The notes beneath the pieces are model-generated. The model did not search any database. It was given only the letters and a program-made list of their open reading frames with translations, and was not told where the DNA came from. Position numbers and translations under genes: made by a program. DNA of 64,000 nucleotides, taken from the NCBI RefSeq assembly GCF_000833025.1, contig NZ_CP010817.1, positions 2,232,001-2,296,000 of the forward strand. Direction: 5' to 3'. This DNA is from Myroides profundi (GTDB lineage Bacteria > Bacteroidota > Bacteroidia > Flavobacteriales > Flavobacteriaceae). Shown in pieces: positions 1 through 64,000 of the stretch. Positions within the stretch are counted from its first letter, which is position 1. Each line of letters opens with the position of its first letter.

Positions 1-939
1 TATATAAGCAATACCGTATCCTATCTTCTCTAAATTAGAGACTACATTACTTTCCTTAACCTTTTTAAAATAAACTAGATTTAAAGAAGGCAAATAATAC
101 AAGTGAAACTGTTTTATAAACTCCACTCCCATCTGATAGGTATTATCATTCATATTAAAGGTGACCTCTTCATTCTCTAACGATATTTTACCCATCTTGA
201 TTTTAGCTTCTTGCGTGATCAGTGTACGATTCACCATTTCATTCATACCGAAGGCTCCTATACTCCCTACACTGATGTACGAATTAAACTTTAAAGTTCT
301 TAAGTAAGCGATCACACCTCTATCTGCTGTCATGGTTAGATATCCATTATCTCCTGTATCCAATAAGAATAGTCGTTTCACACTTCCCCCCATTTCTACC
401 GGAACCATAATTCTACTTTTTTGCTCCGTAGGATAAGTATCGACAGGGGTAAAATTATTAGTCAATATAGTATTCACTAACTCTGGTGACAAATCGTGTA
501 ATAAGATTTCCTTTTTGATAGGGTCTATCTCTAATATCTTATCCTTATAGATAACATTCCCTAAGATACCATCGATTTTATAACAACTAAATATAGGGTC
601 GTTAATCATCGGAAAGCTCTCAAAGTCTGTAAACGGCAAATGGCGAAAAGTATAATTTCCCACCTTTAGACTATCTACATATATGGTCTGAACTGCTTGT
701 ACAACATTATTAGCATCTACTGCAGCTATATTTTCTCCATGATAGAATTCTGAAAGCAAACTACTTCTAATAGACAATCCATCCCACCCTGTGTCAAATA
801 AGAACTTCATCGGCTTATTATTAACCTGCAAGTCTACGAGCATCCAACCAGACTCATCGTCATAAGGCAAACGAATAGTCTGTGCATAGCCCACTATAGA
901 CACTAAAAAGAAGAAGAAAATCAGTTTTAAAGCTTTCAT
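1..939 (-). CDS. Retropepsin-like aspartic protease family protein, 3' end beyond window
   Basis: The frame is open from an ATG at 939 down to base 1 (313 codons, no stop), so the C-terminus lies outside the window. It starts with a hydrophobic signal peptide ending in GYAQ near residue 20, so the product is probably exported. Two aspartic-protease-type motifs are visible, FDTGWDG with Asp near residue 49 and LLDTGDNG with Asp near residue 194, the arrangement of two-lobed retropepsin-like proteins (aspartyl protease family PF13650/PF13975). Both lobes appear complete. The natural substrate is unknown. It has no visible operon partner in the window, and rlmD is divergent to it. The fold assignment is fairly sure, catalytic activity is inferred. 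Confidence 0.8.
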   Translation of the reverse strand, partial: MKALKLIFFFFLVSIVGYAQTIRLPYDDESGWMLVDLQVNNKPMKFLFDTGWDGLSIRSSLLSEFYHGENIAAVDANNVVQAVQTIYVDSLKVGNYTFRHLPFTDFESFPMINDPIFSCYKIDGILGNVIYKDKILEIDPIKKEILLHDLSPELVNTILTNNFTPVDTYPTEQKSRIMVPVEMGGSVKRLFLLDTGDNGYLTMTADRGVIAYLRTLKFNSYISVGSIGAFGMNEMVNRTLITQEAKIKMGKISLENEEVTFNMNDNTYQMGVEFIKQFHLYYLPSLNLVYFKKVKESNVVSNLEKIGYGIAYI

Positions 940-1230
940 ATAATATAAATTGATTAATACCCTAAGTTAGATAATTTATCAATCCCTTTTCTATAATTAT
1001 GATTAATACACATGCTTTTTAACAAACAGAATTAGGTAGAGACAACCAGAGATCACAAAAACTTTCTATTCCTTAAGATTCCTATTTAACTACTTATACT
1101 AACGACTATAACACCATAATTTCGCCAATAACTACACTAAACTAATATTCAATCACTTACACACAAAACACCGCTTATATAAACTCATTATGAATAAGCA
1201 TCAACTATACTTATCAAATGAAATTAAACT
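940..1230. other. Intergenic region between divergent genes
   Basis: AT-rich spacer between the protease and rlmD with no convincing reading frame, RNA or repeat. The only signal recognised is the rlmD -7 element at its right end. A weak match (TAACTTAG on the minus strand near 975) could be the protease promoter. Confidence 0.5.
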
Positions 1231-1238
1231 TATTTTTG
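1231..1238 (+). promoter_or_regulatory. Bacteroidota -7 promoter element for rlmD
   Basis: TATTTTTG matches the Bacteroidetes -7 consensus TAnnTTTG exactly. Only four bases separate it from the rlmD ATG at 1243, so transcription would begin on or next to the start codon and the mRNA would be leaderless. The same four-base gap is seen for smpB and the ABC transporter in this window. Confidence 0.65.
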
Positions 1239-1242
1239 CGGC

Positions 1243-2655
1243 ATGAGTAGAAAAAGAACAGAAAGAATCGTATTCGAAAACGTAGAAGTCCTTGATGCAG
1301 GTGCAAAAGGCGTTTCGGTAGCTAAAGCTCCAGATGGGAAAGTAATCTTTATTCCTAACGTAGTTCCGGGAGATGTGGTAGATGTGCAGACTTTCAAAAA
1401 ACGCAAAGCGTATTATGAAGGGAAAGCTGTGAAATTCCACAAATTTTCTGAACATAGAATAGAGCCAGTATGTGAACACTTCGGAGCTTGTGGTGGATGT
1501 AAATGGCAAAATATGAACTATGCACAACAGTTATTCTATAAGAACCAAGAGGTTTTTAATAACTTAAAGCGCATAGGTAAAATTGAATTACCTGAATTCG
1601 AACCTATCTTAGGATCTGAAGAAACATTGTTCTACAGAAACAAGATGGAATTCTCTTTCTCTAACGCTCGCTGGTTAACACCAGAAGAAGTAGCTAGTGG
1701 AGAAGAAATGGGTAAAGAAAATGCATTAGGATTCCACATCCCTAAAATGTGGGACAAAATCTTAGACATCAAAAAATGTCACTTACAACAAGATCCTTCT
1801 AATGAAATCAGAAATGAAATCAGAAGATTCGCTAACGAGCATAATTTAGCTTTCTTTAATCCACGTGAGCAAGAAGGTCTGTTGCGTACATTGATGATCA
1901 GAACTGCTTCTACAGGTGAAGTAATGGTGATGATTCAATTCTTCTATGACAACAAAGAAGAACGCGAGTTATTATTAGACTTCTTAGCAGAGCGCTTCCC
2001 TATGATTACATCATTACAGTATGTAGTCAATGGTAAAGCGAATGATACTATCTATGATCAAGATGTAGTGCTTTATAAAGGACGTGATTATATCTTAGAA
2101 GAAATGGAAGGACTTAAATTTAGCATCAATGCTAAGTCGTTCTACCAAACTAATTCTGAGCAAGCATACGAACTATACAAAATCACAAGAGACTATGCAG
2201 GTCTTACAGGTAACGAATTAGTATATGACTTATATACAGGTACAGGTACTATCGCTCAGTTCGTTTCTAAAAAGGCTGGTAAAGTAGTCGGTGTTGAAGC
2301 TGTACCAGAAGCAATAGAAGATGCTAAACTGAATGCTGAACGCAATAATATTACGAACTGTGATTTCTTCGTAGGAGATATGAAAAATGTATTTAACGAT
2401 GAGTTCATAGCGACACATGGACATCCAGACGTTATCATTACTGACCCTCCTCGTGATGGAATGCATAAAGATGTAGTAGAAATGCTATTAAAAGTAGGTG
2501 CAAAACGCATCGTATACGTAAGCTGTAACTCTGCTACACAAGCACGTGACTTAGCTCTTATGGATCACAAATATAAAGTGATCAAAGTACGTCCTGTGGA
2601 TATGTTCCCTCAGACGCATCACGTAGAAAACGTAGTTCTATTAGAACTGAGATAA
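1243..2655 (+). CDS. rlmD: 23S rRNA (uracil-C5)-methyltransferase RlmD
   Basis: Transfers a methyl group from S-adenosylmethionine to C5 of a uracil in 23S rRNA (U1939 in E. coli numbering). A TRAM RNA-binding domain fills about residues 1-65. The [4Fe-4S] ligands of RumA/RlmD are present as C77-x5-C83-x2-C86 plus C179. The SAM site is LVYDLYTGTGT near residue 325, and the catalytic cysteine is C428 in YVSCNS; the C-terminal HHVENV carries the general-base Glu. Length (470 aa) is usual. Start at 1243 is fixed by the conserved N-terminus and the promoter four bases upstream. In many flavobacteria rlmD sits beside DUF6452/DUF6048 genes; here those lie 6 kb away, with other genes between. Cytoplasmic, housekeeping. 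Confidence 0.95.
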   Translation: MSRKRTERIVFENVEVLDAGAKGVSVAKAPDGKVIFIPNVVPGDVVDVQTFKKRKAYYEGKAVKFHKFSEHRIEPVCEHFGACGGCKWQNMNYAQQLFYKNQEVFNNLKRIGKIELPEFEPILGSEETLFYRNKMEFSFSNARWLTPEEVASGEEMGKENALGFHIPKMWDKILDIKKCHLQQDPSNEIRNEIRRFANEHNLAFFNPREQEGLLRTLMIRTASTGEVMVMIQFFYDNKEERELLLDFLAERFPMITSLQYVVNGKANDTIYDQDVVLYKGRDYILEEMEGLKFSINAKSFYQTNSEQAYELYKITRDYAGLTGNELVYDLYTGTGTIAQFVSKKAGKVVGVEAVPEAIEDAKLNAERNNITNCDFFVGDMKNVFNDEFIATHGHPDVIITDPPRDGMHKDVVEMLLKVGAKRIVYVSCNSATQARDLALMDHKYKVIKVRPVDMFPQTHHVENVVLLELR

Positions 2656-2675
2656 CAAATAATAAACTAACAACA

Positions 2676-2704
2676 AAAGGCAATCATCTTGGTTGCCTTT
2701 TATC
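2676..2704 (+). terminator. Rho-independent terminator of rlmD
   Basis: Stem AAAGGCAA / TTGCCTTT around a nine-base loop, followed by TTTT, 20 bases after the rlmD stop. Confidence 0.75.
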
Positions 2705-2720
2705 TTATAAAACGATAACG

Positions 2721-3050
2721 ATGAACCAAGATAATAATATTCCTGCCGAAGCTTTAAAGAATCTTGTAGGAGATATCGGATTCTGTCTAGTCTCTGCTAA
2801 AATCATGATCGAAGGCGAGAAAGTAGACTATATGTACCGAGAAGAACCAAACTCTGATACTGATAGTGGATGGAGATTCTTAAGCAATACAGAAGATGAA
2901 GCATACTTAGATAATCCTGACAATACAGATATCTATAGTGTGAATGCTGTAGCTCATAATGACAAAGCTATTATCCCTTATCTAAACGCTCCTGTAGGAA
3001 GTGAACTAGGTCGTGTAGAAGGAACGGATGAGTTCGAAGTGTTAGATTAA
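2721..3050 (+). CDS. DUF2185 domain protein (Imm33-like immunity-type fold)
   Basis: Small acidic soluble protein of 109 aa with no signal peptide. The body, with SAKIMIEG, YMYREEP, SGWRFLSN and the SVNAVAHND/IIPYLNAPVGS segments, matches the DUF2185 family, which overlaps the immunity-protein family Imm33. Proteins of this type often occur as lone paralogues with no toxin next door, and none is visible here. It starts 66 bases after rlmD beyond a terminator, so it probably has its own promoter, but no good -7 match was found. Biochemical function is not known. Family assignment is good from memory; an immunity role is inference only. Confidence 0.8.
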   Translation: MNQDNNIPAEALKNLVGDIGFCLVSAKIMIEGEKVDYMYREEPNSDTDSGWRFLSNTEDEAYLDNPDNTDIYSVNAVAHNDKAIIPYLNAPVGSELGRVEGTDEFEVLD

Positions 3051-3069
3051 TTAATTCTACAAATGATGT

Positions 3070-3096
3070 AAAAGCTCTCTTTTGAAGAGCTTTTTA
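3070..3096 (+). terminator. Rho-independent terminator
   Basis: AAAAGCTCT / AGAGCTTTTT hairpin 20 bases after the DUF2185 stop, followed by a T-rich run. Confidence 0.75.
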
Positions 3097-3336
3097 TATT
3101 TTAACTATAGATTATATCTTAATCCAACTCTAATCAATGTTAAGAATAAAGATAAATTAATTATACTGAATTGATCTTACTCAATTACTAATACGTAATA
3201 CTTACTTCACTTTAAACACGAACCAAATACTCGCTAAATTAAATAAATGCAAGGTTAAAGTTAACATTGTCGAAATTTGTCTTAATTTTATATTAATTAT
3301 AGATTACTTTTACTTCAATATAAAAACAACCAAAAG

Positions 3337-4191
3337 ATGAAAAAAATTCTAACTGCACTTTTACTACCTATGCTAACCTTAATTTCGTGTAGTAGCGATG
3401 ATAATAACGCAGAGCAAGAACGAAGTGGACGTCTTATCCTTGAGGCTAGAACACTAGAAACTCGCGTAAATAAACCTCTGTACTTCCTTGTTAAAAATCA
3501 AGATGGAGACTATATCACAACAGAAGCTACGATAACCAATCTAACTAGTGATGAAAGTGTATCTAAACAAGGGCGTTTTAAACCATTAAAAGTTGGTGAA
3601 TATACTTTTCAAGCTAAAGCTAGTAATGGAAAGGCTTTATACCATGACAGTAATACTGTCACTGTTAAAGTAACCGAACCTACTGAAAAAACATTCTATC
3701 TCAATGGTACTACCTACCAGGTAGATAAAGCTACCTTAAGCATCGTAAGAACACAGTATAAAGATGAGTCTGGAAAAGAGGTTATTAGCGATGTCATTGT
3801 TTCAGAACCTGCTAACACATACCACAATGAATATATTTTAAAATTAGAAGCAAGCAAACCTGTAAGCGCTACTATGACAGTTTCTTTTTTAGTTCCGAAT
3901 GCTTCTGTTAAGAGTGTTGATGGAAAAATTACTGACTTTGGAAAACGTATATATCCACATGAAATAGCAGAAACCCAACTAACTAGTATCGTAACATATA
4001 GTGAGATAGAAAATGGCATGATTAGCATTATTAATTCTTATCCAAATACAGACCTTGAATTCTATTTCTTAACAACTCCTAAAGAGGATGTAAAAGAACA
4101 AGTACTAAATAAAAGCTACTTCGAACTTAAACTAAAAGATAAACGTATTGACTACGTTGGAGATGTAACATTCACAGAAATTATAGAGTAA
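3337..4191 (+). CDS. Putative outer-membrane lipoprotein
   Basis: I do not recognise this 284-aa protein. It begins with a lipoprotein signal peptide (MKKILTALLLP... LISCSSDDNN, lipid-bearing Cys near residue 18) followed by acidic residues, so it should be lipidated and face the periplasm or cell surface. Residues about 30-115 look like an Ig-like or cadherin-type beta-sandwich (regular polar/hydrophobic alternation, VTVKVTEPTEKTFYLNG linker), and the rest is also beta-rich. A near -7 element (TACTTTTA) lies about 30 bases upstream. It is monocistronic: hairpins lie on both sides. Possible roles are surface binding or a cargo protein; nothing in the sequence selects between them. Confidence 0.75.
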   Translation: MKKILTALLLPMLTLISCSSDDNNAEQERSGRLILEARTLETRVNKPLYFLVKNQDGDYITTEATITNLTSDESVSKQGRFKPLKVGEYTFQAKASNGKALYHDSNTVTVKVTEPTEKTFYLNGTTYQVDKATLSIVRTQYKDESGKEVISDVIVSEPANTYHNEYILKLEASKPVSATMTVSFLVPNASVKSVDGKITDFGKRIYPHEIAETQLTSIVTYSEIENGMISIINSYPNTDLEFYFLTTPKEDVKEQVLNKSYFELKLKDKRIDYVGDVTFTEIIE

Positions 4192-4229
4192 ACAGATTCT
4201 TCAGTCCATACTGAAAAGATATAAACGAT

Positions 4230-4255
4230 AAGAGAGAGGCTAGCCTCTCTCTTTA
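4230..4255. terminator. Bidirectional terminator between convergent genes
   Basis: AGAGAGAGGCTAGCCTCTCTCT is a perfect 22-base palindrome with A/T-rich flanks, placed between the lipoprotein gene (+) and lutC (-), so it can serve both. Confidence 0.8.
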
Positions 4256-4266
4256 TTTATTACGTA

Positions 4267-4845
4267 CTATCTTAAAATCACAGTCAGACCTTTTGGTCCA
4301 TGTGCTCCTACTACTAAAGCTTGTTCAATATCTGCAGTCTTAGAAGGACCTGATATATAGACCCCAAAGCCTTTCTCACTCGGTGTAATCAGTTTATATC
4401 CTTCATGCATATTATTCACTAATTTAGAACGATCTAAGACAATAACTAAATACTGTGTGATGAAGTATAGAGCTTTGTGCTTAAGTTGCTGTGGAAGCCA
4501 TATACACCCATTCTCACATACTCCAAAGGCTCCTTCTACAATAGCTAAATCCACATTATTTAAGTCATTAGGGCTTTCTACACTATCAGGATCTAAAGTT
4601 GTCAAGTGAATACCATTTACCACTGAAGCAATTTCTTTTGCCTCTGGATAAAGAGCGCGAATCACTTCATTGATATCTTCACCCTCTTTTAAGATTATAG
4701 CATCACCTCCAACTGCTTTAGACACTTCTATGAATTGGGTTAATTTATCGTCAAACTCAATTGCAGACAGATTCATTTGCGGCTTGTCAAAGACCTGTTT
4801 TGTATTGCGTCTTATATTATTTAATATTTGATCTCTACTACTCAT
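4267..4845 (-). CDS. lutC: Lactate utilization protein LutC (LUD domain)
   Basis: Third subunit of the LutABC L-lactate dehydrogenase system, which oxidises L-lactate to pyruvate through iron-sulfur proteins. The 192-aa LUD/YkgG domain is complete: SSRDQILNNIRR at the N-terminus, the AIVEGAFGVCENGCIWLP segment near residue 105, and SGPSKTADIEQALVVGAHGP near 165. It is the last gene of a four-gene minus-strand operon and starts eight bases after the lutB stop. Slightly short against B. subtilis LutC (about 240 aa) but typical of Bacteroidota. Cytoplasmic or membrane-associated. Confidence 0.92.
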   Translation of the reverse strand: MSSRDQILNNIRRNTKQVFDKPQMNLSAIEFDDKLTQFIEVSKAVGGDAIILKEGEDINEVIRALYPEAKEIASVVNGIHLTTLDPDSVESPNDLNNVDLAIVEGAFGVCENGCIWLPQQLKHKALYFITQYLVIVLDRSKLVNNMHEGYKLITPSEKGFGVYISGPSKTADIEQALVVGAHGPKGLTVILR

Positions 4846-4852
4846 AACTCCC

Positions 4853-6226
4853 CTATTGTTTCTTTACTTTTCCTTTTTTCCACATTTCTGTAAACGACTC
4901 TTTTGCAAAATTCGGTAGGTTACGCCCGTCTTCCCATTCTTTTAACCCAAAAGTCAGAGAACGCGGTGCATATTTTGCCAATGAACTAAACTTCAAACTC
5001 GTTCTAAACAAAGCAGGATGAGTAAACAAAAATTGCATTCCTGTTGATATTAGTTTTTTAGATGAATTAGCCTTGCCTAAAGAATCTAAATCTTGACGCC
5101 ATTTATAGATTTGATCAGCTAAGTCTATTTTCACTGGACATACATTATTACAAGAATAACATAGAGAACAAGCAGATAGATTCTCACTGTGTTTAACAGG
5201 ATCCTTAAGCATTCCTAAGTTAATTCCTATTGGCCCAGGGATAAAGTAAGTATAAGAATATCCTCCACTACGTCTGTACACAGGGCAAGTATTCATACAT
5301 GCTCCACAGCGAATACAATTAAGAGATTTGATATGTTCTTCATTGCTCAATATTTCACTTCTTCCATTATCCACTAAGATGATGTGAAACTCCCCTCCTT
5401 CGATTGGTTTTCTAAAATGAGAAGTATACGTAGTAGTTGGTTGTCCTGTTGCAGAGCGGGCTAATAATCTAGTAAACACACTTAAACTCTCATAATCTGG
5501 TATTAGTTTCTCTAACCCCATAGAGGCAATGTGTAGTTTAGACAATGAAGTTCCCATATCGGCATTTCCTTCATTGGTACAAACAACAATCTCTCCTGTG
5601 GCTGCTATACCGAAGTTCACTCCTGTAATTGCTGCATCAGCAGTAAGAAAATCATTGCGCAAAGAAGCTCTTGCTGCCCGAGTAAGATAAGTTGGATCAC
5701 TATTGCCTTTCTCTGTATTTAGTTTTTCGGCAAATAAATCTCCTACTTCTTCTCTCTTCATGTGGATAGCAGGAAGTACGATATGTGAAGGTGCAGTCCC
5801 ATTCAACTGTAAGATACGCTCTCCTAAATCACTTTCTACAACATCAATACCCTTGGTCTCTAAGTAATGATTAAGATCACATTCTTCTGTCAGCATAGAC
5901 TTGCTTTTCACTACTTTTTTTGCATTGTGCTTATTTAAGATCTCTGCCATGATAGCATTGTGCTCATCTGCATCTTTAGCCCAGTGTACTATCACTCCAT
6001 TAGCTATAGCATTTGCTTCAAACTGCTCAAGGTACATCGCTAGATTACTAACACTATGTAGTTTTATCTTCTCACCCATTGCTCTAAGGTCTTCCCATTC
6101 AGGAAGCGTCTTAGACATTCTATCTCTTTTCTCTCTTACAAACCACAGTGCATTATCATGCCAAGTAGCTTTCTCTTTATTCTGCTGAAACGCGTCAGCA
6201 TTCTGTGCATGTTTTGTACTACTCAT
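4853..6226 (-). CDS. lutB: Lactate utilization iron-sulfur protein LutB
   Basis: Iron-sulfur subunit of the LutABC lactate oxidation system. Residues about 60-290 form the LUD domain and two ferredoxin-like clusters follow: C304, C307, C310, C314 (CIRCGACMNTCPVY) and C353, C356, C359, C363 (CSLCYSCNNVCP). Length of 457 aa fits the family. Two bases separate it from lutA upstream and eight from lutC downstream, so the three are certainly co-transcribed and probably translationally coupled. Electrons would pass from the clusters to the respiratory chain. Confidence 0.94.
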   Translation of the reverse strand: MSSTKHAQNADAFQQNKEKATWHDNALWFVREKRDRMSKTLPEWEDLRAMGEKIKLHSVSNLAMYLEQFEANAIANGVIVHWAKDADEHNAIMAEILNKHNAKKVVKSKSMLTEECDLNHYLETKGIDVVESDLGERILQLNGTAPSHIVLPAIHMKREEVGDLFAEKLNTEKGNSDPTYLTRAARASLRNDFLTADAAITGVNFGIAATGEIVVCTNEGNADMGTSLSKLHIASMGLEKLIPDYESLSVFTRLLARSATGQPTTTYTSHFRKPIEGGEFHIILVDNGRSEILSNEEHIKSLNCIRCGACMNTCPVYRRSGGYSYTYFIPGPIGINLGMLKDPVKHSENLSACSLCYSCNNVCPVKIDLADQIYKWRQDLDSLGKANSSKKLISTGMQFLFTHPALFRTSLKFSSLAKYAPRSLTFGLKEWEDGRNLPNFAKESFTEMWKKGKVKKQ

Positions 6227-6228
6227 AA

Positions 6229-6969
6229 TTATAAACCTGAAGCTAGAATTTCTACAACATGAATCATCTTGATAGGCATCTTATTCTTATCTATGATCCC
6301 TCCCATATGCATTAGACATGAACTATCTGGCCCTGTTATATACTCTGCACCAGTAGCCACATGACAACTCACCTTATCATTCCCCATTCGGATAGAAATA
6401 GCTGGTTCTTCTATAGAAAACATCCCTCCAAAGCCACAACACTCATCTACTCGAGTAGGTTCTACTACTTCTACACCTTCTACAAGACTAAGCAAGGCTT
6501 TTACCTTAGAATAAGGTTTTATATTTAATTCACTAGCTGCTCCTAGCTTTAATTCTCTTAATCCATGGCAACTGTTGTGAAGGCTTACTTTATGAGGAAA
6601 CTTACCTGGCAATTTGTCAATCTTCAGGATATCGTGTAAGAATTCACAGATATCATACACCTTACCACTTACTTTACTCGTACAGCCTTCCTTCTCCATT
6701 AATCTCGGGTAAGTATCTTTTACAAACCCAACACAACTACCCGAAGGAGCAACTATATAGTCAAACTCTTCAAATAAATTATTAAACTGCTTCGCTAAAG
6801 GCAAAGCTTTATTCTCGAAACCTGCGTTAGCCATAGGTTGACCACAACAAGTCTGATCTACGGGATAATCTACTTCTACCCCAAAATGTGTCAATATTTT
6901 ATAACTTGCTAATGCCGCCTCAGGATAAACTGCGTTCACATAGCAAGGGATAAACAACCCAACTCTCAT
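6229..6969 (-). CDS. lutA: Lactate utilization protein LutA (CCG-domain Fe-S protein)
   Basis: 246-aa protein with the two cysteine-rich CCG domains typical of LutA/GlpC-type heterodisulfide-reductase-like subunits: TCCGQPMANAGF near residue 40 and DECCGFGGMFS near residue 176, with NSCHGLRELKL near 132. It works with LutB and LutC in oxidation of L-lactate to pyruvate. It follows the permease gene by 19 bases in the same operon. All the expected cysteines are present. Confidence 0.94.
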   Translation of the reverse strand: MRVGLFIPCYVNAVYPEAALASYKILTHFGVEVDYPVDQTCCGQPMANAGFENKALPLAKQFNNLFEEFDYIVAPSGSCVGFVKDTYPRLMEKEGCTSKVSGKVYDICEFLHDILKIDKLPGKFPHKVSLHNSCHGLRELKLGAASELNIKPYSKVKALLSLVEGVEVVEPTRVDECCGFGGMFSIEEPAISIRMGNDKVSCHVATGAEYITGPDSSCLMHMGGIIDKNKMPIKMIHVVEILASGL

Positions 6970-6988
6970 ATATCTATCTATTTAATTC

Positions 6989-8521
6989 TTAACTTCCAAT
7001 ATATACTATCAAGCCTGCTATTAAAATATATAACAATGCAAAACCGACAGCTTTTTTAAGGATAATACCTTCTTTACCTTGTTCTCCACAAGCTGTTGTA
7101 GCTACAGCAATACTCTGTGGAGAAATAATCTTTCCACCTGTAGCACCTGTTGTATTCGCTGCTGCCAACCATCCTTTATCTGCTCCAATCTTATCGGCAA
7201 CTGTAGCCTGTAACTTACCAAACAAGATATTAGACGAAGTATCACTACCTGTAAGAAAAGTACCTAATGCTCCTATGGCAGGCGCAAAGAATGGATAAAA
7301 TGCTCCTGTCGCTGTCGCTAAGGCTAACCCTAGAACAGTGATCATACCTGACAAATCCATTAAAGTAGATAAGGCGATTAAACAACATACTGTGATAACA
7401 GTCTTTTTTAATTGGACAGTTGTCTTGCCTAATAAAGCAAACAACCCACTTAGAGAAACTCCTTGTATAAGTCCTCCTATTAAAGAACTCACAAAGATGA
7501 GCACTCCTGTATCTGTTAGCCAATATATCCCTACAGTACGGATACCACCAGCTATATTAAAATTAAAATTCGTTTGAAATATCTCCCAATTAGATTTCAT
7601 CATCGTTGCAAAAGGAAACAGAGGGCTAGTCAATAAAACCAGTAATAAGATCAGCCCATATACACTCCATGCCTGAAAGATACTTAGAAGGCTAAAGCTG
7701 TGCTTCTCTATTTTACCTTCTTTCTTTGCCGTGATTTTTCCAAATAGGATAATAGTAATCACTGAGGCTATACTTCCTAAAATAGCAGGAGTCTCTGCTC
7801 CTATATATACCGCTGCATAATACTGAACAGCTAAGGTAACACCTCCTACCAGAAGACTTAAAATAATGTTCTTTGGGATAGCTTTTACAGATTTATCTGC
7901 TAATGTTACAATTAAAAATGGAACTAAAAACATCAATACTGCTAACTGCCAAACTACATGAGCACTAATCGTAGTAATCTGCTCTACCATCTCTACTTCT
8001 CTAGCCAAGACAATAACTGGAATACCAACAGCTCCAAAGGCTGTAGGCACACTATTAGCAATCAAACTAACAACGGCTGAGAACATGGGCTTAAAACCTA
8101 AACTAATCAAAATAGCTGCAGGAATAGCTACTGCTGTACCAAAACCTGCCATTCCTTCTAACAATCCTCCAAATCCCCAAGTCAGTAGTAATACTTGAAT
8201 AGATTTATCTGTTGAAATAGCCGAGAACTGTTGTTTAATAATCTCTATTTTCTGAGATTCTACTTGTACATTATAACTATAAATAGCCATTAAGATAATA
8301 ATCAAGATGGGAAAAACAGCTTTCACTATCCCATATACTACTGATAAAGAAGTATCTATCAAAGAGAGATTAAAACCAAATAACGCTATTAATGCTGTAA
8401 CAACTAAAGTAATACTGGCACTTTTCTCACCTGGTAACTTTAAAAAACCTAACAATACAATTAACAATATAACAGGGGTAACTGCTAATATTACCTGCAA
8501 ACCTGAAACAGTTTCTAACAT
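6989..8521 (-). CDS. lldP: L-lactate permease, LctP/LldP family
   Basis: Integral inner-membrane lactate/proton symporter of 510 aa with roughly 12-13 hydrophobic segments. Family landmarks include LLTWGFGGLLEGMAGFGTAV near residue 112, the AIGALGTFLTGSDTSSN stretch near 418 and TGATGGKIISPQS near 460. It is the first gene of the operon lldP-lutA-lutB-lutC, so uptake and oxidation of lactate are expressed together. A near-consensus -7 element on the minus strand (TATATTTA, about 30 bases upstream) is a plausible promoter. No lactate-responsive regulator gene is adjacent. Confidence 0.94.
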   Translation of the reverse strand: MLETVSGLQVILAVTPVILLIVLLGFLKLPGEKSASITLVVTALIALFGFNLSLIDTSLSVVYGIVKAVFPILIIILMAIYSYNVQVESQKIEIIKQQFSAISTDKSIQVLLLTWGFGGLLEGMAGFGTAVAIPAAILISLGFKPMFSAVVSLIANSVPTAFGAVGIPVIVLAREVEMVEQITTISAHVVWQLAVLMFLVPFLIVTLADKSVKAIPKNIILSLLVGGVTLAVQYYAAVYIGAETPAILGSIASVITIILFGKITAKKEGKIEKHSFSLLSIFQAWSVYGLILLLVLLTSPLFPFATMMKSNWEIFQTNFNFNIAGGIRTVGIYWLTDTGVLIFVSSLIGGLIQGVSLSGLFALLGKTTVQLKKTVITVCCLIALSTLMDLSGMITVLGLALATATGAFYPFFAPAIGALGTFLTGSDTSSNILFGKLQATVADKIGADKGWLAAANTTGATGGKIISPQSIAVATTACGEQGKEGIILKKAVGFALLYILIAGLIVYIGS

Positions 8522-8692
8522 TTTACTTAATCTTTACTTATCTTAGAACTTTAAATATAAGGCGTTATTTACAATTACTATGTTAATTACAGTCATAAAA
8601 ATCCAACAAACGTCACTATTTAGAATCTTTAAAGCAAAAACGAATCATTTTCTCTACATTTATTCTAAAACATTTATACTCTAAAAGTATAG

Positions 8693-8709
8693 AAGTTCAC
8701 TTCGAACTT
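8693..8709. promoter_or_regulatory. 17-bp palindrome AAGTTC-N5-GAACTT, possible operator
   Basis: A perfect 6-5-6 inverted repeat in the divergent space between the lldP operon and the DUF6452 gene. It ends 27 bases before the DUF6452 -7 element (TATTTTTG, 8737-8744). No neighbouring regulator gene points to a protein that binds it. Confidence 0.35.
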
Positions 8710-8774
8710 TTTTAAAGAGTTCTGAATTAGTTTTAGTATTTTTGACAACTTATATACAGAGATAAAAAATCTAT

Positions 8775-9293
8775 ATGAAAAAACTAATATTGGCAGTTGC
8801 GTTTCTAGGTTTAGGAAGTTTTGTGTTTAGCTCTTGCGAGAAAGACGACATTTGTGGTACGGAAGAACCTACTACCCCTAACTTTCTAATTGAATTCTAT
8901 AATTTCGAAGACCAAGGAATTGCTAAAAATGACTTAGTTGAAGCTTTTGTAGCTGGTAGAGAAAAAGATGTTATTAAAAGTAAAGCAAACAAATTACTGA
9001 TTCCTCTTCGATTAGATAACCAGGAGTCTGAATGGATCTTAAAATCAATAAGACGAACTCAGAATCAGACGGACACCCTTTATGATACATTGACATTTAA
9101 ATATAAAATCAATACGAAGTATCTGAATAAAGCGTGTGGATATGTCTCTACATTCTCTCTAAATCAAGATGGTACATCTCCTATGCTAAATGGAGAATCT
9201 CAACAAACGAGTGGTAACTGGATCAAACATTATACAACTGAAACAAATGAAATTCAAGATAGTAAAAAAGCACACTTCAAAATATATTATTAA
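8775..9293 (+). CDS. DUF6452 family lipoprotein
   Basis: 172-aa exported protein with a lipoprotein signal peptide (FVFSSCEKDDICG, lipid-bearing Cys near residue 20). The pattern CEKDDIC...TPNFLIEFY is that of the flavobacterial DUF6452 family, usually encoded directly before a DUF6048 gene, as here. Its last 47 bases overlap the start of that gene in another frame, suggesting coupled translation. A consensus -7 element (TATTTTTG, 8737-8744) lies 30 bases before the ATG. Function unknown; an envelope role with DUF6048 is inferred from the conserved pairing. Confidence 0.85.
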   Translation: MKKLILAVAFLGLGSFVFSSCEKDDICGTEEPTTPNFLIEFYNFEDQGIAKNDLVEAFVAGREKDVIKSKANKLLIPLRLDNQESEWILKSIRRTQNQTDTLYDTLTFKYKINTKYLNKACGYVSTFSLNQDGTSPMLNGESQQTSGNWIKHYTTETNEIQDSKKAHFKIYY

Positions 9294-10119
9294 TTGTGGT
9301 ATTCTACTTTTAGCTTTCTCTTCATTTGCTCAAGAGAATACTGTAAAAGAAATAGAGACCACTACCCCGATTACTGATTCTTCAGAACAATCTCCTCATT
9401 ACTATCCTCAACGATATGGACTGCGTGTAGGAGTTGATTTGTTTAGAATTACGCGTTCATTCTATGATAACACCTATCAAGGTTTTGAAGTAGTCGGAGA
9501 TTATCGTCTTACTAAAAACTGGTATGCAGCAGCAGAGATAGGTCATGATAAGATGGATAGAGATGAGAGCAGCTATGGTTTTACAACCAATGGGAACTAC
9601 ATCCGTATAGGAGGTAACTATAACCTATACGAAAACTGGTTAGATAGAGAAGATATGATCTATGTAGGTTTTAGATACGGTTTTGCGACCTTCTCTCAAA
9701 CTCTTAATTGGTATCAGTCATATACTACTGACCCATATTTCCCTAAAGAAAGAATAGAAGTAGATCGAAAACAAAGTGGACTTAGTGCACACTGGGTAGA
9801 ATTTGTAGCAGGTATTAAAACAAGAGTATTTAGCAATGTCTTTATGGGATTCACCATGAGACTAAATGGGCTAGTGTCTCAGACACAACCTGATGATTTC
9901 GAAAACTTATATATTCCTGGTTATAACAAAAAACACAGTGGTAATATAGGAGTAGGATTTAATTATACCATCTCTTACTTATTCCCTCTATACAAGTCTA
10001 AGAAGGATAAGTTTGTTGTCCCTACTGAAGAAGAAACTAAGTTTGACCTAGAAGGAAACGCAATAGAACAAGCTGAGGATTTAAAAATGATTGAAAACAA
10101 TAAAAAGAAAAAGAAATAA
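9247..10119 (+). CDS. DUF6048 family protein, probable outer-membrane beta-barrel
   Basis: I place the start at the ATG at 9247, because from there the product (290 aa) begins with a normal signal peptide (MKFKIVKKHT... LLLAFSSFAQ). A longer upstream extension of the frame would bury the signal sequence. Residues about 55-250 alternate in the manner of membrane beta-strands (RYGLRVGVDLFRI, NYIRIGGNYNLY, MIYVGFRYGFATF), and a lysine-rich tail ends the protein. The family is conserved in flavobacteria beside DUF6452. The 47-base overlap with the upstream gene is unusually long. Function unknown. Confidence 0.83.
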   Translation: MKFKIVKKHTSKYIINCGILLLAFSSFAQENTVKEIETTTPITDSSEQSPHYYPQRYGLRVGVDLFRITRSFYDNTYQGFEVVGDYRLTKNWYAAAEIGHDKMDRDESSYGFTTNGNYIRIGGNYNLYENWLDREDMIYVGFRYGFATFSQTLNWYQSYTTDPYFPKERIEVDRKQSGLSAHWVEFVAGIKTRVFSNVFMGFTMRLNGLVSQTQPDDFENLYIPGYNKKHSGNIGVGFNYTISYLFPLYKSKKDKFVVPTEEETKFDLEGNAIEQAEDLKMIENNKKKKK

Positions 10120-10139
10120 TCTTCTTCTGAACAATATAT

Positions 10140-10170
10140 AAAAAAGCCCCGATAGAGATCGGGGCTTTGT
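10140..10170. terminator. Bidirectional terminator
   Basis: AAAGCCCCGAT / ATCGGGGCTTT hairpin with A- and T-runs on either side, between convergent genes ending at 10119 and 10176. Confidence 0.85.
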
Positions 10171-10175
10171 ATTTT

Positions 10176-10721
10176 TTATAGTCTATTGAATAACTTCGGA
10201 TAATTAGTCACTAAGCCATCTGTATCTACTTCTATCGTAGACTCGAAATCACTCCACAAGTTTTTATAGTGATAAGTGGTTTCAGATAGTCTCTCATAAC
10301 GCTGTACTACTCTAGTAAAACGCTCTTCTATAGGATTAATATACAACACTGCTATTTCCTTAGACTCTCCTATCGCTAAGTTAAGTCTATTAATAGGTAA
10401 TGCATTCGTAAAAGGTGTCACAGAAATATCTATATCTAAACAATCGTGTAACTCTGGATGCTCTTGTTCATCTATAATCCATTGATTATTTAGTTTATAC
10501 CCATGTATAGTATAGTGCTTATGCCCTACTTTACAAGTGATATCAAAGAATCTAGTCTCCCATCTCTGGTCTACGACTACCTGATACTCTGCACCATATA
10601 CTTGGTTATTCTTATTTCCTACTAATTCCCCTTTACAGTGAATTGTCTCTTCTTTATCAATCAAGACACATTTCTCTATTGAAAGATTATCGATACCTGT
10701 CCAGACTATATTTCTCTCCAT
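10176..10721 (-). CDS. Putative glycolipid-binding protein (PF06475 family)
   Basis: 181-aa cytoplasmic protein. Its C-terminal half carries the hallmarks of the PF06475 family (Pseudomonas PA1994 type): DCLDIDISVTPFTNALPINR near residue 92, VQRYERL near 137 and VDTDGLVTNYPKLFNRL at the end. The family name comes from structural similarity to lipoprotein-localisation folds; a lipid or glycolipid ligand has been proposed but is not well established. One base separates it from the methyltransferase gene upstream, so they form an operon. No signal peptide is seen. Confidence 0.85.
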   Translation of the reverse strand: MERNIVWTGIDNLSIEKCVLIDKEETIHCKGELVGNKNNQVYGAEYQVVVDQRWETRFFDITCKVGHKHYTIHGYKLNNQWIIDEQEHPELHDCLDIDISVTPFTNALPINRLNLAIGESKEIAVLYINPIEERFTRVVQRYERLSETTYHYKNLWSDFESTIEVDTDGLVTNYPKLFNRL

Positions 10722-10722
10722 A

Positions 10723-11514
10723 CTATTGAAGTTTAATTGCTACTGTCGCTATAAATGTAGGTAGATAATGATCTACTACAAACCTTGGATTAGGTTGAAA
10801 AGCTTCTTCGTATTCCTTAATCAGAAAACCTGCTTTTAACTGTCCTCCTATTAAATCTTGAAGACTATGTCCGAAGACGAAAGCCTCCTCTTTATTTCTT
10901 TTTTCTTCTATCTGAGCCTGTGTCATATCTGTCAAGTCCGCATAAGGAATCTTATACATCGGCTTCACAATCCCCTCTACTGTATACTTAGGATCTCTAT
11001 CATGTATAAATATTACAGGGTTATAAAAGCTACTGATTAGTCGTCCACCCTTGTCCAACACGCGATAACACTCTCTCCAGATCTTCGTCACATCACTTAC
11101 ATAGTGATTCGATATCGGATGTACAATAATGTCAAAACTATTGTCTGCGAACATCTCTAGATTCGTCATATCCCCTTCTACAGTTGTCAAATCTAAATTA
11201 TCTCTAAGTGCTACTTGTTTATCCTTATTAAGTTGCTCTGTAGATAAATCTAACACAGTTACCTTACCTCCTATAGCTGCTAAAATAGGTGCTTGTTGTC
11301 CTCCAGCAGATGCTAGACATAATACACGCTTCCCTTTTACCTCTCCTAACCATTGTTTATCTATTGGAGTTGGCAACACATATAATTCCCATTCACCTTC
11401 TTTAGCTTTTGCTACTGTCTCTGCACTTACAGGCATAGACCATTGCTGATTAGCTAACGCCTGTTTATCCCAAGACTTCTTATTGTGTTCTAAATACTCT
11501 TTACTCTTCGTCAT
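10723..11514 (-). CDS. Class I SAM-dependent methyltransferase
   Basis: 263-aa methyltransferase of the Methyltransf_11 type. The SAM-binding glycine motif is VLCLASAGGQQAPI near residue 64, the acidic residue after strand 2 is in VTVLDLS near 85, and the post-II motif is DIIVHPISNHYVSDV near 130. The substrate cannot be read from the sequence. It is followed after one base by the PF06475 gene and preceded by an exonuclease gene on the same strand 12 bases away, so all three are probably one transcript. Confidence 0.88.
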   Translation of the reverse strand: MTKSKEYLEHNKKSWDKQALANQQWSMPVSAETVAKAKEGEWELYVLPTPIDKQWLGEVKGKRVLCLASAGGQQAPILAAIGGKVTVLDLSTEQLNKDKQVALRDNLDLTTVEGDMTNLEMFADNSFDIIVHPISNHYVSDVTKIWRECYRVLDKGGRLISSFYNPVIFIHDRDPKYTVEGIVKPMYKIPYADLTDMTQAQIEEKRNKEEAFVFGHSLQDLIGGQLKAGFLIKEYEEAFQPNPRFVVDHYLPTFIATVAIKLQ

Positions 11515-11526
11515 AATTTGCTATTA

Positions 11527-12012
11527 TTAAATTAGACCTCCTTGCTTTAAATATTGATCAAACAATATTCCGCATACTTTAGCATCACTAAGAGCATCGT
11601 GGTGATTTAATGCAAGATTATACTTCTCAGCCAAAGAAGCTAACCCTTTTTTATACAATCTATAAGTACAATGCTTCTCGTATTCAGGCACAGCCAAGTT
11701 ATAATACTCTAATGTCTTCTCTAAGACTGGAAAGTCAAAGCCAAAGCCATTATGTGCTACTACATTCTGAAATTGTATAAAGGGTAATATCTTATGCCAA
11801 ACTTCTTCGAATGTAGGTGCATACTGTGTATCTTCTGGTGTGATACCGTGTACGTCAATAAATTTACTCCAATAAACATTCTGAGGAGGTTGTACAAGAA
11901 TGTTTAAGGAATCTACTATAATTCCGTTCTCAAATACAACTAAGCCAACTTGGCAAATACTATTGCGCTGAGGCTGAGCTGTCTCAAAATCTATAGCTGT
12001 AAATTTATTCAT
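11527..12012 (-). CDS. 3'-5' exonuclease, DnaQ/DEDDh family
   Basis: 161-aa single-domain DEDDh exonuclease. Exo I is AIDFETA (Asp8, Glu10), Exo II is VVAHNGFGFD (Asp near 99), and Exo III is HHDALSDAK with His near 137 and Asp near 142. It hydrolyses DNA or RNA ends with two metal ions; as a free-standing domain it could act in repair or as an oligonucleotidase rather than as a replication proofreader. First gene of a likely three-gene minus-strand operon. Confidence 0.9.
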   Translation of the reverse strand: MNKFTAIDFETAQPQRNSICQVGLVVFENGIIVDSLNILVQPPQNVYWSKFIDVHGITPEDTQYAPTFEEVWHKILPFIQFQNVVAHNGFGFDFPVLEKTLEYYNLAVPEYEKHCTYRLYKKGLASLAEKYNLALNHHDALSDAKVCGILFDQYLKQGGLI

Positions 12013-12233
12013 CGAAGTATTGTAATCATAATAGCTAAGGTAGTCTTTTTTGATGATAATCTATTAGCCTACTTACAAAAAACATCACTTTGCTAAGTTT
12101 TTTAGCTAATCTTTTAGATTTAATCTATTAAATTATAGTTCACATACAGGCATAAAAAAACGACTATAATGTATATAGTCATTCTCTATCAAAATATTTA
12201 TTGTATCTTACTCTTATTAAATCACTTACTACG

Positions 12234-12506
12234 ATGAACAAGCACTTTATTACCTATGCAATTATATTTAGTATCATTGGTCTAAGTATTTTTTCTATTT
12301 ACAAAAAGACTCAAAATCAAGCATTTATTAATCAATTTATTTCCACACATAGTGCGTCTATAAAAGAGATTAATTATTTTGACTTAGGGCTATACACCTC
12401 TCTTAAACTAAAAGATCATCATGGCAACCAAGTAGACTTCTCTTGCTGTTTCGCTGATTTTGAAAAGCTTACACATGCAGCAACCGCACATTTACTTAAA
12501 GAATAA
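12234..12506 (+). CDS. Small membrane-anchored hypothetical protein
   Basis: 90 aa from the ATG at 12234; an upstream TTG in frame adds only 11 unlikely residues. One N-terminal hydrophobic segment (residues 7-22) is followed by a short soluble domain with a vicinal Cys-Cys pair (DFSCCFADF). I recognise no family. It stands alone between minus-strand genes. The gene is modestly supported by its hydrophobic N-terminus and coding-like composition. Confidence 0.55.
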   Translation: MNKHFITYAIIFSIIGLSIFSIYKKTQNQAFINQFISTHSASIKEINYFDLGLYTSLKLKDHHGNQVDFSCCFADFEKLTHAATAHLLKE

Positions 12507-12512
12507 CTTGAA

Positions 12513-13049
12513 TCACTTTATCTTTTTCTGAATAACCTCTAACCACGTTTTTCTATCATTGACCACAAATACACATCGGTCTGTGGCAGTCTGTACTTCT
12601 ATTCCATTATTAAGCAACCACATCACTCTACAAGGCTTGATCGTCTTAATATCTTCAAAAGGAATACGCACTGTACTCTTCTGTATATTAAACTTATGAG
12701 AGTGAAACACTAAGGTGTCTTCTGTCAAGCCTAGTTTACCCCCTAAGGCTTCTTTACCTAAAAACATATTAGCTACTCCGTATACTTCTAGCTCTTCTCC
12801 TTCTGCTAATGGTATTTGTAGCTTTAGTTCCACTCTTTTGGTCAAGGTCTTAATAGCGTAATACATCAATACAGATAGTACAATACTATACACCAACCCT
12901 TTTAAAAGATAGTTTTCCCAACTTTTAATAGCTCCATCGAATAACCAATCAAAAAGAAGCATTATCAACACATATACTGTAAAGAAGAAAACTAGTATTG
13001 TTATCTTATCACTATTACTTATACCTATTGTATCATTTCCTATTTTCAT
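12513..13049 (-). CDS. Membrane protein with PH-like/GRAM-like C-terminal domain
   Basis: 178-aa protein with two transmembrane helices (about residues 14-38 and 48-66) and a soluble beta-rich C-terminus (GLTEDTLVFHSHKFN, IPFEDIKTIKP) similar in pattern to bacterial PH or GRAM domains. I do not recognise a named family with confidence. It starts 29 bases after another membrane-protein gene on the same strand, and the two probably form an operon. Function unknown. Confidence 0.7.
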   Translation of the reverse strand: MKIGNDTIGISNSDKITILVFFFTVYVLIMLLFDWLFDGAIKSWENYLLKGLVYSIVLSVLMYYAIKTLTKRVELKLQIPLAEGEELEVYGVANMFLGKEALGGKLGLTEDTLVFHSHKFNIQKSTVRIPFEDIKTIKPCRVMWLLNNGIEVQTATDRCVFVVNDRKTWLEVIQKKIK

Positions 13050-13078
13050 AACATTTATTTCTATATTATTTAAACCAT

Positions 13079-13747
13079 CTAATATCTATAGTAAATATAC
13101 AATATAAACAAGATCTGTATCCCTACTAAGGCATAAAACATCCATAGCCCAGGAAGTAACGCTAAAGGGTTAAAACGAAGTGTTGTCAATTGTTGTAACA
13201 AGGTAGAAGGCCCATTACCTAATTTAGCATTTGAAAGGACGTAGTTTGTCGTTTTTCGTTGTACCATACCCGCTACATGATTATCTTCATTAAGTGCTAT
13301 TAGCTCTCTCTGTATCGCTTCTTTATCAGGTTGGCTTCCAAACAGTGTAGGCTTTTTCTGATGTAGATATTCCATCAACTGAGCCACGTAATTGGTAATA
13401 AATACACTTCCTTGCTTCTCCCATAATAAAGAGATTGCCTTCTGAATAGCATATTTATTAGCTACATAGAAATAGGCGATAATCATCACAACTTGTAGAA
13501 GAAAGATAATAATCACAGAATAGTTTATATCGCTAAAAAAGGCTGTGAAGTTATCCCAAAAGCCTCGTGCCTCACTTCCTTTTCTCAACTGATAAATCTT
13601 ACTCATCGAATAGAAAAAAATCCAAAGAGACAAAAATACACCTACCGCCATCATGCCTAGCCATCGAATCAAACATATAAACACGATTCTAAATGACTTA
13701 AGGCCTTGTTTTCCTACTGCTACTCCTTTATCTAATACCTTCTTCAT
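13079..13747 (-). CDS. Hypothetical multi-pass membrane protein
   Basis: 222 aa from the ATG at 13747; the frame is open further to a TTG at 13786, but the ATG gives a basic start (MKKVLDKG) directly before the first helix. Three to four hydrophobic helices are visible, about residues 22-46, 73-96 and 198-220. The loop between helices 2 and 3 is polar and probably cytoplasmic. No family recognised. It precedes the PH-like membrane protein, with which it may form a complex. Confidence 0.65.
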   Translation of the reverse strand: MKKVLDKGVAVGKQGLKSFRIVFICLIRWLGMMAVGVFLSLWIFFYSMSKIYQLRKGSEARGFWDNFTAFFSDINYSVIIIFLLQVVMIIAYFYVANKYAIQKAISLLWEKQGSVFITNYVAQLMEYLHQKKPTLFGSQPDKEAIQRELIALNEDNHVAGMVQRKTTNYVLSNAKLGNGPSTLLQQLTTLRFNPLALLPGLWMFYALVGIQILFILYIYYRY

Positions 13748-13806
13748 TTTTTTATTTAAAAGTACTGAGTATTCCCTAAAAGACAAAAAATAATTAGTGC
13801 CGAAAC

Positions 13807-13846
13807 TAAAAAAGCTACCTGATTACGTAGATAGCCTTTATATATA
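13807..13846 (-). terminator. Terminator repeat, copy 1
   Basis: Hairpin read on the minus strand (AAAGGCTATCT...AGGTAGCTTTT), directly after the broken toxin gene. It is the first of three near-identical terminators (see 14522 and 15742). Confidence 0.75.
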
Positions 13847-13849
13847 ATG

Positions 13850-14137
13850 TTATTTGAATAACTCGGCATGAGAACCTATCCGAACTAATATAATTTCTTT
13901 ATTTAGTTCATCTTGTTGTCAAATTAAGAGTAAGTCAGGTAATATATGACATTCCCAGTGATCTTTATAATTACCTATCAGAAGGTGAGGTCTCATCTTC
14001 TTTGGTACTAAAGAAACACCTCCTTCTAAAAGGTATTTAAATACCGTTGTCGTTTTTTCAAGTGCTTTAGCATTGTTTTGAATCTTCTTAAAGTCTTTTT
14101 TAAACTTACTGGAATATGTCAATTGATAAGCACTCAT
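13850..14137 (-). pseudogene. YafQ/RelE-family toxin with in-frame nonsense codon
   Basis: Reading from the ATG at 14137 gives a YafQ-type toxin (FKKDFKKIQ, LIGNYKDHWECHILPDLLLI) that stops at a TGA at 13919-13921 after 72 residues. The same frame continues past the TGA for 22 more codons to a TAA at 13850 and encodes the missing family C-terminus, including VRIGSHAELF, which aligns with the catalytic GTHAALF of E. coli YafQ. The TGA sits where a TGG would restore the protein. So the ribonuclease lost its C-terminal active-site His by one point mutation, unless the base is an assembly error. The antitoxin gene upstream is intact. Confidence 0.85.
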
Positions 14138-14148
14138 TACTAACTAAA

Positions 14149-14403
14149 TTAATCTCTCATTAAATCATTTAACAAATCATGAGTATTGTCAAAACGTTTT
14201 GATGACATTTTTTCTTTCTGTGCATCCTCTATAGCTTGAATCGTTTCTTCATTAAGTTCGTGAAAATGTATAGCTTCAGCTAATGTTTTCTCTATAAAGT
14301 TATTAATGCTTTTATTTTCTTTTTTAGCTAACATTTCAATATAATTGTATAAATCATTATCAAGGCGTAAAGAAGTTGTTTTTTTAAAATTCAATGTATT
14401 CAT
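14149..14403 (-). CDS. Antitoxin, ribbon-helix-helix (RelB/DinJ-like)
   Basis: 84-aa protein whose N-terminus (TTSLRLDNDLYNYIEMLAKK) reads as a ribbon-helix-helix DNA-binding domain. The rest is an acidic helical tail ending in DLLNDLMRD, typical of the toxin-binding part of RelB-like antitoxins. It lies 11 bases before the YafQ-type toxin gene, the usual antitoxin-first order. Because the toxin is interrupted, this may now be an orphan antitoxin acting only as an autorepressor. Confidence 0.8.
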   Translation of the reverse strand: MNTLNFKKTTSLRLDNDLYNYIEMLAKKENKSINNFIEKTLAEAIHFHELNEETIQAIEDAQKEKMSSKRFDNTHDLLNDLMRD

Positions 14404-14521
14404 ACTACTATCAGTTTATATACAAAAGTAATCATTAATACTTTATAAACAGCAGTATTTTAACACATTAACCATTCCTCCTAAAAAAACAACAGACCTC
14501 CTCTAACCTATACTCCTAACT

Positions 14522-14560
14522 AAAAAGGCTACCTGATTACGCAGATAGCCTTTATATATT
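14522..14560 (-). terminator. Terminator repeat, copy 2
   Basis: Hairpin AAAGGCTATCTGCGTAATC... on the minus strand with T-rich tail, eight bases after the stop of the gene at 14568. Nearly identical in sequence to the copies at 13807 and 15742. Confidence 0.8.
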
Positions 14561-14567
14561 GTTTATT

Positions 14568-15272
14568 TTATTTAAACGTCTCTATACTAAAAGAAGCTTC
14601 TGGCGAATCTATTGATGACATATTCTGTACGTTATTGCGTTGTACATAGTTATTCACTTCACTAGCATTGACTACTCTATCTTGATTAATAGAGACCTTG
14701 TCATCCTTACTGTTTAGCTTAATCCATGCATAGTTATTCACTAAGTAATACCCTCCATCTACCTCAAAAAACACATGGTTGTTATTGGCTCTTAACTTTG
14801 CAATCTTATTATTCAAGATACTTCTAGCCTTTACTTTATCATTAAAATAACTCTCTACAACAGCAGTAGTCACCTCACCTTTATGAAGGTATAATTCAGA
14901 GAAACTCCCTCCTTTAGATGATTTTCGCTTTTGTAAAGCAAAGTACATAACAGGGTTTTTCTCATTGTCCTCTCCCCAATTATCATTTTGCCTAAAAGTA
15001 GAATACTCTTCTTTCTTTAAATTCAACGAAAATTTAAACCCTTCTTTACTAGTAGAATGGACAGTGACTTCATAATATCCCTCGTCATTTGTAGTTGCTA
15101 ATGTTTTTTTATTTTCATTTGTAATCTTGACATTAGCCAGAGGTAATAAAGTCTCACTATCGACTACTAATCCGACAATTTTTCTAGCTTTAGGCTCTGT
15201 ATTATTAGCCATACTTAGACTACAGTTGGTCAAAATAAGTAGAGTAAGTAGAAAGTTCTTGAATACTTTCAT
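14568..15272 (-). CDS. Secreted protein with carboxypeptidase-regulatory-like domain
   Basis: 234-aa exported protein with signal peptide (MKVFKNFLLTLLILTNCS...). Residues about 30-115 form a CarboxypepD_reg-like beta-sandwich: GLVVDSETLLPLANVKI and TTNDEGYYEVTV, as found at the N-terminus of TonB receptors and in free-standing Bacteroidota proteins. The rest (FSELYLHKGEVTTAVVESYF onward) is not recognised. A Cys in the signal region is not in a good lipobox. Single gene bounded by terminator copies 2 and 3. Envelope function inferred. Confidence 0.75.
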   Translation of the reverse strand: MKVFKNFLLTLLILTNCSLSMANNTEPKARKIVGLVVDSETLLPLANVKITNENKKTLATTNDEGYYEVTVHSTSKEGFKFSLNLKKEEYSTFRQNDNWGEDNEKNPVMYFALQKRKSSKGGSFSELYLHKGEVTTAVVESYFNDKVKARSILNNKIAKLRANNNHVFFEVDGGYYLVNNYAWIKLNSKDDKVSINQDRVVNASEVNNYVQRNNVQNMSSIDSPEASFSIETFK

Positions 15273-15741
15273 ATCATTTTATTTAGTTGGTTGTTACGTT
15301 ACAAGTATTAGAATGTTGCTGCACCCTTTGTATAGTTTTGTATACTTCGATCTACCTTAGCCTGCTATGCATTTATATAAAATATCTTGTAGTTTAGCCT
15401 AATTCATATAGATCAGATTATATCTAAACACAATAACACCAATTACATACCAAATAACCTATTATCCATAAACACCAATACAACAACCATTTACAAAAAA
15501 AGTTATCTTACCTATGTTCATTATCGGACAGTTATTTTATGAAAACGAACAGTCACTCTCCCTTTATTCAGTCATATAAATACTTAGCGTATAATTCATT
15601 TGGTATAATAAATAAGTAATTGAGACGTCAATCCATATTCACTCCGTTATTTTATACCATTTAACGGACTCACATCGGACTCAAAACGGACACATTCAAA
15701 AGCAATCTCTTAAAACACTACTATAAAACTCTTCATAAACT
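15273..15741. other. Intergenic region without recognisable gene
   Basis: About 470 AT-rich bases with no convincing frame. The tetramer-plus motif CGGAC recurs four times (near 15525, 15663, 15674 and 15687), and CCGTTA / TAACGG form a short inverted repeat near 15642-15665. A promoter for the downstream minus-strand gene must lie near 15280-15330, but no clean -7 match was found. Confidence 0.4.
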
Positions 15742-15780
15742 AAAAAAGGCTACCTGATTACTCAGATAGCCTTTATATAT
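15742..15780 (-). terminator. Terminator repeat, copy 3 (fabG terminator)
   Basis: Hairpin AAAGGCTATCTGAGTAATC... followed by a T-rich tail, 17 bases after the fabG stop; third copy of the same terminator sequence. Confidence 0.82.
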
Positions 15781-15796
15781 GGTTATGTGTTCACTC

Positions 15797-16543
15797 TTAA
15801 GTAAGCATTCCACCATCTACATTAATCACTTGACCAGTGATATAAGCAGACATATCAGAACCTAAGAATACACAAGTATTTGCGATATCTTCTGGAGTAC
15901 CTCCACGTTTTAATGGAATAGCATCTCTCCATCCTTTTACTACATCTTCAGGAAGTTTACCAGTCATCTCTGTTTCGATAAATCCAGGAGCAACAACGTT
16001 ACAACGGATATTACGAGAACCTAACTCTAATGCGATAGATTTAGAGAATCCGATAACTCCAGCTTTAGAAGCAGCATAGTTCGCTTGTCCAGCGTTTCCT
16101 TTTACTCCTACTACAGAACTCATATTGATAATAGACCCTTTTCTGTTTTTAAGCATTGTGCGTTGAACAGCTTTCGTCATATTAAATACAGACTTCAAGT
16201 TCACTTCAATTACAGCATCAAAATCTGCCTCAGACATTCTCATTAATAAGTTATCTTTAGTAATACCAGCGTTATTAACTAAAATATCAATGTTTCCGAA
16301 TTCTTTTAAAATCTCTTCTACCAATTGTTCTGCTGCTGTATATTCAGCTGCATTTGATTGATATCCTTTTGCCTTAACACCTAAAGCTGTTAATTCTTGC
16401 TCTAATTCTACAGCTGCTTGAGCAGAAGAACTATATGTGAATGCAACACTTGCTCCTTGTTGAGCATATGCTAAAGCTACTCCTCTACCGATTCCTCTTG
16501 TAGCACCAGTGATAATAGCGATTTTACCTTCTAATAATTTCAT
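15797..16543 (-). CDS. fabG: 3-oxoacyl-[acyl-carrier-protein] reductase FabG
   Basis: NADPH-dependent reduction of 3-oxoacyl-ACP in fatty-acid elongation. The SDR cofactor motif is TGATRGIGRG near residue 11, NNAG lies near residue 88, and the catalytic Ser, Tyr and Lys are in INMSSVVG and ANYAASKAG (about 140-158). From the ATG at 16543 the protein has 248 aa, the family's usual length; an in-frame TTG 12 codons upstream is not needed. A consensus promoter lies upstream (16577-16584). Monocistronic, ended by terminator copy 3. Confidence 0.94.
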   Translation of the reverse strand: MKLLEGKIAIITGATRGIGRGVALAYAQQGASVAFTYSSSAQAAVELEQELTALGVKAKGYQSNAAEYTAAEQLVEEILKEFGNIDILVNNAGITKDNLLMRMSEADFDAVIEVNLKSVFNMTKAVQRTMLKNRKGSIINMSSVVGVKGNAGQANYAASKAGVIGFSKSIALELGSRNIRCNVVAPGFIETEMTGKLPEDVVKGWRDAIPLKRGGTPEDIANTCVFLGSDMSAYITGQVINVDGGMLT

Positions 16544-16576
16544 GTGTAAATCCAATTTTTGTATTTGAACCGAGGA

Positions 16577-16584
16577 CAAATATA
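16577..16584 (-). promoter_or_regulatory. -7 promoter element of fabG
   Basis: Minus-strand TATATTTG, an exact TAnnTTTG match, 33 bases before the fabG ATG. Confidence 0.6.
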
Positions 16585-16611
16585 AACAATTTGTATTTTC
16601 TCACGCCCCTT

Positions 16612-17913
16612 TTATGCTGTTTGTGTACTTTTTCTCAAAAAAATCATATAAGTTAACGTGATAATCAACAGAGCAACAAAGTAATACGAATATTTCATCA
16701 AATCTAGATAATCTATCTGTCCATTAGTAAAACTTAGTAAGATCAGTATCTGTGCTCCATAAGGTAAGATTCCTTGAATAATACAAGCGAAAATATCTAA
16801 TATAGAAGCAACACGTGGTCTGTCTAATTCATACTCTGTAGCAATATCTCTAGCTAGATTACCTGCTACCAAGATAGAAACTGTATTATTAGCTAAGCAC
16901 ACTCCTATCGATGACACTAATCCTGCGATACCGAACTCAGCCCCTTTAGGAGATTTCATCAGCTTCTTCATTTGCTTTAACAGCCATTGAATACCCCCCT
17001 GATCTTCTACCATCTTCGCTAAACCTCCTGTCAACATAGACAATAAGAATATCTCATTCATAGAAACAAAGCCTTCATACGTCAAATTAGCAAAACCTAA
17101 TACATCAAAATCTGCTTGAACAAGCCCAATAATTCCCGCTACCAAAATACTGATAAATAAAGCTACGAATACTTGTACCCCTACTAAGGCTAGTACGATA
17201 ATTAATATATAAGGGATAATTACCCAGAAATTACTTGTATCACCTAGTTCTAAAGCTACATCTGTAGCCCCTCCGCTCATAAAGAACAAACCTACTATCG
17301 TGATTAAAGCCGCAGGTAATGCTAATTTAAAGTTGGCTCTAAACTTATCTTTCATTTCACACCCCACCGTTTGTGTAGCTGTAATCGTTGTATCTGATAT
17401 AATAGAAAGGTTATCCCCAAACATCGCACCTCCTAATAGTGTTCCACATAGTAACCCCATAGACGAACCTGACTTCTCAGCCAACCCGACTACAATAGGC
17501 CCTAAAGCTACAATAGTTCCAACTGAGGTACCAATCGCTAAAGATAAAAAACAAGCAATTACAAAGATTCCAATAGCTAGATATTCTATTGGTACCACAC
17601 TAAGTCCCATATTTACCATCGTGTCTACTCCTCCTATAGCTTTAGTCACTGCCGCAAAGGCTCCTGCTAATAAATAGATGATACACATCGTGATAATCTT
17701 ACTATCTCCACATCCATGGATAAGAGAGATAACCTTCTCTTGCATCGGTGTTTTATAAAATAGTAAAAATGCAGATATCACTCCGACAGATATTGCTATA
17801 GGAGATGGCATTTTATAAAAATCACCTAATAGTATACCTGAGCCTAAAAAGATGGCAATAAAAATAAAAAAAGGAATAAAAGTGTAAAACTTGTTATCTG
17901 ACATAGCTTTCAT
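16612..17913 (-). CDS. NhaC-family transporter, probable methionine uptake (MetT-like)
   Basis: 433-aa inner-membrane protein with about 11-12 helices and NhaC-superfamily landmarks (LSLAIGTSVGTIVALGPI near 125, GAMFGDNLSIISDTTI near 160, LANNTVSILVAGNLA near 340). Annotation by homology alone would be Na+/H+ antiporter. A SAM-I/IV-type riboswitch in its leader argues that it belongs to methionine metabolism: the MetT branch of NhaC-like proteins was proposed as methionine transporters from the same kind of regulation in other bacteria. The start could be 17913 or the ATG at 17904. Family certain; substrate inferred from the leader. Confidence 0.88.
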   Translation of the reverse strand: MKAMSDNKFYTFIPFFIFIAIFLGSGILLGDFYKMPSPIAISVGVISAFLLFYKTPMQEKVISLIHGCGDSKIITMCIIYLLAGAFAAVTKAIGGVDTMVNMGLSVVPIEYLAIGIFVIACFLSLAIGTSVGTIVALGPIVVGLAEKSGSSMGLLCGTLLGGAMFGDNLSIISDTTITATQTVGCEMKDKFRANFKLALPAALITIVGLFFMSGGATDVALELGDTSNFWVIIPYILIIVLALVGVQVFVALFISILVAGIIGLVQADFDVLGFANLTYEGFVSMNEIFLLSMLTGGLAKMVEDQGGIQWLLKQMKKLMKSPKGAEFGIAGLVSSIGVCLANNTVSILVAGNLARDIATEYELDRPRVASILDIFACIIQGILPYGAQILILLSFTNGQIDYLDLMKYSYYFVALLIITLTYMIFLRKSTQTA

Positions 17914-17940
17914 TTAATAATAATGTTATTACAAATAATT

Positions 17941-18075
17941 TGCCAGATTGGTAGAAATAAAACTTACTAAGGAAGTAAACAACATTTTTTCCATTTCTGG
18001 CTTATCGATTGCAGCACCTTGCTTGTTGTTGCAGGTTGCTATTCTACTTATTAAGTAGAATTCTTGATAATTGAG
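17941..18075 (-). ncRNA. SAM-I/IV-type riboswitch upstream of NhaC-family transporter
   Basis: On the minus strand: P1 is TTATC (18066-18070) with GATAA (18002-18006). P2 is a nine-pair hairpin ATTCTACTT / AAGTAGAAT. The conserved AGCAACC precedes P3, CCTGC / GCAAGG with an eight-base loop AACAACAA, then GGTGCTGCAATC and the closing GATAAG. Those are the SAM-I-superfamily core sequences. P4 is missing, but the P3 loop pairs with TGTTGTT at 17978-17984 downstream of P1, seven continuous pairs, the pseudoknot that marks SAM-IV and SAM-I/IV variants. Further down GCCAGA / TCTGGC can form an expression-platform stem. Controls the transporter at 16612-17913. Confidence 0.82.
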
Positions 18076-18207
18076 GGACAAAGATAATCGTTTTTAGCTA
18101 AAAAGCAATATCTGTATTTATTATAATTTGCATTCTATGAACTCTTTATAAAGTCTTAGTCCTAAAAAGCCTGCTTATTACAACTTCTTTATCGACATAA
18201 AGGCGTA

Positions 18208-18240
18208 AAAAAACAGCTCCTTTTGGGAGCTGTTCTTATT
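18208..18240 (-). terminator. Rho-independent terminator
   Basis: AACAGCTCC / GGGAGCTGTT hairpin with a long T-run on the minus strand, downstream of the flavin oxidoreductase gene. Confidence 0.8.
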
Positions 18241-18264
18241 ATTTATCCATTAAATGATTGATTC

Positions 18265-19227
18265 TTAAAACTTAATATTCTTCTGAATATCAGCATTCTT
18301 ATTCAGTGCACTTTTATATTCTGCTTTTAACTGACTAACAAGGTCTTTAACGCTAAGCACTTTATCAATACCTGCTGTACCATGCCCAGCAGACCAAATA
18401 TCTTTCCATGCCTTCGCATGCTCTCCTGTTAATTTAGAGAAGTCCTCTTCTTTCTTCTCTGATAAGTCTATTCCAGCCTTTTCTATACTAGGTTTTAAAA
18501 AGTTAGCATTCACACCAGATACTCCATCTGTATACATAATATCATCTATTCCAGAGTCAACGATCATCTGTTTATATTCGTCTACTGCTAAGCATTCATT
18601 AGTTGCTATAAAACGAGTTCCCATATAGGCCATATCAGCTCCCATAGTCTGCGCTGCTAATACATCACTTCCTGTATCTATACTTCCTGCTAATAATACA
18701 GCTCCTTTAAAGAAGCTCTTTACCTCCGCTAATAAGGCAAAAGGACTCGCAGTACCCGCATGACCTCCTGCTCCTGCAGCTACACATATTAATCCATCTA
18801 CACCCGCTTCTGCTGCTTTCTCAGCATGTCTTTTCTTCACAATATCATGGAATACTAATCCCCCATAACTATGTACTGCATCTACAAGATCCTTCACTGC
18901 ACCCAGTGATGTAATCACTAAAGGCACTTTATACTTAACACACAGTTGTAAATCAGGCATCACTCTTGGGTTGGTTTTATTCACGATTAAGTTTACCCCA
19001 AATGGAGCAGGTTTAATACCTGTCTCTTTCTCAAAGGCTGCTAATTCTGTTGTTACCTCAACTAACATCTTCTCAAAATCCTCTGAACTTCTTCCATTCA
19101 AAGCAGGGAATGTACCTACAATTCCATTTTTACAACACTCGATTACTAGTCTTGTTCCAGAAACGATAAACATCGGGGATACTACAATCGGTAATGTTAG
19201 GCTATTTTTAAATTCTTGTATAGTCAT
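18265..19227 (-). CDS. NAD(P)H-dependent flavin oxidoreductase (nitronate monooxygenase family)
   Basis: 320-aa TIM-barrel FMN enzyme of the 2-nitropropane dioxygenase/nitronate monooxygenase family. Landmarks are PIVVSPMFIVSGTRLV at the N-terminus, the FMN phosphate segment ICVAAGAGGHAGTASPFALL near 148, and ADMAYMGTRFIATNE near 195. It may oxidise propionate 3-nitronate or reduce quinones; family members differ, so the substrate is open. Single gene, terminator behind it. Start at 19227 is the first ATG and gives a normal N-terminus. Confidence 0.88.
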   Translation of the reverse strand: MTIQEFKNSLTLPIVVSPMFIVSGTRLVIECCKNGIVGTFPALNGRSSEDFEKMLVEVTTELAAFEKETGIKPAPFGVNLIVNKTNPRVMPDLQLCVKYKVPLVITSLGAVKDLVDAVHSYGGLVFHDIVKKRHAEKAAEAGVDGLICVAAGAGGHAGTASPFALLAEVKSFFKGAVLLAGSIDTGSDVLAAQTMGADMAYMGTRFIATNECLAVDEYKQMIVDSGIDDIMYTDGVSGVNANFLKPSIEKAGIDLSEKKEEDFSKLTGEHAKAWKDIWSAGHGTAGIDKVLSVKDLVSQLKAEYKSALNKNADIQKNIKF

Positions 19228-19553
19228 ATAATAATATATTTAGTTAGATAATAGACACTATAAAGTACTAACGTAAGATAAGTCAAATAATTGATTGTAG
19301 AAAAGTAATTTTGCTCTCTCTCTGTAGAATAATATCAATTGTAAGACTTATCACATTTTTTTTAATATTTTACAAATTAGGGCTTAATCCTCTCATAATT
19401 CCACTACAATCTGTTAAGTCTACATTTTTTTATTTCTTTTTTAAAAACAACTAACTTATTCTTATTAAACATTTAAGCCTTCTGAGTAGCCATATTTAAT
19501 GCCATAACAAGGCACTCCTGCTTATTTAGTTTGAATTCACACACATTTTGTAC
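19228..19553. other. Intergenic region
   Basis: AT-rich spacer between divergent genes. No frame or RNA recognised apart from promoter sequences at the right edge. Confidence 0.4.
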
Positions 19554-19561
19554 TACTTTTG
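19554..19561 (+). promoter_or_regulatory. -7 promoter element for the small OMP gene
   Basis: TACTTTTG, an exact TAnnTTTG match. Two bases later an ATG (19564) opens an eight-codon frame whose TGA overlaps the OMP start in an ATGA arrangement at 19587. Confidence 0.6.
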
Positions 19562-19586
19562 AAATGCAAAAAAACAAAACATTACA

Positions 19587-20084
19587 ATGAAAAAATTATT
19601 GCTTTCAGCTGCTCTTGTTGTAGCGGTAGCTTTTACTGCTCAAGCACAAAAAGGACCAAAAAACGCATTAGGTTTGCGTTTTGGAGGAAACCACGGTTTA
19701 GGTACAGAAATCTCTTACCAAAGAGACTTATCTAAAAACAACCGTTTAGAATTAGATCTTGGTTGGAGAAACAACAACGACTTTGATGCTGTAAAACTTA
19801 CAGGTATTTATCAATGGGTTTGGAATATTGAAGGAAACTTCGATTGGTATGCTGGTGTAGGAGCTGCAGTAGGTACATGGAACTCTAGCTACTACGAAGG
19901 AAAAAGAAAACACTCTGATAGTGGAGCATTCGGACTAATCACAGGTACTGTAGGGGTAGAATACACTTTCCCTGAGTTTCCAATACAAGTAGCCTTAGAC
20001 TTACGTCCAGAGATCTACTTAAATGACAGTTACCGCGATGGTATCTATGCAGACTTCGGTATTGCAGTACGTTACAAATTCTAA
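19587..20084 (+). CDS. Small outer-membrane beta-barrel protein
   Basis: 165 aa with a clear signal peptide (LLLSAALVVAVAFTAQAQK, cleavage near residue 20). The mature part alternates as eight or so strands (GLRFGGNHGLGTEISYQRD, RLELDLGWRNN, FDWYAGVGAAVGTW) and ends in aromatic KF, the C-terminal signature of outer-membrane barrels. It is porin-like but too small for a known transport pore. Synonymous codon use is strongly biased as in highly expressed genes. Exact role unknown. Confidence 0.8.
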   Translation: MKKLLLSAALVVAVAFTAQAQKGPKNALGLRFGGNHGLGTEISYQRDLSKNNRLELDLGWRNNNDFDAVKLTGIYQWVWNIEGNFDWYAGVGAAVGTWNSSYYEGKRKHSDSGAFGLITGTVGVEYTFPEFPIQVALDLRPEIYLNDSYRDGIYADFGIAVRYKF

Positions 20085-20118
20085 TTACTTTTTTTGCACC
20101 TGAAAACGATTTAAAATA

Positions 20119-20143
20119 CAAAGCCACCCATGAGGTGGCTTTA
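20119..20143. terminator. Bidirectional terminator
   Basis: AAAGCCACC / GGTGGCTTT hairpin with flanking A/T runs between convergent genes ending at 20084 and 20150. Confidence 0.8.
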
Positions 20144-20149
20144 CTTTTT

Positions 20150-20758
20150 TTATTGAATAGCTTGGAGAGCTTTAATCATTTGCTCTAGCTTCACTATCTT
20201 TTTTGAATTCATCTTTTTATTCCAATACATATTCACTCCTGCCCAAATCCCTAATGCAGCATAATATCCTGCTAATACAATAGAATACCCTACCGATATT
20301 GCAGTATCTACCATGTCTATAAATGGATAAGAGTATATAGCTATCCCAACTATAAAAAGCAAAATATATACATTCATCCATACTTTAGACAATTGTAATT
20401 GTTGTTTCTTTTCTTTTGTCAACAATACAATATAATCACTTGTAGTCTGTGTTAATATAGAGCTTGGTATTAAACCATTTAAGCGATAATAACTCGTCAT
20501 AAACATTGTCATTGCTAAAACACAAATTATACTCCCTAATACTACCCAAATAGATCCATAGAACACTGTACCTTTTAATAGTACATTAATCCCGATAATC
20601 CATCCTATAGAAAACACACCTATTATAGCTAGAGCCCAATTCATCTTTATTTTCTTTAAACGATAGGTATCTATAGACTGATAAACTTCCTTAATATCGC
20701 TGTGTTCTACTCTCGGAATAGCCCAAAGCTGTTCTAAATTTACTTGATTACTTTCCAT
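20150..20758 (-). CDS. Membrane protein, possible anti-sigma partner
   Basis: 202 aa from the ATG at 20758 (MESNQVNLEQLW); the longer frame would overlap the sigma-factor gene by 74 bases. After a 45-residue cytoplasmic N-terminus come four transmembrane helices in two pairs (about 47-66, 72-92, 133-152, 160-180). The ATG overlaps the last 11 bases of the ECF sigma gene, so translation is coupled. Position and topology suit an anti-sigma factor, but no zinc-binding (ZAS) motif is present, so this is inference from context. Confidence 0.72.
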   Translation of the reverse strand: MESNQVNLEQLWAIPRVEHSDIKEVYQSIDTYRLKKIKMNWALAIIGVFSIGWIIGINVLLKGTVFYGSIWVVLGSIICVLAMTMFMTSYYRLNGLIPSSILTQTTSDYIVLLTKEKKQQLQLSKVWMNVYILLFIVGIAIYSYPFIDMVDTAISVGYSIVLAGYYAALGIWAGVNMYWNKKMNSKKIVKLEQMIKALQAIQ

Positions 20759-21236
20759 AGTTATTGAGTTTTTGATATAGTTCTTCTTTAATACGATGTA
20801 CTCTAGTACGCACATTAGCATGTGTAAGTCCTGTCACATCAGCAATCTGTTTTTGATCCACCCCCTCTAGAGTCAGCGAAATAATAATCCTGTTAATTTC
20901 TGTGAGTTCACTAATCGCTTGATAGAGTTTTTGAGTATTGGTTTCTTTATACTCCTCCTCTACACTTTTGCTATGCCTTATCTTGCTTTCATCAGGCATA
21001 ACTTTTTTACTCCGCTCTATTTGCCTTAAACAGATATTTACAGTGATCCGGTATATCCATGTACCATAGCCTGAATCAGCTCTAAACTTGGGCAACTGAT
21101 TCCACACATTAACGAATGTCTCTTGTGCTATATCTTTAGCCCAATCCACATCGTTAACATACCCTAGAGCCAATCGATAAATTCGATGCCAATATTGTTC
21201 ATAGAGTGACTCAAATGTTTCTTTATACTTACTCAT
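20748..21236 (-). CDS. RNA polymerase ECF sigma factor
   Basis: 162-aa ECF sigma-70 protein with region 2 (YEQYWHRIYRLALGYVND, DIAQETFVNVWNQL near residue 37) and region 4 (LEGVDQKQIADVTGLTHANV near residue 122, ending in RIKEELYQKL). Region 3 is absent as usual. Coupled to the membrane protein gene downstream. No target-promoter pair could be recognised in the window. Confidence 0.92.
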   Translation of the reverse strand: MSKYKETFESLYEQYWHRIYRLALGYVNDVDWAKDIAQETFVNVWNQLPKFRADSGYGTWIYRITVNICLRQIERSKKVMPDESKIRHSKSVEEEYKETNTQKLYQAISELTEINRIIISLTLEGVDQKQIADVTGLTHANVRTRVHRIKEELYQKLNNYGK

Positions 21237-21442
21237 GTGTTTTGATTGGTTTTGTAATTTAGATACGTTGTATGGGGATATGTTACAAGAGGATTAAGTA
21301 TTTATCATTTTATAATTGGTTCTTTATCAAAAAACCTTCTATTGTATAAATTTAATTCAGATATACAACGATAACAAAAAAAAGTGTAATTTTGCAATAC
21401 GATACTAATTAACAACAAGTTAACCAACTATAAACTGACAAA

Positions 21443-21691
21443 ATGGACAATAATAACAAATCAGAAAGGTTAAAGAGAGTTAGCTATAAACTTGAGAATT
21501 TACCTGAGAACTTACTTAGAGAAGTTGACTTGTTTATTGATTATCTAACAGAAGAAGAATCATCTAACATCCCTCAATGGCAACAAAGCATTGTACTTGA
21601 TCGAATAGAGAACTCAACAGAATTCGTAGATGCCTTCGAAATGTTAGCTCAGTTAAACCCAGATTCCGCATTCGCCCAATACTACGAATAA
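21443..21691 (+). CDS. Small DUF2281-like hypothetical protein, possible antitoxin
   Basis: 82 aa, acidic and helical. The motif LENLPENLLREVDLFIDYLT resembles the DUF2281/AbrB-associated antitoxin helix found in small antitoxins, but no toxin gene follows. A consensus -7 element (TAATTTTG, 21387-21394) lies 48 bases upstream, supporting expression. The gene is immediately followed by copy A of the 127-bp repeat. Function uncertain. Confidence 0.6.
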   Translation: MDNNNKSERLKRVSYKLENLPENLLREVDLFIDYLTEEESSNIPQWQQSIVLDRIENSTEFVDAFEMLAQLNPDSAFAQYYE

Positions 21692-21692
21692 A

Positions 21693-21819
21693 TTCTACTT
21701 TACATCTCTTTCATTTCTTCTAAAACCATACTATAGTATGCTTTTTTCATAAATTCAGAGCTGTTTTGTATAATTTACTCTCGTTAATAGGTCTATCGCG
21801 TATTCTGGGTTAAAGAATG
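21693..21819. repeat. 127-bp repeat, copy A
   Basis: Aligns without gaps to 23951-24077, about 103 of 127 identical bases by hand count. It contains the perfect palindrome CATACTATAGTATG. On the minus strand both copies end in the same short frame (A-Y-x-S-M-V-L-E-x-M-K-E-x-stop), which may be a remnant of a coding sequence. Confidence 0.75.
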
Positions 21820-21840
21820 AATAAAAAAAGCATAGATTAC

Positions 21841-22440
21841 TTACAACCTATGCTTAAAATATTTTAAATCTGATTTCTTCACTTCTAATGAATATACTTT
21901 CTCTCTAAGTATATTTAATTGTCTTAAATACTCTGATTCACTCGTTTGTTCTATATATTGAATCAAGTGATCAATTAGGGTTAACGCTTTACCTCTGTAC
22001 TTTACCACTTCTCCTACAGGATGATATACCTGGCTCTTTAAATATAGCTCTAGATTAAACTTGACCATTTCCTCCTTCGTGATATTAGGAAAGTCTTCTT
22101 CTGCTCTTACTAGTGTACTTAATATATCCTCTACTCTAAAGCGAATACCCCGCTCACATAATACCTTAAGCGCTAAAAACTCTTCTTGCTGTACAAAATA
22201 TAAAGCTAGAGGTTCATTAAACTCCTCATAGCTATACCAGCCTCCATGGGCACAAGAGATAAGCTCCTTATATCGCTTAGCCTCTTTCCACTGCGCGATT
22301 ATAGTATCACGCACCTCATTATACCTCGTTAATCTTTTATGCTCTTCTTCTAGCGTAATCTCTAAGGCATTATAATGAAACTGGAGACCAAGTTGTTTAT
22401 AATGCTTCTCTATCTCTTTAGTTAATTTTGTGTAACTCAT
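21841..22440 (-). CDS. Hypothetical helical protein
   Basis: 199-aa charged, mostly helical soluble protein with no signal peptide or membrane segment. I do not recognise a family. It starts 15 bases after the HTH antitoxin-like gene on the same strand, so it may belong to that operon as a third gene. Repeat copy A lies in its 3' region. Confidence 0.6.
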   Translation of the reverse strand: MSYTKLTKEIEKHYKQLGLQFHYNALEITLEEEHKRLTRYNEVRDTIIAQWKEAKRYKELISCAHGGWYSYEEFNEPLALYFVQQEEFLALKVLCERGIRFRVEDILSTLVRAEEDFPNITKEEMVKFNLELYLKSQVYHPVGEVVKYRGKALTLIDHLIQYIEQTSESEYLRQLNILREKVYSLEVKKSDLKYFKHRL

Positions 22441-22455
22441 TATTAATAAAAGACT

Positions 22456-22821
22456 TTAAACCCCTAAGACAATAGCTGGGTCAATATCTAATTTTCTACT
22501 GATTTCTCTAGCGACTTTTAAAGGAGGTTCTCCCTTCCCTGTAAGATATTCACTAACTCTAGAAGTACTAACACCTAATAATTCTGACAGAGACTTTTGA
22601 TTTAAATCTCTTTCATACATTCTTAACTTCATACTCTCAATTAAAGTAGGAGGTAAAACGGGTTCATTTAATTCCTCGTAATTAGCAACTAAGTCAGAAA
22701 TAAAATCCAACTCTATAAAGTCTTTACTATCTGTAGGGGTATCATTACCTACTACTTTAAGTAATTCCTCTATTCGCTCACACAGTGCGTTATATTCAAG
22801 TTTATTCTGAATTGTTCTCAT
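22456..22821 (-). CDS. higA: HigA-type antitoxin, XRE helix-turn-helix
   Basis: 121-aa antitoxin. The C-terminal half is a Cro/C1-type HTH (LNQKSLSELLGVSTSRVSEY, residues about 74-93) and the N-terminus is the helical part that contacts toxin in HigA proteins. It lies six bases after the HigB-type toxin gene; toxin-first order is the rule for HigBA. It should neutralise the toxin and repress the operon. Confidence 0.85.
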   Translation of the reverse strand: MRTIQNKLEYNALCERIEELLKVVGNDTPTDSKDFIELDFISDLVANYEELNEPVLPPTLIESMKLRMYERDLNQKSLSELLGVSTSRVSEYLTGKGEPPLKVAREISRKLDIDPAIVLGV

Positions 22822-22827
22822 AATTAA

Positions 22828-23121
22828 TTATATATTTTTACAATCAATCTTATCATACTCAGCATGTGTACCAATAAATCTAATGTACACTTTCTTAGAT
22901 GCAAAAATAATTATTGCTACAAGTCTATAATGGTTCCCTTTTATATTAAAAACATAACGATTATTTCCAACATAATCAACAGTACTAAAAGTCTGCTTAA
23001 GATCTCCTAAACTTTCCCAATCACATTGACTAACCCTATAATACCAATCTCTAAGTGCAATATCCAACATAGGATGGTTCTCTATAAAAGACTTAATTGC
23101 CGAAAAGGTTACTATTCTCAT
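22828..23121 (-). CDS. higB: HigB-type toxin (mRNA interferase)
   Basis: 97-aa RelE-superfamily toxin of the HigB_toxin family (PF09907). Family landmarks are RDWYYRVSQCDWESLGDLKQ near residue 24, YVFNIKGNHYRLVAIIIF near 56 and VYIRFIGTHAEYDKID at the end with the conserved His. Such toxins cleave mRNA on the ribosome. It is complete, and the antitoxin follows after six bases. Confidence 0.88.
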   Translation of the reverse strand: MRIVTFSAIKSFIENHPMLDIALRDWYYRVSQCDWESLGDLKQTFSTVDYVGNNRYVFNIKGNHYRLVAIIIFASKKVYIRFIGTHAEYDKIDCKNI

Positions 23122-23187
23122 CTAGCTTATAATTACAACAAATATATAACAAAAAACAAAATATAATTACAGAATACAAAACAATCA

Positions 23188-23808
23188 TCACTCCTCTCTC
23201 CTCAGCTCTCCTATTTCTTTCACTAATGCAGGATAGTGTGCTTGTAAGGCTGTACCTGTATAAGGTGGTCGAGTCCATTGTGTGTCGATAACATCATAAT
23301 GTTCTATATCCTGATACAATTCATTTACAGCATCTGTTACAAAACTAGAATCCTCTGTCCCATACTTGGCATCATAGGCTAAATCACTCACATACAATAA
23401 GCCTTCGCCCCATGTATCTCCTATATCAAAAGAATACTTGCCGCTAATAAAGGCATTAATATCCTTTATGATATCGTAGAAAAACTCTTTTCCTCGTAAA
23501 ATAAGCCAACACCTAAAGTAGATAAATCCGTCTGTAGAGATATGATCATCAAAGTTATAAATCCCATCCTCTTCTTGAAAACTGTTTTCTAAAATAATAC
23601 CTAACTCTCCTATCTCTACCTTATCTAGTTCATTGATTTTTTTTCTCAATGTCATTTCAAAGAGAATCATCTCTTCTGAAGACAACTCTGTTAAGAGAGC
23701 AGTTAGTTCATCGATATGTTCATCTATATCATAAGTCTGCCAACTATCACTAGTATTAGACTGTTCTATTAATTCCCAAAAGAACTGTTCGTTTAAATCT
23801 ATATTCAT
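23188..23808 (-). CDS. DUF4240 domain protein
   Basis: 206-aa soluble acidic protein. The N-terminal two thirds match DUF4240: FWELIEQSN near residue 10, LTELSSEEMILFEMTLRKK near 37, and the DGFIYFRCWLILRGKEFF core near 90. DUF4240 proteins frequently accompany immunity and toxin genes in variable regions, but their function is not established. It lies upstream of the HigBA operon on the same strand with a 66-base gap. Confidence 0.82.
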   Translation of the reverse strand: MNIDLNEQFFWELIEQSNTSDSWQTYDIDEHIDELTALLTELSSEEMILFEMTLRKKINELDKVEIGELGIILENSFQEEDGIYNFDDHISTDGFIYFRCWLILRGKEFFYDIIKDINAFISGKYSFDIGDTWGEGLLYVSDLAYDAKYGTEDSSFVTDAVNELYQDIEHYDVIDTQWTRPPYTGTALQAHYPALVKEIGELRREE

Positions 23809-23883
23809 TGCTTTATATGCTTATGTCAGTCTTACTAAGATACAGCTTATTCATCTTATATTGTTTAAATCAATGAAATAAAA

Positions 23884-23918
23884 AACCCTCTCAACAGCAC
23901 ACACTGTCAAGAGGGTTA
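23884..23918 (-). terminator. Terminator downstream of crp-type gene
   Basis: AACCCTCT...AGAGGGTT with an inner ACAG/CTGT pairing, flanked by A/T runs. It lies 170 bases after the crp-type stop, so repeat copy B would be in the 3' untranslated region. Confidence 0.7.
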
Positions 23919-23950
23919 AAGCCAAAATATTCGTTAGCCACATAATACAA

Positions 23951-24077
23951 AGTAATTCTACTTTATAGCTCTTTCATTAACTCTAAAACCATACTACAGT
24001 ATGCTTGTATCGCAAATTCAGACCTATTTTATATACTTACTTGTCGTTTATATGTCTATCACCTATTTTGGGTTAAA
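23951..24077. repeat. 127-bp repeat, copy B
   Basis: Partner of 21693-21819. The central palindrome differs by one base (CATACTACAGTATG). It begins 14 bases after the stop of the Crp/Fnr gene. Confidence 0.75.
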
Positions 24078-24090
24078 TAAATAATCCGAC

Positions 24091-24654
24091 TTATTTAGAT
24101 TTTATTCTACTCAGCGTTTCTTGAGATATATTTAAGTAAGAAGCAACTATCTTATTGGGTAGTCGTTGTACGATAAGGGGATTTAACTTGAGTAGTTCAT
24201 TATATCGCTCTGCCGCATCCATGGTGACCATAGCGTGTAATCTATTGGTATTATTGATATAAGCGAATTCTAAATACTGCCTGTAGAACTTCTCCCACTT
24301 TGGGACTAACTCTAATAAATTGTAAAAATCAGCGTGCGTAATAGAATATACTTCGCTTATCTCTAGTGCTTGTAAATATTCGGATGACGTAGAACTATTG
24401 ATAAAACTCACTAAGGCTGTAGCAAACTGATTTTCAAAAGCAAAGAATCTCGTAGCATCTTGCCCTGCCTCATTGATATAAAATATACGCAAACACCCTT
24501 TACACACAAAATAAAGCTTCTGCGCACTCGCCCCTGCTGATGTAAGCTGTTCTCCCTTTTTTAGTTTCTCATAGTGAAAAAAAGAAAGTATCACATCTAG
24601 CTCCTGATCATTTAATTCAACTCTATCTTGTATATAATCTATTAGTTGCTTCAT
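24091..24654 (-). CDS. Crp/Fnr-family transcriptional regulator
   Basis: 187-aa regulator with an N-terminal cyclic-nucleotide-binding-like barrel (LKKGEQLTSAGASAQKLYFV near residue 32) and a C-terminal winged HTH. The recognition helix SQETLSRIK has the E-x-x-S-R pattern that in E. coli FNR reads TTGA half-sites; CRP has R-E-x-x-x-R. No N-terminal cysteine cluster is present, so it does not sense oxygen like FNR. Last gene of the operon DUF2798-ribB-crp. TTGAC-N4-GTCAA sites occur upstream of this operon and the nearby ABC gene, so autoregulation is likely. Confidence 0.9.
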   Translation of the reverse strand: MKQLIDYIQDRVELNDQELDVILSFFHYEKLKKGEQLTSAGASAQKLYFVCKGCLRIFYINEAGQDATRFFAFENQFATALVSFINSSTSSEYLQALEISEVYSITHADFYNLLELVPKWEKFYRQYLEFAYINNTNRLHAMVTMDAAERYNELLKLNPLIVQRLPNKIVASYLNISQETLSRIKSK

Positions 24655-24660
24655 TACTCA

Positions 24661-25317
24661 TTATTTTTCTGTAACAAAAGTACGGTAATATACTAAGTCT
24701 GCTATACTTAACACCATCATTTTATGTTCTTTTGCAAACTCTACTACCTCTGGCAATCTAGCCATTGTACCATCGTCATTCATTAATTCACATAATACAG
24801 CTTGAGGAGGTAGACCGGCTAACTTCATTAAGTCAATCGCTCCTTCTGTATGTCCATTGCGCTCTAATACACCTCCATTTTTTGCTCTTAATGGAAATAT
24901 ATGTCCTGGACGTGCTAGATCAGCTGGTTTAGCATTCTTATCACTTGCTGCTCTTACCGTAGTTAATCGGTCTGCGGCAGATAATCCTGTGGTTACCCCT
25001 TCTGCAGCTTCTATGGTTACTGTGAAAGGTGTTTGGAATCTAGAACTATTTTCTGTCACCATATAAGGAAGCTCTAGTTCGTCTGCTTTATCATTCGTTA
25101 GACATAAACACACTACTCCACTACAATAGCGAATCATCATCGCCATATCCTGTTCTGACATTAAATGTGCTGAGAAGATGATATCTCCTTCATTTTCTCT
25201 ATCTTGATCATCTAATAAAAGAACACCTTTACCGCTCTTTAAAAAACTCAACGCTTGATTAACTCTTTCTTGACTATCCCAACCAAATTGGTTAAGGGCA
25301 TTTTCTAATGTATTCAT
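24661..25317 (-). CDS. ribB: 3,4-dihydroxy-2-butanone-4-phosphate synthase (stand-alone RibB)
   Basis: Converts ribulose 5-phosphate to 3,4-dihydroxy-2-butanone 4-phosphate for riboflavin. 218 aa, same length as E. coli RibB, with [11 protein letters not shown] (metal-binding acids) near residue 36, RPGHIFPL near 138 and [16 protein letters not shown] near 153. Most Bacteroidota use a RibBA fusion, so this separate enzyme is probably an extra, regulated copy. It lies three bases after the DUF2798 gene and six before the Crp/Fnr gene. The resemblance to proteobacterial RibB may reflect transfer (inference). Confidence 0.93.
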
Positions 25318-25320
25318 ATT

Positions 25321-25542
25321 TTATTCTTTTATTAGTCTCTCTGCATATTTACGCGCTCGAGGAATAATTAGAAAGGCAGAAGCATAGGCCACTGGTAACA
25401 TTACACTCCATGCTTTTAAAAACATAAAGAACCATCCATCTCCAAAACCATAATTTCTAATCAACCCTACAAAGGCCATTATAAGGGTCATCGGAATAAC
25501 CACAAATAGCGTATTTACATACTTATAATACTTTGTTTTCAT
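25321..25542 (-). CDS. DUF2798 small membrane protein
   Basis: 73 aa from the ATG at 25542. The frame extends 19 codons upstream to 25599, but that part overlaps the predicted promoter, and the shorter form matches the family length. Two transmembrane helices (about residues 7-29 and 39-62), with the DUF2798 pattern VVIPMTLIMAFVGLIRN...FLKAWSVMLPVAY. Members are often controlled with Crp/Fnr or TetR regulators; the biochemical role is unknown. First gene of the DUF2798-ribB-crp operon. Confidence 0.82.
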   Translation of the reverse strand: MKTKYYKYVNTLFVVIPMTLIMAFVGLIRNYGFGDGWFFMFLKAWSVMLPVAYASAFLIIPRARKYAERLIKE

Positions 25543-25568
25543 TTTTTTATTTTTATTTATTGATGAGA

Positions 25569-25612
25569 CAAAGTTCTTCTTCCTAACCCCGAAAAACATT
25601 GACGTAAGTCAA
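25569..25612 (-). promoter_or_regulatory. Fnr-type promoter of DUF2798-ribB-crp operon
   Basis: Palindrome TTGACGTAAGTCAA (25599-25612), then exactly 22 bases, then -7 element GAACTTTG (25569-25576). With transcription starting five bases after the -7 element (25564) the palindrome centre lies at -41.5, the class II activator position of FNR/CRP. Confidence 0.75.
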
Positions 25613-25648
25613 AAAATAAACACACTCAAAAAACCTTAGTACACACTC

Positions 25649-25826
25649 AAAAAAATAAAGCCACCGCCTAAGCAGTGGCTTTATTACACAACCTATACTT
25701 GTGAGAGTCTAAATCACATAATATGTATAATCTTATATCAGGTTGGCGGTATCTTTTTTGAACTATAATTATTAGCTTTTCCGACTTTATCTCTTGAGAG
25801 ACACTAATAATTTTTGATCTTTTGGT
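25649..25826 (-). ncRNA. Candidate small RNA from an Fnr-type promoter
   Basis: About 178 nt between a predicted start at 25826 and the U-run after a strong terminator (GCCACTGC / GCGGTGGC, 25660-25679). No plausible start codon with a frame of useful length lies inside. The 5' half folds into a stem of nine perfect pairs (AATTATTAG/CTAATAATT, arms 25767-25775 and 25804-25812) enclosing TCTC/GAGA; CAACCT (25689-25694) and AGGTTG (25740-25745) form a second stem; the terminator is the third. Expression by the Crp/Fnr protein encoded at 24091 is inferred from the promoter. Alternative: an evolutionary leftover of a duplicated promoter-terminator unit. Confidence 0.55.
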
Positions 25827-25830
25827 ATTG

Positions 25831-25874
25831 CAAATATCATCCCTGCTCAATCCAAAAACATTGACATAAGTCAA
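25831..25874 (-). promoter_or_regulatory. Fnr-type promoter of the candidate small RNA
   Basis: Palindrome TTGACATAAGTCAA (25861-25874), 22 bases, -7 element GATATTTG (25831-25838). Same geometry as the promoters at 25569 and 27742. Confidence 0.7.
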
Positions 25875-25892
25875 TAAAAACGCTTTATAATA

Positions 25893-25926
25893 AATAAAGC
25901 CACCGCAAATGCAGTGGCTCTATTAC
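25893..25926 (-). terminator. Terminator of the ABC transporter gene
   Basis: GCCACTGC / GCGGTGGC hairpin, close in sequence to the terminator at 25654-25685. The flanking GGTTGTGTAATA is also shared, so the two are parts of a tandem duplication of about 240 bp. Confidence 0.8.
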
Positions 25927-25952
25927 ACAACCTAATTTATAAATGTCTATTT

Positions 25953-27737
25953 TTAATCTTGATGTAGTGTTTGTGATATTTTCTCTAGGTTCAAGCTATT
26001 TGCCATAGCAGAGAAGATCTCATAATAGGTATTCTTATTCTCATACAGCTCCTCATGCTTACCATTCTCCACTACTCTTCCTTTTTCCATCACTACGATA
26101 TCGTGAGCATCTATAATCTGAGAAATACTATGCGATACGATAATCACTGTTCTATTCTCCTTAATCGCGTCTAAACTTTTCTTGATCTGCTCAGTAGCGA
26201 TAGCATCTAAGCTAGCTGTAGGCTCATCTAAGAAAATAATAGCAGGATCTTTTAAGAACAACCTCGCTATAGCGATACGCTGTTGTTGGCCCCCTGATAG
26301 CAGACGTGCATCAGATTCATACCCTTGAGGAAGATCGATGATCTGCTCGTGAATATACGCCTTCTGCGCTGCTAATTCTACTTCTTCTATCGTAGCATGA
26401 GGATTCCCATAACGTATATTCTCTGCTATACTACCTTGGAATATGTGATTCTTCTGTAGTACAAGCCCTATGTGCTTACGAAGTTCTTTAGTATCGTATT
26501 CTCTTAGATCTACACCATCTAACAATATTTGTCCAGAAGTAGGCGCATAGAACTTATCTAATAAATTAATCACTGTACTCTTACCTGCTCCACTCAGCCC
26601 TACAAGAGCAGTCGTCTGATTAGGTTCTATCGTCATAGACACTTCTTTTAAAGCGCTTGTCCCATTAGGATAATCAAAAGAAACATCCTTAATCTCTATC
26701 TTTCCTTTAATTTCGGTAGGAACATAAGTACCTGTTGTTTCTACTTCATGATCTGCATTAATAATCTCAAAGAAAGTCTCTGAGTAAATCATCGCATCGT
26801 TCACATCATCATAGATACGGTGAAGCTGTCTAATAGGAGCTGTAACGTTATTAAATAATAGAACGTGAAACATAATAGCTCCTACAGTCATCTCTCCTTT
26901 TAGAACAAAGTAAGCTGTCATCAGAATAATCACCACAAGTCCGAACTGCTCAATAAACCCTTTTACAGCATCAAAGACAAAACTCATTCGTCTCGTCTGT
27001 AACTGATTCTCTGTCATATCGTATTGAATCTCTTCATGCTTCTCCGCTTCTAAAGGTTCTCTCACAAAAGACTTAATGACAGTAATAGAATTAATCAGAG
27101 AGATAATACCATTGTTTTTATTCTCTCTATAGCTACGCATTTTTCTTCTAAAACCTTTTAATTTGCTAGCCTGAAGCTGACTCACATAGAAGTATAAAGG
27201 AATCATCGCTGTACTAACTATACCCACATACACATTAGCTGTATATATAAATATCAACGCTACTATAGCATTAGCAAACAAAGGCAAGATATCGATAAAA
27301 AAGTTCTGAATCAATCTAGTAATACTCCCTACTCCCTGATCTATACGAGTCTGTAGCTTACCACTATCATTCTCATCAGAGGTATAGAAAGCCATTCGAT
27401 AGGTCAATATCTTCGTAACCACTAACTGTGAAATATCTCTAGAAACATAAATACGCAGTTTCTCCCCAAAAAACTTCTGACCAAACTGTATAAAGGCATT
27501 TAAAATCTCTTTTACAATAAGAACAACAGTACTAAAAACAAGCATCTTATACCCCCAAGTTAAATCCTTCACTCCACTTACTACATCATTTAACGTATCT
27601 ACCATAGAGCGAATAATAAGTGCATTTACCTGCACTGCGAAGGACCCAACGGCTGTCAATATCAATGTCCCTATGATTAACCTCTTATAAGGCATTACAA
27701 AAGGCTTTATCTGTTTAAGTATTTTTATCAAATTCAT
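25953..27737 (-). CDS. ABC exporter, fused permease and ATPase
   Basis: 594-aa half-transporter of the MsbA/MDR type. Residues about 1-315 hold six transmembrane helices; the ATPase follows from about 335, with Walker A GLSGAGKST, signature LLSGGQQQR, Walker B AIIFLDEPTASLD and the switch His in VIIVSHS. It should form a homodimer or pair with another half; no partner gene is adjacent. Substrate unknown (lipid or drug are typical). The promoter carries an Fnr-type palindrome, so it is probably co-regulated with the ribB operon. The ATG lies four bases from the -7 element, so the mRNA is probably leaderless. Confidence 0.92.
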   Translation of the reverse strand: MNLIKILKQIKPFVMPYKRLIIGTLILTAVGSFAVQVNALIIRSMVDTLNDVVSGVKDLTWGYKMLVFSTVVLIVKEILNAFIQFGQKFFGEKLRIYVSRDISQLVVTKILTYRMAFYTSDENDSGKLQTRIDQGVGSITRLIQNFFIDILPLFANAIVALIFIYTANVYVGIVSTAMIPLYFYVSQLQASKLKGFRRKMRSYRENKNNGIISLINSITVIKSFVREPLEAEKHEEIQYDMTENQLQTRRMSFVFDAVKGFIEQFGLVVIILMTAYFVLKGEMTVGAIMFHVLLFNNVTAPIRQLHRIYDDVNDAMIYSETFFEIINADHEVETTGTYVPTEIKGKIEIKDVSFDYPNGTSALKEVSMTIEPNQTTALVGLSGAGKSTVINLLDKFYAPTSGQILLDGVDLREYDTKELRKHIGLVLQKNHIFQGSIAENIRYGNPHATIEEVELAAQKAYIHEQIIDLPQGYESDARLLSGGQQQRIAIARLFLKDPAIIFLDEPTASLDAIATEQIKKSLDAIKENRTVIIVSHSISQIIDAHDIVVMEKGRVVENGKHEELYENKNTYYEIFSAMANSLNLEKISQTLHQD

Positions 27738-27741
27738 ACTG

Positions 27742-27785
27742 CAAAGATAGAATTGTTCTAAATAAAAAGCTTTGATTTATGTCAA
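27742..27785 (-). promoter_or_regulatory. Fnr-type promoter of the ABC exporter
   Basis: Palindrome TTGACATAAATCAA (27772-27785 on the minus strand), 22 bases, then a perfect -7 element TATCTTTG (27742-27749) and the ATG four bases later. If transcription begins at the A of ATG (27737), the palindrome centre is at -41.5. Confidence 0.78.
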
Positions 27786-27914
27786 TAAATTCGCTCGTTT
27801 TCAATCTATTATATAATTACCCATTCTCATTTTGTCACATAAACACTTTACAGCCCTTGTTTTTATGAGAAATTCGCACTAGATTTACGTTAAATTTAAC
27901 AATACATTAAAGAT

Positions 27915-28562
27915 ATGAGAAAAATTACTTTATCATTAGTTGCAGCCCTAGCAATAGGTTTTTCTGCAAATGCACAAACTCCAGATGTAAAAATCGGAGC
28001 TAAAGGAGGATTAAATATTTCAAACTTAACAAATATAGATAATACATCGTCTCTTACTAGTTTTCACATTGGTGCAGTAGCTGAAATCTTCGTTAATGAG
28101 AGATTCTCTATCCAACCGGAGTTACTTTATTCTGCTCAAGGAACAAGCGTTGATATAGATGAAATGACTTACGTAGGTCTTAATGTAGCACGCCTAGAAA
28201 TGGATACTGAGATGAGAGTTAATTATATCAATGTACCTATTATGGCTAAATACTACCTATGGGAAGGTCTAAACGTACAAGTAGGTCCACAATTCGGATT
28301 TTTAACTTCTGCTAAAGCACATATAAATAAAATGAGAGTTGACGGAGTAAAAATTGATGTACCTAGTAGTTCTAATAATGAATCTATAAAAGACCAATTT
28401 AAATCTTTTGACTTTGGTGTAAACTTTGGAGCTGGATATGAATTACCTGTAGGTGTATTTTTTGATGCTCGTTACAATATAGGTATTTCTAAAGTAAACA
28501 AAGAAGGTAGTGATGCTGCTAGAAACGGAGTATTCCAATTATCTGTAGGATATAAATTCTAA
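27915..28562 (+). CDS. Porin-family outer-membrane beta-barrel protein, copy 1
   Basis: 215 aa with signal peptide (LSLVAALAIGFSANAQ, cut near residue 20) and an OMP_b-brl_2 barrel: VKIGAKGGLNISNL, FHIGAVAEIFVNERFSIQPE, INVPIMAKYYL, YELPVGVFFDARYNIGIS and a terminal GYKF. Such eight-strand barrels are common surface proteins of Bacteroidota without known cargo. It is followed by a close paralogue, and the first 28 codons of the two are nearly identical. Confidence 0.88.
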   Translation: MRKITLSLVAALAIGFSANAQTPDVKIGAKGGLNISNLTNIDNTSSLTSFHIGAVAEIFVNERFSIQPELLYSAQGTSVDIDEMTYVGLNVARLEMDTEMRVNYINVPIMAKYYLWEGLNVQVGPQFGFLTSAKAHINKMRVDGVKIDVPSSSNNESIKDQFKSFDFGVNFGAGYELPVGVFFDARYNIGISKVNKEGSDAARNGVFQLSVGYKF

Positions 28563-28736
28563 TACAGATACCTAATATAACGATGGAGGTTCTTATCATC
28601 TAATAAAAGCCTCTTATTTGTTTACAAACCTTAATACTGCCTCTTGATCTTCCTTTCAAGATCAGTACAACATGCTACGATTACTATGATAAACGTAGTG
28701 CGAGTATAATTATCAACATTTTAAATATTATAATAT

Positions 28737-29327
28737 ATGAAAAAAATTACTTTATCATTAATTGCAGCCCTAGCAATAGGTTTTTCTGCAAATGCACAAA
28801 CTCCAGATGTAAAAATCGGAATAAAAGGAGGTTTTAACATCTCTAATATTAGTAACTTCGAAGACTCTTCATCACGTCCAGCTTTTCACATTGGAGCCGT
28901 TGCTGAAATTTTTATCAATGAAAAATTTTCTATTCAACCAGAATTACTATATTCAGCACAAGGAGCTAGATATGATTATACTGAAACTATAATAAGTAAT
29001 TACTATTACTCTTCTAAAACTAAAACAGAAACATTAAAACTAGATTATATTACAATACCTGTAATTGCCAAATACTATATCGTAAAGGGACTTAATGTAC
29101 AGGCAGGCCCTCAATTTGCATTCAATGTAACTGCAAAAAACCATATGGAAGATATTAAAGAGAATGTTAAGTCTTTTGAGTTTGGATTAGGACTTGGTGC
29201 TGGATACGAATTATCTAACGGAATATTCTTTGATACTAGATATAATGTAGGTCTTAGTAAAGTTAACAAATATGGAGATTCTTCAAGAAATGGGGTACTT
29301 CAATTATCTATAGGATATAAATTCTAA
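28737..29327 (+). CDS. Porin-family outer-membrane beta-barrel protein, copy 2
   Basis: 196-aa tandem paralogue of the gene before it. Same signal peptide, same strand pattern and ending, with changes concentrated in the loops (about residues 35-45 and 75-100). The first 28 codons differ from copy 1 by two bases, both changing the amino acid. The 3' ends and untranslated hairpins are also alike, pointing to duplication with later exchange between copies. Confidence 0.88.
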   Translation: MKKITLSLIAALAIGFSANAQTPDVKIGIKGGFNISNISNFEDSSSRPAFHIGAVAEIFINEKFSIQPELLYSAQGARYDYTETIISNYYYSSKTKTETLKLDYITIPVIAKYYIVKGLNVQAGPQFAFNVTAKNHMEDIKENVKSFEFGLGLGAGYELSNGIFFDTRYNVGLSKVNKYGDSSRNGVLQLSIGYKF

Positions 29328-29348
29328 TCTAGATACCTAAATAACTAT

Positions 29349-29390
29349 GGAGGCTCTTATTGGATAATAAGAGCCTCTTGTTTTTTTTAT
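29349..29390 (+). terminator. Terminator of OMP copy 2
   Basis: GAGGCTCTTATT / AATAAGAGCCTC hairpin followed by T8. A weaker version of the same sequence lies after copy 1 near 28583-28618. Confidence 0.82.
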
Positions 29391-29403
29391 AAATACCACA
29401 AAA

Positions 29404-29430
29404 AAAGACCTAAACAATGTTTAGGTCTTA
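29404..29430 (-). terminator. Terminator of GNAT-Nudix gene
   Basis: AAGACCTAAAC / GTTTAGGTCTT hairpin with T-run on the minus strand, directly after the stop at 29437. Confidence 0.75.
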
Positions 29431-29436
29431 GTTATC

Positions 29437-30291
29437 TTATGATAGAATATTGAATACCATCAGTACCCCTGGTACCTGTATTTCTTCTTTCTTATATTCT
29501 TCTAAGCTGAAGTACTTCACGGCTCCTATTTCATTAGTAGCTTCTATAGTTTCTCCATTTAGGCTATAACTATAACAGTCTTGTTGCATCATGATATTCA
29601 GCTTCTCCCCATAGGCAGGAGCAGTGATATGATGTAAGAAAGTCAGCCTATCTACATCTAGTACTAGGTTCAACTCCTCTTCTATCTCTCGAATAAGAGC
29701 AGTTCTACTCCCCTCTCCTTCATCGATCTTTCCTCCAGGTAGATACCAAGCCTTCTTATTATTGCTATAAGCTAGTAGTAGTTTACCTTCTTCTACTACG
29801 ACAAGCCCAGCTGTCTCTAGATCTATCCAATCTTCTTCTATGACAGGTAGGTGATACACCTTCATCATACGTCCAGGAACACTAGTTAACACCTGGCGTA
29901 CACATACACCTCCCATTTTCTCATAAAAGAGATTTGCATTAGGCTCTGCATACACCTCTATATACTTATATCCTCTAGACTTAGCGATCGCTTTGATATG
30001 AGACATGATCACTCGTCCAAATCCTTTATTAATATGTGCAGGCAATACCCAAAAGTGGTCTATACATAGGTAAGGGCCTTTATCTTCTAATTCAAAAAAG
30101 CCAATATATTCATCTGCATAAAAACATTTGATAAGTTCTCCTTTTCTAAAATTAATATCTGTGATTGTTAGATCATCTGTCCACATCGACATATATTCCT
30201 CTCTGTATCCCCAATATCTCTTGGAAGCTAATGCCGTCTCTGTTAGTAATTCACAATCTGCTACTGTAGCATTTTGGTATGAAATAGTCAT
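29437..30291 (-). CDS. Fused GNAT acetyltransferase and Nudix hydrolase
   Basis: 284-aa two-domain protein. Residues about 1-135 are a GNAT fold (acetyl-CoA loop region LPAHINKGFGRVIMSHIKAI, then VYAEPNANLFYEKMG). Residues about 150-284 are a Nudix domain with the box beginning GGKIDEGEG and ending REIEEELNL, all catalytic glutamates present. The Nudix half probably hydrolyses a nucleoside-diphosphate derivative and the GNAT half acetylates a small molecule or protein; the combination could link the two steps. Substrates are not readable. Single gene with its own terminator. Confidence 0.9.
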   Translation of the reverse strand: MTISYQNATVADCELLTETALASKRYWGYREEYMSMWTDDLTITDINFRKGELIKCFYADEYIGFFELEDKGPYLCIDHFWVLPAHINKGFGRVIMSHIKAIAKSRGYKYIEVYAEPNANLFYEKMGGVCVRQVLTSVPGRMMKVYHLPVIEEDWIDLETAGLVVVEEGKLLLAYSNNKKAWYLPGGKIDEGEGSRTALIREIEEELNLVLDVDRLTFLHHITAPAYGEKLNIMMQQDCYSYSLNGETIEATNEIGAVKYFSLEEYKKEEIQVPGVLMVFNILS

Positions 30292-30711
30292 TTTATAGTA
30301 ATTGTTACAAGATAGTCAAATATAATATTTATGACTTTAAAATTCCGTTTATTCTAGTTTATTTACTATAAAAACCTCTATTAATCCAATGCGAAACCTC
30401 TGAACCAATCCCTTATAGGCTAAATAAGGTGATATTTATTATATAAGAAATTCCCTTAGGTGACACTTATGAAATACTCCCTTCATTCAAGCACTTAGAT
30501 AAAACAAAATCTTTAAAAAACTGTATATCAATACATCAATTAAAAATAACACTGCAAATACAATCTCATAATATTAGCTATAAACTGAAAATTTGATTTC
30601 TATACAAAAACAACTCAACCGTTTATCATAAAAATACTGCCCTTTATGTATATATTATGTAAATCTGTCAATATCCACAAACAAAACATTTCAAATAATT
30701 AACTTTTTATT
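30292..30711. other. Intergenic region between divergent genes
   Basis: About 420 AT-rich bases. No coding frame, RNA fold or repeat recognised other than the -7 element TAATTTTG (30712-30719) for the next gene. Confidence 0.4.
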
Positions 30712-30737
30712 TAATTTTGTCTTTCAATATAAAAAAA

Positions 30738-31337
30738 ATGACAATGAAAAAAATCATGCAATCACTTACTTGTGCTCTTATGTTAGTTGGGGCAACTGCA
30801 TTTGCACAAACACCTTCTCCAATTCACTTTGGTATTAAAGCTGGTGCTAACTTCACAAATATCTCTACTGACTTAAAAGATTACAGTAGTAAAGCATCTA
30901 CAGGATTTGGTGTTGGAGCAATGACTAGAATCGATATCAAAAAAACATATATCCAAGCAGAATTATTATATGCTGAGAAAAAGTCTAAATTCGAAAACAA
31001 CTTAGGAGAAAGTACTACTAGTACTTCTAAACAACTTGAGATCCCTGTAGTTATCGGACACAAATTCTTAAAATTACCAATGGTAAGCCTTAGAGGATTT
31101 GCAGGTGGTGTGTATACAAATACTATCGATGACAAATTATCTGGAAGTAAAATCAACGATGCAGTACAATTCAAAAACTTTGACAAGAACAATATCGGAT
31201 ACCGTTTAGGTGTTGGTGTTGATGTATTGACATTCACTCTTGACGTTTCTTATGATGGAAGCTTCAGCAAAACAAACAAAGAAATCGGAGCAAAACCTAA
31301 TACTTGGATGGTATCATTAGGATACTTCTTCCTATAG
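30738..31337 (+). CDS. Porin-family outer-membrane beta-barrel protein
   Basis: About 199 aa with signal peptide (SLTCALMLVGATAFAQ). Barrel pattern IHFGIKAGANFTNIS, TRIDIKKTYIQAELLYA, YRLGVGVDVLTFTLDVSYDG and a final aromatic ending SLGYFFL. Start is the ATG at 30738 or, equally possible, 30744; both follow a consensus -7 element TAATTTTG at 30712-30719. Related in fold to the pair at 27915-29327 but not a close copy. Confidence 0.86.
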   Translation: MTMKKIMQSLTCALMLVGATAFAQTPSPIHFGIKAGANFTNISTDLKDYSSKASTGFGVGAMTRIDIKKTYIQAELLYAEKKSKFENNLGESTTSTSKQLEIPVVIGHKFLKLPMVSLRGFAGGVYTNTIDDKLSGSKINDAVQFKNFDKNNIGYRLGVGVDVLTFTLDVSYDGSFSKTNKEIGAKPNTWMVSLGYFFL

Positions 31338-31362
31338 TAGGTCTATAAAAGCATACTATTTA

Positions 31363-31392
31363 AGAGTTACCGCTAGCGGTAACTCTTTTTTT
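31363..31392 (+). terminator. Terminator of the porin-like gene
   Basis: AGAGTTACCGCTAGCGGTAA is the first part of a perfect 24-base palindrome ending in CTCT and followed by a T-run. Confidence 0.85.
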
Positions 31393-31426
31393 ATATCATA
31401 AAATTAGAAACACTTTAAAAATTTGT

Positions 31427-31434
31427 TATTTTTG
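31427..31434 (+). promoter_or_regulatory. -7 promoter element of smpB
   Basis: TATTTTTG, exact consensus, with four bases (TCCC) before the smpB ATG, implying a leaderless transcript. Confidence 0.65.
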
Positions 31435-31438
31435 TCCC

Positions 31439-31891
31439 ATGCAAAAGACAATAAACATTTTAAACAAAAGGGCTAAGTTCGAATACGAAATACTAGATAA
31501 GTATACTGCTGGTATTGTATTAACTGGAACTGAAATTAAGTCTATACGTTTAGGTAAAGCAAATATCGCTGAAAGCTTTTGTGAGTTTCAAGGACACGAA
31601 TTATTCGTTATCAATAGTCAGATAGAAGAATACGCATATAGTAAGCACTTTAATCACAAAGCAAAAACAGAGAGAAAACTTCTTTTAAACAAAAAAGAAT
31701 TAAAATCTCTACTAAAAGATGTTCAGAATAAAGGTCTGACTATCATCCCACTTAGACTATTCTTAAACGATAAAGGTAGAGCCAAACTTGATATCGCTCT
31801 AGCTCGTGGTAAAAAGAACTATGACAAGAGAGAAACAATTAAAGATCGCGATAATAAACGCGACCTAGATAGACTTAAAAAATCGTATTAA
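31439..31891 (+). CDS. smpB: SsrA-binding protein SmpB
   Basis: 150-aa partner of tmRNA in rescue of stalled ribosomes. Family features: INILNKRAKFEYEI at the N-terminus, GIVLTGTEIKSIRLGKANIA near residue 27, and the C-terminal tail RETIKDRDNKRDLDRL. Length is typical. Its start cannot be moved downstream because the conserved N-terminus begins at residue 2, which fixes the unusually close promoter. No tmRNA gene was recognised next to it. Confidence 0.96.
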   Translation: MQKTINILNKRAKFEYEILDKYTAGIVLTGTEIKSIRLGKANIAESFCEFQGHELFVINSQIEEYAYSKHFNHKAKTERKLLLNKKELKSLLKDVQNKGLTIIPLRLFLNDKGRAKLDIALARGKKNYDKRETIKDRDNKRDLDRLKKSY

Positions 31892-31903
31892 GATATACTC
31901 TTA

Positions 31904-31933
31904 TAAAAGCATCCTTTATCGGATGCTTTTTTT
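31904..31933 (+). terminator. Terminator of smpB
   Basis: AAAAGCATCC / GGATGCTTTTTTT hairpin directly after the gene. Confidence 0.85.
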
Positions 31934-31999
31934 GTTTACATTCTACTTTTTATCCTCCACAAAGTCTCTTGACTTTTGATTACTTGATAAGGTTTGGGT

Positions 32000-32033
32000 G
32001 ACATGCAAAATATTGCATCTCTACTTTAGTATA
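32000..32033. repeat. 34-bp dispersed repeat, copy 1
   Basis: GTGACATGCAAAATATTGCA followed by TCTCTACTTTAGTA; the partner at 33036-33069 differs at only a few positions. The core ATGCAA-AATA-TTGCAT is an inverted repeat. Confidence 0.6.
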
Positions 32034-32110
32034 TTGCGTATATGCGTTGCGAGAATATATCCTCACAAAAAACACCTTCATTTACAAAATCTCTTGACTT
32101 TCGAGCAAAC

Positions 32111-32533
32111 CTAATAATCAATTCCTTTCTTAAAAGGATATTGACCTATAAGTTCCCATTTACGCCCCTTCTGTAGATACCAATCTGTTTGTAAAGAGTC
32201 TTTTGACTTCACCCATGTAATTTCTTTAATTTTGGAATAACTAACAGTATCCTTATCATAATGATTGTCATAGAAATACTGTTGTAGAACCATTCTTTTT
32301 CCTTTCATAATATATCTTGAGGAAAATCTCTCAGTAGAGTATCTGATGATATTACTTCCTTTTTCTATAGAATCGAGTTCTTTACTTAAAAAGATCTTCT
32401 TCTTTTTGCTTGTCTGTATTTTTTCTACTTTTAAGTCAGTCCTATCACTTCTTCCAAATGCAATGTTTATGCATAACAAAGTAGCTATGCCTACAAAGAA
32501 TGACAAGGTAATCTTATTAAGTAATGCGTTCAT
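32111..32533 (-). CDS. Hypothetical exported protein
   Basis: 140 aa with an N-terminal hydrophobic stretch (about residues 8-26, ending IAFG) that reads as a signal peptide or anchor, followed by a basic, Lys/Ser-rich soluble part (QTSKKKKIFLSKELDSIEKG). C-terminal segments such as MVLQQYFYDNHYDKDTVSYS and WYLQKGRKWELIGQYPFKKG suggest beta structure. No family recognised; real gene status is moderate because no promoter or partner is clear. Confidence 0.55.
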   Translation of the reverse strand: MNALLNKITLSFFVGIATLLCINIAFGRSDRTDLKVEKIQTSKKKKIFLSKELDSIEKGSNIIRYSTERFSSRYIMKGKRMVLQQYFYDNHYDKDTVSYSKIKEITWVKSKDSLQTDWYLQKGRKWELIGQYPFKKGIDY

Positions 32534-32780
32534 CTTTATATTGTAAAAACCTCTAACAAATTAAAGGTTTTTTTCTGTATATTTGCATATATCAAACATA
32601 TAGGTTTTAGGTGTTACTCCTTAAAACACACAAATTGAACCAATATGTAATGTTATTTTCTTCAACATCATTACAGTAAAAAAGTCAATCTGTAAAATCT
32701 TCATTTCAAATTTTAACACTCTTTTTAACGCATTATTTTTCATCTAAACCCACTATTCATACGGCATTAGACTAGTTTTA

Positions 32781-32838
32781 TTCGGAACCTGTTCGGAAAA
32801 AGCGCCATTTTTCCGAAGAAGCTCCGAACAATCCCCGA
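32781..32838. repeat. TTCGG/CCGAA inverted-repeat cluster
   Basis: TTCGG occurs twice, then CCGAA three times. The inner pair makes a perfect 10-bp stem TTCGGAAAAA (32792-32801) / TTTTTCCGAA (32808-32817) with loop GCGCCA; the outer pair TTCGGA (32781) / TCCGAA (32823) can extend it to a cruciform. Confidence 0.6.
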
Positions 32839-33035
32839 ACAAGGCTAACAAAAAACGTTGTAAACATTGGAAAACACTGAGTTTGAATATTATTTAGCAC
32901 TGTAAAAAACGCTGTAAATGTTAAAAATTTAACTATAAGTAAATAATCCTAATTAACATTATTTCACAATTAAAATCAACATAAAATAATCTCTAATTGA
33001 GATTATTAAAAGTAATATAGTTGTAGACATAGATT

Positions 33036-33069
33036 ATGTGACACACAAAATATTGTATCTCTACTAAGT
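33036..33069. repeat. 34-bp dispersed repeat, copy 2
   Basis: GTGACACACAAAATATTGTA followed by TCTCTACTAAGTAA; pairs with copy 1 at 32000. Hairpin pairing is retained with a G-U pair when read on the minus strand. Confidence 0.6.
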
Positions 33070-33127
33070 AACGGTTTTATGTGATACAACCCTACGATTG
33101 TGTGCCGATAGGTGTGATATATATATA

Positions 33128-33182
33128 CCGAATGCCGTAGGCAAAAGATTCCTAACTCCTAATTCTAAATTCCTAATTCTTA
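33128..33182. repeat. GCCGTAGGCA plus CCTAATTC repeat block
   Basis: GCCGTAGGCA followed by three to four units of ATTCCTAATTC-like sequence. The same family recurs in inverted orientation at 60330-60395 and around the S23 gene at 61622-62187. The last codons and TAG stop of pcm are made of this repeat. Confidence 0.65.
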
Positions 33183-33814
33183 TTCTCCAGCATGGGTACG
33201 AACTTAAAGTCTCCATGTTCGTATTTTTCAAACTGTTTTTCGTTGATACGGATCAACTCTGTCATGATTTGCTTTTCCTCACCAATAGGGATGATCAGTC
33301 TACCTCCTACTTTTATTTGTCCTAATAAAGCTTGCGGGATAAAAGGAGCACCTGCTGTAACAATAATAGAATCAAAAGGAGCATAATTAGGTAATCCCTT
33401 ATACCCATCACCAAAAGTAGTAAGCTTAGGTCTGATTCCTAACTTTGGCAATAAAGCTGAAGTCTTTTTATACAATTCGTTTTGTCTCTCGATACTGTAC
33501 ACTCTAGCTCCCATAGCGACTAGTACAGCAGTCTGATACCCACTACCCGTACCGATTTCTAAGATTTTATCTTCTTTTTTGACTTGAAGTAGCTGAGATT
33601 GAAAAGCTACAGTATAAGGTTGCGAAATAGTCTGGCCTGCTCCGATAGGAAAAGCCTTATCTTGGTATGCAAAATCCTCGAAACTTGAATCTAAGAATAA
33701 ATGACGTGGTACCCTCTTGATAGCATCTAAAACATTGGTATCAACAATCCCTTTTTGCTTAAGTACTTCAACCAACTGGTTTCTAAGACCTTGATGTTTT
33801 GCAGAATCTTTCAC
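33173..33814 (-). CDS. pcm: Protein-L-isoaspartate O-methyltransferase (GTG start)
   Basis: 213 aa from a GTG at 33814; this yields (M)KDSAKHQGLRNQL, the standard flavobacterial N-terminus, while the further upstream frame has no ATG. Repairs L-isoaspartyl residues in aged proteins using SAM. Motifs: QTISQPYTVAFQ near residue 62, SAM motif KILEIGTGSGYQTAVL near 85, DSIIVTAGAPFIPQALL near 153. The final residues KN and stop come from the adjacent repeat block. Single gene divergent to the oxidoreductase gene. Confidence 0.93.
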   Translation of the reverse strand: MKDSAKHQGLRNQLVEVLKQKGIVDTNVLDAIKRVPRHLFLDSSFEDFAYQDKAFPIGAGQTISQPYTVAFQSQLLQVKKEDKILEIGTGSGYQTAVLVAMGARVYSIERQNELYKKTSALLPKLGIRPKLTTFGDGYKGLPNYAPFDSIIVTAGAPFIPQALLGQIKVGGRLIIPIGEEKQIMTELIRINEKQFEKYEHGDFKFVPMLENKN

Positions 33815-33964
33815 TATTAAATTATTATTTCCCACAAAATAACTAATATTTTCTAACAAAAGCAATCCGTATAAGCCCTGAGAATATAATTGAACAAAAC
33901 TTTAAGCAGGTTTATTGAAAGTTTAGATAAATAAATTATATTTTTGTTTTCAAAATATAGTTTT

Positions 33965-34933
33965 ATGCTTAAAGTTGGAGTATTGGGAGCAGGCCACCTA
34001 GGTAAAATTCACCTACGCTTACTTAACCAATCTGAAAAATATGAACTAGTAGGATTTTACGATCCTTTTAAAGAGAATGCTGAAAAAGTAGCAGCAGAAT
34101 TTGGCTATAGAAAATTTGACACTATAGAGGAATTAATTCAGGCAGTAGATGTAGTAGATATCGTTACTCCTACCCTTTCTCACTTTGACTGTGCTAAACA
34201 AGCTATTGAAGCTGGTAAGCATGTATTCTTAGAAAAACCGATTACGACGACTATTGAAGAAGCTGAAGCCATTATCGCATTAGCTGCTAAGTATAATGTA
34301 CTAGGACAGGTAGGTCACGTAGAGCGTTTTAACCCAGCGTTTATCGCAGTACGTCCAAAGATAGAAAAACCTATGTTCATCGAGACTCACCGTCTAGCTG
34401 AGTTTAATCCTAGAGGAACTGATGTACCTGTAGTATTAGACTTGATGATCCACGATCTAGATGCTATCTTAAGTGTGGTTAAATCTCCTGTGAAGCATGT
34501 AAGTGCTAGTGGCGTAGCTGTACTAAGCGAATCTCCAGATATTTCTAACGCTCGTGTAGAATTTGAAAACGGATGTGTAGCTAATATCACTGCTAGCCGT
34601 ATCTCAATGAAGAATATGCGTAAATCGCGCTTCTTCCAACGCGATGCTTATATCTCTGTGGATTACTTAGAAAAGACATGTGAAGTAGTAAAGATGAAAG
34701 AAGCTCCTGAAGTACCAGGTGACTTTGACCTAATCCTTCAAAATGCTGAAGGGGTTAAAAAACAAATTTATTACGACAATCCTGAAGTATTAGCGAATAA
34801 TGCTATCTTAGACGAGTTAGAGACATTCCATGACGCGATAGTGAATAAAACTACACCTATCGTGACATTAGATGATGGTACTAAAGCACTGCGCTTAGCT
34901 TACCAAATCATCGAGGCAATGGAGAAAAAATAA
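33965..34933 (+). CDS. Gfo/Idh/MocA-family NAD(P)-dependent oxidoreductase
   Basis: 322 aa from the ATG at 33965 (MLKVGVLGAGHLGKIH); the frame upstream has only a TTG inside the promoter. Rossmann domain residues 1-120 with the EKP signature (HVFLEKPITTT near 90), followed by the alpha/beta substrate domain with DLMIHDLDAIL near 160. Substrate is probably a sugar or cyclitol, not determinable. A consensus -7 element TATTTTTG lies at 33939-33946. 30 bases upstream of the hydroxybutyryl-CoA dehydrogenase gene, so likely an operon. Confidence 0.9.
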   Translation: MLKVGVLGAGHLGKIHLRLLNQSEKYELVGFYDPFKENAEKVAAEFGYRKFDTIEELIQAVDVVDIVTPTLSHFDCAKQAIEAGKHVFLEKPITTTIEEAEAIIALAAKYNVLGQVGHVERFNPAFIAVRPKIEKPMFIETHRLAEFNPRGTDVPVVLDLMIHDLDAILSVVKSPVKHVSASGVAVLSESPDISNARVEFENGCVANITASRISMKNMRKSRFFQRDAYISVDYLEKTCEVVKMKEAPEVPGDFDLILQNAEGVKKQIYYDNPEVLANNAILDELETFHDAIVNKTTPIVTLDDGTKALRLAYQIIEAMEKK

Positions 34934-34963
34934 ATTAACATCAAAAAATATAAATTAACCATT

Positions 34964-35851
34964 ATGAAAAAAATTGCTGTTATCGGAGCTGGAACAATGG
35001 GAAATGGTATTGCACATACATTTGCTCAAAAAGGTTTTACAGTTCTTTTAATTGATATATCAGAAGCTGCTATCGAAAGAGGAATGACTACGATCATTAA
35101 GAATTTAGATCGTATGATCGCGAAAGGTAGCATCACTGAAGCGGATAAAAAAGCAACTATCGAAAACATCATTACTTACACTGACATTAAAGATGGTGTA
35201 GCTAATGCTGACCTAGTGGTAGAAGCTGCTACTGAGAATGTAGAGTTAAAACTAAATATCTTTAGACAACTGAGTGAAGTATGTGATGAGAATGTAATCT
35301 TAGCATCGAATACTTCTTCTATCTCAATTACTAAAATCGCTTCTGTGGTGAAAAACCCTGAGCGCGTAATCGGTATGCACTTTATGAACCCTGTGCCTAT
35401 CATGAAGTTAGTAGAAATCATCAGAGGATACAACACAAGTGATGAAGTGACTAAAGCAATCATGGATATGTCTAAAACATTAGATAAAGTTCCTACAGAG
35501 GTAAATGACTACCCTGGATTCGTAGCGAACCGTATCTTAATGCCAATGATCAATGAAGCTATCGAAACATTATACAACGGTGTAGCTGGTGTAGAAGAAA
35601 TCGATACTGTGATGAAGTTAGGTATGGCTCATCCTATGGGACCATTACAACTAGCTGACTTTATCGGATTAGATGTATGTCTTTCTATCCTTAACGTAAT
35701 GTATGACGGATTTAAAAACCCTAAATATGCTCCATGTCCACTATTAGTAAATATGGTAATGGCTGGTAAATTAGGAGTTAAATCTGGAGAAGGATTCTAC
35801 GACTATAGCGAAAGCAAAAAAGCTGAGAAAGTAGCGAAAATGTTCGCTTAA
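34964..35851 (+). CDS. 3-hydroxybutyryl-CoA dehydrogenase
   Basis: 295-aa NAD-dependent 3-hydroxyacyl-CoA dehydrogenase. Motifs: GAGTMGNGIAHTFAQKG near residue 7, the catalytic region EAATENVELK near 87, NTSSISITKIA near 118 and MHFMNPVPIMKLVEII near 140 with the catalytic His. The C-terminal dimerisation domain is complete (LGMAHPMGPLQLADFIGLD). Works in fatty-acid or butanoate metabolism. Ends at a strong terminator. Confidence 0.94.
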   Translation: MKKIAVIGAGTMGNGIAHTFAQKGFTVLLIDISEAAIERGMTTIIKNLDRMIAKGSITEADKKATIENIITYTDIKDGVANADLVVEAATENVELKLNIFRQLSEVCDENVILASNTSSISITKIASVVKNPERVIGMHFMNPVPIMKLVEIIRGYNTSDEVTKAIMDMSKTLDKVPTEVNDYPGFVANRILMPMINEAIETLYNGVAGVEEIDTVMKLGMAHPMGPLQLADFIGLDVCLSILNVMYDGFKNPKYAPCPLLVNMVMAGKLGVKSGEGFYDYSESKKAEKVAKMFA

Positions 35852-35887
35852 CCCTCCAGTGTTATTGTAAACTAGTAAATACTAATA

Positions 35888-35919
35888 AAAGACAACCAAA
35901 CTAAACTTTGGTTGTCTTT
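35888..35919 (+). terminator. Terminator overlapping the next promoter
   Basis: AAAGACAACCAAA / TTTGGTTGTCTTT hairpin after the dehydrogenase gene. The -7 element of the next gene (TATTTTTG, 35922-35929) follows three bases later. Confidence 0.85.
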
Positions 35920-35943
35920 GATATTTTTGAAACCATACTTATA

Positions 35944-37161
35944 ATGGCTAAAATAATTCCTTTTAAAGGCTTGCGCCCTACCCGAGATAAAGTAAGCTTA
36001 GTAAGCTGTAGATCATTCGAAGACTACAATGCTGTTGAGATTGCTTATCTTTTAGACTACAACCCCTTCTCTTTTTTGCACGTATTAAATCCTGCTTATG
36101 TAAACCCCTCAAAAGTAACGTATGATAAACGTTATAAGATGGTCGCAGCGAAGTTAAACGACTTTAAGAAAGAAGGTATTCTGATTACAGAAGATAAACC
36201 GATTTATTATCTGTATCAGATCAGCACAAAAAGTTGGAGTTTTACAGGGATAGTGGCAGGAACTTCTATAGATGACTACCAAAGTAATGTGATCAAAAAA
36301 CATGAAGACACCTTAGAGTTTCGCGTAAGACTATTTAAGGAATACTTATATCACAGTAAGTTCAATACTGAACCTGTACTGATGATGTATCCTGATCAGG
36401 AGGATATAGAAAAATGGATTATCACAAAGAAGCATGAGAAACCCCTATATGACTTTAGTACTGTAACTAGAGAAAGACATACGATCTGGAAGATAGATGA
36501 GGATACCGATATCGAATGGTTAACAGAACAATTTGCAGATATTAAAGAACTGTATATCGCAGATGGACATCACCGTTTCGCTTCTGCAGAACTGTTACAA
36601 GCAGAACATTCTAACGGAACTCCTGCTCATAACAATACAGTGATGACGTATTTAATCGCTGAAAACAATATTAAAATCTATGAGTTTAATCGTATTATAC
36701 ACGATTTAAACAACCATAGCAAAGGAGAATTCTTAAACCTTCTAAAAGAGAAGTTTCACGTTGTCAATAAAGAACAACAGCTTTGGAAACCTACTAAGAA
36801 GATGGAATTCGGAATGTACTTAGACGGTGACTTCTATGCCTTAACGCTAAAAGACATCAAACAAACAGACTGCATCTTACAACAGTTAGATGCGCAAATA
36901 CTATACGATGAAGTACTACATCCTATACTAGGATTAGATGACTTGAGAAACGATGCTCGTATAGACTATGTTCCTGGTAATGAGTCTATCGTTACGATCA
37001 AAGAACTAGTAGATGATGGCGAATACGAAGTAGGATTTATGCTTTATCCTACAAATGTAAGTGAGATCAAACAAGTGGCAGATAACGACCTTATCATGCC
37101 TCCAAAAAGCACATATATAGAGCCTAAGTTTATGAATGGTCTCTTTATATACGAAATTTAA
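35944..37161 (+). CDS. DUF1015 family protein
   Basis: 405 aa from the ATG at 35944 (MAKIIPFKGLRPTRDKVSL); an in-frame TTG upstream falls in the terminator and is rejected. Members of DUF1015 are about 400 aa with the conserved LYIADGHHRFASAELL segment, here near residue 203, which looks like a metal- or nucleotide-binding site. In some genomes they accompany serine/phosphoglycerate metabolism; molecular function is unsettled. It starts a plus-strand run of tightly packed genes that continues to about 41.8 kb. Confidence 0.88.
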   Translation: MAKIIPFKGLRPTRDKVSLVSCRSFEDYNAVEIAYLLDYNPFSFLHVLNPAYVNPSKVTYDKRYKMVAAKLNDFKKEGILITEDKPIYYLYQISTKSWSFTGIVAGTSIDDYQSNVIKKHEDTLEFRVRLFKEYLYHSKFNTEPVLMMYPDQEDIEKWIITKKHEKPLYDFSTVTRERHTIWKIDEDTDIEWLTEQFADIKELYIADGHHRFASAELLQAEHSNGTPAHNNTVMTYLIAENNIKIYEFNRIIHDLNNHSKGEFLNLLKEKFHVVNKEQQLWKPTKKMEFGMYLDGDFYALTLKDIKQTDCILQQLDAQILYDEVLHPILGLDDLRNDARIDYVPGNESIVTIKELVDDGEYEVGFMLYPTNVSEIKQVADNDLIMPPKSTYIEPKFMNGLFIYEI

Positions 37162-37175
37162 AAAAGATAAAAATT

Positions 37176-37847
37176 ATGTCTATTACAGAGAATTTAAAAC
37201 ACGTTAAGAACACATTACCTGCTCATGTTACCCTTGTTGCTGTTTCTAAAACGAAACCAAATGAGGATATTGTAGAAGCTTATGAGGCAGGACAACGTGT
37301 ATTCGGTGAGAATAAGATTCAGGAAATGACTGATAAATATGAAGCTCTTCCTAAAGATATTAAGTGGCACATGATCGGACATGTACAACGCAATAAAGTG
37401 AAGTATATGGCTCCCTTTGTCTCTCTGATTCACGGAGTGGATAGCTTTAGACTCTTAGAAGAGATAAATAAACAAGCGAAACGAAATAATCGCGTTATAG
37501 AATGTTTATTACAGATGTTCATCGCAGAAGAAGATACAAAGTTCGGCTTAGATGAGGCAGAATTACTAGAAATTCTTTCAAGTGAGGAATTTGCTGGACT
37601 TAAGAATATTAAAGTAGTTGGACTAATGGGTATGGCTACTTTTACCGATAATCAAACGCAAGTAAAGAAAGAATTTACACAACTAAGTAATATATTTGCA
37701 ATGTGTAAAGAGAGATACGGCACGAAGGATAACCTTGACCTAAACATTGTCTCTATGGGGATGAGTAACGATTATCCACTAGCGATAGAATGTGGAAGTA
37801 CGATGGTTAGAATAGGTAGTAATATCTTCGGTAGTCGTAATTATTAA
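37176..37847 (+). CDS. YggS/PROSC family PLP homeostasis protein
   Basis: 223-aa single-domain PLP-binding TIM-barrel protein. The PLP lysine is in LVAVSKTKP near residue 26; other marks are FGENKIQEM near 44, WHMIGHVQRNKVK near 65 and SMGMSNDYPLAIECGSTMVR near the C-terminus. Buffers free pyridoxal phosphate in the cytoplasm. Starts 14 bases after the DUF1015 gene, co-transcribed. Confidence 0.93.
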   Translation: MSITENLKHVKNTLPAHVTLVAVSKTKPNEDIVEAYEAGQRVFGENKIQEMTDKYEALPKDIKWHMIGHVQRNKVKYMAPFVSLIHGVDSFRLLEEINKQAKRNNRVIECLLQMFIAEEDTKFGLDEAELLEILSSEEFAGLKNIKVVGLMGMATFTDNQTQVKKEFTQLSNIFAMCKERYGTKDNLDLNIVSMGMSNDYPLAIECGSTMVRIGSNIFGSRNY

Positions 37848-37864
37848 TTTATTAAAAGGACAAG

Positions 37865-39214
37865 TTGTACGCAGTTTTAGATATAGAAACAACTGGTGGG
37901 CAGTTTAATGAAGAAGGAATCACCGAAATTGCTATATATAGATTTGATGGTAATCAGATCGTAGATCAGTTTATTAGTTTAGTTAATCCAGAGATGGAAA
38001 TACAACCTTTCGTAGTGAAACTTACGGGAATCAATAATGCTATGCTACGGCTAGCTCCGAAGTTCTACGAAATAGCTAAGCGCATCATAGAAATAACGGA
38101 CAACTGCGTCATCGTAGCTCATAATGCTGAATTTGATTATCGAGTACTGCGCAACGAGTTTAAACGACTAGGTTATGAATACAGTCGCAATACACTGTGT
38201 ACAGTAGAACTATCACAGAAGTTACTGCCTGATATGCCTTCTTATAGCTTAGGTAAACTAGTGCGATCACTTGGTATTCCCATCGCAGATAGACATCGCG
38301 CTAATGGAGATGCTATGGCTACAGAAAAGCTATTCGAATTACTTCTATCAAAAGATAAAGAGAAGACTATCTTAACCTCTATGATTAAGTCGGATATCAA
38401 AACGGGGATTAGTCCTAAGTTTTTGGATATCGTAGACACTTTGCCTTCTACTGTAGGTATTTATTATATCCTGGACAAAGAAGGTAATATTATCTTCATC
38501 GGTAAGAGCAAGAATATTAGAAAGAAAGTCTTACAGCACTTTACGAGTAATTCGCCTATATTCAAAAAAATACAACAAGAAACCTATACTGTCACTTTCG
38601 AAAAAACAGGTACTGAACTCATCGCGCTTCTAAAAGAGGCTGAAGAGATCAATACCAATAAACCAAAGTACAATAAGGTCAGTAAGAAAAGTGTATTCCC
38701 CTACTCTATTTATTTAAAAACTAATCTAGAGGGGTACTTATATCTATCTATCGAAAAGACAGATGGTAGAAAGAGAAATCTAATGGCGTTTACATCGCCT
38801 AACGAAGCTAGAAAATTCTTACATAAGATATTCCAACGTCAACAGGAGTTACCTTATGTAGAGTTTATATATGAGAAAAAATCAACTAAAATAACAGCTG
38901 ATAACTTCTTTATCAACTTTACCTCGACAAGAGAAGAGTTCAATGCTAATATACTTGAACTATTTAAACCTTATGATATAGATAAAGACCATGTTCTAAT
39001 CTTAGACAAAGGCCGTAAAGTAGATGAGAAGAGTGCTGTCGCTTTAGAAAAAGGGAAGCTAAACGGATATTGCTTCTATAACTTAAACCACCAAATCAAC
39101 GCCCCAGAACGAATAGCAGCCAATTTAACGCCAATTTTGTTTAATAGAAACAACAGAAATATTATTCTTAATTATCTAAATAAGAAGATCGGTTACAAAT
39201 TAATTCACTACTAA
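37865..39214 (+). CDS. Exonuclease/GIY-YIG nuclease fusion (PolC epsilon-UvrC-like)
   Basis: 449 aa starting at a TTG preceded by AAAGGA, one of few Shine-Dalgarno-like sites in the window; the N-terminus MYAVLDIETTGG fixes the start. Residues 1-165 are a DEDDh exonuclease (LDIETTGG; VAHNAEFD near 92; HRANGDAMAT near 143). Residues about 195-275 form a GIY-YIG domain (STVGIYYIL, IIFIGKSKNIRKK). The Arg normally following KNL in UvrC-like domains appears as Lys, so nuclease activity of that domain is uncertain. The rest is unassigned. Related proteins are called DNA polymerase III epsilon-like or Cho-like and are linked to repair. Confidence 0.88.
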   Translation: MYAVLDIETTGGQFNEEGITEIAIYRFDGNQIVDQFISLVNPEMEIQPFVVKLTGINNAMLRLAPKFYEIAKRIIEITDNCVIVAHNAEFDYRVLRNEFKRLGYEYSRNTLCTVELSQKLLPDMPSYSLGKLVRSLGIPIADRHRANGDAMATEKLFELLLSKDKEKTILTSMIKSDIKTGISPKFLDIVDTLPSTVGIYYILDKEGNIIFIGKSKNIRKKVLQHFTSNSPIFKKIQQETYTVTFEKTGTELIALLKEAEEINTNKPKYNKVSKKSVFPYSIYLKTNLEGYLYLSIEKTDGRKRNLMAFTSPNEARKFLHKIFQRQQELPYVEFIYEKKSTKITADNFFINFTSTREEFNANILELFKPYDIDKDHVLILDKGRKVDEKSAVALEKGKLNGYCFYNLNHQINAPERIAANLTPILFNRNNRNIILNYLNKKIGYKLIHY

Positions 39215-39225
39215 AAACAGTTTTT

Positions 39226-40077
39226 GTGAGACGCAGATTAAAAAACAAATGGGATATCCTACAGCAGAAGATTTACATCATTATTTATGGTTCAAATACT
39301 TTTGCAGGTAAATTATTTGATATTGCACTACTAGCAGTTATTCTGATGAGTGTACTTCTAGTTATGCTTGAATCGATAGAGAGCTATGATATGAAGCACC
39401 ACACAGGTCTAGTAGTCTGTGAGTGGATTATCACTGTGTTTTTTACCATAGAGTATATCCTTAGGATTCTTTGTAATAAAAAACCGCTTAAGTACATCTT
39501 TAGTTTTTATGGAATAGTAGATCTTATCTCTATCCTACCGATGTATTTATCGTTCTTTATTCCTGGTTCTAGAGCGCTTACTGTTGTAAGAGCACTGCGT
39601 TTACTACGTTTATTTGGTATCTTAAACCTTGTTCCATACATTGGACAACAGTCACACTTAAAGCTAGCTCTTAAGTCTAGTAGAACGAAAATTATTGTAT
39701 TCGTATACTTTGTACTTGTGATGTCAATCTTATTAGGTGCGCTAATGTATGTGATCGAGAGTAAAGAAAGTGGCTTTACGAGTATACCTAGAAGTATCTA
39801 TTGGTGTATCGTAACGCTTACTACTGTGGGATATGGAGATATCGCTCCACAGACACCACTAGGTCAAATGATAGCATCTTTTATCATGATTATGGGTTAC
39901 GGTATTATCGCCGTTCCTACAGGTATCGTGACAGCAGAGTTCTCTAATATTAAACGCAACAGATTAGATGCGAAGAGAAGAAGAAACTGCTCTACATGTA
40001 CTACTACAATCTATGATGATGATGCAAATTACTGCTATAATTGCGGTCAAAAATTAGGAGATGTCTACGAAAAATAA
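39226..40077 (+). CDS. Voltage-gated-type K+ channel with C-terminal zinc ribbon
   Basis: 283 aa with a GTG start at 39226; no ATG occurs near the N-terminus. Six transmembrane helices, S4 with spaced arginines (RALTVVRALRLLRLFG near residue 105), pore helix and filter TLTTVGYGD near 192. The C-terminus has a CxxC...CxxC zinc ribbon (CSTCTT and CYNCGQK near 258-278) in place of a usual regulatory domain. Potassium selectivity follows from TVGYGD. Overlaps the miaA start by 17 bases, so co-translated. Confidence 0.92.
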   Translation: MRRRLKNKWDILQQKIYIIIYGSNTFAGKLFDIALLAVILMSVLLVMLESIESYDMKHHTGLVVCEWIITVFFTIEYILRILCNKKPLKYIFSFYGIVDLISILPMYLSFFIPGSRALTVVRALRLLRLFGILNLVPYIGQQSHLKLALKSSRTKIIVFVYFVLVMSILLGALMYVIESKESGFTSIPRSIYWCIVTLTTVGYGDIAPQTPLGQMIASFIMIMGYGIIAVPTGIVTAEFSNIKRNRLDAKRRRNCSTCTTTIYDDDANYCYNCGQKLGDVYEK

Positions 40078-40981
40078 CAATTATCTTATTGTTGTCATTG
40101 GGCCTACAGCGATTGGAAAAACAGCTTTAGGAATCAAACTTGCACAACATTTTAATACCAATATAATATCATGTGATAGTCGCCAATTCTATAAGGAAAT
40201 GGCGATAGGAACAGCTGTACCTTCTAAGGAAGAACTAGCTGCTGCTCCACATCACTTTATTCAGAATATCAGCATTCACGATACTTACTCTGTAGGAGAT
40301 TTCGAAAGAGAAGCATTGGCTAAACTAGATGAGCTCTTTACAGATAATCCTGTACAGGTTATGGTAGGTGGATCAGGACTCTTTGTCAATGCAATCCTAA
40401 ATGGGCTTGATGATTTCCCAGATGTAGACCCAAGTATCAGAAAACAATTAAATCAAGACTTAGCAGAAAAAGGCCTTCCTTATTTGCAAAATATGCTAAA
40501 GGAATTGGATCCTATTCACTATGAAAAAGTAGCGATAGACAATCCTCAGCGAGTAACTCGAGCATTAGAGATCTGTATCGGTACTGGTAAACCCTACTCT
40601 AGTTTCTTAAATATAAAACAACACGCTCGCAACTTCACTCCTATCGTGATAGGTCTAGAAGCTGATAGAGAGAAGATGTATGAGCGCATTAATAAACGTG
40701 TGGATATCATGCTAGATAATGGCCTTCTAAAGGAAGCTCAAGATTTATATCCGTATCGCGATAACAATGCGTTACAAACCGTTGGCTATCGAGAATTATT
40801 TGCGTACTTTGACAACGAATTCGCATTAGAGTTCGCTATCGAGGAAATCAAAAAGAATACACGCCGCTTTGCTAAACGTCAGATTACTTGGTTTAAACGT
40901 ACTCCTGATGTTATGTGGTTTGACTACCTTACTGCACCAGAACAAATCTTAAAAGCTGTAGAAGATAAAATACAGTTTTAA
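40061..40981 (+). CDS. miaA: tRNA dimethylallyltransferase MiaA
   Basis: Adds dimethylallyl to A37 of tRNAs reading codons that begin with U. 306 aa with P-loop GPTAIGKTALG near residue 14, ISCDSRQFYKEM near 37, the VMVGGSGLFVNA segment near 100 and FAKRQITWFKR near 270. The first 17 bases overlap the channel gene. Complete and typical in length. Confidence 0.96.
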   Translation: MSTKNNNYLIVVIGPTAIGKTALGIKLAQHFNTNIISCDSRQFYKEMAIGTAVPSKEELAAAPHHFIQNISIHDTYSVGDFEREALAKLDELFTDNPVQVMVGGSGLFVNAILNGLDDFPDVDPSIRKQLNQDLAEKGLPYLQNMLKELDPIHYEKVAIDNPQRVTRALEICIGTGKPYSSFLNIKQHARNFTPIVIGLEADREKMYERINKRVDIMLDNGLLKEAQDLYPYRDNNALQTVGYRELFAYFDNEFALEFAIEEIKKNTRRFAKRQITWFKRTPDVMWFDYLTAPEQILKAVEDKIQF

Positions 40982-40982
40982 G

Positions 40983-41040
40983 GGAACTGAAAACAGGGAA
41001 CAACGATTTCACAAATTCACAGTTTCACAAAAAAACAACA
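40983..41040. repeat. GGGAAC...GATTTCACA...GTTTCAC repeat
   Basis: Simple-sequence block after miaA (GGGAACTG, ACAGGGAAC, then AACGATTTCACAAATTCACA and GTTTCACAAAAAAACAA). The same words in the same order precede hlyD at 60400-60500. Confidence 0.6.
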
Positions 41041-41060
41041 GCACAAAAAACAAAAAAACC

Positions 41061-41795
41061 ATGCCTATATCACCCAACTTTACATCTATATTTACACAGA
41101 GCTTCGATGTTGATTACTTTGACTGCGATATCAATGCTCAGTTAAAAACAGTAGATTTATGTAAGATGATACAGATGGCTTCTTCTAATCATGCAGTCTT
41201 AGGAGGGATAAGCTTTTGGGATCTGCAAGAAGCAAACCAATCATGGGTAGTCTATAAATTTAGAGTAGAAATAGACAGAATGCCTAAGTGGCAAGACCGA
41301 ATTGATATCACTACTTGGATAGAGACATTAGATGGTATTCGTTCTGTGCGTAACTTTGAGGTACACTGTAACGGAGAGCTTGTCGCAAGTGCTAGCTCGA
41401 TGTGGGTGATTATGAATACGGTAAGACGTCGTCCTGAGATGATGGCTATCCCTCACGACCACTTTACTAAACACAAGGACAAAAAAAGTATCCAAAGTGA
41501 GTTCACTACTTTTCAGAAGAAACCTGAGACAACGCATTTAATCACAGATAAGGTAAGATACTCTGATCTAGACATGGTTAATCATGTAACTAATATCAAA
41601 TACTTAGAATGGGTGATTAATGCCTTAAAAGTATCCGAAAACACTTCTAAAGACATTTCTGTAGTTGACATGCACTTTAATAAAGAACTTCGTTTTAATC
41701 AAGAGTATACCATAGAACAATGTGTTGCTAATAACAACCACTTTGTGATTAAATCTAATGAAGGAGACCTCAACTTCCAATGTGTAATAGAATAG
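41061..41795 (+). CDS. Acyl-ACP thioesterase, FatA/FatB-like
   Basis: 244-aa double hot-dog protein: first domain residues 1-135 (FDVDYFDCDINAQLKTVDLC, WDLQEANQSWVVYKFRVE), second domain 150-244 (VRYSDLDMVNHVTNIKYLEW with the catalytic Asn/His region). Releases fatty acids from acyl-carrier protein. Bacteroidota carry such FAT-like enzymes. Last gene of the plus-strand run, with a convergent terminator after it. Confidence 0.88.
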   Translation: MPISPNFTSIFTQSFDVDYFDCDINAQLKTVDLCKMIQMASSNHAVLGGISFWDLQEANQSWVVYKFRVEIDRMPKWQDRIDITTWIETLDGIRSVRNFEVHCNGELVASASSMWVIMNTVRRRPEMMAIPHDHFTKHKDKKSIQSEFTTFQKKPETTHLITDKVRYSDLDMVNHVTNIKYLEWVINALKVSENTSKDISVVDMHFNKELRFNQEYTIEQCVANNNHFVIKSNEGDLNFQCVIE

Positions 41796-41828
41796 TTAGA
41801 AGGGAACAGACTTATTATCATAAATAAC

Positions 41829-41868
41829 AAAGGCTAATACATCTCGATGTATTAGCCTTTGTTTTATT
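41829..41868. terminator. Bidirectional terminator
   Basis: AAAGGCTAATACATC / GATGTATTAGCCTTT, a 15-bp perfect stem between convergent genes. Confidence 0.88.
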
Positions 41869-41886
41869 ATTTAATTCTTAATAATA

Positions 41887-42759
41887 TTATCGTAAAATCA
41901 GTTCAGAGAATTTAGATGCTCCTGTTCTAAGAATATCAGCAGTTACTTCTTCTAGTTGATTTGAATTAATCAATTGATATAGTTCATTTTCTTGGTTACT
42001 TAATGTATCATATAATTCTAGATACTTCTCATCAATACCTTTATACTGATCTATAACTAGATAATGCTTATTCTGTTCAGGATATTCTACTAATTGCTTA
42101 GAAAAATCATTTAATCTAAAGTTTAAGCTTTCTAGTTCAGATATATCTTTCTGAATAGTATCTATTGTTCTAGTCGAATTAATATCAATACACTTTACAC
42201 TATAAATAGATCCATTTCCTCCTATCCCATTTAATTTATAATCAAAAAATAAGGAAGGAATTACCTTCTTTTCAATCTTATAGTCAATATCTATGATGTC
42301 TTCTAGAGGTTCTCTAAAGTAACTATTAATACGATTATAAAACACCTCATCTTTTTTGTTACTCTTAGTACTTGTCCTCAAGTCACCTATATATTTCTCA
42401 TAGAATTTACTAAAGAAAGCTGCATCTATATTCATATTTAATTCAACTGGTTTGTCAAATTGAATCATTCCGTTATTATAAACTGCTAAACGATCTAAGT
42501 ACTTCTTTAAAATATTAGTATTCTCTTCAATAAATAAATCTTCCTTAGCATTTAGTTCCAAAACTTCACTAATCTTCTTTATATTGAAATTTAATAGTTT
42601 ACTCTTATTGTCATAGAATCTAGTAATAAAACTAATCTTTGATTCAGAAAACTTATAAAACACATTATTGGTTGAAGAAACCGCTATTAGTCCAATAACA
42701 ATATTCTCCCTAGACAAGGAGTTATTAAAGTATCTAATTAAACTGTAATACGATTTCAT
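41887..42759 (-). CDS. DUF3037-type partner of HipA-like kinase
   Basis: 290-aa soluble protein. The N-terminus YSLIRYFNNSLSRENIVIGL follows the DUF3037 pattern (Y-S-x-x-R-Y ... N-V/I-G-x-x). The rest is a long helical region without recognised domain. Its first four bases overlap the end of the upstream kinase-like gene (ATGA), so the two proteins are made together, a pairing seen in other genomes for DUF3037 and HipA-like genes. Both genes are visibly more AT-rich than their neighbours. Function unknown; family assignment is moderate because only the N-terminus is recognised. Confidence 0.7.
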   Translation of the reverse strand: MKSYYSLIRYFNNSLSRENIVIGLIAVSSTNNVFYKFSESKISFITRFYDNKSKLLNFNIKKISEVLELNAKEDLFIEENTNILKKYLDRLAVYNNGMIQFDKPVELNMNIDAAFFSKFYEKYIGDLRTSTKSNKKDEVFYNRINSYFREPLEDIIDIDYKIEKKVIPSLFFDYKLNGIGGNGSIYSVKCIDINSTRTIDTIQKDISELESLNFRLNDFSKQLVEYPEQNKHYLVIDQYKGIDEKYLELYDTLSNQENELYQLINSNQLEEVTADILRTGASKFSELILR

Positions 42760-43583
42760 TTTAATAGTTTGTTTAATATGTTGGAAATTCTAGTATTTCG
42801 TTCTTGATTACTAAGTATCTCTATTATTTTAAGCTTACCCGCCTTACTCAGTCCTACTTTTGACGGAAGGCTATCTAACACCTCTGGCAAGACCACTAGT
42901 GTTGTGTTAATTTTTTCAATAATTCTACTATTGAATTTTGAAAGTACTTCATTCTCAGCAAAATTACAAATCTTTTTGGTGAATTTTGAAGCAATTAACA
43001 TATTTACAAGACTGACATCCATTACATTAATTTTCAACCCTTTATAGTTAGTTTGATTACCAAAAAGTTGTGTATGATCAATAGCAACAAAATCTATTTT
43101 TCCTTGATCCTCAACTAACAAAAGGTTCGGATTATTGATTCTACGATCTCTATTAGCTAACCATACATCACAAAAGGCTATATCCAAAAATTTATAGGGA
43201 TCTAAGTATTGATTAAAATCATTCTTATTAGATAGAACTAAGTTGTGGTAATCTAGTTCTGTCTGACTATTAATCTCTTTAGAACCTATAACAAACAACT
43301 CTTCGATATCAAACTGACTATATTTAGATATCATATTATTGGTGATCAAATATTCTTGAAGTAACCTATTCTCAATTTTTATTATCTTTATTTCTGGTAC
43401 TTTTATACCCCAAATCTTATAAACCTGATTCCCTATCAATTCATTAATAATATCTTCTAATGGAGGATGAATCTTAAAAATAGTTTTTGCATAATAGATA
43501 TCAGCATCAGTGCCTAATATTTTAATAGGAATACTATTCGTTTCTAATATCTCCAGAATCTGTATAGCGCCAATTACCTCCAT
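42756..43583 (-). CDS. HipA-like protein kinase (stand-alone)
   Basis: 275-aa protein resembling the HipA-like kinase family (PF20613 type), not full HipA. Recognisable kinase elements: Lys33 in YYAKTIFKI (ATP lysine), the catalytic loop DVWLANRDRRINNPNLL with Asp146 and Asn151, and VAIDHTQLFG with metal-binding Asp169. There is no HipB-like HTH antitoxin gene; instead the DUF3037 gene overlaps by four bases. It could phosphorylate a translation factor like HipA, or something quite different. Probably acquired (AT-rich, isolated from neighbours by terminators). Confidence 0.8.
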   Translation of the reverse strand: MEVIGAIQILEILETNSIPIKILGTDADIYYAKTIFKIHPPLEDIINELIGNQVYKIWGIKVPEIKIIKIENRLLQEYLITNNMISKYSQFDIEELFVIGSKEINSQTELDYHNLVLSNKNDFNQYLDPYKFLDIAFCDVWLANRDRRINNPNLLLVEDQGKIDFVAIDHTQLFGNQTNYKGLKINVMDVSLVNMLIASKFTKKICNFAENEVLSKFNSRIIEKINTTLVVLPEVLDSLPSKVGLSKAGKLKIIEILSNQERNTRISNILNKLLK

Positions 43584-43818
43584 ATCAATTCAGTATTTAT
43601 TTCGTTTTATTAGCCTTATTTATACCACTTAATACACCGCTTATATGTAAATTTAACCTATAAAACAGATACTTACCAAAAAAATAGATGTATATATTAT
43701 ATTTTTAAAAGAATGCCTCTTTACAATCAACTGTTTATACAATATAAACACATTCTTAAAACACTTTTAAATTACAACTAGGCAAAATAAACTACCTTTA
43801 CCCCCTAATTAATCTACA

Positions 43819-44658
43819 ATGTCTACACACAAGGTAATTAAAGCCAAACAATTTGATCAAGATGTACCTATTGAATTCTTTATGCTAGAAGACAATAGTC
43901 ATCTATTCAACTTTGATTACCACTATCAATGTAACTTCTATCAGATCTACTGGTTTACCCAAACCAAGGAGACAACACAGAAAGTTGACTTTGAGTCCTA
44001 CCCTATCTCTGATGATCAGATATGGGTCATCTATCCCGGGCAAATGCACAATATTAACCCTGACGGGGTAAAGGGGTATTTTATTTCTGTCAATAAGGAT
44101 TTCTTTAACCGCATTCTCGCCAAAGAATTTAACGAACACAAGTTTAGATTTAATCCTCCCTTATGGTTTGAGTTATCAGAAGATAAAAAAGAAGTCTTTA
44201 AAGCAATCATGTTTTTATTCCAACAAGAATGGGATACACAGAAACGAACTTATATACTAGAGAAGTACCTCAATATCTATATTTCCCATATTCAAGGCTT
44301 AAAAGAGCTCTCACAGGACAATCTTCTTATAGATACTAGAGTACTAAAATTATTAGAGTTGGTGGAAGAAAACTATACTGTCCACCACCCTACTGCTTTC
44401 TATGCTGATAAAATAGCATTATCTGTAAAGCGAATGAATGAACTCGTAGTAAAGGCTACTGACTATACACTTAATCAACACATTCACAACAGAATACTTC
44501 TAGAAGCAAAGAGACTAATAGGATATTCTGACTTGAATATCCAAGAGATTTCAGCCGAATTAGGCTTTAGTGAGGTCAACTATTTTAACCGCTTCTTTAA
44601 AAAAAGTACAGGTTTGGCTCCATTAGCTTTTAGAGAAAATGTGAAAAAAGTCCAATAA
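43819..44658 (+). CDS. AraC-family transcriptional regulator
   Basis: 279 aa: N-terminal cupin-like sensor domain (residues about 20-140, WVIYPGQMHNINPDGVKGYF) and a C-terminal double HTH (YADKIALSVKRMNELVVKAT, then LNIQEISAELGFSEVNYFNR near 235). It lies 66 bases before the Bcr-type efflux gene in the same direction and probably regulates it. Effector unknown. Confidence 0.9.
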   Translation: MSTHKVIKAKQFDQDVPIEFFMLEDNSHLFNFDYHYQCNFYQIYWFTQTKETTQKVDFESYPISDDQIWVIYPGQMHNINPDGVKGYFISVNKDFFNRILAKEFNEHKFRFNPPLWFELSEDKKEVFKAIMFLFQQEWDTQKRTYILEKYLNIYISHIQGLKELSQDNLLIDTRVLKLLELVEENYTVHHPTAFYADKIALSVKRMNELVVKATDYTLNQHIHNRILLEAKRLIGYSDLNIQEISAELGFSEVNYFNRFFKKSTGLAPLAFRENVKKVQ

Positions 44659-44724
44659 GAGTACTTGTTTTGCCAAGGTCTAAGTGAATCAACAGGTTTA
44701 CTTTTGCCCCATCAAAATATCAAT

Positions 44725-45909
44725 ATGAATAAGTTAACAAAAGCTCAGTTTATAGTCGTGATTATTTTATCATTACTATCTGCTATCGAACCTTTTAGTA
44801 TAGATCTGTACTTACCTGGTTTCTTAAAAATCTCACAGACCTTTAATACAGATCTAAAAAATGTACAGTTGTCCCTTTCTTTCTTTTTAGGAGGATTTGC
44901 TGCAGGACAGCTATTTTGGGGAATTATCTCTGATCGCTATGGTCGTAAACTTCCGACTATTGCCTCTTTAATCATCTTTATTCTAGCATCAGTAGCCTGT
45001 ATCTATGCAGAGACCATAGAACAGTTCTGGGCAGCTCGATTCTTTCAAGCTTTTGCAGGATGTGCAGGAGTAGTTATCGCTCGTGCCGTAGTGAATGAAT
45101 ACTATTCTGCTGACCAGAGTATGAATGTCTTCTCTCTACTAGCTATCATAGCAGGAGTAGCACCTATCGTAGGTCCTATCGCTGGTAACTTTCTGATCAG
45201 TCATTTCGTATGGCAATCTACTTTCGTTACTTTAGTGATATTAGGTATCATCTGCCTATTAGCTGTTATCATCTTCTTGCCAGAAACACGTATTGTCACA
45301 GAGAAAAAAGATGTTAACCTTATGGCAGACTTTAAAGAAATAGTACAAAATAACGTCTTTGTCAAATATACATTGATTGGAAGTTTAACCTATAGTATCT
45401 TAATGATCTACCTAGCCAATGCCCCTTACCTTATTATGGAGTATGGAGGAATGTCTTCAGATATGTTTAGTGGTATATTTGCTTTTAATGCTATCGGTTT
45501 AATCCTTGGGGCATGGCTGGCAAACTCTGTATTCTCTCGCTGGTGGACTGTAGAACAAATCGTAAAATACACCGTGTATTTCGGTATTGCTTGGACAGTA
45601 GCCTTCTTAGTTATGTGTGTGCTAAAAGAGCCTATTGAAGCCTTATTAGTTCCGTTGTTCTTCATTGTACTAACTCTTGGAGTACTATTCCCTACAACTA
45701 CTAAATTAGCCTTAGCACCATTCACTACTAATAGTGGATCTGCGTCAGCTCTACTAGGTACTTTACAACTGCTATTTACCTTTATCATATCAGCCGTGAC
45801 TAACTTAATCCCTGCTGACATCATGACCTTGACTGCTTATTCTTTACTTGCATGTCATCTGTTATATCTAGGATGTTATCTGATTAAAGAGAAAAATAAT
45901 ACTAATTAA
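44725..45909 (+). CDS. MFS drug efflux transporter, Bcr/CflA family
   Basis: 394 aa from the ATG at 44725 (MNKLTKAQFIVVI). Twelve transmembrane helices with the MFS loop 2-3 motif GIISDRYGRKLPT near residue 69 and the drug-transporter hallmark SIDLYLPGF near 25. A consensus -7 element TACTTTTG (44699-44706) gives it its own promoter besides any read-through from the AraC gene. Exports drugs with proton antiport; specificity unknown. Confidence 0.92.
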   Translation: MNKLTKAQFIVVIILSLLSAIEPFSIDLYLPGFLKISQTFNTDLKNVQLSLSFFLGGFAAGQLFWGIISDRYGRKLPTIASLIIFILASVACIYAETIEQFWAARFFQAFAGCAGVVIARAVVNEYYSADQSMNVFSLLAIIAGVAPIVGPIAGNFLISHFVWQSTFVTLVILGIICLLAVIIFLPETRIVTEKKDVNLMADFKEIVQNNVFVKYTLIGSLTYSILMIYLANAPYLIMEYGGMSSDMFSGIFAFNAIGLILGAWLANSVFSRWWTVEQIVKYTVYFGIAWTVAFLVMCVLKEPIEALLVPLFFIVLTLGVLFPTTTKLALAPFTTNSGSASALLGTLQLLFTFIISAVTNLIPADIMTLTAYSLLACHLLYLGCYLIKEKNNTN

Positions 45910-45938
45910 TTCAAATCAATTATCACATTTATATAGTA

Positions 45939-45980
45939 AAAGCGACTCAACTTAAAAAAGTTGAGTCGCTTTTGTTTTTT
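45939..45980 (+). terminator. Terminator of MFS gene
   Basis: AAGCGACTCAACTT / AAGTTGAGTCGCTT with a four-base loop and T-run. Confidence 0.87.
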
Positions 45981-46133
45981 ATCCAATATAGCTAACTTAC
46001 TAGGTTTTGTAAAACAAGCCACTTTTCCTCTACTTTTAAGTAAATGAGCAATGTATCACCTATCCAATAAATAAAGTAAAATCGCAATGTCAAGTTATGG
46101 TTATGCTTGCTCCTCAGTCTTTATTCTACATAA

Positions 46134-46150
46134 AAAGTTTACTATATTTG
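46134..46150 (+). promoter_or_regulatory. Promoter of XRE-cupin regulator with possible operator half-site
   Basis: -7 element TATATTTG (46143-46150). Directly upstream and overlapping lies AAAGTTTACT (46134-46143); its reverse complement AGTAAACTTT is the centre of the palindrome at 50003-50028, consistent with autoregulation. Confidence 0.45.
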
Positions 46151-46169
46151 TTTTTAAACTAAAGAAGAA

Positions 46170-46748
46170 ATGGACAATTACCTAATTGGTATAGGCAAGA
46201 AATTAAAAGAAATTAGAAAGGCAAATAAGTACACTATTAACCAAATCGCTTCTAAAGCTGAAGTTAGTAATGGGCTAATTTCAAAAATTGAGAACGGAAG
46301 AACCATTCCTTCACTACCTGTATTATTAACCATAATACAAGCTTTAGACGTAGAGATAGGAGAGTTTTTTAAGACTATTCCTGTTGTAGGTAAGAGCAAT
46401 TATATCCTGTGTAAAAAAGAAGACTATAACACTATAGAAAAAGAAGAGCAAGCTGTTGGCTTTGAATACCGTTCTATCTTTTCAAAACAATTAAATTCTT
46501 GTGGATTCGAAACCGTATTACTAGAGGTAAAACCTAATTCTAAGAGAGATAAAGTAGAGACTGACGCCTTTGAATTTAAATACATTATCTCTGGAGAGTG
46601 TACCTATATCATTGGAGAAGACGAAGTTTTAGTACAGAGTGGAGATTCCATACTCTTTGATGGTAGAATACCACACGTACCCATTAATAAAGGAACCGAA
46701 ACTTGTCTTATGTTAGTCGTTTACTTATTCTATGATAAAAACGATTAA
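46170..46748 (+). CDS. XRE-family regulator with C-terminal cupin
   Basis: 192 aa: HTH_3 DNA-binding domain at residues 8-62 (INQIASKAEVSNGLISKIEN) and a small-molecule-binding cupin at about 110-185 (KYIISGECTYIIGEDEVLVQ, GDSILFDGRIPHVPIN). Regulators of this type usually control adjacent catabolic genes. Here the adjacent, convergent operon and its divergent neighbour encode a phosphonate pathway, so a phosphonate or an intermediate is the probable effector (inference). Confidence 0.9.
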   Translation: MDNYLIGIGKKLKEIRKANKYTINQIASKAEVSNGLISKIENGRTIPSLPVLLTIIQALDVEIGEFFKTIPVVGKSNYILCKKEDYNTIEKEEQAVGFEYRSIFSKQLNSCGFETVLLEVKPNSKRDKVETDAFEFKYIISGECTYIIGEDEVLVQSGDSILFDGRIPHVPINKGTETCLMLVVYLFYDKND

Positions 46749-46763
46749 GAAATATGATCTATA

Positions 46764-46800
46764 AAAAAAGGGATAATACAGCCGTATTATCCCTTTCTTA
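46764..46800. terminator. Bidirectional terminator
   Basis: AAAGGGATAATAC / GTATTATCCCTTT, 13-bp stem with four-base loop between convergent genes. Confidence 0.87.
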
Positions 46801-46816
46801 TTCACACACTTACTAT

Positions 46817-47500
46817 TTAGATCCACTCTCTAATATCCGTTAATTTATCAACGATATGAGTGGGATTAGCCGTTTTTAATAATTCCCTATTTTGAGCACC
46901 TGTAAGCACGCCTACTACATAACCACAATTAGCGTTATGTCCTTCTTCTATATCGATAATCGAGTCACCTGCCTTTAATACATATTTAGCATCTACGATA
47001 TCGAACTGTTTCATTGCCTTATTTATCATTTCGGGAGATGGACGTCCTATTTCTACATCATCCGCCGTAATCAATGCATCCACTGTATCACCCACTTTCC
47101 AGTTAAGTTTATTCAGCAGTTTATTAGCCGTTTTACTATCATATCCCGTATTTAATACAACCTTAATTCCTTTAGATTTTAATAAGTCAAAAAGAGATTG
47201 CATCCCTTCATACGTTTGTACAGGATAAGTATTATAGGCATTCTCTAAGTGTTTTTTAAAGTTTTTAAATATTAAATTAGCCTGTTCATCCACCTCTTTT
47301 TCAGTTGTACACGCTGTTAGAATATCTTTGATTGCTTGGCACTTTTCTTTTCCTGCACCATATTGTAAAGTTTGTTCCAATGTTACTTCATAGCCCATCT
47401 CATTAATTGAGTCACAAACTGTTTTATACACTAAATTATCTTCATTCACTGTAGTTCCTGCCATATCAAAAACTACCATTTGTATTTCTTTCATAATCAT
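46817..47500 (-). CDS. Phosphonatase-like HAD hydrolase (TIGR03351 type)
   Basis: 227-aa HAD-superfamily hydrolase. Motif I is FDMAGTTV with Ala at the D+2 place, the mark of the phosphonatase branch (ordinary HAD phosphatases have Asp). Motif II is VLNTGYDS near residue 116, and motif III/IV is KAGDSIIDIEEGHNAN near 176. Likely cleaves the C-P bond of a phosphonoaldehyde such as phosphonoacetaldehyde. It starts directly after the stop of the TIGR03364 oxidoreductase gene (ATG at 47500, or 47494). Third gene of the operon. Substrate inferred from the cluster. Confidence 0.87.
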   Translation of the reverse strand: MIMKEIQMVVFDMAGTTVNEDNLVYKTVCDSINEMGYEVTLEQTLQYGAGKEKCQAIKDILTACTTEKEVDEQANLIFKNFKKHLENAYNTYPVQTYEGMQSLFDLLKSKGIKVVLNTGYDSKTANKLLNKLNWKVGDTVDALITADDVEIGRPSPEMINKAMKQFDIVDAKYVLKAGDSIIDIEEGHNANCGYVVGVLTGAQNRELLKTANPTHIVDKLTDIREWI

Positions 47501-48646
47501 TTAAAATATACTATTAATAACTTGCTTTGAATAGCCTGCACTACCCGTCATTCCTTTTCCACCGATTCCGGTAATAATATGAATATGCTGACCTATCATA
47601 GTATTAAATATATCCGCGTTTTTACATTGAGAATAAACTCCTGCCCACGAATCCCTAATCTGATAAGTTGGCAAATCCACAATCTTTTTAGCCTCCTGAA
47701 TCATAAAGTCATTTATCTCCTGTTTTATATCGAATCCCAATTCATCTATATCATTAACATCCGAATACTCATGTGAGTCACCTATAATCACAGAGCCATC
47801 TGCCGCTTGTTTAAACAGGATATGCACTCCCCATTTTTTCTGAAGAGAGTCTAAAGGTTCACTTGCTTTAATTTTCGCAAAAGAAGGACACTCATAAAAA
47901 GCCTCATACCTTCTGATAGACCACCCTGTTAGAACAGAACCCTTTAACTCATAATTACGCTGAGCTACTGTCTGCATCATCTGTAGCTTAGTCACCTCCA
48001 TATCACTCTGCGCAAACACTTTAGGGAACAACGTCTTAAACTCTGATCCACAGCATATAATTACTTTAGCTGCGATTAGTATTTCACCTGAAGCTGTTAT
48101 TACTGACACTCCATCATTGCCCTCTTCACAATTCACCACTGGAGTTAAATATGAAAATTCTACATCTAACGTCTCTTGCATATACTGGTGTAAGCGATAA
48201 ATCATAGTACGTGGCTCTACTGTCACTTCCTCTGGAAAGAATAACCCACCTATGACATAAGATTCCTTCACTCCTGGGTAACGAGATAAGCACTCTTGTT
48301 TAGTTAAAAGCATAGACTCGTAACTATTTGACTGATTAATCTTATTTAATTCTTCTAATAGAGTTAATTCTTCTTCGTTAGACGCTAGATAGATAGAACC
48401 ATTATTTCGCACCGAAATATCAAATACACTTTGAATCTCCTTATAAATCTGTAAACTCTCCCTTCCATAATTTTGCCATTTTGTATCCATTCCTGATGGT
48501 ACTACTTGACCAAAGTTTCGTACAGTCGCACTCACTGGTTGTTTATCCTTTTCTACTACTAATACTTTCAACCCTTTCTGAGCGGCGTGAAAAGCGTGAA
48601 AGGTTCCCAATACTCCCCCTCCTACTACGATTAAATCATATTTCAT
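47501..48646 (-). CDS. TIGR03364-type FAD-dependent oxidoreductase (HpnW-like)
   Basis: 381-aa DAO-family flavoenzyme. FAD motif VGGGVLGTFHAFHAAQKG near residue 8, then SATVRNFGQVVPSG near 39, the segment that distinguishes the TIGR03364 family associated with phosphonate catabolism. C-terminal ITGIGGKGMTGSAG completes the FAD site. Probably oxidises an aminoalkylphosphonate at its amino carbon to an aldehyde, which the following HAD enzyme would hydrolyse. Adjacent genes support this; the exact substrate is not shown. Confidence 0.87.
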   Translation of the reverse strand: MKYDLIVVGGGVLGTFHAFHAAQKGLKVLVVEKDKQPVSATVRNFGQVVPSGMDTKWQNYGRESLQIYKEIQSVFDISVRNNGSIYLASNEEELTLLEELNKINQSNSYESMLLTKQECLSRYPGVKESYVIGGLFFPEEVTVEPRTMIYRLHQYMQETLDVEFSYLTPVVNCEEGNDGVSVITASGEILIAAKVIICCGSEFKTLFPKVFAQSDMEVTKLQMMQTVAQRNYELKGSVLTGWSIRRYEAFYECPSFAKIKASEPLDSLQKKWGVHILFKQAADGSVIIGDSHEYSDVNDIDELGFDIKQEINDFMIQEAKKIVDLPTYQIRDSWAGVYSQCKNADIFNTMIGQHIHIITGIGGKGMTGSAGYSKQVINSIF

Positions 48647-48659
48647 ATCTATTTTATTT

Positions 48660-49946
48660 TTATACAGTTACATTACTCAATTTTGTTTTTCGAATAACTT
48701 GCTTTTCGAAAAACCATATCGACACTAAAGACAGAATCAATATTGCTATTGCAGATTCTATATTTAAATTAATGAAGAATGTACTCCAGTTCTGTCTAAA
48801 GCCTACAAACTCTTTTATTAATAACACAGTGACACTACCTAAATACCCCAGCGAATCGGCTAGATAAAATAGAAACCCTACATTGCCATTAAACTTTAGT
48901 AATGCTACTAGTCTCTCGAATACCAAACAGTGAAACAGGATGTATGGCAAATAAACCCCAATACCTGATACTACCATCCACGTTATCGCTGATACATGGC
49001 GCTCTCTAAAGAGAATTGTTGTTATTAACATCATTATCGCGCCGAATATCGTCAGATACATTCCTAAGTTAAAAGCCTTTCTATTATTCTTAATCAGCAC
49101 ACTACTCGCTGCTATAATTAATACTATGATGGCTACAGGAACTTCCGTTAGCGTGATTAATTTTGGCGCTTCTGACGTCCCTTGTTCTTCCCAAAACTCT
49201 ACTACGAAATTATCTCTAAAGTCACGTACAATAGTCAATACGATGTAAATCAACACAAGACTTAAATACCCCAAGCCATTCTGTTTTAAGAACGCCATTC
49301 GCTCCTTTTTATACATTGGTTTGCGTTCAGCACGGGCTTCTACATCACTACTAGAGGGTCCTTTACACTTATTCATAATAAATGCACAACTCAAAAATAT
49401 AGGGAAGAATAGCAATCCTGTCAGAAATGGCATATCATACTCACTCACATAAAAATTCTCCATTAAGATTAACCCCACACTCTTTACAAATCCAGTAGAG
49501 AAGATAAACGTCGCACTTAATGCTGCGGCTAATAATTCTGTGTTTTTTCGCCCCTCTATATATGAGAAGACTATTCCGAAAATCATCCCTAGTGGAAGTC
49601 CATTTAAGAATAGAGCTATAAACTTTAAATGCGGTGGCAGAATAGAGAATAGTCCCAACATAGCTAACCCAAAAGTAGTTGCTCCGATTAACCAATACAG
49701 TCTACTACTCTTAGTCATCTCTGAAATAATTTTAATCCCAATAACTTTTGAAATCATATATCCAAAAACCTGACTAATCACTAAAATAGTTTTAGGATCT
49801 ACATTGCTCATCACTTCCATATCATCATACTGTCCTGCCAAAAATGATTTACGCACAGCATACATTCCTGTATAACACAAAAAGACAGAAAACAACAACA
49901 AACAAGTTTCTACTTTTTTACTATTCTTAAACTTATACAACTCCAT
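48660..49946 (-). CDS. DUF5690 family MFS-like transporter
   Basis: 428-aa membrane protein with about 12 helices and the DUF5690 opening FSVFLCYTGMYAVRKSFLAG near residue 18, similar to glycerol-3-phosphate/hexose-phosphate antiporters of the MFS. Typical segments LNGLPLGMIFGIVFSYIEGR near 115 and a central cytoplasmic loop. First gene of the minus operon with the oxidoreductase 13 bases downstream. In this context it would import a phosphonate (inference). Confidence 0.85.
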   Translation of the reverse strand: MELYKFKNSKKVETCLLLFSVFLCYTGMYAVRKSFLAGQYDDMEVMSNVDPKTILVISQVFGYMISKVIGIKIISEMTKSSRLYWLIGATTFGLAMLGLFSILPPHLKFIALFLNGLPLGMIFGIVFSYIEGRKNTELLAAALSATFIFSTGFVKSVGLILMENFYVSEYDMPFLTGLLFFPIFLSCAFIMNKCKGPSSSDVEARAERKPMYKKERMAFLKQNGLGYLSLVLIYIVLTIVRDFRDNFVVEFWEEQGTSEAPKLITLTEVPVAIIVLIIAASSVLIKNNRKAFNLGMYLTIFGAIMMLITTILFRERHVSAITWMVVSGIGVYLPYILFHCLVFERLVALLKFNGNVGFLFYLADSLGYLGSVTVLLIKEFVGFRQNWSTFFINLNIESAIAILILSLVSIWFFEKQVIRKTKLSNVTV

Positions 49947-50002
49947 CGTATTGTAATTTTATTATTTGTAAACAAAACTAACGGAAACAAAGTAGTCATA
50001 TA

Positions 50003-50028
50003 TTAACTAAAAGTAAACTTTCAGTTAA
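50003..50028. promoter_or_regulatory. 26-bp palindrome in divergent phosphonate promoter region, candidate operator
   Basis: TTAACTAAAAGT and ACTTTCAGTTAA flank a central AA; the two 12-base arms are complementary except at one position. It lies in the 228-base gap between the DUF5690 operon and the dehydrogenase gene. The core AGTAAACTTT recurs in the promoter of the XRE-cupin regulator. Confidence 0.55.
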
Positions 50029-50174
50029 GTTTAAAACATCGTAATATCACTAAAAACAAAGAACATATATTTGCAATAGCTTTAAAAACAAGTAATACAA
50101 GTTTTTTTGAATTCTTTTAAAGCAGAATCAAAGTTAGCAATATAACAACACAAATATTTACAAATAGTAAAATT

Positions 50175-51257
50175 ATGAAACAAAAAACAGCCACCGCAAT
50201 GGTCTTTGACAACCAAACTAGAAATTTTAAATCTAGAGAAGTACAAATATGCCCTTCTAACCAAGAGGAAATAATTGTTCAGGTTGCTTACACCACTATC
50301 TGTAGTAGTGACTTACACACTTACTGCGGTAGGAGATCTCTAGATGCCCCTACTATATTAGGACACGAGATTATAGGTTACATCACACACCTTCCCCCGA
50401 TGACTACTACCGATTATACAGGAACCCCTATTAATGAGGGTGACTTAATCACATGGTGTATATATGCCTATGATTCTGAAGATGCCATTGCATTAGAAGG
50501 ATACCCTCAGAAATCAGCTTCATTATATAAGTATGGTCACCATCCATTTTCTAATACAGAATTAAACGGTGGATTCGCTACCCATTGTATTCTTAAGAAA
50601 GGAACAGCTATATTTAAACTCCCTACACACCTAACACTATATGAAGCTACTCCTCTTAATTGTAGCCATGCGACTATAGCGGGGGCTATGCGATTAGCTG
50701 GCGATGTAAAAGACAAAACGATACTGGTATACGGTGCAGGTATGCTAGGATTATCTGCTATTGCTATGTCTAAAGCACAAGGGGCTAAACATATTATCGT
50801 CTGTGATGTAAATGAAAAGCGTTTATCTACAGCTACTTTATTTGGAGCGACACATACCTTTCAGAGTACCCATGACACCGAGAGCATAAAACAGCAAATC
50901 GCTCAGCTAAAGATTAACGCAGTACTAGATACTACAGGTATTCCTGCTGTTATGGAACAGGGAATTGAACTATCAGCTATCGGCGCTACTAACGTCTGGA
51001 TAGGAGCCGTTTTTAATCAATCAGCTACACAAATCAATGCTGAAACTATAATCCGCAAGCTAATTACTATAAAGGGGTTACACAATTACACCCCTGATGA
51101 TTTAAAAAATGCAGTAGCTTTTTTGAGTCAGCACCACAACACTTTTCCTTTTAAAGATTTGGCAAAAAATGAATTTGCTCTCGAACAATTAGAAGAGGCT
51201 TTTGACTGTGCTAATAAAACGCAGCAGTACAGAGTAGGGATAAAAGCAACTCTTTGA
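50175..51257 (+). CDS. Zinc-binding dehydrogenase, phosphonate-associated (TIGR03366 type)
   Basis: 360-aa medium-chain alcohol dehydrogenase. Catalytic-zinc region TICSSDLHTYCGRR near residue 42 and LGHEIIGYI near 62; Rossmann motif LVYGAGMLGLSAIAMSKAQG near 188. The structural-zinc cysteine cluster is absent. Sequence features and neighbours fit the family annotated as phosphonate catabolism associated alcohol dehydrogenase. It is divergent to the DUF5690 operon and presumably oxidises or reduces an intermediate. Assigned from family memory and context. Confidence 0.82.
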   Translation: MKQKTATAMVFDNQTRNFKSREVQICPSNQEEIIVQVAYTTICSSDLHTYCGRRSLDAPTILGHEIIGYITHLPPMTTTDYTGTPINEGDLITWCIYAYDSEDAIALEGYPQKSASLYKYGHHPFSNTELNGGFATHCILKKGTAIFKLPTHLTLYEATPLNCSHATIAGAMRLAGDVKDKTILVYGAGMLGLSAIAMSKAQGAKHIIVCDVNEKRLSTATLFGATHTFQSTHDTESIKQQIAQLKINAVLDTTGIPAVMEQGIELSAIGATNVWIGAVFNQSATQINAETIIRKLITIKGLHNYTPDDLKNAVAFLSQHHNTFPFKDLAKNEFALEQLEEAFDCANKTQQYRVGIKATL

Positions 51258-51320
51258 ATCTAGTATCAATCTTAGTCAATTATTGTGAAAAAATTGACTA
51301 AAATCACTTCACTCCATATC

Positions 51321-51362
51321 AAAAAAAGCCTGATTTACAGTGTGAAAATCAGGATTTTTTAT
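51321..51362. terminator. Bidirectional terminator
   Basis: CCTGATTT (51329-51336) / AAATCAGG (51346-51353) with A7 before and T6 after. A second inverted repeat, TTAGTCAAT / ATTGACTAA, lies just upstream near 51277-51306. Confidence 0.85.
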
Positions 51363-51381
51363 AATCATATATAACGTTATT

Positions 51382-54225
51382 TTACAACTCCCATTTTATT
51401 CCTAACATTCCTTTTACCCCATAGTACTCTACCTGTAATGGACGGTTAGAATCTCCATAGTAATACTCTAGTTTAGAATTTAATAAGTTATTAGCTTCCA
51501 TAAAAACCGTAAAATGCTTATTTATTTTATACGTGATATTCGCATCTAAAGAAGCATAGTCACCATAGTACACATCATCTTTAGCTAAGCCACTTGCACC
51601 GTGTTCTGTGATATACCTTCCTTTAAAGTTATATGCTGCACGAATATTAAAACCTCCTTTTTCATAATATAACTGAGCATTAAAGAGATGTTTAGCTTGT
51701 CGAGGCAATGTTGTGACACCATCACGTGAAGGTATTTTCATCTCCGACTTAGTAAATGTGTAATTCGCCTGTACCCCAAAACCACTTAAGAATCCTGGTA
51801 AGAAATCAAACTTCTTATTACCACTTATTTCTACTCCTAACAACCATGCATTATCTCCATTTCGAGGCTGTGCCATCTCCACCCCCTCTATACCATTATA
51901 AGTACCTTGTTTAGCACTAACAAAAATAGGGTCTGTAATCACTTTATAAAATACCCCTCCTGATATTACATCTAAATCGCCGAAGTAGTGCTCTCCCATT
52001 AAATCAAAGTTATATGCATAAGTAGGATTCACATCTGGATTACCTCCTACGAACTGATTATCTGCCGCTAAATAGGTTCCTCCTGGAGCTAAATAACCAA
52101 AATCTGGTCTAGTAAACGTTCTAGTAAAGGCAAATCTCAAATTCGTATTATCTGTCATTGTGTACTTAAGATGTAACATTGGCAATAGCGATAGATAACT
52201 TTTCGTATCGCTTACTTTCTTAAGTTCTCCTTTTGTTGTTCCTTCTTCTTTCTCGAAAGCGTATCCGTCTATTTTTGTATTTGTATGCGTTGCTCTAAGT
52301 CCCCCTAAGAAAGTAAGTTGACTAGTTAGATCATAAGTAACCATTCCATATACTGAAGAATGTTGCTCTCTAACCTTAAAGTTACGACCTAGTCCTCTAC
52401 CTTCTTCTAATATTTCTGAGTCATTTCTCAGCAGAGATAAATCTCCATTAAAGAAGTGGTTCTTATAGAAGTTTTTCATGCCTTCTTTAGACAGTACTGG
52501 TCCAAAACTATTTCCTATACTTGTATTCATCGCTTTTAGATAATCAGAGCCTCCAGGTTGAGACACTAAATATCCTTTTTCATTTTCTAACACAGGTGTA
52601 CTTCCTGAACCTGACCATCCGTAAAACTCATCTGCAAATACAGCCGAACGTTCTTTATCCACGAACTTAGCTCCGAATTTCCACTTTAAGCCTGCTGTAC
52701 TTTCTACTTGGTAATTTGCAGAAACCACAATATTATCTCTTTCCTTAACTCCTACTTTATACAACTGTAGATTCGTAAACTTCATATTCTTAGGATTATC
52801 TACGAAGGTAGGATCAGCTAAGTAATCAAACACATTGCCTGTGTTTAACACTCCTCCATCTACATCCCAATACGCGCGAATTCCATTACCTCTATCCTCA
52901 AAAAGATCAGGATTAAATGCCACATTATCCTGCGTGTACATCATAGACAGGTAACTATGATTTTTCTTATCTGGGATATTTCCATAGTAGAACTCCGTTC
53001 TATAATGTCCTAAACTCCAATCAAATGTTCCTTTATTTAAGAAATGCTTTCCTCCTAATTCTGCTCCGTAAAAATCAAAGTTCAAATCATTAACGATATT
53101 CTGTAATTCTATACGTCCATTTTGCGTTTGTGGGTTATACTTATCGAAGCGAATACGCCTCTTATAATGCAATTCTTTATCTAATAACTTACCATAATTA
53201 AGACGTACGAATAACTTAGAGTTCTCACTTGCATTATATTCGAATCCTGTATTAACTCCTGTAGTCTGACGTTCTCCTGTATAATCTCTTAATTCTAAAC
53301 GGTACACTCCTTCATCTCCTGATCTCCTTGCTTCATAGTTATCTGTAGCCCAATTTCTATTCCATTGAGAAAGGTTTAATATATAACCCCACTTATCATT
53401 TTTAGAGCGATCTCCCACAGTTAGACTTCCACTATACACTCCTTTATTAGACAGCTGGTTATACCCCATACCTAAAGAGGCATTTAATGTAAAATCCGCT
53501 GGTGCAGTTTTAGTAATAAAATTCACACTTCCTCCTAAGGCATCACCATCTATATCTGGTGTCAGTGCTTTAAACACCTCTACATAACCAATAATATCAG
53601 TAGGAAAAAAGTCAAAGGCCGTTGCTCTACTCGCTCCTTCATCTGCAGCAGCAGGTAATCTGTGACCATTCATCGTAGTAGAGTTCCACTCTGCTGGCAA
53701 TCCTCTTACAGCCACATATCTTCCCTCTCCTTGATCTCTTTCTATAGACACCCCTGGGATACGCTGTACTGTTTCTGCAGCATTTCTATCCGGTAGTTTA
53801 CCGATACCGTCAGAAGCGATTACATTCACTAAGCTAACAGAGTTCTTCTGCATATTAATAGCTTTTGCTTCACTTAGTCGTTTTGTAGAAATCACTACAA
53901 TTTCGTCTAAATTCCCTCCAGAAGTTGCCATTTCAAAACTATACAGCGATTTTGGCTCCACCAAAGTCAAATCTATTGTTTCATACTTATCGCTATATCC
54001 AAAATAACGCATAACAATTTCATATTGCTTCTCTGGCAAATCTGTAAATGTGAAATATCCATCTAAATCAGTAGCTGTTGCCTTGCCCTCTCCGACAACT
54101 TCAACAACAACTCCTGGCAATGCTTCATTGCCATCTAATACTCGTCCTTTTAGCGTTCTGTTTTGCGCTGTTAAAGAAAGACAACCTAGAGTTAAAAATA
54201 GACTTAAGGTAAACTTGTAGTTCAT
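51382..54225 (-). CDS. TonB-dependent receptor with carboxypeptidase-like N-terminal domain
   Basis: 947-aa outer-membrane receptor. Signal peptide (SLFLTLGCLSLTAQ), a CarboxypepD_reg-like domain at about 22-100 (GRVLDGNEALPGVVVEV), plug domain at about 125-235 (DRNAAETVQRIPGVSIERDQ, then GGSVNFITKT), and a 22-strand barrel with the TonB_dep_Rec C-terminus ending KWEL. It has the pattern of the TIGR01782 group. No SusD partner is next to it. It lies at the edge of the phosphonate island and might import a phosphonate-containing molecule, but the terminator separates it from hpn genes. Substrate unknown. Confidence 0.92.
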   Translation of the reverse strand: MNYKFTLSLFLTLGCLSLTAQNRTLKGRVLDGNEALPGVVVEVVGEGKATATDLDGYFTFTDLPEKQYEIVMRYFGYSDKYETIDLTLVEPKSLYSFEMATSGGNLDEIVVISTKRLSEAKAINMQKNSVSLVNVIASDGIGKLPDRNAAETVQRIPGVSIERDQGEGRYVAVRGLPAEWNSTTMNGHRLPAAADEGASRATAFDFFPTDIIGYVEVFKALTPDIDGDALGGSVNFITKTAPADFTLNASLGMGYNQLSNKGVYSGSLTVGDRSKNDKWGYILNLSQWNRNWATDNYEARRSGDEGVYRLELRDYTGERQTTGVNTGFEYNASENSKLFVRLNYGKLLDKELHYKRRIRFDKYNPQTQNGRIELQNIVNDLNFDFYGAELGGKHFLNKGTFDWSLGHYRTEFYYGNIPDKKNHSYLSMMYTQDNVAFNPDLFEDRGNGIRAYWDVDGGVLNTGNVFDYLADPTFVDNPKNMKFTNLQLYKVGVKERDNIVVSANYQVESTAGLKWKFGAKFVDKERSAVFADEFYGWSGSGSTPVLENEKGYLVSQPGGSDYLKAMNTSIGNSFGPVLSKEGMKNFYKNHFFNGDLSLLRNDSEILEEGRGLGRNFKVREQHSSVYGMVTYDLTSQLTFLGGLRATHTNTKIDGYAFEKEEGTTKGELKKVSDTKSYLSLLPMLHLKYTMTDNTNLRFAFTRTFTRPDFGYLAPGGTYLAADNQFVGGNPDVNPTYAYNFDLMGEHYFGDLDVISGGVFYKVITDPIFVSAKQGTYNGIEGVEMAQPRNGDNAWLLGVEISGNKKFDFLPGFLSGFGVQANYTFTKSEMKIPSRDGVTTLPRQAKHLFNAQLYYEKGGFNIRAAYNFKGRYITEHGASGLAKDDVYYGDYASLDANITYKINKHFTVFMEANNLLNSKLEYYYGDSNRPLQVEYYGVKGMLGIKWEL

Positions 54226-54484
54226 AAAGTAGTTTATTATTGATTAAATACTTTACAAAATTGAAACAATATTTTACAAATATTAAAATCTAAGGTTTAA
54301 TAAAACATTACCTATACAAGAAAAAATCGTATCAAAAAAGGCTAAATACATGATATAAAGGTAAAACAAGCTTATATATTAAGTAAATGTTAACACTGAT
54401 CAAAACACAACATATTACTTATAGTAAAAAAACGTAAAAGTTACAAATAGTAAAAAAACAATCGAACTGTGTACATATTATTTA
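54226..54484. other. Intergenic region upstream of TonB receptor
   Basis: Very AT-rich. A 7-of-8 -7 match (CAATTTTG, minus strand, near 54262) may be the receptor promoter. No gene seen. Confidence 0.4.
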
Positions 54485-54619
54485 AGAGTTAAGCTCCTTA
54501 CAGCACAAGAACCTCACATCGCCGAGATATCTGATTTAATAGGGTATAAGAACCCTCGCCACTTCTCCTCTGCTTTTAAGAAGAAGTACGGGGCATCTCC
54601 TAGCCAATGGATGAAGTGA
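54485..54619 (+). pseudogene. Remnant of an AraC-family regulator (C-terminal helix-turn-helix)
   Basis: 44 codons ending in TGA encode LTAQEPHIAEISDLIGYKNP followed by RHFSSAFKKKYGASPSQWMK, the second HTH of an AraC-type protein. Nothing upstream continues it. So only the last ~15% of a regulator is left, probably once controlling a neighbouring gene. Confidence 0.85.
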
Positions 54620-54683
54620 TTATTTTGGTAATAAGCTTTTAAAGCTTAACTTACTTTGAATTATTAATCACACAACTTATACT

Positions 54684-55475
54684 ATGAGAAATGTTCTAAC
54701 TATTCTATCTCTATTTTTAGGAATTAGTGTTAATGCTCAAAGCACAGAAGCTCCTCTAGAAAAAAACGAAAAATGGGCAAACTACACTACTGTTATATAG
54801 AGAACACCTTATGAGAGAAAGACTTATTGGAAAAAAGAATACATGCTAAAAGAAGATAAAGTAACGTCTTATAAGACCTTTTATAACGAAGATCTTAGAG
54901 CTATTACTCAACTTATTTATGATAAGAATGGTAATATCGAGTCTAACTTCAGTTCGATTAAAAAGACTTTATGCATAATTGTAGAATGATGTTATTATAA
55001 AGTGATATAAATATGTGCACTTCGCTTGCACTTCTTAGGGGTTGCTAGGAGTTTCCTAGGGCTTTCCTTGCCCAGAAGGCGTCTTTGTCGAAGAAAAGTG
55101 CAAGAAACCCTCAAGCAATCCCCTAGCAGGTCAGAACGAAATCACCTTTAGTTTAAAATACAACAACAAAGACTTACAAGTAGAGGATGCTTTCTCTAGA
55201 TTCACTTATAATGAAAACAACTTAGTAGAAACTAATTATTCTAAAAAATGGAAAACTTCTAATCAAAAAGAAGGTTGGTTTTACAAGTATGAGTATGATG
55301 TATTAGGAAACATCATACATAAAGAGAAAACAAGTGTTATAAAAGGAGAAACTCAGCTCAATTTGAAACTTTTGAATACGAATATGAATATAATGAGGAC
55401 TATTTATAGACGAAGAAATACTTAGTCGTAAGTGGTAAAATGAGAAGACTATTAGTAGAGCAAGAGATAAAGTAA
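54684..55475 (+). pseudogene. Disrupted gene for a secreted YD-repeat-like protein
   Basis: Begins with ATG and a signal peptide (LTILSLFLGISVNAQS), is cut by TAG at 54798, and continues in the same frame (RTPYERKTYWKKEYML... LIYDKNGNIESNF) to about 54985. After a GC-rich insert it resumes at about 55132 (NEITFSLKYNNKDL ... YKYEYDVLGNIIHKEK). Near 55345 a frameshift moves coding to another frame (FETFEYEYEYNEDYL), with a second TAG, then the terminal TKKYLVVSGK... to TAA at 55475. At least two stops, one shift and one insertion. The original protein resembled periplasmic proteins with Tyr-Asp repeats. No intact homologue in the window. Confidence 0.82.
55010..55130. mobile_element. GC-rich, densely folded insert inside the pseudogene
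   Basis: About 117 bases with roughly 52% G+C in a very AT-rich region. Arms CTTGCACTT (55025-55033) / AAGTGCAAG (55096-55104) and TAGGGGTTGCT (55036-55046) / AGCAATCCCCTA (55114-55125) interlock, the order of an H-type pseudoknot. Smaller hairpins CTAGGA/TCCTAG and GCC/GGC lie between. No transposase frame. Could be a miniature palindromic element or a structured RNA. Exact borders are uncertain. Confidence 0.45.
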
Positions 55476-55477
55476 AA

Positions 55478-55536
55478 AATCTATAGCAAAAGCCTTGTAA
55501 CTTAAAGTATACAAGGCTTGTGCTATAGATTTTGTT
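55478..55536. terminator. Strong long-stem terminator
   Basis: AATCTATAGCA...AGCCTTGTA paired with TACAAGGCT...TGCTATAGATT, over 20 pairs, followed by TTTT; still intact behind the dead gene. Confidence 0.85.
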
Positions 55537-55895
55537 GTTAATAATATCTACAAATGCTTTATTCTCAGGAAATACTTTTGTACATAATTATACAATTATG
55601 TTTTCTATATATGGTTATGAAAAAACAGCATTTACAATAAAGTATAAAGTCTTTTTAATCAATCTAAGATTACAAAATAATTAATTATCTTATAAACAAC
55701 TCTAATACAATAAAAAAACAAAGTCTATTTTTAACATTTCACTAAACTTTTAGATACTTTTTTCCCAAGTATTTAATTGCATTTATTATAAATAAAAGAT
55801 TTTAGTTTTTTATTTATAATATTTTTTTAGTTTTTTAAAAATCAACTAAGTATTATTATCTTGTTTTAAAATAACCATTTAAAAATTAATTAATT
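55537..55895. other. AT-rich leader region
   Basis: About 360 bases with extreme A+T and no frame. Presumably holds the promoter of the 55896 gene; no clear -7 consensus found. Confidence 0.4.
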
Positions 55896-56327
55896 ATGAA
55901 AAAATTATTCGTTTCTGCAATAGTCCTATTAGGAGGAATTGTAGTTTGCAATGCTTCTAATTTAGAAGTTAACTCAATTTTAACTTTTAAAGAATCATCT
56001 TTTTTAGTTCAAAACAACTATATCTTAGTTATAGTTGTTAAAACAAAAACAGGTAGTTTAATTGAAATCAATGGCTATGAATGTGCATTGCGTTATATTG
56101 AGCAAGCTGGTGGCGAGATAGTAGGAACTAAAAATGTACCATCATCAGGACCTACTCCTTTAAGATGTGCTGATTTACCAGGAAGTGATGGAACTTATCC
56201 AGGGTATACAGAACCTGGTTCAGGAGGCGGTGGTGGAACTAGTGGTGGTGGTGGAACTAGTGGTGGTGGTGGAAAACTTATAGATTTTGAGGTCTATGAT
56301 CCAAATAAGGATTACATAATTCGCTAA
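55896..56327 (+). CDS. Small secreted protein with Gly/Ser-rich repeat
   Basis: 143 aa with signal peptide (LFVSAIVLLGGIVVCNAS). A short domain with two cysteines (YECALRY, LRCADLP) precedes a tandem repeat of six residues GGGGTS, encoded by an 18-bp unit present twice plus a partial copy (56222-56275), and an acidic end. The repeat number could vary by slippage. No family recognised; probably cell-surface or secreted. Confidence 0.65.
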   Translation: MKKLFVSAIVLLGGIVVCNASNLEVNSILTFKESSFLVQNNYILVIVVKTKTGSLIEINGYECALRYIEQAGGEIVGTKNVPSSGPTPLRCADLPGSDGTYPGYTEPGSGGGGGTSGGGGTSGGGGKLIDFEVYDPNKDYIIR

Positions 56328-56341
56328 TTAAAATTAGAACT

Positions 56342-56385
56342 AAATATGCTTTGATTCTCAAAGAAACAAAGCATATTTTATTTTG
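56342..56385 (+). terminator. Terminator
   Basis: AAATATGCTTTG / CAAAGCATATTT, 12-bp perfect stem with T-run. Confidence 0.85.
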
Positions 56386-56591
56386 ATTTATTTAATAATA
56401 ATCAAAATAATCTGTGCACCACACCATTCTCCCACTCTCCACATCCCCCAGTAACTCCATATCCCTAAAATATTCCTACTCAGATTGCTTCTTTCAGCAA
56501 GAACATTGCACACATACCTCATTAACTCTGCAGACATCTAAAGTCTATACCTTCTCTTTTTTGCTTAACTTGCTTAACAGAAATATTAATT

Positions 56592-56930
56592 ATGAAAAAC
56601 GATATATTTATTTGTCATAACTGCCCTATGACACGCACTATGGCAACCATAGGCACAAAATGGAAACCTATTATTATTTATGCTATAGGCTTAAAGACAT
56701 TGCGATTTGGAGAAGTATTCGCTCGTGTGGAGATAATCTCTAAAAAGGTACTTACACAGCAGTTAAAAGAGCTAGTAGAAGATAAAATCATTATGCGCCA
56801 AGAATTTGATGAAGTTCCTCTACGAGTAGAATATACTTTAACTGAAAAAGGAATCGAACTCTTAAAAATATTAAACCAGCTTACGCTGTGGAATCAGAAA
56901 TATAATATCCCTGATTATCCACATGAGTAA
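56592..56930 (+). CDS. HxlR-family transcriptional regulator
   Basis: 112-aa winged-helix protein. Typical HxlR signs: CHNCPMTRTMATIGTKWKP at the N-terminus with the redox-relevant Cys near 11, RFGEVFARVEIISKKVLTQQ near 43, and EVPLRVEYTLTEKG near 77. It is convergent with the metallo-hydrolase gene nine bases away and may regulate it. Confidence 0.93.
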   Translation: MKNDIFICHNCPMTRTMATIGTKWKPIIIYAIGLKTLRFGEVFARVEIISKKVLTQQLKELVEDKIIMRQEFDEVPLRVEYTLTEKGIELLKILNQLTLWNQKYNIPDYPHE

Positions 56931-56938
56931 GCATTTTA

Positions 56939-57898
56939 TTATTTAGTTCTACCTATAACGCTGTATGGGACAGGTAGCCACTGATAGCGCTCCCCTACTT
57001 TTCGCATTCTACCAAAACCTGGAAAAGACTGATGTGCTCCTCCGATAAGGTATTCACCCTCCACCATCTTATCATAAAATGCACTGCGGACTCTTTTAGC
57101 TAGTTCTATATCTTCATCAAAATGATTAATCATAAATGGTTCTTCAAATTGTACACTTGCCACATGTACTAAATCTCCCCAAAAGTACATAGAATGCCCA
57201 TTACTACTCAATACAAATACAGTATGTCCTGGCGTGTGTCCTACTGTAGGTAAAACCTCTATATGTGACAGTAGTTCCCTGTTATTATTTTTAAATGTTT
57301 GTATTTGTTTACTATTTGCATAGACTGTTACAACCTTCTGAACATTCTCTACTATTTTTTGTTGTTCTTTCGCTAAACCGCTTCTAGCCTTATCACTATT
57401 CATAGTTTTCATCCAATAATTATATTCTATTTCATTCACGTGAATAGTAGCATTAGGATATACCATTTTATTATCCACCACTAACCCCCCTACGTGATCA
57501 ACATGGATATGCGTAATCAAGATGTCTGTTATCTCTTCAGGTTTTAAACCATATTGTTTTAAAGTATTTACTAGCTTGCCTGCATGATCTCCGAATATCT
57601 GACCTGCACCAGTATCTATCAAGATATTCTTATTGGCATATTGCACTAAATAAGCATTTATACTAACCTCTACGGGGTTAACTAGATAAGCATTCTTAAT
57701 TAAATCACTAGCTTTAACACCTTCTTTTGAATCAAAGAGTTGGTCTACATCGATATCTACGCTACCATCACTTAGTGAGGTGACCTTTACACCTCCAACA
57801 TTAACACTATAGAAAGAATTCTGTGCTATTGATTTAGTTGAGAAGAACATCATTCCTATACCCATAAATAACATCCCTAATCGTCTGTAATTTTTCAT
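56939..57898 (-). CDS. Secreted metallo-beta-lactamase-fold hydrolase
   Basis: 319 aa with N-terminal signal peptide. MBL metal ligands: H130, H132, D134, H135 in THIHVDHVGG, then PTVGHTPGH near 215 and the later HQSFPG near 298. Such MBL-fold enzymes include lactonases (AHL quorum quenching) and other hydrolases, and periplasmic location agrees with AHL lactonase-type proteins such as AiiA relatives; substrate not determinable. Monocistronic. Confidence 0.88.
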   Translation of the reverse strand: MKNYRRLGMLFMGIGMMFFSTKSIAQNSFYSVNVGGVKVTSLSDGSVDIDVDQLFDSKEGVKASDLIKNAYLVNPVEVSINAYLVQYANKNILIDTGAGQIFGDHAGKLVNTLKQYGLKPEEITDILITHIHVDHVGGLVVDNKMVYPNATIHVNEIEYNYWMKTMNSDKARSGLAKEQQKIVENVQKVVTVYANSKQIQTFKNNNRELLSHIEVLPTVGHTPGHTVFVLSSNGHSMYFWGDLVHVASVQFEEPFMINHFDEDIELAKRVRSAFYDKMVEGEYLIGGAHQSFPGFGRMRKVGERYQWLPVPYSVIGRTK

Positions 57899-58049
57899 TG
57901 TTTTTACTATTAAATATTTGTTTGGACAAAACTATCATTTAATAGTTTCAAAAAGAGACCATAAATAGAATAGTGGTTACCTACACATCACCACTTATTT
58001 TACTATCCTATTTACTTTTTCCCTACCTTGCACCTATAAAACCATCCTT

Positions 58050-58916
58050 ATGCTTCAAGGAAATATAGAGACAGCCAATTCTTCATTTATACATGTACAG
58101 ATATACGATCAACAAAACATCTTTGATCATGCCAACTTTGGGCATCCCTATAGACCCACTCGTTCTTCCTTTCTATTTGTCAAAAAAGGAAAACTAAGAA
58201 TAAGAGAACAGATTAATGAATTCGAAATCATAGAGAACTCTATCTTCCTTATTGATGTCAAATACGTATACGAAATCTTAGAGATAAGTCCCGATGCAGA
58301 ACTGAGACTACTTAGCTATGATCGAAATTTCTTAGAAACTGCTTCTTTTAAGCTTCACCGATTAAAAGTATATAGAGATTTAAAAACACAATTACAACGC
58401 AATTTCCACATTAGCAAACAAGAACTAGATATCTTCTGGACCAATGTAGAATCTCTAGGTTATTACCTGGAGCACTTCGACGAAATTGAGTATGGTCAAT
58501 ACATTATAGAAAATTATTTTAATATCATCCTCTATCACCTAGTAAGTGTAGCCACGCCTAGAAGTGAAGATTCTATTAATCAAATGACCTCACAGCAAAA
58601 GATCACGTATAAATTCGTGATGCTAGTCTCTGATTATTACCTAGAGACTAAGTCTGTTCAGTTCTACGCAGATAAACTACAACTCTCTATTAGACACCTA
58701 AGTACAGTCGTTAAAGAAACTTCTGGAAAAACACCTATAGAAATCATTAATGAGTTTATATTTAACGAAGCTAAAGCACAGTTATCCACTACTACTTTGC
58801 CTATCAAACAATTAGCTACTAAACTTCAATTTAGTGATCAGTATGCTTTCGCTCACTTCTTTAAAAAACATCAAGGCACCAGCCCAACTCAGTATAGAAA
58901 GATGTTTAAGTTATAG
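58050..58916 (+). CDS. AraC-family transcriptional regulator
   Basis: 288 aa: N-terminal cupin-type sensor (residues about 15-110) and C-terminal AraC HTH pair (QFYADKLQLSIRHLSTVVKE near 205, then LPIKQLATKLQFSDQYAFAH near 252, ending PTQYRKMFKL). Encoded 91 bases before the TolC gene in the same direction and probably the regulator of the efflux operon. Effector unknown. Confidence 0.9.
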   Translation: MLQGNIETANSSFIHVQIYDQQNIFDHANFGHPYRPTRSSFLFVKKGKLRIREQINEFEIIENSIFLIDVKYVYEILEISPDAELRLLSYDRNFLETASFKLHRLKVYRDLKTQLQRNFHISKQELDIFWTNVESLGYYLEHFDEIEYGQYIIENYFNIILYHLVSVATPRSEDSINQMTSQQKITYKFVMLVSDYYLETKSVQFYADKLQLSIRHLSTVVKETSGKTPIEIINEFIFNEAKAQLSTTTLPIKQLATKLQFSDQYAFAHFFKKHQGTSPTQYRKMFKL

Positions 58917-59007
58917 AATAATACTTTTAAACATCTTTTTTGATATTCTCAATCATTTTATACCATGTACTACTGAGCTAACTTTGTCGGCATAAAGTAC
59001 AAATAAA

Positions 59008-60327
59008 ATGAAAAGAAATATTCACAAATACTTTTGTGGATTAAGCTTACTACTACTCTCATATACTTCAATATATAGCCAAGTAAGCGACCAAACACTT
59101 AGTATAGAACAAGCGGTGAACTTAGCGATGCAAAATCATCAACAATTAAAAGTCACTGCTTTAAACAAAAACATTAGCGAACAACAAACCCAATTAATTA
59201 AACAACAACGCCTTCCTAATCTTGCCTTTACTGCCAATGCTTCTTATATAGGAGATGCGCTTATATTAGACCGAGATTTCAGTAAGGTCATGACCAAGGA
59301 TATGCCTCACTTTGGCAATAGCTATGCAGTACAGGCATCTGAACTACTATTTAAAGGGGGAGCGATTAATAAGAATATAGAACTCGCTGAAATAGGCGAA
59401 CAGCTTGCTTCTCTAGACCTTGTACAAGATCAACAAAGCATTAAGTTCTTAGTTATTTCTAACTACCTAGATGTATATAAACTAATTCATCAAGAGCAAG
59501 TTTATCAAAACAATAAAAGGTTAGCCCAAATCCGCCTTGAGAATGTCAATAGATATTATAAAGAAGGAATGATGACTAGAAATGAAGTAATCAGAGGTGA
59601 GCTAGTTCTTCAGAATATGGATCAAGCCCTATTAAGTGTAGATAATAACCTATCGATTCTAAACTATAATTTAGCGATTGCACTAGGACTGCCGACCTCA
59701 ACTAAAATAACACCTAATGAAGCTCTTGTACACAGACCACTAGAAGGGGATTATAACTATTATCTAGATCTAGCCTATACGCAACATCCTATGATACAAA
59801 GAGTCGAAAAAGGAGTCGAAGCGGCACAAAAAAAGATAGAGATTGCCAATACAGATAAGTATCCTGCTCTAGCTGCAGTAGGTGGGTATAATATGACTAG
59901 ACCTATCACCACAACTAACCCTGTGATGGATATGTATTCTAACGCTTGGCAAGTGGGGGTATCACTAACTTACAATATTGACAACTTATACAAGACACCC
60001 AAAAAAGTCAAACTAGAAAAGCTTCAAAAAGACAAAGCCGAAGAGACATTTACCCTTGTACAACAACAATTAGAAATGGGAGTCAATGCAGCTTATACCA
60101 AATACGATGAGGCTATACAGAATGCTAATCTGCTAAAGAAAAGTCAACAACTCGCACAGGAGAATTACAAAATCATAGAAGCTAAATACCTAAACCAATT
60201 GGCTATACAAGCTGAAATGACAGATGCCACTAATGCAAAATTAGAAGCCGAACTTCAGTACGCCAATGCTGAAATAAACGTATTATACCAATACTATAAC
60301 TTACTGAAGTCAACAGGAACACTTTAA
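59008..60327 (+). CDS. TolC-family outer-membrane efflux protein
   Basis: 439 aa with signal peptide (YFCGLSLLLLSYTSIYSQ). Two TolC/OEP repeats: residues about 30-230 and 240-435 (SIEQAVNLAMQNHQQLK, ANTDKYPALAAVGGYNMT). Forms the trimeric outer-membrane channel of a tripartite pump with the HlyD and MFS genes downstream. A consensus -7 element TAACTTTG lies at 58979-58986. The stop is immediately followed by a repeat block. Confidence 0.93.
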   Translation: MKRNIHKYFCGLSLLLLSYTSIYSQVSDQTLSIEQAVNLAMQNHQQLKVTALNKNISEQQTQLIKQQRLPNLAFTANASYIGDALILDRDFSKVMTKDMPHFGNSYAVQASELLFKGGAINKNIELAEIGEQLASLDLVQDQQSIKFLVISNYLDVYKLIHQEQVYQNNKRLAQIRLENVNRYYKEGMMTRNEVIRGELVLQNMDQALLSVDNNLSILNYNLAIALGLPTSTKITPNEALVHRPLEGDYNYYLDLAYTQHPMIQRVEKGVEAAQKKIEIANTDKYPALAAVGGYNMTRPITTTNPVMDMYSNAWQVGVSLTYNIDNLYKTPKKVKLEKLQKDKAEETFTLVQQQLEMGVNAAYTKYDEAIQNANLLKKSQQLAQENYKIIEAKYLNQLAIQAEMTDATNAKLEAELQYANAEINVLYQYYNLLKSTGTL

Positions 60328-60500
60328 TGCCCTACAGGCAATTAAGAATTAAAAATTAGGAATTAAGAATGGGTGCCTACGGCAGTAAGGAAACGGGGAA
60401 CAGGAACAGGAAACAGGGAAACGGGAACGGGAACAGGAAACGGGGAACAGAAAAACGATTTCACACCTTAACAGTTTCACGATTTCACAAAAAAACAAAA
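60328..60500. repeat. AGGAATTAAGAAT and GGGAACAGG simple repeats
   Basis: First part (60328-60395): GCCCTACAGGC, AATTAAGAATTAAAAATTAG, GAATTAAGAATG, and GCCTACGGCA, the inverse of the block at 33128-33182. Second part (60385-60460): about nine imperfect units of GGRAACRGG. Third part: GATTTCAC / GTTTCAC words as at 40983-41040. Confidence 0.65.
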
Positions 60501-60506
60501 CAAGCA

Positions 60507-61625
60507 ATGGAAAATAAAGAAAATACAACTACTGAACAACCAGCTCAAGCTCCAGTTGAGCAAGTTGTAGAGGATAAAGCTAAAAAAGAAAAAAAGAAGA
60601 AAACAAAGATACTCTTAGTCAACACCCTAACATTTGCGGTAATAGGAATCGCTTTCTTCTGGTTATTGACTAAATACTTTCACATCAACGATAGAGATTA
60701 CACAGAATCAGCACAGGTAGAAGAGTTCATTAACCCTATTAATACCCGTGTATCTGCTTATATTAAAGAGATCAAATTCATCGAACATCAGCAAGTCAAA
60801 AAAGGAGATACACTAGTTATCCTTGACAACAGAGAAATCATCACTCAAGTAGAACAAGCTGAAGCAGCTTATCTAAGTGCATTAGCTGCTAAGAAAGTAA
60901 CTAACTCCTCTATTCATACAGCATCAAATAATATCGGGGTATTTAGCTCTAATATTGAAGGGGCAAAAGCAAGATTGTGGAACGCAGAACAAAACAATAA
61001 AAGATACGAGAATTTATTACAAGCTGAGGCTGTTACCCAACAACAATATGATCAAGTAAAAACAGAGTACCAAGCTGCTAAATCTGCTTATGAAAGTTTA
61101 ATAAAACAACAAAACACAACCAAACTTTCAGTATCAGAGATAGAAACACGTCTTGCCCTAAATGAAGCGGATATCAAACGCACAAAAGCGATGTTAGATA
61201 TGGCTCAACTAAACCTGTCATACACAGTGATTACAGCTCCTTATGACGGAGTGATGGGACGAAGACTAATCAGCGAAGGACAACTACTCTCGCCTAGCCA
61301 GCAAATTACAACTATCGTAAAAGATAATGAGAAATGGGTAACAGCTAATTTTTTAGAATCTCAAATGAACAATATCCAAATAGGTAGTATTATCGACATG
61401 ACAGCTGATGCTGTAAAAGGAATACGCTTTCAAGGAAAAGTAACGGCTATCTCTGCGGCTACAGGTTCTAGATATTCTAGTATGCCTACGGATAACTCTA
61501 CGGGGAACTTCGTCAAGGTACAACAGCGTATCCCTGTGCGTATCGAATTTACAGATACGAATGATATAGAAAACATCGCTAACCTTAAAGCAGGGATGAA
61601 TATGAATATACAACTGGCTAACTAA
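60507..61625 (+). CDS. HlyD/EmrA-family membrane fusion protein
   Basis: 372 aa from the ATG at 60507; the longer frame back to 60369 is made of repeat-derived residues and is rejected. One N-terminal transmembrane helix (about 43-63), biotinyl-lipoyl halves (VKKGDTLVILDNR near 111), a long coiled coil (about 150-255) and barrel domain (TVITAPYDGVMGRRLISEGQ near 258). Links the MFS pump to the TolC channel. An extra repeat block follows its stop. Confidence 0.92.
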   Translation: MENKENTTTEQPAQAPVEQVVEDKAKKEKKKKTKILLVNTLTFAVIGIAFFWLLTKYFHINDRDYTESAQVEEFINPINTRVSAYIKEIKFIEHQQVKKGDTLVILDNREIITQVEQAEAAYLSALAAKKVTNSSIHTASNNIGVFSSNIEGAKARLWNAEQNNKRYENLLQAEAVTQQQYDQVKTEYQAAKSAYESLIKQQNTTKLSVSEIETRLALNEADIKRTKAMLDMAQLNLSYTVITAPYDGVMGRRLISEGQLLSPSQQITTIVKDNEKWVTANFLESQMNNIQIGSIIDMTADAVKGIRFQGKVTAISAATGSRYSSMPTDNSTGNFVKVQQRIPVRIEFTDTNDIENIANLKAGMNMNIQLAN

Positions 61626-61706
61626 TTAGGAATTAGGAATTTTAAATTAGGAATCATAGCCCTTCGGGCTTTCTAAATATATCCTATAATTAAATTTCTA
61701 ATTCTT
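61622..61706. repeat. AATTAGGAATT repeats, left flank of S23 cassette
   Basis: Four AATTAGGAATTA-like units, then the hairpin AGCCCTTCGGGCT, then TTTCTAATTCTTAATAA. Inverted with respect to the right-flank units at 62150-62187. Confidence 0.65.
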
Positions 61707-61763
61707 AATAATGGAATGATTAATGTGCACACTATATTTTTAAATTCATCAAATCCGTTTTCT

Positions 61764-62138
61764 ATGAAGAATGAAAATATAGTACAAATTAAAAGCTATG
61801 CTTTTGCTATTCGAATGGTTAATACTTATAAACATCTAACTACTACTAAGAAAGAGTTTATATTAAGTAAACAATTACTCCGCAGTGGAACATCTATTGG
61901 TGCAAATATAGAAGAAGCTATTGGAGGTCAATCAGATAAAGCTTTCTATGCTAAACTATATATTGCATATAAAGAAGCTCGTGAATCTCATTACTGGATT
62001 CGACTGTTAACTGACACAGACTATCTAACGACTAAACAGAGTACAAGCCTTTTGACTGACATAGATGAGCTGCTTAAAATTATAGGAAGCATTCTAAAAA
62101 CAATCAAAGAAAACGAAAAAATAATAAACCATACTTAG
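61764..62138 (+). CDS. Four-helix-bundle protein, S23/IVP family
   Basis: 124 aa from the ATG at 61764 (MKNENIVQIKSYAFAIRMV), which is where family members begin; the in-frame ATG at 61716 adds 16 unlikely residues. Fits PF05635/TIGR02436: KEFILSKQLLRSGTSIGANI with EEAIGGQSDKAFYAKLYIA, ending in a helix with IIGSILKTIKEN. These proteins were first found in 23S rRNA intervening sequences and recur as small stand-alone genes with unclear function. Here the gene stands between HlyD and MFS of one efflux operon, flanked by inverted repeats, which suggests later insertion. Confidence 0.9.
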   Translation: MKNENIVQIKSYAFAIRMVNTYKHLTTTKKEFILSKQLLRSGTSIGANIEEAIGGQSDKAFYAKLYIAYKEARESHYWIRLLTDTDYLTTKQSTSLLTDIDELLKIIGSILKTIKENEKIINHT

Positions 62139-62149
62139 GGATGTACAAC

Positions 62150-62187
62150 GTACACAATTCCTAAGTATTAATTCCTAATTCTATACG
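62150..62187. repeat. TAATTCCTAATTC repeats, right flank of S23 cassette
   Basis: ATTCCTAAGTATTAATTCCT and AATTC, complementary in direction to the left-flank units at 61622-61706. Confidence 0.6.
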
Positions 62188-63768
62188 ATGTATAACAAAG
62201 GATTATTTCACTCTTGGGTACCAAAACCAGTCATGCTATTACTCATTGTAATCATAGCAGCTGTGTTCTGTAGTATTAGTGGAATATATACCACTAATAT
62301 CACCAATATCGTGGGTAGTACAGGCTCGATGACAGAGTACTACCTATGGGCTAACTATGCCTATGCCATAGGTCTAGGTACAGTCATGCCTCTTATTGTT
62401 AGGATCAAAGCCCGATTCAGAACAAAAGAACTTCTTGTAATCTCACTCACCATGTGTGGTTTATTATATTTGGTACAATCCACCACACATCAACCCTATA
62501 TCATTATAGCCTGCTCCTATCTAATAGGAGTATTTAAAATGATGGGAATGATGGAAGTAGTATTACCCCTTATGATGCTCTTAAGTGTAGGAGGTAACAG
62601 AGGTATATTCTACAGTATCTACTACTCTGCCCTATTAGTTATCACCCAATTATCAGGTTACTTTGTAGCTAAAGTAAGCTTTATATTCAGCTGGCAGATT
62701 ACCTATATGAACCTAGCGATTATGTGCTTTGGAGCAGCATTGATTTGTATTATATTTCAACACAATCAACGCTTTATGCGCAAGGTTCCTTTTATTTACA
62801 TTGACTGGATTAGCATCCTTTTATTTAATGCGACATTCATGACCTTGGCCTATATCCTAGCCTTCGGAAAACAACAAGCTTGGTTTGACTCAGAGATCAT
62901 AAGATATGCCTCATTAGTATTTGGTATTCTCTTATTTATTTTTGTCATTCGCCAGCAGTTGATTAGAAGACCATTCTTACCATTAAATGCCTTTAAGAAG
63001 AATAATGTAAGACACGGAACCATCATGCTACTGTGTTTAGGAATGTACCTTGCCACCGCTACGATACAGAATATCTTTGCTGTAGGTATATTAGGATATA
63101 ATCCGATGACCAATGCCTCCCTAAATCTCTTACTGATTCCCGGGCTTATTACTGCAGCAGTTGTCTGTTATTATTGGTATAAAAACGAGATACCTATACG
63201 CATGCTCATCTTCTCTGGGTTTTCAGCATTTCTAATGTACAGTGTGATGATGTACCTCGCTATGGCAACAGAATTCAGCTATTCGATGTGGTATCTACCG
63301 ATGTTCTTTAAAGGATATGGAATGGGAGTTATCTTTGTCACCACTTGGTATTACACCTTAGATAAGTTAGACTTAGCTAGTATGTTAGGACTGATCGGAT
63401 TTGCTATTCTATGGCGTACATTTATCGCTGTAGGGATGTTTAGTGCATTATACAGCTGGACACAATATCAATTCCAAATACAAAGTCTAAACAACTTAGC
63501 CGTATACCTAGATGATGCCATGCTATTAAGGTCAGGGTCAGGTATTAATCTATCCATTGTCCAACTAAACGGGGTACTCGCTGCCACCAAGACAGTATAT
63601 GGATATATAAATATCGCTGGTATAGGAGTGTTGTTATATGTATTATTCCACCACTACGGTAGAATACGCACATTGAAAACTCGTGTGTATATCAATAAAC
63701 TAGGTAATCTTATGATGAGCAAAAAAGATAAAGAGAGTATCGAAAATCAACTCCCTAACAATATATAG
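62188..63768 (+). CDS. MFS multidrug transporter (EmrB-like, 14-helix)
   Basis: 526-aa membrane protein with about 14 transmembrane helices, the DHA2/EmrB arrangement. Visible segments include TTNITNIVGSTGSMTEYYLW near residue 30, IRHGT-type N/C linker LNAFKKNNVRHGTIMLLC near 262 and MLLRSGSGINLSIVQLNGVL near 445. Completes the TolC-HlyD-MFS pump. The start at 62188 follows the right S23 flank by one base. Exports unknown toxic compounds. Confidence 0.87.
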   Translation: MYNKGLFHSWVPKPVMLLLIVIIAAVFCSISGIYTTNITNIVGSTGSMTEYYLWANYAYAIGLGTVMPLIVRIKARFRTKELLVISLTMCGLLYLVQSTTHQPYIIIACSYLIGVFKMMGMMEVVLPLMMLLSVGGNRGIFYSIYYSALLVITQLSGYFVAKVSFIFSWQITYMNLAIMCFGAALICIIFQHNQRFMRKVPFIYIDWISILLFNATFMTLAYILAFGKQQAWFDSEIIRYASLVFGILLFIFVIRQQLIRRPFLPLNAFKKNNVRHGTIMLLCLGMYLATATIQNIFAVGILGYNPMTNASLNLLLIPGLITAAVVCYYWYKNEIPIRMLIFSGFSAFLMYSVMMYLAMATEFSYSMWYLPMFFKGYGMGVIFVTTWYYTLDKLDLASMLGLIGFAILWRTFIAVGMFSALYSWTQYQFQIQSLNNLAVYLDDAMLLRSGSGINLSIVQLNGVLAATKTVYGYINIAGIGVLLYVLFHHYGRIRTLKTRVYINKLGNLMMSKKDKESIENQLPNNI

Positions 63769-63780
63769 ATTTGTACTTTT

Positions 63781-63836
63781 GAATCTCTAGTACACTGCTT
63801 CTTCTAAAGGAGAAAGAACTAGAGATTCTTTTTAAT
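63781..63836. terminator. Terminator after efflux operon
   Basis: GAATCTCTAGT / ACTAGAGATTC with a 26-base loop and T-run; also placed to end the convergent TonB gene. Confidence 0.7.
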
Positions 63837-63865
63837 TCCCTATATCAATCCACGGAAATCACCTT

Positions 63866-64000
63866 TTAATACCTATGCACAGTAATAGGGATTATATCAA
63901 CACTTCTCACAGGTTGATTATTGATGAAAGCAGGACTCCACTTAGGCAACTCCTTAATAACACGAATAACCTCATCTTTAGTATTGTACCCCATATCTCG
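63866..64000 (-). CDS. TonB-type C-terminal domain, gene continues beyond window
   Basis: 45 codons from the right edge to a TAA at 63866. The residues DEVIRVIKELPKWSPAFINN and PVRSVDIIPITVHRY match the end of the energy-transducer TonB C-terminal domain (I-K-x-L-P-K-W-x-P-a ... P-I). The N-terminal part with membrane helix is outside the window. Confidence 0.8.
   Translation of the reverse strand, partial: RDMGYNTKDEVIRVIKELPKWSPAFINNQPVRSVDIIPITVHRY

Follow-up and report, generated by a model that had tools for sequence, protein, structure and literature searches.

The short Crp/Fnr-family regulator encoded at 24091-24654 of the window (the whole stretch of 64,000 nucleotides analysed here) probably binds TTGAY-N4-RTCAA as a dimer and activates the sigma-A promoters of its own operon, of an ABC exporter and of a short transcript. 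Sequence comparison revealed the operators, their spacing to the -7 element, their conservation with the regulator, and a covariation of recognition helix and half-site. In the mechanism that we infer for binding, activation, autogenous control and the start sites, a dimer would sit on TTGAY-N4-RTCAA centred 41.5 bp upstream of the start, occupy the place of the -33 element, activate the sigma-A promoters and turn on the regulator's own operon (DUF2798, ribB, crp), the exporter and the short transcript. As to the biological role, we offer a guess that may well prove wrong, namely a flavin-linked detoxification and efflux response in which the regulator senses a small molecule or an electrophile.

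Operators and promoters in the window

All three palindromes lie where the earlier note had placed them (Table 1), and each has, after exactly 22 nt downstream on the minus strand, a -7 element (GAACTTTG, GATATTTG or TATCTTTG), so that the identical spacing it claimed holds at every site. With the start taken as the fifth base past the -7 element, all palindrome centres were recomputed at -41.5, as had been proposed, which places the predicted operators near the position typical of class II activators; passages of the Flavobacterium psychrophilum promoter map that put the -7 box at -12 to -5 (PMC9723704) agree with this choice of start. The form TTGAC-RTAA-RTCAA given in the earlier note matches all three sites, but its RTAAR core is asymmetric and, relative to transcription, points in the same direction at sites 1 and 2 and in the opposite direction at site 3; the common form is therefore TTGAC-N4-RTCAA.

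The genome-wide scan that the earlier note proposed returned three matches to TTGACRTAARTCAA in the contig of 4,064,534 bases (4.06 Mb), all of them in the window, against none for the reversed control. The composite TTGAYNNNNRTCAA + N22 + NANNTTTG without mismatch occurs four times, at the three window sites and at C1:943104-943147, and with at most one mismatch ten times in the same genome (control: 4). Recurrence of the pattern at random, which would have spoken against the proposal, applies to the loose form, as TTGAYNNNNRTCAA alone is found at 59 places versus 24 for the control, but not to the exact one; within the window, matches to TTGACRTAARTCAA with up to three mismatches are at chance level (34 observed, 36.7 expected). 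Since the loose motif is common and near matches are no more frequent than by chance, specificity must come from the full palindrome plus the spacing.

Sites 1 and 2 are not fully independent, because both lie inside a locally duplicated block of terminator hairpin and operator (89% identity over 46 nt, 81% over 31 nt; window 25650-25934). They also share a G in place of T as the first base of the -7 element, which site 3 does not. The predicted start of the exporter transcript, 27737, coincides with the A of the exporter ATG, so this mRNA is predicted to be leaderless.

Table 1. Predicted features of the regulator locus (window coordinates)
Feature	Position	Strand	Evidence
Short Crp/Fnr-family regulator, 187 aa, helix QETLSR	24091..24654	-	PF00027; alignment; AlphaFold model
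ribB, 3,4-dihydroxy-2-butanone-4-phosphate synthase	24661..25317	-	PF00926; TIGR00506 above cut-off
DUF2798 small protein, 73 aa	25321..25542	-	PF11391; start codon fitting relatives
-7 element GAACTTTG, promoter 1; predicted TSS 25564	25569..25576	-	Spacing scan
Operator 1 (TTGACTTACGTCAA on - strand), heads DUF2798-ribB-crp	25599..25612	-	Motif and composite scans
Terminator-like hairpin closing the short middle transcript	25654..25685	-	Hairpin scan and fold
Putative short noncoding transcript of promoter 2, with a poorly conserved body	25654..25826	-	Fold; relatives compared
-7 element GATATTTG, promoter 2; predicted TSS 25826	25831..25838	-	Spacing scan
Operator 2 (TTGACTTATGTCAA on - strand), upstream of the short terminated transcript	25861..25874	-	Motif and composite scans
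Terminator-like hairpin 3' of the ABC exporter, duplicate of the 25654-25685 hairpin	25893..25924	-	Repeat/hairpin scan
ABC exporter, permease-ATPase fusion, MsbA-like	25953..27737	-	PF00664 and PF00005
-7 element TATCTTTG, promoter 3; predicted TSS 27737	27742..27749	-	Spacing scan; relatives
Operator 3 (TTGACATAAATCAA on - strand), upstream of the ABC exporter	27772..27785	-	Motif and composite scans; relatives

The fourth exact composite site (position 2035 of L200, G000:C1:941100-947000) precedes an SRPBCC-type gene (Pfam Polyketide_cyc2), and a short Crp with a PETLSR helix, L035, is encoded about 2.4 kb upstream of it. Elsewhere in the window, a SAM-I/IV riboswitch was found at 17975-18075 on the minus strand (59.1 bits, gathering score 41.1). 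Similar secreted, outer-membrane-type proteins are encoded in series beside the ABC exporter (27915-28562, 28737-29327 and 30717-31337, plus strand), the first of them divergently from the exporter, with operator 3 in the common intergenic region.

The regulator and its neighbouring genes

The regulator carries an N-terminal domain of the cyclic-nucleotide-binding type (PF00027, 41.8 bits, cut-off 27.5), and its QETLSR recognition helix ends only four residues short of the C-terminus. The Pfam scan reported no helix-turn-helix domain match in the protein. The AlphaFold model (pLDDT 89) places helices at residues 167-174 and 178-186, and the fold search aligned it, up to residue 187, with chains of FNR and CRP; the model thus predicts the C-terminal helix-turn-helix of the Crp/Fnr superfamily, with an overall fold that would be the same as that of A. 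fischeri FNR. QETLSR is invariant across 28 aligned orthologs, in which C54 is the sole invariant cysteine. In FNR, four cysteines hold the [4Fe-4S] cluster. The 28-ortholog alignment contains no such conserved set of four, so FNR-type oxygen sensing was dropped, and the earlier label "Fnr-type" stands for the reading of DNA and not for sensing. C54 was also dropped as a sensor specific to this group, since a Cys occupies the same place in 21 of 117 paralogs (by a simple pattern, 18 being unreadable). With 35.1 bits the regulator stays far below the cut-off of the NCBIfam CRP equivalog model (266), and cAMP sensing is not indicated.

Most relatives of the DUF2798 protein have 72-76 aa; an alternative ORF of 92 aa begins inside operator 1. 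The ABC exporter scores below the cut-offs of the named MsbA models.

Conservation of the operator with the regulator

A scan of named genomes identified 123 loci encoding a relative of the regulator, of which the best 80 were used. The loci were found with six peptide patterns, one of which, YLNISQET, covers part of the helix, so that the uniformity of the helix in the 80 loci is partly selected. A palindrome with a -7 element at 22 or 23 nt heads the regulator operon in 73 of these best 80 of 123 loci, which supports the earlier proposal that the regulator's own operon is a target. The genes standing between operator and regulator at the 73 operon heads change from locus to locus (MFS-SIP in 21, DUF2798 in 18, DUF2798-RibB in 7, RibB-SIP in 6, and smaller groups), the partners including DUF2798, RibB, a flavin-type SIP protein, MFS, an antiporter and an ABC exporter. 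The 80 loci contain 111 TTGAYNNNNRTCAA sites, 4 within ORFs longer than 100 aa and 107 others; for 99 of these 107 intergenic palindromes a -7 element (5 or 6 of the 6 consensus bases) stands at exactly 22 nt, against 7 at the next best offset and a maximum of 11 on the other strand. Operators at this fixed distance are very likely read by the neighbouring regulator, and the comparison of loci makes the predicted link between regulator and operator well supported.

The first base of the -7 element at the 73 operon heads is G in 41, C in 30 and T in 2, which reads as a weakened promoter. Of the 73 operator sites, 51 are followed by AGTTT or TGTTT. The regulator is rare: at E 1e-60 or better, 4 genomes have it among the 299 of the family, the own genome being one of the four. 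Two relatives with 54-56% identity (L359, L360) carry the same operator before ribB-crp, and a further locus, L361, is cut off upstream. As for the exporter, also named as a target in the earlier note, its operator was recovered in all eight regulator-bearing genomes checked (seven exact, one mismatched; spacing 22 or 23), which argues for that assignment. The four-base gap between the -7 element and the exporter ATG is kept in seven of the eight relatives and is five bases in L357; the exporter operator is kept in L352 though other genes adjoin the regulator, and the L353 genes for exporter and regulator lie on separate contigs.

Several observations count against the proposed mechanism. Five of the 80 loci, all from Chryseobacterium (L047, L051, L061, L063, L069), encode a regulator with the same QETLSR helix and have no nearby operator; when two of these five genomes were searched, one composite site was left, before an antiporter-like gene. 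The palindrome is present in L066 and L096, with a poor or shifted -7 element. Finally, the weak -7 element is not universal, as T comes first in the exporter promoters and, in L359 and L360, in the promoters of ribB. No single intact frame was called for the regulator in L046.

A scan of 396 genomes of the class with the strict core YTARR gave 24 matches in 18 genomes and one in the control; we set it aside as evidence, because the core was too strict and missed the window's own sites. Two records deserve mention. In L195 (titled Flavobacterium sp. HSC-32F16) the regulator is present in a second, closely similar copy (profile E 3.5e-94), which adjoins a ribB-like gene carrying the same operator. 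L065 (titled Glaciecola amylolytica, a name outside Bacteroidota) combines the regulator with a DUF2798 gene and an operator at 22-nt spacing, indicating either transfer or a mislabelled record.

Promoter geometry and recognition helices of Bacteroidota paralogs

The nine genomes counted contain 20 to 44 PF00027 matches each, not all of them short Crps. Our sample, drawn among the matches listed, comprised the 20 of the own genome and a subset of the 264 from eight others, the latter taken from 30 automatic loci and 100 hand-chosen regions, and gave 117 short Crps with a readable helix in 116 loci; 116 of the 117 end at most 15 residues past the helix motif. In the intergenic DNA of the paralog loci, a motif-free scan for perfect 5+5 palindromes upstream of any NANNTTTG reported 110 over 41 offsets, with 24 at 22 nt and 9 at 23 nt; two of these are the window's own sites. 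The same scan of 154,662 bp of intergenic DNA from the 80 regulator loci, with the known motif masked, reported 5 (22 nt) and 1 (23 nt) of 124. Most paralogs (87 of 117) had no site in the scan.

The half-sites found differ with the helix. The xETxSR helices (n=19) are accompanied by TTGA in 9 cases and by nothing else (10 without a site), RETxSR helices (n=17) by GTGA in 4 and by nothing else (13 without a site), and E helices whose last residue is not R or K (n=7) by TTAA in 3 and by nothing else. E helices ending in K (n=8) adjoin TTGA (4) or TTAA (2), and the other E helices (n=9) TTGA once (QEFLSR) and CTAA once. Among the 57 helices without E we found AGGA (5), TTGC (5), ATAA (4), TTAA, TCAA and TAGA (1 each), and neither TTGA nor GTGA. 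After merging proteins of at least 45% identity, all 12 clusters of the three rule classes agree. The classes used in the 117-paralog tally and in the merging were partly chosen after viewing the results of the motif-free scan, and in both a single site of L325 counts for two xETxSR regulators; the outcome of the permutation (0 of 100000) is therefore to be taken as descriptive.

Cleaner tests than this tally are provided by the distal loci (see below) and by further loci encoding relatives of regulators already seen, compared without an intergenic filter and with a possible overlap of species with the sampled genomes. A RETLSR query returned 21 further loci, 20 of them reading RETLSR; a site is present in 6 of the 20, in every case GTGA at 23 nt, and the other 14 have none. 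A PEYLSE query returned 22 (own copy excluded), and all 12 that read PEY[LV]SE have TTAA at 22 nt; the same set includes AEFMSK with TTGA (2 of 2), PEFLSK with TTAA (1 of 4), and one PEYLSK and three PQFLSR without a site. A last helix residue K was rejected as determinant of the half-site, as PEFISK and PEFLSK go with TTAA and HEFLSK, QEFLSK and AEFMSK with TTGA. Short Crp paralogs thus often adjoin a palindrome 22 or 23 nt before a -7 element, with a half-site that appears to follow the helix (xETxSR-TTGA, RETLSR-GTGA, PEY[LV]SE-TTAA); this covariation supports the statement of the earlier note that an E-x-x-S-R helix reads TTGA.

We regard it as likely that Bacteroidota possess many short, wingless Crp paralogs per genome that act mostly as local class II activators with one geometry (centre 29 or 30 bp upstream of the -7 element), and that six helix residues suffice to predict the operator and the nearby target of such a regulator. 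Short Crps are abundant in Bacteroidota, and the literature search, with subscription papers mostly outside its scope and the slash term "Crp/Fnr" unsearchable, showed no described targets and no description of the regulon or the code; as far as its main text goes, a 2025 family-wide study makes no mention of Bacteroid- or Flavobacteri- (PMC12531629). With the fixed geometry and the helix code, one could predict and test the operators, start sites and targets of these regulators, and together the two may serve as a general Bacteroidota model of activator-dependent sigma-A promoters.

Eleven regulators (L023, L254, L286, L273, L265, L022, L239, L233, L279, L295, L322) adjoin operators with the core ACATTTGT or ACAAATGT and varied outer bases; ten of them have no helix Glu, and L322 reads PESLSR. 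In the own genome, TTGATCTAGATCAA lies directly 3' of the gene of L031 (PETVSR), before an SDR-type gene, with no -7 element at 22 or 23 nt.

Sister regulators at distal sites

Of the 80 genomes, 42 were selected by hand for spread; a search of these with the composite pattern gave 92 matches in 41 genomes and none in the controls. Hand sorting assigned 55 to the neighbourhood of the regulator and 37 to distal positions; 33 of the latter were fetched, in 32 loci, 31 being intergenic and 2 inside ORFs. The 31 intergenic sites lie 12-83 nt upstream of an ORF on the same strand. Pfam names among the distal targets scanned are YceI, DinB_2, Polyketide_cyc2, Multi_Drug_Res, Cyclase, DUF418 and BAAT_C, while antiporter-like and ribB-like targets were named solely by the likeness of their first residues. 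Another short Crp adjoins 21 of the 32 distal loci (L195 among these), with an E[TF][LF]SR helix in all 21, so the majority of the distal sites examined can be assigned to sister regulators. A single scattered regulon (YceI, DinB, SRPBCC, SMR and cyclase genes) was for this reason mostly dropped. The "local regulon" of the earlier note fits the own genome, but the layout of which it is an example is common to many sister regulators.

Alternative explanations

The three matches could be due to chance, or could all derive from a single duplicated block, and have no regulatory significance, as sites 1 and 2 share such a block, the loose motif occurs often and near matches do not exceed chance; we give this next to no credence, given the conservation across genera, the 92 composite matches versus none in controls in 42 genomes, the helix covariation, and the different context of site 3. 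Another E-x-x-S-R Crp of the genome might also read the operators, either alone or together with the neighbouring regulator. Four other own paralogs (L026, L031, L034, L035) share E-T-[LV]-S-R, which makes cross-talk possible, L026 and L034 adjoin TTGA sites of their own, and elsewhere most distal TTGA loci examined adjoin sister regulators. We find this reading unlikely, as the operator accompanies the ortholog in 73 of 80 loci despite the changing gene partners, and the L026 and L034 sites differ from it by a 23-nt spacing and by flanks other than the prevalent AGTTT or TGTTT.

A regulator bound over the -33 region could instead block the polymerase until released by a ligand. The predicted operator position covers the -33 element, autorepression is common among local regulators, and the full TA in the -7 element of the exporter promoters and of L359 and L360 would suit it; a repressor, however, would need neither the spacing fixed at 99 of 107 sites, which fits a promoter in need of help, nor a -7 element that has nearly lost its consensus first T at operon heads (2 of 73), and we judge repression improbable beside activation. 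Of similarly low probability is that the product of promoter 2 is a genuine regulatory small RNA of the regulon, which would be an analogue of FnrS. A transcript of about 170 nt is bounded by operator, -7 element and hairpin, its only ATG meets a stop at once (by eye), and the middle unit is also present in M. odoratimimus L039 and M. marinus L040. Its body, however, differs between these two close species, no middle operator was seen in L041-L044 and L046, and duplication of terminator and operator explains the unit; Rfam gave no match for the transcript at the gathering score. The small RNA target of the earlier note is thereby weakened to a short terminated transcript.

Relation to known systems

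In Escherichia coli FNR, E-x-x-S-R reads the half-sites of TTGA-N6-TCAA, and the class II promoters of FNR resemble the activated promoters proposed here in half-site, helix and centre at -41.5. The window regulator differs from FNR in lacking the four cluster cysteines and the C-terminal wing, in being local rather than global, and in using the -7 box of Bacteroidota sigma-A. CRP reads GTGA with RETxxR; E. coli CRP has its fold in common with the window regulator, and its pairing of helix and half-site recurs in the RETLSR paralogs. The short Crps thus offer a natural series of protein-DNA recognition, with the CRP (GTGA) and FNR (TTGA) readings beside TTAA, AGGA, ATAA and TTGC in one protein group.

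Passages on Bacteroidota sigma-A promoters (-33/-7, TAnnTTTG) describe the same -7 element at -12 to -5 (PMC9723704, PMC7366714); the promoters described here differ from these in that the first T is mostly G or C at operon heads (71 of 73) and in that the operator would replace the -33 element. The cyclic nucleotide binding regulatory protein of Cytophaga hutchinsonii (PDB 3dn7; the fold comparison used its first 146 residues alone) has the helix PEYLSE, unlike QETLSR, and PEY[LV]SE regulators adjoin TTAA operators.
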